Shown here piece by piece: positions 1 to 28,344 of a stretch of DNA of 28,344 nucleotides. Both the position numbers and the translations under genes were made by a program. The notes under the pieces were generated by a model, which saw nothing but the letters and a program-made list of their open reading frames with translations, ran no database searches and was not told where the DNA came from. Source of the stretch: a virus; IMG/VR virus record IMGVR_UViG_3300020463_000098, positions 1 through 28,344 of that record; one strand, 5' to 3'. How positions within the stretch are numbered: position 1 is the first letter of the stretch; each line of letters begins with the position of its first letter.

Positions 1-617
1 TCTGCCTCATCTAATGCACGTTCTCTTCTTGACCATTTTGATGTAGAGTAGTCAGCATAACCACCTTTAGTTGTTTTAGTGATTCTGAAATCCACACCTT
101 TCACGTAATCCGTTGGCATTTCTTCCATCTCAGGATCCATCAATGCACCTCTGATAATGTTAAAGATCTGAGGTCCAATTATAAATCTTCTTACTGGATT
201 CTCAGGGGTTGAGTCCTCTGCTAGTGGATTTGTTGTGACAAAACCTTGGAAAATGTAACTTTTCTTCTTCCAGTATTTCCTGCCCATGTCTTCCATGCTC
301 TTGTCTTTGAACCACGGTCTGACTTCTGTCAGTACTGGACAAGTCTTGCCATACATCTCCATGCACGGTACTTGCACTGTTACTGGTCTAGAATCAGTCT
401 GACCCTTGATACCTGCGAAAGGTAATTTGATCATGTTTCTTTCAGTCCAGAAGAATGTGTTAGTCTCGTCCCTGTCGGGCAAGAATCTGATCACTGCTTC
501 TGATCCTTCTGCAATATTCCAGTGTGGGTAAATGGCGTTGTCTCCGCCTGTGTTGGAAGTGGAGCGATTCACCTCTTGAGATTTTAACTTCGCTCTTATT
601 TCAGCCAATGATGCCAT
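1..617 (-). CDS. 32: gp32-like single-stranded DNA-binding protein (3' end cut by window)
   Basis: The protein binds ssDNA cooperatively in phage replication, recombination and repair. The visible 205 codons start MASLAEIRAK and carry the gp32 core signature AVIRFLP, then VPCMEMYGKTCPV and a long aromatic/basic stretch with YWKKKSYIF and RRFIIGPQIF. T4 gp32 is about 300 aa, so roughly a third, including the acidic C-terminal tail, lies outside the window. The start is set by a strong SD (AGGAGG, 8 nt before ATG). The zinc site differs from T4: only two cysteines are visible where T4 has three Cys plus a His, a form I recall from marine T4-like phages. Its leader (618-704) contains an A/U-rich hairpin and may be autoregulatory. 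Identification is confident; zinc binding is uncertain. Confidence 0.9.
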   Translation of the reverse strand, partial: MASLAEIRAKLKSQEVNRSTSNTGGDNAIYPHWNIAEGSEAVIRFLPDRDETNTFFWTERNMIKLPFAGIKGQTDSRPVTVQVPCMEMYGKTCPVLTEVRPWFKDKSMEDMGRKYWKKKSYIFQGFVTTNPLAEDSTPENPVRRFIIGPQIFNIIRGALMDPEMEEMPTDYVKGVDFRITKTTKGGYADYSTSKWSRRERALDEA

Positions 618-691
618 AATGTAAGCCTCCTTTATTGTGCCTATGTTGTTGTTTGCCTAAGTGTATATTAGACATATAGTACATAATATAC
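618..691 (-). promoter_or_regulatory. Putative structured leader of gp32
   Basis: On the minus strand GTATATTA (684-691) can pair perfectly with TAATATAC (663-670), giving an 8-bp A/U stem with a 13-nt loop. Loop residues UAUGU (672-676) are complementary to ACAUA (642-646) downstream, so an H-type pseudoknot is possible. After it comes an A-rich unstructured tract running into the SD. T4 gp32 represses its own translation by nucleating on a leader pseudoknot and spreading over an unstructured SD region, so the arrangement is suggestive. The pairing is seen; the regulation is inferred. Confidence 0.4.
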
Positions 692-696
692 AACTA

Positions 697-704
697 TATT
701 TATC
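697..704 (-). promoter_or_regulatory. Candidate late promoter core GATAAATA upstream of gp32
   Basis: Matches the T4-type late core TATAAATA at 7 of 8 positions on the minus strand. It sits in the loop of a 6-bp inverted repeat (ACAACT 690-695 / AGTTGT 705-710). If the transcript starts 6 nt downstream it has a leader of about 74 nt ending in a strong SD. T4 gene 32 also has early/middle promoters; none is clear here. Confidence 0.5.
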
Positions 705-742
705 AGTTGTCTACTGTTATTATTGGTAATATGGAGGTTTTA

Positions 743-2674
743 TTATGCTATGTTGGCCAGCGTCTTGATTCTGTCTAGTTCCGTGTTGATCTTTTCTGCT
801 TCCGCTTGTGCTTCTGCTGGAACTTCCATTTCTTCTTCTGAGAAGAATTCTTCAAGTTGTAAGCCTGCCATTTCTATGGCATCTTTCAGTGTGTACTCGT
901 CGTCGCCAACTTTAAACTTGTCGCCTGCTTTCATGCCTGCCGCTTTGGCCTTCTGCACTGCCTGTGCGAATTGATTGCCTTCGCCCGCCATTACTGGTTT
1001 TTTATTTTTTTGTAATTCAGCTCTACGTCTAAGTATTTCTGCTTTCAACTCTGGGTCGTTCATTGCTCCTGGAGTCATCTGTATGTCCTGTAATGCTTTT
1101 AGTTTTGCTTGTCTGTCCTCATCGTCTTTTGGCTCTTTAGCATATTCGTTCACAGTTTCTTCTACCCATGATTCAAACGCTTCTGTCTCTTTTGCTTTGC
1201 CTTTGATGTCTTTCTTGGGACTGAAATCAGCAGGATCCATTCTCACTTGATCCGTGTATCCTGGTTCTGACTGCATTTTCTTGTAGTCGTCGATGTATCT
1301 CTTTGCTAGTTGTACTGCAATTTTTTTGTTCTTGATGTAGTCTGGTGTTGCTTTGAATGTTGCTGAATTTTCCTGTTCCATCTCGTCTGCAACTCTTGAA
1401 GCAAAGTTTGCCACTCTATCTTCCTCACCTGATTTAGTTAACAGTCTAGATGCTATGTCTGATAAAATAGAACTTAACATTGTGTTCTTGTTTGTGAATT
1501 TTGTTACTTTCAACATCTTGTCTGCTGAATCGTCTTTCCTCAATACTAATTTTTGATCAGGATCATTTAAGAAACTTTGTACTACTGCTCCGTGGTCCAC
1601 TGGTGCTTGTACAGGTGCGTCAATTGGTTCTGCATCTGGCTCTAGTTCGTTGACCTGTTCTTCTTCTTTAGGTGCTTCCAGTTCACTCATTATTCTGTTT
1701 ATGATTGGTAATGCGTCCTCAACTCTGCTGTCTAGGTTGGTCATTGTGAACTTCTCTCTCATTTTGTTAACAGTTTCATCGTCCAGTATCTGTTCTTCCG
1801 ATGTTTTGAAATCTTTACTTGCGTTCTCGTAGTGTGATTGGTTAGAAAGGTTCTTCATGTAACCTCTTAGGTTCTCTAGTTTCAATTTAGTCTGCTCAAT
1901 GATGTCACCTGCGTTGTCGTTCAATTGGTCTTTGTTGGTAACGTATCTTGAGAATGAGTTTAATTTTGCTATGTCTTCTGAAGTTGTAACAATGTGTTGT
2001 CCAAATTCGTCATGCGGCCTTCCACCGTTAGCAACGTGTCTCATCATCGCTCTCGCACCTGCTAGGTGTGTGATTGGATACTTGAATCTTTCACCATCCT
2101 CGTTCTCGATGTACAGTGATTGTATCTGTCTTGATCTTGCACCAGGCACAGTCTCGTCAACTTTGCCTTTGTGTCTTATTATTAATTTTGTCTTGTCTAG
2201 GTTCTCATATGAACGTTTCGCAGTGCCTGTTAGGCCTTCGTTCACGCCTGCTAATTTTGTAATTCTCGCTAGTTCTTCTGACATTTCATCAGTATTTACC
2301 GTTTTGTTCGTATCTGCAAGATTTTCATAGTCCTGCTTCGTAAGGTTGTTTTTGGTGATATCTCTCACGTCAAAACGTAATTGATGCTCTACTGAGAAGT
2401 CTTTCAACTCCTTTAGGAACGCATACCATTCATCCTTGCTGTCCTCGTCAATCTTGTTGACTAGATCCCTGTTGTAATACACTTTCATGTTTTCACCGTC
2501 TGCTAGACTTATGCTAACACTACCAAATGTATCTGCGTCTTCTTGGAATTCAAACTCAAAGAACACTGCACTTCCCGGATCGGCTGTAGCGGCACCATTT
2601 TCATCACCTAGTCTAATGTTCGAGAACTGTGATCTAATCTTGTTGAATAGATCTTGTGAATTTTTTGGGTTCAT
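743..2674 (-). CDS. Conserved uncharacterised 643-aa phage protein
   Basis: Function unknown. I recall similar proteins near packaging genes in marine T4-like phages, but cannot name a role. It is hydrophilic and charged, with no signal peptide or membrane segment. Visible landmarks are an N-terminal acidic domain (about 1-110), a conserved-looking block GARSRQIQSLYIENEDGERF (178-197) followed by HLAGARAMMRHVANGG (203-218), Glu/Lys-rich middle and C-terminal parts, and a short motif LxRIxxLA at both ends (LARITKLAGV 135-144 and LDRIKTLANI 633-642). The gene follows gp17 by 12 bp. The start ATG lies 6 nt after a late promoter core that overlaps the gp17 stop codon, and there is no SD. A head-internal or virion role is a guess from context only. 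Confidence 0.75.
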   Translation of the reverse strand: MNPKNSQDLFNKIRSQFSNIRLGDENGAATADPGSAVFFEFEFQEDADTFGSVSISLADGENMKVYYNRDLVNKIDEDSKDEWYAFLKELKDFSVEHQLRFDVRDITKNNLTKQDYENLADTNKTVNTDEMSEELARITKLAGVNEGLTGTAKRSYENLDKTKLIIRHKGKVDETVPGARSRQIQSLYIENEDGERFKYPITHLAGARAMMRHVANGGRPHDEFGQHIVTTSEDIAKLNSFSRYVTNKDQLNDNAGDIIEQTKLKLENLRGYMKNLSNQSHYENASKDFKTSEEQILDDETVNKMREKFTMTNLDSRVEDALPIINRIMSELEAPKEEEQVNELEPDAEPIDAPVQAPVDHGAVVQSFLNDPDQKLVLRKDDSADKMLKVTKFTNKNTMLSSILSDIASRLLTKSGEEDRVANFASRVADEMEQENSATFKATPDYIKNKKIAVQLAKRYIDDYKKMQSEPGYTDQVRMDPADFSPKKDIKGKAKETEAFESWVEETVNEYAKEPKDDEDRQAKLKALQDIQMTPGAMNDPELKAEILRRRAELQKNKKPVMAGEGNQFAQAVQKAKAAGMKAGDKFKVGDDEYTLKDAIEMAGLQLEEFFSEEEMEVPAEAQAEAEKINTELDRIKTLANIA

Positions 2675-2680
2675 ATAGTG

Positions 2681-2688
2681 TATTTATT
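2681..2688 (-). promoter_or_regulatory. Late promoter core AATAAATA, 6 nt before the 643-aa gene
   Basis: Seven of eight positions match TATAAATA. It overlaps the gp17 stop codon (2687-2689). Six nt (CACTAT) separate it from ATG 2674, so the transcript would begin at or within 1 nt of the start codon. No SD is present. Confidence 0.6.
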
Positions 2689-4279
2689 AACCTGTGAACG
2701 ATCCAAATATAGGCATGGGTGTGATTTCGCTGGTACGATCTGTCCATTTTTCAAATATTTTAGGGTCAAAATCTGCTAGAACTTTCATCATACGTGTCAT
2801 AAGCAAACAAGAACTTACTAGGTCGTCGTGCTGTCCTGGTTTTGCTTTGAAGCTCATTCCCGAAGCAACAAAATCCTTGAGTTCTGAGATTAGCAACTGT
2901 GAGTGAATCTTCATTTTATTGTTCTCTATGAGTTCTTTGAATTTTGTACATGCGTCTATCTTATGTTTCGCTGTTGTGTTGAATCCTCTTCTAAATTTTC
3001 TTCTGTGTCCTTTCCTTATAGGTTCTGACAGGAACATACCCATTATATTTTCTTCACCTATATCCATAACCCTTAAAAGGGCCGCTTCTCCTATTGAGTT
3101 GTTCTCCATTGAATAGAATATTTGTGGTGTAGCACTCGAATCTTTTTCCATAATAGAATCATGCAAATGTTTTGTGATTTGTTGTAGTATTCGTACTTGT
3201 TGATTCATTGGTGTGGTGTTATGGTGCCATTCACCAACTTGTTCAAAAGTAGGTAATTCAAAAACCTGTATTGCGGCGTAATCTCCTCCAGTACCCATGG
3301 CAGGATCCAAGGAAACCATGTAGGTCATTCCTGGTGTTGGCCGCTTAAACCAACGCACCTGTCCTGTGGTCTCAATAGGTGCCGATGCCTCCATATCCGC
3401 AAGATGTATGCTGTCTATAAGTGTTTCATCAAAGATTAAGAATTCACATTCGTGTTCCCTTCTGAATCTTTCGTCACCTATTCTAGACCTTTCGGCAGTT
3501 GCCCAAGTGTCATCTCTGTCCGGATGTTCTGACCAGTGTGCTTTCATGGCGTAGAATCCATTAGTTCCTATTAACTTGTCATTGCCATATTCGTCGAATC
3601 TTTTATTTGCTTCTTTCCAAATCAATGCAAACTGATCTTCATCAGAGTTGGGTGTGCTTGTGATCATGCATTTACCACCTGTGCTCAATGTAGGAGATAG
3701 TGATGTCCAAAACTCTTTAGCCTTCTCTGGTGGTTGTACGAAAGCGAACTCATCACAGTATATTAACGTAAGTGACATACCCCGTCCTGTGTTCTCAGTT
3801 GTTGTGGTTGCCATGATTTTAGAGCCGTTGTCAAATTCTATACTATTCCTGTTGTATTGTGTTACACCTGCTTTGATCCAACTGGGCAACATCTCATAAG
3901 CATAACGCACCCTTGACATGATGTCTGATGCACCTGCGTATTTGTGTGCCGCGATTAGTATCTGTGAATCTGGTCTGAACATAGCATACCATATAAGGAA
4001 TCCAGAGGCACAGGTTGTTTTACCTGTCTGTCTTGGTAGCATAGCGATTGAAAATCTATGATCGTTATAACTTTCTATGAGTCTCTCTTGATATGGATAA
4101 GGTTCAAAAGGCATAGATCCTTTTACCGGATGTTGTATCTTCATGAAGGATCTCATAAAGAACAATGGTCCAGTTTTTGGGTCCATGCACTTCTCAAGTT
4201 GTTCTACCTGGGTCTTACTGTACTTGTGCTTCTTATGAGCCTTCTTAATTTGATCGCTATCTAGTGATACATACGCCAT
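2687..4279 (-). CDS. 17: Terminase large subunit (gp17-like ATPase-nuclease)
   Basis: This is the motor that pumps DNA into the prohead and cuts concatemers. The ATPase domain has Walker A LPRQTGKTT (81-89, Lys87), Walker B LIYCDEFAF (Asp176, catalytic Glu177) and coupling motif TSTPN (207-211). The RNase H-like nuclease domain has Asp325 in SLDPAMG, Glu392 in SMENNS and Asp485/486 in QHDDLV, corresponding to the T4 acidic triad. It is 530 aa against 610 aa in T4; the N-terminus is shorter. All key residues are intact. The gene lies downstream of gp16 with two uncharacterised genes between them, whereas T4 has 16 and 17 adjacent. Start at ATG 4279 (MAYVSLDSDQ), with an A/T-rich core and no clear SD. 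Confidence 0.97.
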   Translation of the reverse strand: MAYVSLDSDQIKKAHKKHKYSKTQVEQLEKCMDPKTGPLFFMRSFMKIQHPVKGSMPFEPYPYQERLIESYNDHRFSIAMLPRQTGKTTCASGFLIWYAMFRPDSQILIAAHKYAGASDIMSRVRYAYEMLPSWIKAGVTQYNRNSIEFDNGSKIMATTTTENTGRGMSLTLIYCDEFAFVQPPEKAKEFWTSLSPTLSTGGKCMITSTPNSDEDQFALIWKEANKRFDEYGNDKLIGTNGFYAMKAHWSEHPDRDDTWATAERSRIGDERFRREHECEFLIFDETLIDSIHLADMEASAPIETTGQVRWFKRPTPGMTYMVSLDPAMGTGGDYAAIQVFELPTFEQVGEWHHNTTPMNQQVRILQQITKHLHDSIMEKDSSATPQIFYSMENNSIGEAALLRVMDIGEENIMGMFLSEPIRKGHRRKFRRGFNTTAKHKIDACTKFKELIENNKMKIHSQLLISELKDFVASGMSFKAKPGQHDDLVSSCLLMTRMMKVLADFDPKIFEKWTDRTSEITPMPIFGSFTG

Positions 4280-4286
4280 AGTGTAG

Positions 4287-4294
4287 TATTTAAC
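4287..4294 (-). promoter_or_regulatory. Weak late-promoter-like element GTTAAATA before gp17
   Basis: Six of eight positions match TATAAATA, and it ends 7 nt before ATG 4279. It lacks the second-position A of the better sites, so it may only be an A/U-rich initiation region. Spacing resembles the near-leaderless promoters elsewhere in the window. Confidence 0.3.
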
Positions 4295-4318
4295 GCTGTG
4301 GGTTAAAGTAGAAAAGTA

Positions 4319-5173
4319 TTACTTTGCTTCTTTGTCTTTGATGGCTTTTTTCATTGGTTCTTTTTTGTCGCCATCTTTGTCCATGTCCAAGAAGTCAGGT
4401 TTTGCCGCTTCTTGATATGCTGTCTTGAAACTTTCGTACTGTGCTCTTAGGCTGTTTGCTAAATCTTGTTCTGTGATTTTATCCTCTGCCGCCATTGGAT
4501 TGTCACCAGGAGAAACCCTCATATGAGTTTTCTTCTGTCTGTTCAAACCACCTGAGTGTTTGTTCACTAGACTGTCAACGTCTTGTACTTTCTCTTCAGG
4601 TTCGTTTGCAAAAGTTTCAGCCGCTTTTTCTTCATCGGGAGCAGTCATCATGTCTCTCATTTTACCCATTTGCATACTTCTCATTGCATCGTCGCCTGGA
4701 ACATCCATCTGTTTGTTCATTGCACCCGGATCCATGTCTGACCCATGTTCTGGTTCTGCACCCATCATAGACGGATCAACTTGTTGGACGCCTGCAAGTT
4801 TTAATATCTGCATCATCATTGATGCCTCCTGTGGGCTGTCAGTTGAAATTTGGATTGCTTCTTTCACAGTTTCCTTTTTGTCTTCCTTGCCTGCTTTCTT
4901 ATCATGGTATGCTTTCAAGCCCGCTGGCATCTTGCCTTCGACTGCTTCTTCTGTTCCATTATAGGCTTCCCAAAAACCAGCCATTGCTGATCCGTACTTT
5001 TCAATAAATTGTTCCTTTGTCATGCTTTCAGCATCATCTTCCATTGCTCTTTTTGTTGCACTTTCGTCAACTTTTGGATTAGTCTTCTCAACGTTCTCCA
5101 CTGCATCTTTGACCAATTCAGGTTTTGATTCTGCTATTTCTTTTAACTTTGTTAGTACGTCTATCATTTCCAT
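4319..5173 (-). CDS. Uncharacterised acidic 284-aa protein, possibly head-associated
   Basis: Function not recognised. The protein is very acidic and rich in Met, Lys and Glu with low-complexity segments, as expected of a scaffold-like or internal head protein. Visible features: MMQILKLAGV (120-129), a relative of the LxRIxxLAG motif in the 643-aa gene, and a C-terminal tail KPDFLDMDKDGDKKEPMKKA (258-277). That tail contains an EF-hand-like loop (Asp263, Asp265, Asp267, Gly268, Asp269) but has Met at the position where the last calcium ligand, Glu, is usual. I recall this tail from other marine phage proteins. It lies between the 198-aa gene (2 bp gap) and gp17. The start at 5173 has AAGGA about 9 nt upstream; ATG 5167 is an alternative. 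Confidence 0.75.
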   Translation of the reverse strand: MEMIDVLTKLKEIAESKPELVKDAVENVEKTNPKVDESATKRAMEDDAESMTKEQFIEKYGSAMAGFWEAYNGTEEAVEGKMPAGLKAYHDKKAGKEDKKETVKEAIQISTDSPQEASMMMQILKLAGVQQVDPSMMGAEPEHGSDMDPGAMNKQMDVPGDDAMRSMQMGKMRDMMTAPDEEKAAETFANEPEEKVQDVDSLVNKHSGGLNRQKKTHMRVSPGDNPMAAEDKITEQDLANSLRAQYESFKTAYQEAAKPDFLDMDKDGDKKEPMKKAIKDKEAK

Positions 5174-5175
5174 AA

Positions 5176-5772
5176 CTATTTCTTTCCTTCTATTGGGTGT
5201 TCTTTTGTGATTTTTGAGAACGGGCTTGGCGTTCCCACTTCTTCTTTACTCATTATGTTTTCTTTTTCTTTTGGAGCGTCTTTGTTGACTTCTCTGTCTT
5301 TTAATAATTCTTTTAGTAATCCCATGTTTGCTTTTGTAGAATGGAACTCTTCTGCATTCACTTTAGGTGCATCCTTGTACTCGATGTCTTGTAATTTGTT
5401 TGCGTACTCTGATTTCTTAGCAACCTGCATGTCATCTTGGTACTGTTCTGTAGGTTCACCTGGTTTTCTCACAACAATATGTGTCATTGGTATCCTCAAT
5501 AAGTCAGAAAGGTATTCATGCATTACTCTTGGTGACTCTGGATAGTTTGTAGTTACGTCAAATATCGTTACAGATTCGTTGCTTAATCTAGGAAAATCCA
5601 AAGGCAACGTCATTATTGGTGTGGTCTTACCCGCTGACATACTGGCTAGATCAAATTTTTGTAGTGCAGTTTCTAAAGCATTCTTGTCAATGTCTTTGCT
5701 ATCACCTGCGATCTTTATTTTGTAGTCATACGACTTAGTGGATTCTGTTAGGTAGTCCTTGAACGTGCTCAT
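5176..5772 (-). CDS. Conserved 198-aa protein with capsid-targeting-like N-terminus
   Basis: A related protein is familiar to me from marine T4-like phages, without a proven role. The ATG at 5772 (MSTFKDYLTE) is preferred over the upstream in-frame TTG at 5778. The first ten residues resemble the T4 capsid-targeting sequence MKTYQEFIAE and end in LTE, which fits the (L/I)xE cleavage consensus of the T4 gp21 prohead protease. The middle part has the pattern PLDFPRLSN...IFDVTTNYPESP and IVVRKPGEP; the C-terminus is Lys/Glu-rich and ends in TPSPFSKITKEHP. It follows gp16 closely and precedes the 284-aa gene by 2 bp. Packaging into the prohead is an inference from the N-terminus. Confidence 0.75.
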   Translation of the reverse strand: MSTFKDYLTESTKSYDYKIKIAGDSKDIDKNALETALQKFDLASMSAGKTTPIMTLPLDFPRLSNESVTIFDVTTNYPESPRVMHEYLSDLLRIPMTHIVVRKPGEPTEQYQDDMQVAKKSEYANKLQDIEYKDAPKVNAEEFHSTKANMGLLKELLKDREVNKDAPKEKENIMSKEEVGTPSPFSKITKEHPIEGKK

Positions 5773-5778
5773 ATGCAA

Positions 5779-5786
5779 TATTTAGT
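5779..5786 (-). promoter_or_regulatory. Weak late-promoter-like ACTAAATA over the gp16 stop codon
   Basis: Six of eight positions match TATAAATA. It contains the TAA stop of gp16 (5782-5784) and ends 6 nt before ATG 5772. It could be an intra-operon promoter or chance. Confidence 0.25.
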
Positions 5787-6309
5787 CTTTCTTAAGCAGT
5801 TTCTTCATTAATTCGTTACGGTCAGATATGACGAATCCGTCGCTTTCCTCCACTGGTCCACCGTCTTTGTTGCCCTGGTCCAACTTCTGCTTTTTCAGTT
5901 GTAGTTCGATCATTTTAAGTTTCTTGTCGATCTTGCCGCTTTTGGCGTCTATGGCGTTACGTAGGAAGTTTCCCGCGACTTCGAATATTCTCCCAGAGTA
6001 TCTGGAGTCAACGTTCATGCCTAAATCCATTAGATTTTTGTAACTTTCTTCCGCTTCTATGGCCAGTTTGTCTAACTCTAGGTCAGACAGTTCTCCCAGT
6101 CCTTTCACCTGTGGCAGTGCGGCCGCTACCTTGTCAAATTCTGCGTAACTTTTCTGTAAGTTCTTCTGTGTCTGTGGATCCAAGTTCTTAGCAGATGCAT
6201 GTTGCCCATTTGATTCCTTGATCTTCTTATCTTTTTCCTTCTTGTCTACCTCTTTGAACGCTTCTTTGACATTTGGTAAATTGAGGATGTCTTCTAATTT
6301 CTTAGTCAT
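5782..6309 (-). CDS. 16: Terminase small subunit (gp16-like)
   Basis: Recognises DNA and regulates the gp17 packaging motor. At 175 aa it is close to T4 gp16 (164 aa). The central and C-terminal parts are helical and charged, with the family-like stretch LGMNVDSRYSGRIFEVAGNF followed by KKLKMIELQLKKQKLDQ, which I recognise from small terminases of marine T4-like phages. The N-terminal 50 residues are Lys/Glu-rich and variable. It lies directly after gp4 (8 bp gap) and, unlike T4, two genes upstream of gp17. ATG 6309 is preceded by an A/T-rich element and no SD. Confidence 0.85.
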   Translation of the reverse strand: MTKKLEDILNLPNVKEAFKEVDKKEKDKKIKESNGQHASAKNLDPQTQKNLQKSYAEFDKVAAALPQVKGLGELSDLELDKLAIEAEESYKNLMDLGMNVDSRYSGRIFEVAGNFLRNAIDAKSGKIDKKLKMIELQLKKQKLDQGNKDGGPVEESDGFVISDRNELMKKLLKKD

Positions 6310-6314
6310 TGTCG

Positions 6315-6322
6315 TATTTACT
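6315..6322 (-). promoter_or_regulatory. Weak late-promoter-like AGTAAATA over the gp4 stop codon
   Basis: Six of eight positions match TATAAATA. It overlaps the gp4 stop (6318-6320) and ends 5 nt before the gp16 ATG, the same spacing as the two perfect TATAAATA sites in the window. No SD precedes gp16. Confidence 0.3.
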
Positions 6323-6758
6323 TACGTTTGCCATTGTGGAACAACTGTTCTTCTGATACCACCCTAAATCTTATTTTTCGTTGCTTGGCATATGCATTAG
6401 CGGCCTCCCACTTGGCCATGTTGATCACCACCTGTTTCTTCTTGGCCTGGCTTTTGCCTGCGTCTCTCATGTTTGTTTGACTCATAGGTTTGACCTCTAC
6501 CATCTCTGCGTGTTTACGACCTTCCTTGTCCTGGTACACTATGAAGAAGTCAGGTACGTACACGGTGAACTTGCCAGTGAACGGATGACGGTATGGGATC
6601 TTTATTGATTCCGATGCCCACTTGTACACGTTAGGATGTTCGTCGCATAGCCTCATAAATGCGTGTTCCCAACTTGACCTATAGGTCGGTGTCTTGGTTC
6701 CCACGTACTTCTCTTGATTTTTGGGAGAGAACTTGCCCCTAGCAAATCTCGGTAACAT
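6318..6758 (-). CDS. 4: Head completion protein gp4-like, with PD-(D/E)xK nuclease motif
   Basis: In T4, gp4 (150 aa) completes the packaged head before tail joining. This 146-aa protein matches in length and in order of motifs: KNQEKYVGTKTPTYRSSWEH near residues 13-32, PDFF (69-72), VEVKP (87-91) and a C-terminal WEAANAYAKQRKIRFRVVSEEQLF. Glu31, Asp70, Glu88 and Lys90 form a complete PD-(D/E)xK set like TnsA-type endonucleases, suggesting it trims or protects packaged DNA ends. Its ATG overlaps the stop of the preceding gene by 1 nt (TAATG), indicating translational coupling. Confidence 0.85.
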   Translation of the reverse strand: MLPRFARGKFSPKNQEKYVGTKTPTYRSSWEHAFMRLCDEHPNVYKWASESIKIPYRHPFTGKFTVYVPDFFIVYQDKEGRKHAEMVEVKPMSQTNMRDAGKSQAKKKQVVINMAKWEAANAYAKQRKIRFRVVSEEQLFHNGKRK

Positions 6759-7135
6759 TAGCCTATGATATTTCTAGATACCGTCTCTTTGGTGGTCAGT
6801 GTTTTCCTTACACCCAGCCTACTTGACTTGTACCTGCTGGCGTTAAGTATTATTGTGATCAGTTCTGACAGCAGAGCCGGTGTGGCATAGGTCAACTGAT
6901 CCAGTATCTGTTGTGGTTTGATATCGTCTATCTTGGCCTGTGACAGTATGGCGTATGCTGTGGACTCGGCCGCTGTCCTAGAGAAATTCCGTTTGACAAA
7001 GAATGCTATAGTGCTGTCGTACTCATTCTGGTTGAATTCGTATTCAGTCTGGTACTGCGTGTTGGTCAGTTTATCGACAGTCTCTTGTAATTGATCTTTG
7101 TCTTTTGGTGGTAGGTTTGTGTAAAACTCGGCCAT
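6758..7135 (-). CDS. Conserved 125-aa tail/virion-type protein
   Basis: I recall homologues in marine T4-like phages, where they sit among tail genes and are usually listed as structural; the exact role is not known to me. The protein has a short N-terminus, then YQTEYEFNQNEYDSTIAFFV, a helical region with AESTAYAILSQAKIDD, and a C-terminal NASRYKSSRLG motif. There is no membrane segment. It is coupled on both sides by TAATG overlaps: its ATG overlaps the stop of the tube-like gene, and its stop overlaps the gp4 ATG. That three-gene coupling argues for stoichiometric virion or assembly proteins. Confidence 0.7.
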   Translation of the reverse strand: MAEFYTNLPPKDKDQLQETVDKLTNTQYQTEYEFNQNEYDSTIAFFVKRNFSRTAAESTAYAILSQAKIDDIKPQQILDQLTYATPALLSELITIILNASRYKSSRLGVRKTLTTKETVSRNIIG

Positions 7136-8529
7136 TATATTGTTGCTTTCTCGATCACTATCTGGACGTCCTTGGATGCCCTAGGTATTTTTATATAACC
7201 TTCTGTGACCAATTTCCTTATATCTGTTATTGCCTTGTTCGAGTACACGCTTTTGATGTTATCAGATGAGCCCTCGTATTCTATATTAGATTGTGCAATA
7301 GAAAGTCCTTTTCGAGATCCTACGTCTCTGAAATAAAGTGCGGCCGCTACCTCATCTCTGATGTTCTCGTCATTGGATACCAGATTGAATGCTTCACTCT
7401 CTCCCAGAAAGTTGACAGTGTCCACGTTGGATTGTTTGATCACTTTGATGTCGGCTTTGTTCTTGTTGTCCGCTGTGCCGGCCAATTGTGCTATGTTGCC
7501 GGCATTGGCTATCACTGCCGCACCAACAGTGAATCGTGCAATAGGATTGGTGATGTTGGAAGACTGTTTTCCTATCTCAAGTATACCCTCCTTGGCTATG
7601 CCTTTCAGCTCTTGCTTGACATTTTTCTTCTTGATTTTCTTTGCGTTGTTGTAGGTGTTGGATGCACTTAGTATTGCACCCAGTATGTTGCCATCTTGAT
7701 AATTTTTGATTACTGATCCCACACCGTCAACTATGCCACCAGGGCCGAATATGCTGTTGGTTCCGCCACCTAGTATTGATAGCGGGCTAGGAGACTGGTC
7801 ATAGTTTATTGTTGCAAATCCCGGTGGCTTACCTCTCTTTACGTTGCCTGCCTTGTATATGACTGTCTCATATAGGATCTGCATGGTGTTGCTCATTACA
7901 CCTGTTCCATCTGCTTGATCTAGGTTGTCATGAGAGAACGATCCAATCACCGGATTGACTAGAGTCATTGATGTAAATCTCTTTTTGTGAAGAACAAATA
8001 TCTCTATTGCTTTAAGGTAAGGCTTACCTCTTTTCTTGGGTGTGTCCATTCCAAACTTGTTAAACTGCCTGGCCTTGTCGTTAAAGTCGTAGTAATTGTC
8101 TTTCAAAGGAGCAATGGCAAGATCGGAATTCATTGCTACGGAATCTGCGATGTGGTACTCGTAGTACTTCTTCCAGAATGCGTTCACTGTGTCTGCGTGG
8201 TCATCATGGAAAGTGATGTTCACAGGGTCGTATGCTATTCTTGTCCCCAGGTACATCTTCTTGTTGTACTGTGTCTTCTCTTCGTAGCTCAGATTGTACT
8301 TGGGCAGATCGCAGGCCTTGACCAGCATGTTTAGTTGTAATTTCTCATTGGGTTCGAATCCTGGATTGAATAGACTTTCATCCGTGTTGAAAACCACGTG
8401 GAACAGGAATTTCTGTTTCGGCATCAACCTGTAGTTGTCGTCTATGTACAATCGAGAAGCGTGTCGGTAGTCCTTCATTCCTGGAAGACCATCTTGGAAA
8501 CCTTGTAAGAAGTTGTTTATGCTTGGCAT
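7135..8529 (-). CDS. Tail-tube-like structural protein (possible tube initiator)
   Basis: A 464-aa protein, familiar from marine T4-like phages next to gp19. The N-terminal half (MPSINNFLQG... RLMPKQKFLFHVVF... LVKACDLPKYNLSYEEKTQYN... ITFHDDHADTVNAFWKKYYEYH) has the alternating pattern of tail-tube fold proteins such as gp19 and the T4 tube-initiation proteins gp48/gp54. The C-terminal part is Gly/Ala/Ile-rich with an NKNKADIKVIKQSNVDTVNF stretch. ATG 8529 is preferred over an in-frame GTG at 8547, because a perfect late promoter TATAAATA lies between them. The role as baseplate-tube initiator or tail-tip ring is inferred from fold and position. Confidence 0.7.
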   Translation of the reverse strand: MPSINNFLQGFQDGLPGMKDYRHASRLYIDDNYRLMPKQKFLFHVVFNTDESLFNPGFEPNEKLQLNMLVKACDLPKYNLSYEEKTQYNKKMYLGTRIAYDPVNITFHDDHADTVNAFWKKYYEYHIADSVAMNSDLAIAPLKDNYYDFNDKARQFNKFGMDTPKKRGKPYLKAIEIFVLHKKRFTSMTLVNPVIGSFSHDNLDQADGTGVMSNTMQILYETVIYKAGNVKRGKPPGFATINYDQSPSPLSILGGGTNSIFGPGGIVDGVGSVIKNYQDGNILGAILSASNTYNNAKKIKKKNVKQELKGIAKEGILEIGKQSSNITNPIARFTVGAAVIANAGNIAQLAGTADNKNKADIKVIKQSNVDTVNFLGESEAFNLVSNDENIRDEVAAALYFRDVGSRKGLSIAQSNIEYEGSSDNIKSVYSNKAITDIRKLVTEGYIKIPRASKDVQIVIEKATI

Positions 8530-8534
8530 ACTGT

Positions 8535-8542
8535 TATTTATA
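8535..8542 (-). promoter_or_regulatory. Consensus late promoter TATAAATA, 5 nt before ATG 8529
   Basis: Perfect match to the T4 late core. With a start 6 nt downstream of the core, the mRNA would begin exactly at the A of the ATG. No SD is present. It sits directly after the gp19 terminator, so it restarts transcription there. Confidence 0.75.
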
Positions 8543-8547
8543 GTCAC

Positions 8548-8574
8548 AAAAAAAGCGCCTATAAAGACGCTTTT
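8548..8574 (-). terminator. Rho-independent terminator after gp19
   Basis: On the minus strand AGCGTC (8566-8571) pairs with GGCGCT (8554-8559) around a 6-nt loop, with one G-U pair, extended by A-T pairs and followed by a run of T. It lies about 33 nt after the gp19 stop. Confidence 0.85.
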
Positions 8575-8606
8575 GATGTTATAATTGCTAACTTAATTTT
8601 TTTTTA

Positions 8607-9233
8607 TTACTGTCCACCACCTGTACTCAATGTACCGATCGTTCTAGTCACTGCTGTTCCTATTCCTGTGCCTGTTGGAGTCTGGATAGCGTTATCGTAT
8701 CTGATCTGCATTGTGATAGTTGCTGGTTCTGATTGGTTGTATGCAAGTGAATTGTAGTTCACGTTCTCGATGAATGCACCGTACAATTCAAATGTTTCTA
8801 ACACATTTGGTGTGCTTTGTCCGTTACCACCGTCTAGCATTTCAATTCTAGCAGTAAATTTGTAATCAATACCTGATGCCGCTGAACTTTGTTCAAAGAA
8901 GTCAAACTGTTTCTGGATCTGTTCACCAACCAGTTTAGTTACTGAGTTATTGACATCATCTCTTAGGTTGATTGTGATTGCTTCCCAAGTGTGCTTGCCT
9001 GCCACGTAAACTTTAGAGTTGTACACATCCAATGTCACGTTGTCAAATGACAGTTGTGGTCTTGTTATGTCCATCACTTGTTTTGTTAGTTCTGATCTCG
9101 GTGTTGATACTCCAAAATTCTCCAGGATTGCTCTGAAACGATACTGTAATTTTGGCATCAATAAACCTTGTGATGCTGAACTCTGATCGTTTGCTAGTGG
9201 TACTGTGAATTTTGATAAAGTTGATATTGCCAT
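8607..9233 (-). CDS. 19: Tail tube protein gp19
   Basis: Forms the inner tube of the contractile tail through which DNA passes. At 208 aa it is longer than T4 gp19 (163 aa). Family features are MPKLQYRFRAILENFG near the N-terminus, the ITRPQLSFDNVTLDVYNSKV strand pair, WEAITINLRDD, and a C-terminal FIENVNYNSLAYNQSEPATI block followed by ITMQIRYDN. The C-terminus adds a Gly/Thr-rich tail ending TLSTGGGQ. A short GGAG-containing leader and its own late promoter precede ATG 9233, and a strong terminator follows, so it can be made at high level independent of gp18. Confidence 0.93.
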   Translation of the reverse strand: MAISTLSKFTVPLANDQSSASQGLLMPKLQYRFRAILENFGVSTPRSELTKQVMDITRPQLSFDNVTLDVYNSKVYVAGKHTWEAITINLRDDVNNSVTKLVGEQIQKQFDFFEQSSAASGIDYKFTARIEMLDGGNGQSTPNVLETFELYGAFIENVNYNSLAYNQSEPATITMQIRYDNAIQTPTGTGIGTAVTRTIGTLSTGGGQ

Positions 9234-9243
9234 CTGTTTCTCC

Positions 9244-9251
9244 TATTTATT
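9244..9251 (-). promoter_or_regulatory. Late promoter core AATAAATA of gp19
   Basis: Seven of eight match. Ten nt (GGAGAAACAG) separate it from the ATG. With normal late spacing the transcript start would fall inside or after GGAG, so the SD may be partly lost from the mRNA. Confidence 0.65.
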
Positions 9252-9256
9252 CAAAA

Positions 9257-12200
9257 TTAGTTCCCTAACTTTGCAATTTCTCCTGTGTTTTTGATTCTCA
9301 ACGGTATGTAAATAAATTCAACTGATTTTACTGGCTCAATTGCAATATCCACATACAGTTCGTTCCTGTCTATCCTTGTAGGTGTGTTGTTTGTGCTGTC
9401 ACATACTACTAGGAAGTCAAATAGTCCTCTCTGTCCGACTAGTTCTAACAAGAATGATTCTACTGCACCTTTGATCTCATTTCTTGTCAACTCGTCATTT
9501 GGTTCGAAGATGAACGGTTTAGCAAGGGCGTCTAATTGTGTTCTTAGATACACTGCCAATCGTGCAACGTTTATTCTATCCAAGGCCGAACTTGCTGATG
9601 TCTTAGTCAAGTTACCAAAGTTAACTATTCCTGCGCCTGCAAAGAAAGTAATCGGATTTATTTTGACTTCGTGCATCGAATCCCTCACTGATTCTGTGAC
9701 GGATATTAATTCAAACTCGCCTGTTGATGCTTCTATGTAACCAACTGCTGTTGCGTTGTCAACGACACCTCTTCTTGTTCCTGATGGTGCGAACCATGGG
9801 AAAGCGATGTTGTCGTTGTTTGCCAATGTCCTCAACATCATGTGAGATGGTGGAACAACAATGGTTTTTCCTGTGTTGTCTGTTGTCTGTCCTGACGGAT
9901 AAAACACACCCAAGTATTCACTTGAACTTACTAGGCCGTCTTCACCGTTGTCAAGTGCTCCGGCTGAGTTGTTTGCCCAGTTCTGTATGCTAGTTGACGT
10001 TCCTTCTAATCTGAATGGAGTGTCACCTATTACAAATGCAGTGCTGTTTCTGTCCGTGTTCAAAGCGATCATGTTTGCAATCAATTCAGGATAACCAGGA
10101 CAAGCAATTACGTTGTAACCTCTTTGGTCTTCTCTGATTGCTTGGTTTGTGTCGATCTCTGATTTAAGTTGCTGAACAATAACTTTTCTCTGTGCTTTTC
10201 TTCCAAAAGAACCAGATCCGTCTGCGTTGTTGCTTGATTTAGTCACCCATCTGTCTGGGAAGTAGGTAGCAACTGATTCGTTACTTTGTCTTATGTTACC
10301 TAATCCTGTTGATCCACTTCCTGGATATTTTGTTGTTGTGATGTAGTTGTTTTTGTATTCCTTCACATTGAAACCACTTCTCCTAGTGTTCCAAAGCATT
10401 ATACCTTGTGGGAACAACGTTGGATCTGGAGCATCTGGATCTAGGAAGCCATCGCTCAATAAGTCTTTGATCGAACTTGGTGATCCTGCACCGCCTGTAG
10501 ACAATGAATCTGTCTTGTCTGCCGTTGTGTGATATCTAGCATCTGCAAACACAATACCATCTTCTGTTGTTTGGTCTGTTTTGTCAACTAGTTCCCACGC
10601 CGCACCTGATGTGGTCACTGCCACTTGGTTCGATGTATTTGTAGAACTAATTGTTGCCGCTGTGTTGTATTTGTAAAGCACTGGATAGTTTTCTAGGTCT
10701 GACGTGTCAATCCATAAGTCATTAGTTACAAGTGCAGTTCCATCTGACTGTGTAGTCGGTGCTGTTGCACTAAACTGTGGACCATTTGGATCGGTAGTAG
10801 AGTATGCAGTTGCATATCCAACGAAAGTTGTTCCGTTGTGTGCCATGATGTCTGCTTCGTCTGTCGCAGTGTGATACCATAATGTGCCGTCTGCTGGCTC
10901 ATTGGTTGGTGCACTTAAACTTGCAGTGTAACTCAATCTCTTCCAGTTACTTGCCATGATACCTGTGTTAGCACTTGAGTCAAGTGCATCACCTGTAGGT
11001 AGGTCATACAAGTTATCGATCAATGTTAAACTGTTGGCCGTGAATGTTCCATAGGCGTGTGCAGTAGTTGAACTGAACCCTGCGTCTGCCAATGGCGTTC
11101 CTAAATCATCGCCGTCAAACATTCTGAACTCACCGCCCAGTTTGTGTGTCATGGTGATCGCTCCAGCAGTTGTTTTACTTGCTGAAACGTTTACTAAACC
11201 TGCTCCGTTTACTGCCGCTATAAAATCATCTACCCCAGTACCACCTAGTGTGACTGTGACTGCACTGTTCAATGCTTCTTGATTTTTAACTGATTCTTGT
11301 ATCTTGAATTTCTCACCGCTAGTGAACGAGTATGAAGTTGCGTTACTGGTAATTGTAGTAGCACCGCCTTCGTATCTGAAGAATTGGAAGTCTGCAACAT
11401 TTCCAGTAGAGTCTGCGCCACCTAAATCATTTGCACCCATAAATTCTTCAGTAACATTGTACTGTGCGTACAACGTTCCTGTTGATAAACCAGTTCCACC
11501 GTTCGCTGGATCTAGGTTGAAGATCGCTGAGTGGTGGTTAGAATGAAGTGGACTAGCAACTTGAGAGAAACTAGCACTTGCTGATGCGTAAAGTTTAGCA
11601 ACCAGATTTGCACCTGAATTTGCAGAAGTAGTCTTGAACCAAACTGAACCGTTAGGTCTGTTCTCGTCTGCAGTTTTCCAAGTTGGTCTGTTAGTGTGGC
11701 TTTCTTGTAAAAGTTTCACACCATTTTTGACACCTGCTGTGATACCTAGGTCTGCCAAACCAGTTCCTGTGTTTGCTTCGAATCTGATAGTGTTAGCACC
11801 ACCTGTTGAGTCACCTAAAAATTTACCATTGTGGAAGATTTCTAAATTACCTGTTGTGCTGTTTACACTTGCTGTCACGTTAGTGACGTTAGATCCAATC
11901 GCTGTTGCAACATCTGACAATGCTGTACCACCAAAAGTGATTTCAACACCGTTCATTGTGATCTTGTTACCACTTGTCACTGTTGTTCCTGAAGCAACTG
12001 TCACTACCGGTAATGATGTGTGCCAGTCAGTAGAACCAACATGCACCCAAGTATTACTTGCTGTCTTCTTGTAGATCTTGTTTGTAACGTGAGTTGTGTT
12101 GATTGCGTAATCACCAATTACACCAATTGAAGTTTTTGGGAAACCAGTCGAAACACCGCCAACTAAATCAGTAGTTGCTGTGATCAATGTTGGAGTAATT

Positions 12201-12676
12201 GCTGTGAATGTTTGATTAGTCTGTGACCACTCGAACAAACCGTAACTGCTTGATGCAAGGTCAAACCAGTATGTGCCGTCTGATGGGTCTGCTGTCGGTG
12301 CCGAAGCACTTCCAACTAATTCTGCTGTGTTTACATTTGCTCTTAGAACAAAAGCTCTGTTGGCAATTCCTAAGAATGAGTATGCGGCTTGTAATCCGTA
12401 TTCATTCAACTCATTACCGTTAAGGCTGTTTCCTGAAGCGTCTGTGTAGAATTTCGGATCTCCGAAAGTCTCTGTTAATTCTCTTTGAGACGAGATCAAA
12501 AATGCAGTGTTGGCGTTAGCAGTAGTTGTTCCTGTTGCTGTGCCGTCTCCTGCACCATTTTGCTTGTCCTGTGATGATGCTACTATGAATAGTGGTGTAG
12601 TACCAGCATCTGATGGTACGTAGAAACTTTCATTTATTACTGAAACCTCTACTCCTGGTGATGTCAATGTTGCCAT
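9257..12676 (-). CDS. 18: Tail sheath protein gp18 with large inserted region
   Basis: The contractile sheath subunit. The N-terminus (MATLTSPGVEVSVINESFYV... SQRELTETFG) and the C-terminal core (RQSNESVATYFPDRWVT..., QRKVIVQQLKSEIDTN, NVARLAVYLRTQLDALAKPF, ELVGQRGLFDFLVVCD, ending IKNTGEIAKLGN) are sheath-type. At 1139 aa it is far longer than T4 gp18 (659 aa). The extra sequence, roughly residues 115-760, is Thr/Ser/Ala/Gly-rich and contains repeated modules with P-x-DGT-x-W (for example DPSDGTYWF at 130-138, NRPNGSVWF, EPADGTLWY) like those of fibre and surface domains. Large sheaths of this type occur in marine T4-like phages. ATG 12676 has a good SD (AGGAG, 9 nt upstream) and its own late promoter. 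Confidence 0.93.
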   Translation of the reverse strand: MATLTSPGVEVSVINESFYVPSDAGTTPLFIVASSQDKQNGAGDGTATGTTTANANTAFLISSQRELTETFGDPKFYTDASGNSLNGNELNEYGLQAAYSFLGIANRAFVLRANVNTAELVGSASAPTADPSDGTYWFDLASSSYGLFEWSQTNQTFTAITPTLITATTDLVGGVSTGFPKTSIGVIGDYAINTTHVTNKIYKKTASNTWVHVGSTDWHTSLPVVTVASGTTVTSGNKITMNGVEITFGGTALSDVATAIGSNVTNVTASVNSTTGNLEIFHNGKFLGDSTGGANTIRFEANTGTGLADLGITAGVKNGVKLLQESHTNRPTWKTADENRPNGSVWFKTTSANSGANLVAKLYASASASFSQVASPLHSNHHSAIFNLDPANGGTGLSTGTLYAQYNVTEEFMGANDLGGADSTGNVADFQFFRYEGGATTITSNATSYSFTSGEKFKIQESVKNQEALNSAVTVTLGGTGVDDFIAAVNGAGLVNVSASKTTAGAITMTHKLGGEFRMFDGDDLGTPLADAGFSSTTAHAYGTFTANSLTLIDNLYDLPTGDALDSSANTGIMASNWKRLSYTASLSAPTNEPADGTLWYHTATDEADIMAHNGTTFVGYATAYSTTDPNGPQFSATAPTTQSDGTALVTNDLWIDTSDLENYPVLYKYNTAATISSTNTSNQVAVTTSGAAWELVDKTDQTTEDGIVFADARYHTTADKTDSLSTGGAGSPSSIKDLLSDGFLDPDAPDPTLFPQGIMLWNTRRSGFNVKEYKNNYITTTKYPGSGSTGLGNIRQSNESVATYFPDRWVTKSSNNADGSGSFGRKAQRKVIVQQLKSEIDTNQAIREDQRGYNVIACPGYPELIANMIALNTDRNSTAFVIGDTPFRLEGTSTSIQNWANNSAGALDNGEDGLVSSSEYLGVFYPSGQTTDNTGKTIVVPPSHMMLRTLANNDNIAFPWFAPSGTRRGVVDNATAVGYIEASTGEFELISVTESVRDSMHEVKINPITFFAGAGIVNFGNLTKTSASSALDRINVARLAVYLRTQLDALAKPFIFEPNDELTRNEIKGAVESFLLELVGQRGLFDFLVVCDSTNNTPTRIDRNELYVDIAIEPVKSVEFIYIPLRIKNTGEIAKLGN

Positions 12677-12715
12677 TTTTCGTATTCTCCTTGCAAGTTA
12701 CGTATATACTAGAGT

Positions 12716-12723
12716 TATTTATT
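12716..12723 (-). promoter_or_regulatory. Late promoter core AATAAATA of gp18
   Basis: Seven of eight match. It is 39 nt upstream of ATG 12676, giving a leader of about 34 nt that contains the AGGAG SD. Confidence 0.7.
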
Positions 12724-12779
12724 CAATCATACGGTTTTGTTGACATAATTTACCATTTTCTTGGTGCCTATATAGGCAA

Positions 12780-12787
12780 CGTAAATA
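12780..12787 (+). promoter_or_regulatory. Late-promoter-like CGTAAATA, 5 nt before the HNH-like gene
   Basis: Six of eight match TATAAATA, plus strand, with the same 5-nt spacing to ATG (12793) as the two consensus sites. A 12-bp palindrome GCCTATATAGGC (12766-12777) lies 2 bp upstream. No SD. Confidence 0.35.
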
Positions 12788-12792
12788 CAAAT

Positions 12793-13152
12793 ATGCAGTA
12801 CAAGAACAGACCGATGTGTACGGAGTGTAGAGCCAAACCCAGGGCCTATGCCTACAAGAGATATGGCAGAGTGTATTGGCGGAGCCGATGTGACACCTGC
12901 ATCAGGAAACGGGCCGGCAAACGAACAGGTGGCATCACTGCCTTGCAGAGATCCGGATACAAGAAAGCAAAAAAATGCGAACTTTGTGGATTCAAAGCAC
13001 AGGCTAAGGCACAACTAGATGTGCTGTTTGTGGACGGAAATCTTAGGAATACCAGCGTGACAAACTTAAAAACTGTTTGCGCCAATTGCCAAAGGTTGGG
13101 CAGTACTCGAAGACTTGGATGGCGGGTTGGTGATCTTGTTGCTGACGATTAG
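12793..13152 (+). CDS. Small zinc protein with degenerate HNH fold
   Basis: A 119-aa basic protein with four CxxC pairs (Cys9/12, 33/36, 62/65, 96/99). The C-terminal part follows the HNH/zinc-ribbon layout: CELCGFKA... LDVLFVDGNLRNTSVTNLKTVCANCQ. The catalytic histidines are missing: active HNH proteins usually have LxxHHxDGN and a final CH, whereas here it is LDVLFVDGN and CQ. I recall similar proteins in marine T4-like phages. It is on the opposite strand to both neighbours, diverging from gp18, and its 3' end overlaps the dNMP kinase gene by 87 bp in antisense. ATG 12793 is chosen because a longer in-frame reading back to 12613 would overlap gp18. DNA or RNA binding without cleavage is a reasonable guess. 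Confidence 0.75.
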   Translation: MQYKNRPMCTECRAKPRAYAYKRYGRVYWRSRCDTCIRKRAGKRTGGITALQRSGYKKAKKCELCGFKAQAKAQLDVLFVDGNLRNTSVTNLKTVCANCQRLGSTRRLGWRVGDLVADD

Positions 13153-13719
13153 GTCGTCTATTTTAGCGTATAGTTCTTCTTTTGTGCCATTGTTATCGAT
13201 AACGAAATCAAACTCTTCTCTTGCCCATGCGTATTCTGAACTGTGTATGCCTTTCGGTTCTATGTTTCCCTCCACGTAATTTACAAACCAATCAGGATCC
13301 TGTCCTCTTTTCACCAGGATAATTTTACCTCCATGCTCTCTGATCTGTTTCACTTCGTTGGGAAATCTTGTATCCGCTATTACTGTGTTAAGACCCTTGT
13401 ATCTGCCAATACAACTGTCAACCCAGATGCCGTCATACATTTGGCCACGCATTACTTCAGTGCCAAAGTACTGCAACACCCATCTAGGTGTTGTTGGCTT
13501 ACCAAACTTTTCACTCCAGAATTTATCTGGCTGTTCTCTCCAGTGCCTGCTTGATTCTGTGTCTCCCTCTAGTAGAGCCCTGTCCCAGTTGAACATAGAT
13601 GCAACAGCATCTTTTAGACTTTTTGCAAAACTGTCTTTGTAATATCCGTGTTTTTCAACCAGCCTATCTGAGACTGTTCCCTTGCCAGAATTTATTAAAC
13701 CTACTACACCTATCAGCAT
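13066..13719 (-). CDS. 1: Deoxynucleoside monophosphate kinase (T4 gp1-like)
   Basis: Phosphorylates dNMPs to dNDPs for phage DNA synthesis. The 217-aa sequence starts with a P-loop GLINSGKGT (7-15) and continues with features of the T4 gp1 family: FAKSLKDAVASMF, WVLQYFGTEVMR, VIADTRFPNEVKQIREHGGKIILVKR, and a C-terminal FDFVIDNNGTKEELYAKID. T4 gp1 is 241 aa. The last 25 or so residues (PPSKSSSTAQPLAIGANSF) look low-complexity and are antisense to the HNH-like gene, so the enzyme core ends before the overlap. No clear SD at ATG 13719; it is probably cotranscribed with the 60-aa gene 13 bp upstream. Confidence 0.85.
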   Translation of the reverse strand: MLIGVVGLINSGKGTVSDRLVEKHGYYKDSFAKSLKDAVASMFNWDRALLEGDTESSRHWREQPDKFWSEKFGKPTTPRWVLQYFGTEVMRGQMYDGIWVDSCIGRYKGLNTVIADTRFPNEVKQIREHGGKIILVKRGQDPDWFVNYVEGNIEPKGIHSSEYAWAREEFDFVIDNNGTKEELYAKIDDLIVSNKITNPPSKSSSTAQPLAIGANSF

Positions 13720-13732
13720 AAGGTTTATTATA

Positions 13733-13915
13733 CTATTTTTTCAAACGTTTTTCAATCTCTTTAATTGCTTTTCTTACGGATCTCAATATGGATAATCTCA
13801 AGGTTTTCTTGCGTTCTTTCAACGCTTTCACGCTCATTATCTCCAATTCCTCTACCAATTTTTCCAGTTCTTCCAGTGAGAGGTCGGAATATTTTTTGAA
13901 ATGTGACTTTGTCAT
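13733..13915 (-). CDS. 60-aa coiled-coil protein, unknown function
   Basis: Very basic and helical: LSLEELEKLVEELEIMSVKA followed by Lys/Arg/Ile-rich helix ending KAIKEIEKRLKK, with heptad-like Leu/Ile spacing suggesting a coiled coil. It fits tightly between gp13 and dNMP kinase on the same strand (13 bp to the latter), which supports it as a real gene. No family recognised. A TTTAAATA element ends 6 nt before the ATG and there is no SD. Confidence 0.6.
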   Translation of the reverse strand: MTKSHFKKYSDLSLEELEKLVEELEIMSVKALKERKKTLRLSILRSVRKAIKEIEKRLKK

Positions 13916-13921
13916 TACAGG

Positions 13922-13929
13922 TATTTAAA
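13922..13929 (-). promoter_or_regulatory. Weak late-promoter-like TTTAAATA
   Basis: Seven of eight match TATAAATA, but with T instead of A at position 2, unlike the 12 better sites. Ends 6 nt before ATG 13915. Confidence 0.3.
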
Positions 13930-13945
13930 TGTAGTTAGAGGACGA

Positions 13946-14707
13946 TTAACCAATAACAAAACTGTGTGGTGTGCCACCTTCCTGGAAGTTTCCAATGTCT
14001 GCTTCCAGTCTTTCGATTTCTGCTAGGCCCTCGCTTTTCAATGCATCACCGTTCAGTTGAGTGCCACCCTGTGGACCTGCGATGGTGCTGAACTTGCCTC
14101 TAGCCTCACCTAACATTATTTTAGATACGGCAAGTGTGTAGTCTCTGATCCATGGCTTAGAATAGATGTCCTTGAATAGTGTGATGTCTGGTCTAAAGTT
14201 GTCAGTGTGCATAAGCACAGTCTCATCGTCAGCTCTAGGTCGTTGTGTTATCGTTAATTTTTTTGTCGCAACATCAAAATGGAACTGTATGAAACTTCCA
14301 AACATTTTTCCAATCATTTCTTGGTATGATGCGAAAGCATAGTAAGTTGCCAGTCCACCTGTTGCACCTGCTCTCAGCAAGTATGTGTTTGTGTATGCGA
14401 GGTTGAATGGTTCAAACAGTGTTCCGCCTTCTCCACCTTCGGTTCGTGATCCAACAGTCCTCCTGTTTAGATTCCTCACGTTTATGATTTCATCTGGTAG
14501 GATATAACTGTTTTGATTTTTCTTCAATTCAAGGAAAGCATATGATTCTTCTACTGCATTTGAAGATCTTTGTCTAAATTTATTTACAGCTCTTTCCAGG
14601 GCCGTTTGATAGTGTTTTGGGTCTAATTCCACGTCGATCATCCCGTCACCGAGATTGTTCTTGACGTAATCGAAAATTTCCTGTTGTCCTGTTTGTAGTT
14701 CTGACAT
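13946..14707 (-). CDS. 13: Neck protein gp13-like
   Basis: Part of the neck that closes the packaged head for tail attachment. The 253-aa protein (T4 gp13 is 309 aa) begins MSELQTGQQEIFDYVKNNLG, followed by DVELDPKHYQTALERAVNKF, similar to the T4 pattern of a terminal helix and NVEMTPDHLKDALNDALQLF, then SYAFLELKKNQNSYILPDEI, and a C-terminal YTLAVSKIMLGEARGKFST. The ATG at 14707 is used: in-frame upstream starts (14713 and 14788) would overlap the promoter and the divergent gp14 gene. A perfect TATAAATA ends 5 nt before this ATG and there is no SD. Confidence 0.85.
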   Translation of the reverse strand: MSELQTGQQEIFDYVKNNLGDGMIDVELDPKHYQTALERAVNKFRQRSSNAVEESYAFLELKKNQNSYILPDEIINVRNLNRRTVGSRTEGGEGGTLFEPFNLAYTNTYLLRAGATGGLATYYAFASYQEMIGKMFGSFIQFHFDVATKKLTITQRPRADDETVLMHTDNFRPDITLFKDIYSKPWIRDYTLAVSKIMLGEARGKFSTIAGPQGGTQLNGDALKSEGLAEIERLEADIGNFQEGGTPHSFVIG

Positions 14708-14712
14708 ACTCA

Positions 14713-14720
14713 TATTTATA
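14713..14720 (-). promoter_or_regulatory. Consensus late promoter TATAAATA of gp13
   Basis: Perfect match; five nt (TGAGT) to ATG 14707, predicting an mRNA starting at the ATG. It is back to back with the plus-strand promoter of gp14, 14 bp apart. Confidence 0.75.
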
Positions 14721-14734
14721 GTCATTGCCTGTGC

Positions 14735-14742
14735 AATAAATA
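14735..14742 (+). promoter_or_regulatory. Late promoter core AATAAATA of the gp14-gp15 operon
   Basis: Seven of eight match on the plus strand. Eight nt separate it from ATG 14751, leaving a leader of about 2 nt. The in-frame ATG at 14742 overlaps the core and would precede the transcript start. Confidence 0.65.
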
Positions 14743-14750
14743 TGTATGAT

Positions 14751-15920
14751 ATGCCAAGATTATCCATTTTTAAGCCTGAAAAGGGCAACGACTACAAGTT
14801 CTTCGATCGCAACATCAGAGAGATGTTTCAAGTCGGCGGCACGGATCTTCACCTTCACAAGTACCTAGGACCTTACGACCAGGGCGACACTAACAAGGAC
14901 GGAGCGGCTTCGCCGAGTCAACCCAGAGTAACAGGAAGCGATCTAAACGAAACTACCATACAAGATCTGTTATTTTTAGAGAACAGAGACAGGAAATATG
15001 CAGGCGACATATACACTGTTAGGGGAATATACAATGTACAAGATCAAGATTTCAACCTATCGCAGTTTGGCATGTTCTTACAGAATGACACATTATTTTT
15101 GACAGTACACATGAACGACATTGTGGAAAGGATCGGCCGGAAGCCAATGTCAGGTGATGTGTTAGAATTTCCGCACATGAAAGAAGATTACTCACTAGAC
15201 GAAAGCATACCCATCGCACTTAAAAGATATTATGTAATTGAAGATGTTAACAGAGCGGCAGAAGGATTCTCACAGACATGGTGGCCACATTTGTTAAGAT
15301 TAAAAATGAAGACATTAGTAGACTCGCAAGAATTCAGAGATATAATCGGTGATGCAACAACTGAAAATTCTGTGGCAAGTTACATGAGCACTTTCAATAA
15401 GGAAAAGACAATCAACGATCAAGTTGTAGCACAAGCAGAAGCGGATGCTCCAAAGGCGGGATTCAACTACAAGCAATACTATGTTGCACCTATAGATGAG
15501 AGGGGAAACATAAGAACAGAAAATGTCAATACACAGGCACAGAGAGCCAGTAGCAGTAACACTGTCAATGCAACCATAGACACCCCTGCAAGTTCACATT
15601 ACGGTTTTTACCTCGACGGCGATGGAGTGGCACCTAACGGTAACCCTGCAGGTTTTGGTATTACATTTCCCACTTCTGGCGTAGACAAGGGTGATTATTT
15701 CTTGAGGACAGATTTCTTACCCAACAGGTTGTTTAGATACGACGGAAACAGATGGATTAAAATTGAAGACAGTGTAAGGATAACTACAACAAACACTGAT
15801 TCTAGAGGAAACTACAAAACAAGTTTTGTCAACAACACAACGTCATCGACCATTAATGGTTTGACCGTGACACAGAGGCAGTCGTTGGCGGATGCCCTCA
15901 AACCAAAGGCTGACAATTAG
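14751..15920 (+). CDS. 14: Neck protein gp14-like, C-terminally extended
   Basis: A head-neck protein joining head and tail. The 389-aa protein starts MPRLSIFKPEKGNDYKFFDR. The middle part, SQFGMFLQNDTLFLTVHMND followed by GDVLEFPHM and RYYVIEDVNRAAEGFSQTWW, parallels T4 gp14 (SNFGMQVDDEVTLSINPN... GDLIYFPM... ). T4 gp14 is about 256 aa; the extra C-terminal part contains GDYFLRTDFLPNRLFRYDGN then RWIKIED, a small W-containing module as in marine relatives. ATG 14751 is chosen over 14742 because the latter overlaps the promoter. It runs with gp15 on the plus strand, away from gp13. Confidence 0.85.
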   Translation: MPRLSIFKPEKGNDYKFFDRNIREMFQVGGTDLHLHKYLGPYDQGDTNKDGAASPSQPRVTGSDLNETTIQDLLFLENRDRKYAGDIYTVRGIYNVQDQDFNLSQFGMFLQNDTLFLTVHMNDIVERIGRKPMSGDVLEFPHMKEDYSLDESIPIALKRYYVIEDVNRAAEGFSQTWWPHLLRLKMKTLVDSQEFRDIIGDATTENSVASYMSTFNKEKTINDQVVAQAEADAPKAGFNYKQYYVAPIDERGNIRTENVNTQAQRASSSNTVNATIDTPASSHYGFYLDGDGVAPNGNPAGFGITFPTSGVDKGDYFLRTDFLPNRLFRYDGNRWIKIEDSVRITTTNTDSRGNYKTSFVNNTTSSTINGLTVTQRQSLADALKPKADN

Positions 15921-15922
15921 AA

Positions 15923-17365
15923 ATGTTACATTTTTACGAAGGACAGGTTAGAAAATTTTTAACTCAATTTATTAGAATATTGAGCAACTTCTCTGTTGAA
16001 ACGGGAAGAGGCAACGACGGAGGAATAAATCTACGTGCAGTACCTGTGGTGTATGGAGATCCAACAAGGCAGGTTGCTAACATCATAAGAAACAACAGTG
16101 AAAATGCTCTAAATTATGCACCTAAAATTGCCTGTTACGTCAGAGAACTAAACTATGACAGAGAGAGGATGCAAAACCCTTATCACATAGAAAAACAACA
16201 CCTGAGAGAAAGAGACGTAGACTCGGATGGAAACTACACAAATCAATTAGGTGCAGGATACACAGTTGAGAAAGTGATGCCATCGCCTTTCAGATTAGAA
16301 GTAACGGCAGATATTTTCTCATCAAATACAGATCAAAAATTACAAATCATGGAGCAAATTTTGTATTTGTTCAATCCGGATTTTGAAATTCAAAAAACAG
16401 ACAATTATATAGACTGGACAAGTTTAAGTTACGTTGAATTGACCGGCGTTACATTTAGTTCCAGGACCATACCGGTTGGTGCAGAGTCTGAGATAGACGT
16501 TGCATCAATGACTTTCTCTATGCCCATATGGCTATCTCCGCCTGTCAAGGTGAAGAAACTAGGAGTGATACAGAAGATTATAATGAGCATATACGACGAC
16601 GATGGTGGAATTGCAAAGGGACTGATAGATGGCGAACTGGTGTCGAGAAGTTTTATAACGCCAAACAATTTTGCATTGTTGGTCACAGGAAACCAATTAA
16701 GGTTATTAGGTACGACCGGTGTAAATGTCAAGTCAGGTGGGGATGGATTCCAGACAGGCGCCAACGAACCAAACAACTTTGATCCTTTCGAAACGTTTGG
16801 GCCAGCGGTAAACTGGAAGACATTGTTGGATCAGTATGGAAAGGTGATAAACGGAACATCACAGATACGATTGACCCAGCCAGACGGCAACGAGATTGTG
16901 GGGACAATAGCGACGACAACATTAGACGACACAATTCTATTGTACACTATCGACAGTGACACTGTACCAAGCAACTCATTGACGGCTGTCAAAAAGATCA
17001 TCAATCCTGCCACATTTAAGCCAAGCACTGTTGCGAACGGTGACAGGTACTTGGTTATCAACGATGTAGGTGATAGCACTGCTAGTTTCCAAAGTGCAAC
17101 TTGGGGTACGCTGGTGGCCAGAGTTGGCGACATAATAGAATACAACAGTTCCACAGGAAAATGGAACGTGGCATTCGATGCCAGTAATCCTGACTCTACA
17201 CAACACTATGTCACTAATCTCAACACAGGTATACAGTACAGGTTTAACGGAACGGAATGGGTGAAATCATACGAAGGTGTGTACACACAAGGTAATTGGA
17301 GCATAGTTTTAGATGGCGGAGCAGATCCAGGATACAACTCAAGCCTTGACGCTACCACTCCATAA
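15923..17365 (+). CDS. 15: Tail completion / sheath stabiliser gp15-like, C-terminally extended
   Basis: Caps the tail end and connects it to the neck. The N-terminal 230 residues match the T4 gp15 layout: FYEGQVRKFLTQFIRILSNF, VPVVYGDPTRQVANI, PKIACYVRELNYDRERM, VMPSPFRLEVTADIFSSNTD, QILYLFNPDF, then MTFSMPIWLSPPVKVKKLG. At 480 aa it is much longer than T4 gp15 (272 aa). The C-terminal half has nucleic-acid-unrelated beta-type sequence with QYRFNGTEWVKSYEGVY and TQGNWSIVLDGGAD, a W-rich module seen in marine gp15 proteins. It starts 2 bp after the gp14 stop and is cotranscribed with it. Confidence 0.85.
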   Translation: MLHFYEGQVRKFLTQFIRILSNFSVETGRGNDGGINLRAVPVVYGDPTRQVANIIRNNSENALNYAPKIACYVRELNYDRERMQNPYHIEKQHLRERDVDSDGNYTNQLGAGYTVEKVMPSPFRLEVTADIFSSNTDQKLQIMEQILYLFNPDFEIQKTDNYIDWTSLSYVELTGVTFSSRTIPVGAESEIDVASMTFSMPIWLSPPVKVKKLGVIQKIIMSIYDDDGGIAKGLIDGELVSRSFITPNNFALLVTGNQLRLLGTTGVNVKSGGDGFQTGANEPNNFDPFETFGPAVNWKTLLDQYGKVINGTSQIRLTQPDGNEIVGTIATTTLDDTILLYTIDSDTVPSNSLTAVKKIINPATFKPSTVANGDRYLVINDVGDSTASFQSATWGTLVARVGDIIEYNSSTGKWNVAFDASNPDSTQHYVTNLNTGIQYRFNGTEWVKSYEGVYTQGNWSIVLDGGADPGYNSSLDATTP

Positions 17366-17380
17366 TTGTTATAATAAATC

Positions 17381-17809
17381 ATGAAAGAAAACATTGTTTG
17401 CTCGGGTGCCCTGTTCTATGCGACCAGCACCAAACGTTTCTTGTTTCTACAGCGTACTGACCGGAAGACACAGGGCATGTGGGGACTAGTTGGTGGTAAA
17501 AGTAAATTCACAGAAAGTGCATTTGAAGGACTGAAGCGTGAGATAGAAGAGGAAACAGGAAGCATACCTAAATTCAAGAAAGTCATACCCCTCGAGATGT
17601 TCACTTCCAATGATCAGAAGTTCTTCTTCCACACATATCTCATAGCCATCGATGCAGAATTCATTCCTCGACTTAATGAAGAACATTCAGGATACTGTTG
17701 GACCGCGTTTGAATGCTGGCCCAAGAACTTACACATGGGCCTCAAAAATACACTCAATAATAAAAGTATTAAAGGCAAGTTGCAGACAATCTTAGATCTA
17801 ATAGTTTAG
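17381..17809 (+). CDS. Nudix hydrolase
   Basis: Hydrolyses nucleoside diphosphates linked to other groups. The 142-aa protein carries an intact Nudix box at 39-61: Gly39, Glu45, REIEEE (53-58) and Gly60, matching GX5EX7REUXEEXGU except for Ser61 at the last hydrophobic position. T4-like phages often encode a Nudix enzyme (NudE), but this one is not clearly NudE, and the substrate is unknown. It lies 15 bp after gp15 on the same strand, ending in a palindrome shared with the convergent methyltransferase gene. TATAAT (17370-17375) sits just before the ATG; its role is unclear. No SD is evident. Confidence 0.85.
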   Translation: MKENIVCSGALFYATSTKRFLFLQRTDRKTQGMWGLVGGKSKFTESAFEGLKREIEEETGSIPKFKKVIPLEMFTSNDQKFFFHTYLIAIDAEFIPRLNEEHSGYCWTAFECWPKNLHMGLKNTLNNKSIKGKLQTILDLIV

Positions 17810-17810
17810 G

Positions 17811-17830
17811 ATGACCATGGTCATTTTTGT
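17811..17830 (+). terminator. Palindrome and T-run between convergent genes
   Basis: A perfect 14-bp palindrome ATGACCATGGTCAT (17811-17824) is followed by TTTTG on the plus strand, starting 1 bp after the Nudix stop. The methyltransferase stop codon (17821-17823) lies inside it. As a hairpin the stem is only 5 bp with a CATG loop, so termination strength is uncertain. Confidence 0.5.
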
Positions 17831-18423
17831 TTTGTAAGCATATACACGCCAACACGTCTACCAGCATTGTGCTTGACGATTTGTGGGAAAGTTTTCATCA
17901 TTTCATCATGGCTCCAATCATCTTTGATATGTGCCTCGTATGGGTTTCCATGCGACTCGCCTTGTGGGTAGTGTATGATTGGAATGCTGATGAAAAGGTA
18001 TGTTGACACTTCCAATATATTTTTAACTACATCGATTGCATCTTCTTTGGTCATGTGTTCTAATACGTCTCCGGCTATGGTTACGTCAAATTTGCCAATT
18101 TCTTTGTAATTCAAGTTACGTGCATCTTCGATCAATACTGTGTCATACCTATCTCTGAGATCAAACTCGTCTACATATGGTGCCCATATCTCAACACCAG
18201 TCCATTTACTGTCTGCCAAAGGACCACCATTAACCAACCAATTGTGTTCCAGTGTTTTATACTTCTGACCACCTGGTTGATATTTGTGTTTGAGCCAATT
18301 CAGGTACGCACCTTCCCCGGGACCAATGTCCATTGCCGCTTTATGGATAAGTTTATTTTCTGCTTTGAGTTGTTCAACCCATTCTACTATGGTGGCCTTT
18401 CCGGCTTTTTTACTGTATGGCAT
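17821..18423 (-). CDS. SAM-dependent methyltransferase (class I)
   Basis: The 200-aa protein has a Rossmann-type SAM motif AMDIGPGEGAYL (30-41), followed by a later acidic strand GKFDVTIAGDVLEHMTKEDA, where GDVLEHM is the usual motif of small-molecule methyltransferases, and FISIPIIHYPQG. The substrate is not recognisable; it could act on a carbohydrate, nucleotide or protein. Start ATG 18423 (MPYSKKAGKA) is used because the in-frame TTG at 18432 lies in the terminator T-run. It is transcribed from right to left after a terminator hairpin that lies between its candidate promoter (18482) and its ATG. No SD is present. Confidence 0.8.
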   Translation of the reverse strand: MPYSKKAGKATIVEWVEQLKAENKLIHKAAMDIGPGEGAYLNWLKHKYQPGGQKYKTLEHNWLVNGGPLADSKWTGVEIWAPYVDEFDLRDRYDTVLIEDARNLNYKEIGKFDVTIAGDVLEHMTKEDAIDVVKNILEVSTYLFISIPIIHYPQGESHGNPYEAHIKDDWSHDEMMKTFPQIVKHNAGRRVGVYMLTKQK

Positions 18424-18430
18424 ATTGTGC

Positions 18431-18460
18431 AAAAAAAAGGCGACCCGAAAGCCGCCTTTT
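18431..18460 (-). terminator. Rho-independent terminator after the 671-aa fibre
   Basis: On the minus strand AAAAGGCGGC (18451-18460) pairs with GTCGCCTTTT (18435-18444) with one G-U pair around the 6-nt loop TTTCGG, followed by more T. The loop resembles the TTCG loop of the gp23 terminator. It ends 8 nt before the methyltransferase ATG. Confidence 0.85.
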
Positions 18461-18481
18461 GATTCTACTAAAAAGTACTAA

Positions 18482-18489
18482 TATTTATT
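18482..18489 (-). promoter_or_regulatory. Late promoter core AATAAATA overlapping the fibre stop codon
   Basis: Seven of eight match. It overlaps the stop of the 671-aa fibre (18488-18490). The next gene is the methyltransferase (ATG 18423), but the terminator hairpin at 18435-18460 lies between them. Confidence 0.5.
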
Positions 18490-20503
18490 AGTTGTTAGAC
18501 CTCACTGCACAGTTTATCAATTTGACACCTGCGTCAGTAGAAGTTTCTAATGCTCTACCAATGACGTTGAAAGGAGAGATTGACTCACCTTGCACCACTG
18601 CTCTAGCACAACCTTTTGTTGATGATGTGACTAATCTTTGACCTTTAGTTACCTCACCTACAACTCTGACTGGTGTTCTACCTGTCATCGCTACGAAAGG
18701 GTGTGTTTCGTCAGGGCCTGCACCATAGTTCATCATGTATGCTGGTTTGTGAGAGATAACACCAAACACATCCTCAGACATTTCTGAAGTGATTTCAGTG
18801 ATCTCTGCTGAACCGCCTACCATAACTACCGAACCTGTTTCCATAGGAGCGTCTGCTTCGAAACGCTCCGCCACGTCCGCGTACTGTGCCGCTGACGCCG
18901 TGGATGCAATTACATTGGTTGATGGATTGTATTTCAAGCCAGTGTCTGTTTCAATGCCCTGTGTTCCAGATGCACCATCTACTAGACAGATAAAGATATC
19001 TTCATTGGCTGTGTTGTTCGCGGTAACTGTTACCCCAGTGGCAACTGCGGCTGTTCCTGAGGTGTCTTGGTTACCTGATGTGTTGACACCTGGCAAGTTG
19101 ATCGCCGCTGTACCATCAAAGTTGACACCACCGATTGCTCTGGTAGTTGCTAGTGCCGTGGCAGTCGCCGCGTTACCTGTACAAGATCCTGAACTTCCTG
19201 ATGCATTACCTGTGACGTTACCTGTCAAAGCGCCAGCAAAGCCTGTTGCTGTAAGCACACCTGAACTACTATTGAAAGTTAGGTTGGTTCCTGATTTAGG
19301 ACCCAAGTCTCCAGTGGCCGCTGTTGTGAAAAGTACATTACAACTAGTATCACTGCTTTCGTCTGCTACGGTCACTGCCGTTGCCACATCTGCTGTACCT
19401 TCTAGGTTGGCCAAAAGCGTTCCTACTGATACGGTAATACCACCTGATTTGTCAGCCGCTGTTGCAGTTGTCAAACCCATTGCGAATTTGTCTGCTGACT
19501 CGTCAAAGATGATTGCCGCGTTGTTACCCGTTGAACCCCTCTCGATGATGATACCTGCATCATTGAATGACTGAGATATACCTGTGTTCAGTTCTATGAT
19601 GTTGTCTGCTATTGTTGTGTTGGTTGTGCTTACTGTTGAAGTTGAACCGTTTACAGTCAGGTTACCTGTCAACACAAGGTTACCACCAATTGTTGCGTTG
19701 TTGGTTATTGCCGTGTTGCCTGTTGCTGTAAGATTCAACACACCTGTTGATGTCACAGTCAAGTCAGTTCCGTCAGACTCGATCTTCTCACCACCTGTAC
19801 CATATGCAATTCCCACGTCGTTTGGAATCTCTACGTCTGATGTTGCTGTAAGTTTTATTTTTGCTCCAGAATTGATTGTTAGGTCCGTGTCATTTGATTC
19901 AATCTTCTCACTTCCGTTGTCATCAAACACTATACCTATGTTTTTTGGAATGTGTACATCTGATGTTGCTGTAAGATTGATCTTGGCACCTGAAGTGACA
20001 GTAAGGTCTGTGTCATTTGATTCGATTTTTTCACTTCCGTTGGCATCAAAAACTATTCCCACGTTTTGTGGAACGTGTACATCTGATGTTGCCGCAAGAT
20101 TGATCTTGGCACCTGAAGTGACAGTAAGGTCTGTGTTGTCACCCTCAATCTTTTCACCTGTACCGAATGTCACCCCAACGTTTGCAGGTACTACCACGTC
20201 TGTTCCTGCTGTCAGATTGATCGCACCCGATGCCGTGACTGTGGTTGTTGCCGCCGTCTGGCTCAATACCGCGCCGCCGTCTGCTGTGTTGGTGATTGTT
20301 CCGTTCGAACCCGTGTCTGCTACTACTACACTGGTGTTAAGGACTGTAAGATTTACCTTGTCGTCTACGTATTTTTTGTTTGCCACGTCACCGTCATTAC
20401 TTGGTGCCGCTGTTGCTAGTCCTACAATGGTGTTTGCTGTTCCTGATATTACGATATCGCCAACTTCTATTCCATTATGGACTCTAAAGTTTCTTGTTGT
20501 CAT
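18488..20503 (-). CDS. Tail fibre with repeat stalk and peptidase G2-like C-terminal domain
   Basis: A 671-aa Thr/Ser/Asn/Gly-rich fibre. The N-terminus (MTTRNFRVHNGIEVGDIVIS... GDVANKKYVDDKVN) is the usual marine-phage fibre attachment region. Residues about 116-238 hold three near-identical units of about 41 aa (EKIESNDTDLTVTSGAK with NVGIVFDDNGS). Residues 281-356 form a block shared with the 1616-aa fibre (SQSFNDAGIIIERGSTGNNA). The C-terminus from about 540 (YADVAERFEADAPMETGSVV, GVISHKPAYMMN, GRTPVRVVGEVTKGQRLVTS) resembles intramolecular-chaperone/autoprotease domains (peptidase G2 type) at the ends of phage fibres. It has its own promoter, leader with GGGAG, and terminator, so is regulated separately. 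Confidence 0.8.
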   Translation of the reverse strand: MTTRNFRVHNGIEVGDIVISGTANTIVGLATAAPSNDGDVANKKYVDDKVNLTVLNTSVVVADTGSNGTITNTADGGAVLSQTAATTTVTASGAINLTAGTDVVVPANVGVTFGTGEKIEGDNTDLTVTSGAKINLAATSDVHVPQNVGIVFDANGSEKIESNDTDLTVTSGAKINLTATSDVHIPKNIGIVFDDNGSEKIESNDTDLTINSGAKIKLTATSDVEIPNDVGIAYGTGGEKIESDGTDLTVTSTGVLNLTATGNTAITNNATIGGNLVLTGNLTVNGSTSTVSTTNTTIADNIIELNTGISQSFNDAGIIIERGSTGNNAAIIFDESADKFAMGLTTATAADKSGGITVSVGTLLANLEGTADVATAVTVADESSDTSCNVLFTTAATGDLGPKSGTNLTFNSSSGVLTATGFAGALTGNVTGNASGSSGSCTGNAATATALATTRAIGGVNFDGTAAINLPGVNTSGNQDTSGTAAVATGVTVTANNTANEDIFICLVDGASGTQGIETDTGLKYNPSTNVIASTASAAQYADVAERFEADAPMETGSVVMVGGSAEITEITSEMSEDVFGVISHKPAYMMNYGAGPDETHPFVAMTGRTPVRVVGEVTKGQRLVTSSTKGCARAVVQGESISPFNVIGRALETSTDAGVKLINCAVRSNN
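19436..19663 (-). repeat. Fibre-shared block in the 671-aa fibre
   Basis: Residues 281-356. It is the counterpart of the two blocks in the large fibre, showing exchange or duplication of modules between the two fibre genes. Confidence 0.75.
19790..20158 (-). repeat. Tandem ~41-aa repeats in the 671-aa fibre
   Basis: Three close units (roughly residues 116-157, 158-198, 199-238) and a fourth decayed one. Each has EKIExxxTDLTVTSGAKIxLxATSDVxxPxxVGI. The copies are near-identical at the DNA level, suggesting expansion by slippage or recombination. Confidence 0.75.
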
Positions 20504-20540
20504 GGTTCCATATCTCCCGCATGATTGTTAATTTAAACTG

Positions 20541-20548
20541 TATTTATG
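20541..20548 (-). promoter_or_regulatory. Late promoter core CATAAATA of the 671-aa fibre
   Basis: Seven of eight match. It is 37 nt before ATG 20503; the leader contains GGGAG. Confidence 0.65.
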
Positions 20549-20562
20549 CTATTTTGGTAATA

Positions 20563-23500
20563 TTATTCTGCTAGACAGTTGATTCTGTACGCATTGACCA
20601 CTGTAGATCCACCCGATGTGGACGCCACTGACAATTCCACACTGTTATCTGCATCTGATTTGAATGCGGCTGTGAATTCAAGTTGGACTGTTGCTTTGGT
20701 CGAAACGAATGGTCCTTGGGAAACAGAGGCCTCTCCTGGTGCCCCAGAACAATAAACTTCCTGTACACTGAAAGCACCTTCCGTGGCATTTTTTCCCACC
20801 ACGTAATACACGGCCGCTGTGGCATCATCTAGATCAAAGTCGTCAAATACTGTGGCACTAGAACTAACTGTGGTAGCACCTATGATTTTTTGATTTGAGT
20901 TTGATACCGCTGACATGGAGTCAGATAGTAAAATTTTGTGTATTTTCAATGATAAGTTTGGTGTTAGGCCTGCCGCTGACAGCACAACGTTACTGCCAGA
21001 TATTGCCGCCGACAGTATGATCATGTCGTTGTTACCTGTGTTGATTGTGCCATACTGGGATACGAAAGCGTTCGTGCCGTCATGAACCACAAGTGCTTCC
21101 GTTACACCTGTCTCCGTCTTGGCGTTGTCATCTATAAGAATTAGGTACTTCGCCGCCCTGAATGATGCGTGAGCGAATGTGTCTATGCTTTCTGATGCAG
21201 AGTCCACATCTGTGTTGGAAGTTGTGACAGTGACACCTGCTGTGGCGTCTGCCGTGTTAGCTCTCGAAATTGGAATCTTGTAGTAACTGATCTTGGAATC
21301 TGCACTGGGAGCCGCTATCTTGACCCTTACCTGGCCACTGGATATGTCCGCTGATGTTGTTGGTAGCGAGTTGCTTGAGCCAGAAGAACCACCCCTGGCA
21401 CTGCTTACAAAAGCATTTGAATTGTTGTGTGTCACTGCAAAACAAGATGAACTGGAATGGTCGTTTGTCAAATCATTGAGTGCAACAAAGTACCATGCCA
21501 GGTCTGCACTTGTTGATTGGAAGTAGTCCACTGTCCTCGGCGATGTGGACACCGATTTGTTGTTCTTGGTTACGGCCCTGGTATCGTCTGATGCAGTCGC
21601 CGCCGCTGAAGCAAATGACATTGTTCCTGCACCATCCGTCTTTAACACGTCGCCTGCGTTTCCGTCTGCTATTGGCATCTTGAATGTCGTGCCGCCTGAC
21701 GTGAAAATTAAGTTAGTGCCATCTGATTTCACAGATTCATTTGCGTCCACAAACTCAATTGCCTTGTTGGTACCTAAAGTTATCTTGTCATTGAACGTTG
21801 CGGCACCTGCCGCACTCATGTCCAGTGACAATGCCGTGACCTCTGCTCCACCATCGTTACCTCTGAATGACATATCTCCATCACTTATACGTGATTTGAT
21901 TACAAGGTCATTAGTTGCAACAGCAACGTTACCATAAACTGTTCCACCAGCAATGAAATCTATAACACCCGAAGCGGCGTCTAATTCAATGTCTCCAGTG
22001 GAGTCTATTATTGTTTTACCACTTGAACTAATTGTTAAATTGGTACCATCACCTACAATGTTTTCTCCTGCGTCACCGAATTGTAGGATACCATCGTTGG
22101 GTAAGATAACATCATGATTGAAAGTGGCAGTACCCGCCGCACTCATGTCTAGTGTCAATGCTGTGATAGTTGAACCACCATCATTGCCTTTGAATATCAT
22201 ATCTTTATCAGATACAACTGATGAAATTACAAGGTCATTACTCGAGTCTTCTAATTGACCATATTGGGTGCCATTATCCGATAGTTTTACACTTGTAGGT
22301 GCGTCTAAAGTAATTGTACCAGATACGTCTATTTGATAGTTGTCTGAACCATGGTCATAATGAACAAAAGCCGCCGTTGCACTACTTGAATCTCCATAAT
22401 AGATACTTTGGAAACCACCACCTAAAAAGGCGATCTTAGCATTATTTCCACCATCGATGGTCAATGCTTGTGTAGGACTTGTTGTGTTAATACCAACTCT
22501 ATTATTAGAACTATCAACATGTAAAGTATTTGTATCAACTGTTAAGTCTGCTCCTATGACCACACTTCCTGAGCCGTTAGCGTTTATCTCCAAATCAGCG
22601 TTTGAACTGTTAGAAGTTATGACGTTGTCAGTGATAGTGACTCCGTCCGCCTCCAGTGATGCAATTTTCAAACTGCCTGCGTCGATCGTGATTCCTCCCG
22701 ACTTGTCTGCGGCAGTGGCCGTGGTGGTCCCTAGGACAAAGGTGTCTGCAGACTCATCCCATATGATCGCGGCATTGTTGCCTGTGCTTCCCCGTTCAAT
22801 GATTATTCCAGCGTCATTCAATGACTGTGAAATTCCTGTGTTCAGTTCGATGATGTTGTCTGCGATGGTTGTGTTGGTTGTGCTGACAGTGGATGTATTA
22901 CCACTCACAGTCAAGTCCCCAGAAATTGCTACATTCCCGGAAAAAGTACCCGTAGTGGCAGTCACACCGGCATTGAATGTTGCGGCGCCCGCCTCACTCA
23001 TGTCCAGTGTTAGTGCTGTGATGCCAGATCCACCATCATTACCTCTAAAGGTAATATCAGCATCGGACTCACTTGCTCTAAAATCAAACTTACCGGAATT
23101 TCTTTTAATATGACCAAATTGAGTTCCATCTGAATAAAATGCTACAGTAGGATTTCCAGAACCTAGTTTCATATCAACTTTAGCACTAGAACTAATTGTT
23201 AAGTCTGTGCCATCACCCGAGATACTTTCTCCCGCATCTCCGAATATTACTTTCTTGTTGTTTGCTAAAGTTACATCACCAACTGTTGTCAAGTTCCCTG
23301 AACTGTCACCTGCGATCCAAGTTGTGGTTGTTGAGCCGTCATAGCCTGCTATTTTTAATTGCCTATCTCCAGTTCTACTATCTGGATCAACAGTTCCAAT
23401 AATTACATTTCCTGAGCCTGTAGTAATACCTGATGTATTATCGTTGGCTCCAGCATTATAACCTATAAAAATATTGCTATCTCCAGTTGTGACTTCTCTA

Positions 23501-25413
23501 CCAGCATCTCTACCAATCGCTGTATTTTCTTTGGCCCCAGAAGATACATTCATGGCAAAAGCACCTACTACTGTATTACTAGCAGAATTACTATCTGTGT
23601 TTGAACCAGCGAAAGCACTAGAACCAATAGCTGTATTTAGATTAGCACTTACAACCCCTTTACCAGCTTCATAACCAATTAAAGTATTATGAGAAGAAGT
23701 AGTAAGTAAAGTTCCAGCGTCATGTCCCAGAGCAGTATTTCTATCTCCAGAAGTCAACGCATCCAAAGTTCCAATACCAACACCAGTATTCTCTTGTGCA
23801 GCATTTAAAGTTCCATGAGTTGAGTGACCAACTAATAATGATCCTGTAAAGTTTGTTCCTGCGATTTTTATAAAATCACCTGTAGGTGAGTTAATAACTG
23901 GAGCAGTTAAAGTTTTATTTGTTAAAGTCTGTGATGCTGTGTTAAGTGTTATAGCACTTGTGTTTGAAAGATCGGTTGACGCAATGGTTATGGCGCCTGT
24001 ACCGTCGAAACTCTGTCCTGCTATGTTCCTGGCAGTTGCTAGTGCCGTGGCAGTGGCCGCATTGCCTGTTGTTGATCCTGAACTTCCCGAAACGTTCCCT
24101 GTAACGTTACCCTCAATATTGGCAAGCAGTGTACCTTTGGTTACTGCTATGCCACCGGATTTGTCAGCCGCCGTGGCCGTGGTAGTACCAATAGAGAATT
24201 TGTCTGCTGATTCGTCCCACCCGATGAATGCATTGTTGCCTGTTGATCCTCTTTCGATTATGATACCAGCGTCATTTCCTGATGATGATGTGCCTGAGTT
24301 AAGTTCTATTATGTTGTCTGAAATCGCAGTGTTGGTGGTGGAAACTGTGGTAGTGGTGCCATTGACTGTGAAGTCACCTGCGACGATGACATTTCCTGAG
24401 AACGTTGCCGAAGTGTCGTTTACGACCAGTTCGGTGTTACCTTCTGCCGTAAGCGTGATAGCACCATTTGACCCCGTGTCCGATACGACTACTGAGGTGT
24501 TACCTTGCGTAATTGTCGTTGATGATAGACTAGAAACTTCACCATCCACGTATGCCTTGACACTCTGTTGGCTTGGCAATCTAGTGGCACTGTTGGATGA
24601 CATATCATCTTCGTCGATCAAGGCCGCCGTGATCCTAGCATCTGCTCTTGCGTTTGTGAAGTAAAGATTGGTTGAACCTTCTGTGATCTCATCAGAGTTG
24701 TCTTTGCCAGCCACCTGTGCATCAACATAGGTCTTGATCGCTTTCGCAGAAGCCAGTGTTGTGTCTGTGCCAGCCACGCTTGAAATATCTGTGTCTAGGA
24801 CACCTGATTTAAGATCCGCCACGTCGATGTTTGAAATGCTGTTGCCTGTTGCTTCAACATCAAATGTTTTGTTGGTCAATGTCAATGTGTCGCTGGCTAT
24901 GTTGGCATCCTGTGCATCAACATATGCTTTGATTGATTGCTGTGTTGCTAACGAAGTTGCACTGTTTGATCCCATGGCATCTTCGTCGAGTATCGTTGTT
25001 ATGGTAGATCCACTAGTGCCTATTTTAAGGTTCTCAAGGACTACGGTTCCTGTACCACTGGCGTTGATGTGTAGATCGTCGTTGGATCTATTAGTTGTAA
25101 GTGTGTTATCGCTTATGCTTAAATCATTCAAAACTATGTTACCAGTGCCGGCTGTGGTTATGTTGAAATCTGCATTTGATGGTGCTGTCAATGTTGATCC
25201 AACTGATACAATATCTGCTAGATCTTCCAGTGTTGCGAACTCTAGGGCATTACCTGCCGCGTTGGTTCTGAGAACTTGTCCCGCTGAACCTATGGCTGTT
25301 AAGCCTGTACCACCATTTGATACGGGTACAGTTTCACCTGATTGGAATTCCGCCATTCCAGTGGCCACGTTTGATGCGTTAAAGACTACTCGTACCGGTG
25401 TTTTATCTGCCAT
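20563..25413 (-). CDS. Large repetitive tail fibre / adhesin (1616 aa)
   Basis: The largest gene in the window. It starts MADKTPVRVVFNASNVATGM, then GETVPVSNGGTGLTAIGSAG, a tail-fibre N-terminal signature. Internally it has QQSIKAYVDAQ/QQSVKAYVDGE motifs, two copies of the block shared with the 671-aa fibre, a YadA-head-like region (NTALGHDAG, NTAIGSSAF, ENTAIGRDAGREVTTGDSN; DNA about 23380-23815) and repeats with GNDGGxxITALTLDMSxAG. Three related beta-sandwich domains fill the C-terminus (residues 1294-1616 of this start). Base composition is patchy, with A/T-rich insertions. ATG 25413 is chosen over an in-frame GTG at 25446 that lies inside the leader. It is likely the long host-binding fibre; receptor unknown. 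Confidence 0.85.
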   Translation of the reverse strand: MADKTPVRVVFNASNVATGMAEFQSGETVPVSNGGTGLTAIGSAGQVLRTNAAGNALEFATLEDLADIVSVGSTLTAPSNADFNITTAGTGNIVLNDLSISDNTLTTNRSNDDLHINASGTGTVVLENLKIGTSGSTITTILDEDAMGSNSATSLATQQSIKAYVDAQDANIASDTLTLTNKTFDVEATGNSISNIDVADLKSGVLDTDISSVAGTDTTLASAKAIKTYVDAQVAGKDNSDEITEGSTNLYFTNARADARITAALIDEDDMSSNSATRLPSQQSVKAYVDGEVSSLSSTTITQGNTSVVVSDTGSNGAITLTAEGNTELVVNDTSATFSGNVIVAGDFTVNGTTTTVSTTNTAISDNIIELNSGTSSSGNDAGIIIERGSTGNNAFIGWDESADKFSIGTTTATAADKSGGIAVTKGTLLANIEGNVTGNVSGSSGSTTGNAATATALATARNIAGQSFDGTGAITIASTDLSNTSAITLNTASQTLTNKTLTAPVINSPTGDFIKIAGTNFTGSLLVGHSTHGTLNAAQENTGVGIGTLDALTSGDRNTALGHDAGTLLTTSSHNTLIGYEAGKGVVSANLNTAIGSSAFAGSNTDSNSASNTVVGAFAMNVSSGAKENTAIGRDAGREVTTGDSNIFIGYNAGANDNTSGITTGSGNVIIGTVDPDSRTGDRQLKIAGYDGSTTTTWIAGDSSGNLTTVGDVTLANNKKVIFGDAGESISGDGTDLTISSSAKVDMKLGSGNPTVAFYSDGTQFGHIKRNSGKFDFRASESDADITFRGNDGGSGITALTLDMSEAGAATFNAGVTATTGTFSGNVAISGDLTVSGNTSTVSTTNTTIADNIIELNTGISQSLNDAGIIIERGSTGNNAAIIWDESADTFVLGTTTATAADKSGGITIDAGSLKIASLEADGVTITDNVITSNSSNADLEINANGSGSVVIGADLTVDTNTLHVDSSNNRVGINTTSPTQALTIDGGNNAKIAFLGGGFQSIYYGDSSSATAAFVHYDHGSDNYQIDVSGTITLDAPTSVKLSDNGTQYGQLEDSSNDLVISSVVSDKDMIFKGNDGGSTITALTLDMSAAGTATFNHDVILPNDGILQFGDAGENIVGDGTNLTISSSGKTIIDSTGDIELDAASGVIDFIAGGTVYGNVAVATNDLVIKSRISDGDMSFRGNDGGAEVTALSLDMSAAGAATFNDKITLGTNKAIEFVDANESVKSDGTNLIFTSGGTTFKMPIADGNAGDVLKTDGAGTMSFASAAATASDDTRAVTKNNKSVSTSPRTVDYFQSTSADLAWYFVALNDLTNDHSSSSCFAVTHNNSNAFVSSARGGSSGSSNSLPTTSADISSGQVRVKIAAPSADSKISYYKIPISRANTADATAGVTVTTSNTDVDSASESIDTFAHASFRAAKYLILIDDNAKTETGVTEALVVHDGTNAFVSQYGTINTGNNDMIILSAAISGSNVVLSAAGLTPNLSLKIHKILLSDSMSAVSNSNQKIIGATTVSSSATVFDDFDLDDATAAVYYVVGKNATEGAFSVQEVYCSGAPGEASVSQGPFVSTKATVQLEFTAAFKSDADNSVELSVASTSGGSTVVNAYRINCLAE
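20566..21534 (-). repeat. Three tandem C-terminal domains of the 1616-aa fibre
   Basis: About 95-115 aa each, and diverged. Each has an aromatic opener (VDYFQ, IDTFAH, VFDDFD), a Y/W-rich strand (AWYFVALND, KYLILIDD, VYYVVGKN), an AFVSS/AFVSQYG/ASVSQGP turn and a closing strand (KISYYKIPIS, LKIHKILLS, NAYRINCLAE). The pattern points to triplication of a beta domain. Confidence 0.55.
22675..22920 (-). repeat. Fibre-shared block, second copy in the 1616-aa fibre
   Basis: Encodes NTTIADNIIELNTGISQSLN followed by DAGIIIERGSTGNNAAII, near-identical to 19436-19663 in the 671-aa fibre and related to 24145-24385 in the same gene. The DNA is also highly similar. Confidence 0.75.
24145..24385 (-). repeat. 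Fibre-shared block, first copy in the 1616-aa fibre
   Basis: Encodes a diverged form with NDAGIIIERGSTGNNAFIGW and ATAADKSGGIAV. It is followed by a GNVTGNVSGSSGSTTGNAAT linker that also occurs in the 671-aa fibre. Confidence 0.7.
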
Positions 25414-25475
25414 AATGTTCTCGTTCTGTCCCCGGTCTTCTTGCACTCACCGGATGGATATCCTATCAACAAGTG

Positions 25476-25483
25476 TATTTATT
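25476..25483 (-). promoter_or_regulatory. Late promoter core AATAAATA of the 1616-aa fibre
   Basis: Seven of eight match; 62 nt before ATG 25413. The leader has GGATATCC and GGGGAC sequences but no strong SD; a weak GAG lies 9 nt before ATG. Confidence 0.6.
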
Positions 25484-25491
25484 GTGTGTTT

Positions 25492-26268
25492 TTAAAATTG
25501 GAACAGTGTTACGCTATTGGCGTATTGTGTTGACAATGCATTGCCATTTGCCAGTGTGAATGTCTGTCCTGCTTCTGTGAACACAGGCACTTCTTCAACT
25601 GTGCCGTTGAATTCCAACTCTAGATCGCTGTCTTTGGCCAGGAGTTGGGCGTCTGTGAATGAGGTAGTGCCGTCACTGACAAATATAGGCACAAGCTCTA
25701 CTGGTCTTTTTGAAGTTGCAGATGTTTTGCCCAGCAATGAAATCGGCTGTGTGGCCACTTTACTGCCTGCAGGCAGTGTGGCACCTGTGGCCGCGATCGT
25801 CAATGCTCCTGTACCATCTGATTTTATTGTTGCTCCACCTAGGTCAATTGTTTCTGCGGACAAGTATGCAGTTTGCCATCTACGTGACGCACTACCCAGT
25901 TGGAACACACCATCCTGACTTGGTATTAGATTGCCTGATATTTCTATTCCTGCACTAGAATCTTCAGTTGATATTGTGGTACCTGCTACCCTTATTCCTT
26001 CTATGACAACATTTCCGTTGCTTGATATTAATGTAAGGTCTGCGTTGCTTGGTGCGGAAATTGTTGAACCTATTGCACTTAGATCTCCCAGACTAGAACT
26101 TGAACCACCACCGCCACCGCCTGTGTTAATAACGGTTCCGCCTGCTGTTGTACCATCACCTAATCTCAGACTGCCCGTGTCTACGTCTACTGCTAGGTAA
26201 CCATCTTCCAATATGTGTGTTGATAGGTTGTAATCTTTGTAAGATCCTACAAGTTTCCTGAATGGCAT
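25492..26268 (-). CDS. Fibre-like virion protein with GGGGGG linker
   Basis: 258 aa, no enzyme motif. The N-terminus (MPFRKLVGSYKDYNLSTHIL, then GSLRLGDGTTAGGTVINTGG) has the LRLGDGTT signature of short phage fibre proteins. It has a GGGGGGSSSS linker (about residues 51-60), then Ser/Gly/Thr/Ile-rich beta repeats similar in style to the start of the large fibre (SAIGSTISAPSNADLTLISS compares with the large fibre's VSVGSTLTAPSNADFNITTA). It likely forms part of a fibre or its baseplate attachment. ATG 26268 has a strong SD (AAGGAG). It is cotranscribed with the 147-aa and 82-aa genes upstream and is followed by the promoter of the large fibre. Confidence 0.7.
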   Translation of the reverse strand: MPFRKLVGSYKDYNLSTHILEDGYLAVDVDTGSLRLGDGTTAGGTVINTGGGGGGSSSSLGDLSAIGSTISAPSNADLTLISSNGNVVIEGIRVAGTTISTEDSSAGIEISGNLIPSQDGVFQLGSASRRWQTAYLSAETIDLGGATIKSDGTGALTIAATGATLPAGSKVATQPISLLGKTSATSKRPVELVPIFVSDGTTSFTDAQLLAKDSDLELEFNGTVEEVPVFTEAGQTFTLANGNALSTQYANSVTLFQF

Positions 26269-26277
26269 GTACGCTCC

Positions 26278-26721
26278 TTATAGCCCGGATAATGTTTTTA
26301 ATCTTTGGACGAATTCACTTTCTGTCTTTGGTTCCTTGCTCTTCATTTGTTGGGGAATACCTGGTTGATTTCCGTCTGTGGTCTCCGGTTCTTTAACCAA
26401 AGGTTCGTCAACCCTTGCTTCTTCGTCTGCGGCCCTTGTATCCGCGTCCTGTTGTATGTTTGAGAACTGTCCAAGGTCCTTGCCTGCTTCCTGTTTTTTC
26501 AATTCTAATTCTTGCTGTAGTGGATATACTGCTGGCACAGTGTTTGGATCATCTGATGCAACCTTGCCTGGGTTGTCACTGTTGTCAGCGGCTGGCTTGT
26601 CGGACTCCTCTTCATTGTCAGTCACTGACACACCCTTGGCACCCATCAGTTGGTTCAGGAGTGCTTCATCCTCTTTGTCTGGGATTGCTTTGATGTTGAT
26701 ATCTATTTCCTTGTATCTCAT
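26278..26721 (-). CDS. Uncharacterised hydrophilic 147-aa protein
   Basis: Function not recognised. It begins MRYKEIDINIKAIPDKEDEA and is Gln/Glu/Asp/Pro-rich with no membrane segment, ending with KEPKTESEFVQRLKTLSGL. ATG 26721 is used; an in-frame ATG at 26769 would add 16 Cys/Arg-rich residues overlapping the 82-aa gene and looks unlikely. It starts 5 nt after the stop of that gene and ends 9 bp before the 258-aa fibre-like gene, so it is coupled to the fibre cluster. A charged linker or adaptor protein is possible. Confidence 0.65.
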   Translation of the reverse strand: MRYKEIDINIKAIPDKEDEALLNQLMGAKGVSVTDNEEESDKPAADNSDNPGKVASDDPNTVPAVYPLQQELELKKQEAGKDLGQFSNIQQDADTRAADEEARVDEPLVKEPETTDGNQPGIPQQMKSKEPKTESEFVQRLKTLSGL

Positions 26722-26726
26722 CTGTT

Positions 26727-26975
26727 CTATGATGTTGCAACAGCACTGCCGTCGTCTACATAACTCCATCTAGTGTTTGTTGTTTCATAGAAGCACAATT
26801 TGTTTTTTGTGGCACCTGCGCCGTCCGTGGTCAAGAATGCTACCATGCCGTTTGCAGGACTTCCCGGCAAACTAGCGAACGCCACCGGAGTGAACTGCAG
26901 GCCATTCTTTATCGTAACTACCGTTGTGCTAGGTTCTAGAGTGTATGCTCCGTTTGTTCTTACTGTTTTTGTCAT
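26727..26975 (-). CDS. Small 82-aa beta-rich virion-type protein
   Basis: 82 aa: MTKTVRTNGAYTLEPSTTVV, then FTPVAFASLPGSPANGMVAF and a C-terminal ETTNTRWSYVDDGSAVATS. The W-containing ending and the SPANG/GMVAFLTT pattern resemble the small surface modules in gp14, gp15 and gp18 and the C-termini of marine phage fibre proteins. It is the first gene of a fibre operon with the 147-aa and 258-aa genes. A CATAAATA promoter ends 7 nt before the ATG, and no SD is present. Confidence 0.65.
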   Translation of the reverse strand: MTKTVRTNGAYTLEPSTTVVTIKNGLQFTPVAFASLPGSPANGMVAFLTTDGAGATKNKLCFYETTNTRWSYVDDGSAVATS

Positions 26976-26982
26976 TTGCTAG

Positions 26983-26990
26983 TATTTATG
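26983..26990 (-). promoter_or_regulatory. Late promoter core CATAAATA, 7 nt before the 82-aa gene
   Basis: Seven of eight match. A start 6 nt downstream leaves a leader of about 1 nt. It lies just after the terminator hairpin of the 144-aa gene. Confidence 0.6.
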
Positions 26991-26994
26991 TTGT

Positions 26995-27023
26995 GAAAGG
27001 GGGAGCGTGTAACTCCCCCAAAA
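26995..27023 (-). terminator. Terminator-like hairpin after the 144-aa gene
   Basis: GGGGGAG (27013-27019 read on the minus strand) pairs with CTCCCCC (26999-27005) around a 7-nt loop TTACACG. The T-run after it is short (TTTC), so termination may be partial. Confidence 0.7.
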
Positions 27024-27036
27024 CACGTGTAGTTTA

Positions 27037-27471
27037 TTAGATTGTGTCCATTGAACCAACGCCGGTGTTTTTACCTTCGTCAGTACCTTCTGCTAACAAC
27101 GAGTACTTCACTGAACCTGTTGTACCACCTGCTTCTTTGTAGTGTACAGTGTTGTTGAAGATCTTACTAGCATAAGCCACTGTAGAGTCATCTAAGATGA
27201 TCTGTAAACAGAACTGTCCTGCTGTTAGTGAACCTGGCGCAACTGGTGTTAGATCCAAGATTTGTATTTGTCTTGTTGATCCATCAGATGATAGGAAATT
27301 CACTTTGAATCTCGTACTTGATCTCTGAGCTACGATGAAGTTTCCTGAAGCAGTTGACACTGTCTCTGCATTTGAACCATCTGGTTGTATTGCTTCGGTT
27401 GAGAACGCACCTGTGACTTCGAAGTCACCTGCTGACGAACCGAATCTATCTTTTCTTACTGGTCTTCCCAT
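27037..27471 (-). CDS. Conserved 144-aa virion-type protein (MGRPVRK start)
   Basis: A beta-rich protein, 144 aa. The N-terminus MGRPVRKDRFGSSAG resembles small MGRPxxK proteins of marine T4-like phages that I recall as probable virion proteins. It continues GNFIVAQRSSTRFKVNF and LTAGQFCLQIILDD and ends GKNTGVGSMDTI. No enzymatic motif. A good SD (AAGGAG, 8 nt before ATG), an approximately 96-nt leader with three hairpins, its own late promoter and a hairpin terminator suggest an abundantly made product, consistent with a structural protein. It lies between the 77-aa gene and the fibre operon. Confidence 0.65.
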   Translation of the reverse strand: MGRPVRKDRFGSSAGDFEVTGAFSTEAIQPDGSNAETVSTASGNFIVAQRSSTRFKVNFLSSDGSTRQIQILDLTPVAPGSLTAGQFCLQIILDDSTVAYASKIFNNTVHYKEAGGTTGSVKYSLLAEGTDEGKNTGVGSMDTI

Positions 27472-27499
27472 TTTGTTTTCTCCTTCTATGGAGCCAAAT

Positions 27500-27556
27500 G
27501 TGAGTTCTACTCACTACGCGGTTTGATCCGCATAAGTCCAACTGTAAACTTGTTGG
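27500..27556 (-). promoter_or_regulatory. Three consecutive hairpins in the leader of the 144-aa gene
   Basis: GTGAGT/ACTCAC with a 3-nt loop (27500-27514), GCGG/CCGC with a 6-nt loop (27518-27531) and CCAAC/GTTGG with a 9-nt loop (27538-27556), all between the promoter and the SD. Confidence 0.5.
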
Positions 27557-27572
27557 CTCTGTTGACTGTGTG

Positions 27573-27580
27573 TATTTATT
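27573..27580 (-). promoter_or_regulatory. Late promoter core AATAAATA of the 144-aa gene
   Basis: Seven of eight match; 101 nt before ATG 27471, giving the longest leader in the window. Confidence 0.65.
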
Positions 27581-27606
27581 ATTTGCTAAGATGTGTTATC
27601 TGCAAA

Positions 27607-27653
27607 GAAAAAGGGTGATGCGACACAATCCATAAATTAATCACACCACCCTT
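27607..27653 (-). terminator. Terminator after the 77-aa membrane protein
   Basis: AAGGGTGGTG (27644-27653, minus) pairs with CATCACCCTT (27611-27620), a 10-bp stem with one wobble and a long 23-nt loop, followed by TTTTTC. Confidence 0.75.
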
Positions 27654-27682
27654 GAGGTTTACGTATATTCTAGATTTTTATA

Positions 27683-27916
27683 TTATTTTCTACTGTAGAT
27701 ATGATATAAAATCCAAACTGCTACCAATCCGATCAACCCTTGATCAGAAAAGCCTTGCAGTACGCCCTGGACGTTTCCTATCACAGAAACATTCGGCCAG
27801 AACGGAATACCTTGACCATTGAAAAGGATCTCTAAAACGATTCCTAATGCTATTAGACTTACGCCCACATCAGCCAACCCTTTAGCCCATCCTTTGATTT
27901 GGTTCATGATATCCAT
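27683..27916 (-). CDS. Small 77-aa membrane protein, possible holin or envelope factor
   Basis: 77 aa with two hydrophobic segments: GVSLIALGIVLEIL (about 18-31) and GLIGLVAVWILYHIY (about 60-74), separated by an amphipathic IPFWPNVSVIGNVQGVLQGF. The C-terminus is YSRK. Size and two membrane spans suggest a holin or a small envelope protein, but its place next to gp23 could mean a head or membrane-assembly role. I recall very similar small proteins in marine phages without a proven function. It has a strong SD (GGGAGG), its own promoter and terminator. No family assigned. Confidence 0.65.
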   Translation of the reverse strand: MDIMNQIKGWAKGLADVGVSLIALGIVLEILFNGQGIPFWPNVSVIGNVQGVLQGFSDQGLIGLVAVWILYHIYSRK

Positions 27917-27940
27917 TGTTGGACCTCCCTTTGTTGTTAT

Positions 27941-27954
27941 GATTCTTGCGAATC
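27941..27954 (-). promoter_or_regulatory. 5'-end hairpin with GCAA loop before the 77-aa gene
   Basis: GATTC-GCAA-GAATC on the minus strand; the predicted transcript start is 2 nt before it. GNRA loops are stable, and 5' hairpins may protect the mRNA end. Confidence 0.4.
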
Positions 27955-27961
27955 GTAATTT

Positions 27962-27969
27962 TATTTAGG
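27962..27969 (-). promoter_or_regulatory. Candidate late promoter core CCTAAATA of the 77-aa gene
   Basis: Six of eight positions match TATAAATA, with C at positions 1 and 2; 45 nt before ATG 27916. Weaker than the ATAAATA sites. Confidence 0.4.
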
Positions 27970-28065
27970 TACCTAGTAGGAAAGTAAAGTTACCTTATTT
28001 GGTCTGCGGTGAGTATGAACATGTAAAAATATTTTAAAGTGTGTGGTTTATGATTGTTCAGTCAC

Positions 28066-28095
28066 AAAAAAAGGGCGACCGAAGCCGCCCTTTTT
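28066..28095 (-). terminator. Strong rho-independent terminator after gp23
   Basis: AAGGGCGGC (28084-28092, minus) pairs with GTCGCCCTT (28071-28079), 9 bp with one wobble, closed by a C(UUCG)G tetraloop and followed by a run of T. A textbook strong terminator for the most abundant virion protein. Confidence 0.92.
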
Positions 28096-28116
28096 GAAAT
28101 AAAAATAAACCTTGGC

Positions 28117-28344
28117 TTATTTGAATTTTAAGTTTGTTCCGCTGTTCATTCCTACTAATCCTACGTAGTCTGCCGCGTTACCTAGTGAAGATGCAGTGTT
28201 CGTTAATTCAACGTAACCGTATCTTGTTAGGAAACCAACAACTGGTTCGAATGTAGCCGGATCTAGTACAACACCAGAAGACATTAAAGGAATGTAAGGA
28301 CAATAGAACGCTGGTGCGTCTGCCTCACTTGCTCCTTTGTAACC
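28117..28344 (-). CDS. 23: Major capsid protein gp23-like (3' end only)
   Basis: Only the C-terminal 75 codons and stop are in the window. The fragment includes the gp23 signature AFYCPYIPLMSSG, then DPATFEPVVGFLTRYGYVEL, matching T4 gp23 (IFYCPYVAL... NFQPVMGFKTRYG), and ends MNSGTNLKFK. It is the last gene of its transcript before a strong UUCG terminator. Identification is from the tail only, but the CPY and GFxTRYG motifs are distinctive. Confidence 0.9.
   Translation of the reverse strand, partial: GYKGASEADAPAFYCPYIPLMSSGVVLDPATFEPVVGFLTRYGYVELTNTASSLGNAADYVGLVGMNSGTNLKFK

Follow-up and report, generated by a model that had tools for sequence, protein, structure and literature searches.

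Exchange of parts between phage tail fibres is a known process. In the excerpts of the published work on which we draw, pelagiphage fibres have variable ends, one of them with a YadA domain (PMC3909814), YadA domains appear among the putative receptor-binding proteins of pelagimyophages and cyanomyophages (PMC7029224), and fibre modules are common to different phage families (PMC10579305). The excerpt of a further study lays stress on recombination that joins different groups of marine phages, for the most part in co-infection (PMC8528129). Among the papers listed in a literature search, judged by titles and abstract openings, none concerned the present fibre. In the light of this work, the kind of event reported here, tail-fibre mosaicism, is already known; what is new is a well-resolved example, with sub-gene detail and a site in mid-shaft. 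In the textbook picture, the swapped part of a fibre is its receptor-binding tip.

The DNA analysed, called the window below, is a virus record of 28,344 bases with a GC content of 0.43. We consider it highly probable that its large fibre is a mosaic, belonging to a T4-like marine myovirus lineage, in which two modules, A and B, were imported from a pool of AT-rich marine phages. The YadA-head-like A and the second module B would have come from phages whose closest annotated representatives have Pelagibacter (SAR11) as their host, probably by recombination in short linker motifs common to AT-rich and GC-richer phages. The exchange would have spared three native parts, namely N-cap, middle piece M and C-terminus, and kept the reading frame open, while the imported stretches would have drifted only slightly toward the codon usage of the genome.

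The carrier phage and its fibre genes

A T4-like myovirus backbone is present in the window. It comprises a T4-type terminase, a contractile sheath, a gp15 sheath stabiliser and head closure, with matches to PF03237, PF17289, PF17482, PF16724 and PHROG. The best isolates among the matches listed (the best 12 for each) are PA5oct-like Pseudomonas phages, at 56% protein identity for the terminase and 44-45% for the sheath, so that no close isolate stands among the matches listed. The fibre genes, with the shaft repeat common to both, are as follows.

20563..25413, minus strand: the fibre gene, 1616 aa from its ATG, in a frame open to a GTG at 25446
24108..24380, minus strand: shaft repeat D1, with further copies at 22650-22922 in the fibre and at 19396-19668 in the gene that follows
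18488..20503, minus strand: second fibre-like gene, 671 aa, next downstream, with repeats D1 and D6 in common with the big fibre

The single open frame (20563-25446, minus strand) makes 1627 aa from the GTG, or 1616 aa from an ATG placed 11 codons in. In a relative, contig L008, the open frame starts one codon ahead of the equivalent ATG, and for this reason the length of 1616 aa assumed from the outset is probably right. Codons are numbered here from the GTG (subtracting 11 gives the ATG numbering). Pfam and PHROGs gave nothing at E 0.001 for the big fibre, Pfam rows at E 0.001-10 for segments other than A being disregarded as below the cut-off, and a sequence search of solved structures found no match.

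Steps of codon composition

Optimal segmentation of GC3, with 1-12 segments tried, has its best BIC at five. GC3 is 0.42 over codons 1-491 and 0.46 over codons 1202-1627; between these lie two low stretches separated by a high one.

23026..23973, minus strand: module A, codons 492-807, GC3 0.16, with NTxxG (YadA-head-like) repeats
22558..23025, minus strand: segment M, between the modules, codons 808-963, GC3 0.53
21844..22557, minus strand: module B, codons 964-1201, GC3 0.23

When GC3 states were permuted among codons of the same amino acid, none of 100 shuffles matched the observed fit (logL -1041.3 for the best shuffle, -1005.3 observed). In 60-codon windows compared with the codon usage of the whole window, the GC3 deficit reaches z = -4.4 in A and -3.1 in B. 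A seven-segment fit, with a worse BIC, adds an island of GC3 0.40 inside A (codons 701-748), near the overlap of A and M. The initial annotation had noticed two segments of A/T-ending codons within one frame; segmentation and shuffles confirm them, with borders within 83 bases of those that it had proposed (23040-23960 and 21880-22640). GC3 is not uniform along the gene: it moves in steps. The NTAIG-type repeats attributed to the second segment are located, as claimed, in 23026-23973.

Low GC3 might be intrinsic to modules of this type, a matter of codon selection, RNA structure or amino-acid make-up rather than of origin; the GC-richer fibres of L008 and L003 likewise have low GC3 in their A-type module. 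We find this very improbable. Shuffles and expectations keep amino acids fixed, and the closest DNA relatives of A and B are contigs that are AT-rich throughout. The GC3 of the A-matching stretch and of the rest of the gene is 0.42 and 0.35 in CRP-1, which is the informative control, and 0.19 and 0.20 in S-RSM4, 0.19 and 0.17 in ACG-2014i and 0.12 and 0.11 in Kolga, three genes with low GC3 throughout. The B motif is also found in L366 and L368 (GC 0.57-0.58), there in a context of GC3 0.60-0.61.

Relatives of each segment

Nucleotide maps were preferred for this comparison: whole-fibre tblastn missed pieces of L008, and the blastp map merged pieces via low-level repeat similarity. Two further segments form the ends of the fibre.

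24913..25413, minus strand: N-cap, kept in its own lineage, 81.7-88.2% DNA identity in the nine best contigs
20566..21732, minus strand: C-terminal 389 aa, a beta-sandwich string, kept in most of the lineage set

The N-cap (fibre nt 1-532) has its DNA relatives in L125 (88%) and in L115, L118 and L119 (85%). Those of module A (nt 1514-2150) are L002 (86.5%) and L001 (84%), contigs of GC 0.34-0.35. For segment M (nt 2464-2894) they are L125 (86%) and L008 (85%), in contigs of GC 0.44-0.46, and L008 has a second copy of M at 91% DNA identity. Module B (nt 2895-3704) resembles L023 (86% over 395 nt) and L021 and L022 (74-75% over more than 800 nt), of GC 0.34-0.35, and the C segment (nt 3700-4884) resembles the lineage contigs L109 (86%) and L101 (83%). 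Segments of one gene have different nearest relatives, as is expected of a mosaic, and the main relatives of A and B are not those of their flanks.

The same division appears in the genomic background of the relatives. Distinct matches were taken from 70% identity and 100 nt upward, with a maximum of 20 per segment; the GC of their background has a median of 0.347 for A (n=15) and 0.361 for B (n=20); elsewhere it is 0.406 for the N-cap, 0.420 for N-mid (codons 179-491, a segment that contributes its background GC alone), 0.422 for M and 0.402 for C (n=20 each). Comparing the 35 matches of A and B with the 80 of the other segments gives a Mann-Whitney p of 7e-9, which is indicative only, since the loci were retrieved for their likeness to the segments under comparison and are not independent. 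There are GC-rich exceptions. L003 (GC 0.45), which bears a low-GC3 block of its own, matches at 84% across the N/A border, and L008 (GC 0.46) matches at 81% at the end of A. Since a GC-rich contig, L003, matches A at 84%, the last transfer step may have come from a GC-rich intermediate. None of the contigs compared exceeds 87% DNA identity to A or B over at least 100 nt, so that none of them would be the direct donor.

Within the lineage of the carrier, the fibre is unevenly kept. The lineage set consists of 34 loci hand-picked from the fetched contigs, near-duplicates included, several of which end before the N-cap; L128 (843 nt) was excluded. These loci have the gene neighbourhood of the fibre in common with the window: the gp15-like protein is matched in 32 of the 34 (median identity 89.5%) and the Nudix protein in all of them (91%). 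Counting the best single stretch per locus at more than 60% coverage, the C-terminal 389 aa are matched in 34 of 34, at 41-90% with a median of 78%. The N-cap is matched in 27, at 33-94% with a median of 75%, and segment M in 26 (median 63%). Module A is matched in only six, at 27-56%, and module B in 27, at only 24-34%, which is the level of the repeats. Close alleles of A and B are absent from the lineage loci examined. The C-terminus itself has diverged in some members (56% in L125 and L008, 41% in L003, 64% in L214). The middle of the fibre is the most variable, and the ends are not immune.

Mosaic fibres have a conserved N-terminal part, and this one has it, the N-cap being the likely tail attachment part. 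A variable C-terminal tip, usual in classic mosaic fibres though no strict requirement, is not what we find, the diverged members just named excepted. In 13 relatives with a complete fibre, its length runs from 716 to 1342 aa, compared with 1616 here.

Borders and linker motifs

Each change of relatives falls at or near a motif that is found in other phages.

23908..23931, minus strand: QTLTNKTL, on which the N/A break falls (near fibre nt 1505), in AT-rich and GC-richer contigs
23317..23409, minus strand: NVIIG...DRQLKIAGYDGSTTTTW, the A/M overlap, where the AT-rich L001 and L002 stop and the GC-rich L008 begins
22489..22530, minus strand: NTLHVDSSNNRVGI at the start of B, with the homology break at 22552/22553 (fibre nt 2894/2895) just ahead
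21790..21834, minus strand: ALSLDMSAAGAATFN, the third copy within the fibre, lying where B and C overlap (fibre nt 3545-3704) and found in AT-rich and GC-richer contigs

The motif at the A/M border has the form of an end cap, NVIIG...DRQLKIAG...W. Motifs were surveyed in the plus-strand frames of 492 loci, 193 with GC of at most 0.37, 208 with at least 0.39 and 91 between. As these loci had been retrieved for their likeness to the fibre, the numbers of distinct sites are biased frequencies: in AT-rich and GC-richer loci respectively, 41 and 23 for LTNKTL, 13 and 2 for the NVIIG end cap (scarce in the GC-richer loci), 23 and 27 for NTLxVD, 67 and 29 for ALxLDMS, and for the D1 shaft motif IxDNIIELN 0 and 14 (none in the plus-strand frames of the 193 AT-rich loci). 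The border motifs are in use by AT-rich and GC-richer phages alike, and recombination in these linkers would be the cause of the exchange.

At the B/C border, the GC3 break at codon 1201 (nt 3603) seems at odds with a break in homology close to nt 3700. C is matched by L225, L434 and L437 starting at nt 3545-3585, and B by L021, L022 and L024 up to nt 3683-3704; as the C matches start before the B matches end, the crossover probably lies in the overlap, which holds the ALxLDMS motif.

Shared motifs and repeats are also where assemblers misjoin. The contig is metagenomic, and its borders coincide with or adjoin motifs that many contigs have, as expected if the assembly had used shared repeats to join reads of an AT-rich phage to a GC-richer one. 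Such a chimera would have had to keep the frame open through four borders, and the joins recur elsewhere: at DNA level L003 (84%, 297 nt) as well as L282/L143 and L144 (73%) span N/A, L008 (81%, 837 nt) spans A/M and L225/L433 (75%, 1325 nt) spans B/C. Moreover, the independent contigs L008, L003 and L125 bear low-GC3 blocks of the same two types in GC-richer fibres. The weakest join is M/B, crossed at DNA level by none of the other contigs compared; in ten of the matches that extend furthest upstream, likeness to the window sets in only at about DLTVDTNTL. On balance, we judge an assembly artefact improbable, and an imported origin of A and B remains the reading that we prefer.

Cassettes at one site in relatives

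For GC3 segmentation of relatives, 30 loci were offered and 22 fibre frames qualified. One clear low-GC3 block is found in each of L008 (0.16), L125 (0.14) and L003 (0.18); the blocks of L008 and L003 are of A type, that of L125 of B type. Eight of the 22 frames show two steps, the lower part lying at 0.21-0.35, and the remaining 11 are flat.

L008 and L125 are closely related to each other. Over 654 C-terminal fibre residues their DNA is 94.2% identical, and they are 91-97% alike over most of the downstream stretch and 88% over the upstream stretch, while their N-caps are just 71.5% alike. Directly upstream of the common block, L008 has an A-type cassette whose best match is the AT-rich L013 (GC 0.32; 83% over 632 nt). 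At the same site L125 has a B-type cassette, which is 99.6% identical to the lineage contigs L205-L207 and 78% identical to L180/L181 (GC 0.35). The window represents a third arrangement. From the different cassettes in these two relatives, and a third in the window, we infer exchange at the site and passage within the lineage. A broader proposal can be made, tentatively and at less than even chances: mid-shaft would be a standing exchange site, into which cassettes of two types, the YadA-like A and B with its NTLxVD motif, come repeatedly from the AT-rich pool of SAR11 phages, to be passed on within the lineage via shared linkers, while the ends usually stay. If exchange needs co-infection, this lineage of GC 43% and AT-rich pelagiphage-like phages would share, or would recently have shared, host cells, which would make a lead to the host.

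The probable AT-rich donor pool

In open frames of at least 200 codons, the donor-like contigs have a GC3 of 0.11 (L001), 0.10 (L002) and 0.14 (L021-L023). The best phage record for L001 is Pelagibacter phage HTVC106P, at 73.8% over 56% of the contig; the 32 phage records that it matches include cyanophages as well, at 67-73% over 4-7% among the matches listed. L002, L021 and L023 are closest to HTVC023P, HTVC027P or 023Pt_psg01 (host unknown), over 10-46%. The DNA of the fibre itself matches seven phage records, all of them Pelagibacter phages; six of the matches lie in A or B, and the seventh, HTVC104P, at the end of the N-cap. At the protein level 49 records match, 27 from Synechococcus phages and nine from Pelagibacter phages. 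The Synechococcus matches are at lower identity. Because of this Synechococcus majority and of the cyanophage matches of L001, the designation of a Pelagibacter-phage donor group is a matter of closeness, not of exclusivity. To judge from these matches, Pelagibacter phages would be the nearest known donor group, not a proven one. A scan of bacterial genomes with A1 gave six relatives among 68 pattern matches, the best (45%) on a contig of a Candidatus Pelagibacter MAG.

The direction of transfer, into the GC-richer lineage, would follow from composition. Compared with its relative, the window has a GC3 of 0.16 vs 0.09 for L002 (190 codons) and 0.21 vs 0.13 for L023 (131 codons), and third-position differences that are GC-ward in the window outnumber the reverse by 19 to 6 for L002 and 21 to 10 for L023; L001 was left out of these counts, its alignment being out of register (identity at codon positions 1+2 only 0.40). 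This GC-ward lean of A and B fits early drift from an AT-rich source. We give it little weight, because outside the modules M leans toward GC as well (19 to 12 vs L008) and the N-cap does not (14 to 19 vs L125).

Structure and possible function

The C-terminal model is confident (pLDDT 85) and forms a string of beta-sandwich domains. Residues 180-285 of this 403-residue model resemble the C-terminal domain of T4 gp9 (Z 13.1, rmsd 2.1, 106 residues) and also the C-termini of Acinetobacter phage tailspikes, at Z about 10. Module A gives a weak model (mean pLDDT 59.7), for which Foldseek returned nothing at E 0.001 or better, and Pfam has no family for this module even at E 10. VIA, where a Z under about 13 may reflect a mere common arrangement in repeats, places A next to BoaA (Z 10.1, rmsd 3.0, 131 residues, 21% identity), EibD (Z 10.2), CbpF (Z 10.2), an ice-binding protein (Z 10.3) and left-handed beta-helix enzymes of the LpxA/LpxD type (Z 9-10). 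Sequence identity is 15-22% in the group of adhesins and ice-binding protein and 2-12% in the enzyme rows. With no Foldseek match, structural support for A comes from VIA and is weak; going by its model, module A is probably YadA-head-like. Its end caps are highly conserved and its repeat is elaborate.

What the modules do is a different matter. They were first described as acquired host-binding modules, and of this description acquisition and mosaicism are supported, while host binding is a putative role: A and B lie mid-shaft, and the ends are, with exceptions, better kept. This position, with a better-kept C-terminus and N-cap, fits badly with the swap of a tip. Still, A and B might be true receptor-binding adhesin domains that set host range, with the origin just described. 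The likeness of the A model to the trimeric autotransporter heads BoaA and EibD and to the adhesin CbpF speaks for this, as do the differences in modules among close relatives and a published pelagiphage fibre with a YadA domain in a variable C-terminal region, as given in the excerpt (PMC3909814). The same model, though, has a low pLDDT, an ice-binding protein and beta-helix enzymes score equally and Foldseek finds no match; besides, the modules are internal, and the C-terminal string, with its gp9- and tailspike-like domain, would be the more distal part should the fibre attach by its N-cap. We would put the chances of an adhesin role somewhat short of even. Doubtful too, and a shade more so, is that A and B are shaft spacers whose exchange is neutral or concerns length only. 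The position in mid-shaft and the range of fibre lengths among relatives agree with this, but an elaborate repeat with conserved end caps, swapped as a unit, suggests more than filler. We think that the likeliest function is an altered side surface or length of the shaft, which would modulate reversible adsorption, rather than a swapped receptor-binding domain at the tip.

Comparison with known systems

Composition, relatives and border motifs agree in making this fibre a well-resolved case of sub-gene exchange across phage groups. It suggests that phages exchange parts of the shaft as well as the tip, and that the AT-rich phages abundant in the ocean are a source of fibre pieces for phages of quite another kind. 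With reference to other genomes, GC3 steps in fibre genes make a practical marker for recent exchanges and for guessing shared hosts.

The best annotated DNA match to module A is the tail fibre of Pelagibacter phage Kolga EXVC016S (MT375529, gp17), at 74% in three pieces over fibre nt 1577-2475. Like the fibre of the window, it has an NTxxG-type module; unlike the window, it is AT-rich throughout (GC 0.32 for the locus, GC3 0.11 for the fibre), in a genome of 48.7 kb and without a compositional step. T4-like cyanophages (S-RSM4, ACG-2014 and others) have YadA-like NTALG repeats in large fibre-like virion proteins, which are 31-38% identical to the fibre among the matches listed. In S-RSM4 and ACG-2014i, by contrast with our locus, the GC3 of the module equals that of the rest of the gene, with no sign of recent import. 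The YadA-type heads of BoaA and EibD resemble A in the look of the repeat and, if the model holds, in a possible left-handed parallel beta fold; A differs in being part of a phage fibre, not of an autotransporter, in having no Pfam match and in being known from a low-confidence model.

The fibres of metaviromic islands, from presumed SAR11 phages so far as the excerpt describes them (PMC3909814), have in common with the present one a YadA-type module in a highly variable region. Their YadA domain is C-terminal; that of the present fibre is internal and belongs to a T4-like lineage richer in GC. Finally, in the Alteromonas phages A5, V22 and P24, host-recognition parts are exchanged across families and morphotypes, as fibre parts seem to be here. 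What moves there, according to the excerpt (PMC10579305), is whole modules, fibre together with chaperone, whereas in the present fibre the units are sub-gene cassettes in mid-shaft.

Fibre halves and cassettes in related phages

Fibre genes were compared in two contigs that are close relatives of each other, L008 and L125:

L008 1502-5527, L008 fibre
L125 3463-6876, L125 fibre

Their C-terminal halves are 94% identical and their N-terminal caps differ (71.5%), as does the low-GC3 cassette lying directly upstream of the 94%-identical half. A relative (45%) of module A, a low-GC3 stretch in the big fibre's mid-shaft, is found at 5001-5552 of L350, a contig assigned to the Candidatus Pelagibacter MED605 bin, and possibly a phage contig or a prophage within that bin.

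Two other genes of the window

17821-18432, minus strand, methyltransferase-like gene, 203 aa
9257-12676, minus strand, tail sheath gene, 1139 aa

The 203-aa gene, flanked by the second fibre gene and a Nudix gene, matches PF08241 (methyltransferase) weakly (E 4.5e-5), and tblastn gave no match to it in the 34 lineage loci or in the 492 loci fetched by fibre similarity. When the window is compared with L125, the gene appears to be an insertion, roughly 620 nt long. Where both neighbours are present (109 loci), they lie a median of 71 nt apart, and more than 500 nt apart in 32 of these loci. The sheath product is long and terminates in the sheath C-terminal domain.

Repeats within and between the fibre genes

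19809-20177, tandem repeat (123-nt unit, three copies), second fibre gene
19396-19668 (second fibre gene), 22650-22922 and 24108-24380 (big fibre), 273-nt repeat, 66-71% identity
19140-19222 (second fibre gene), 24029-24111 (big fibre), 83-nt repeat, 83% identity

Identity to the first tandem copy is 80% and 65% for the other two. Since the 273-nt and 83-nt repeats are both common to the two adjoining fibre genes, within-genome exchange between these genes would be a possible further route.
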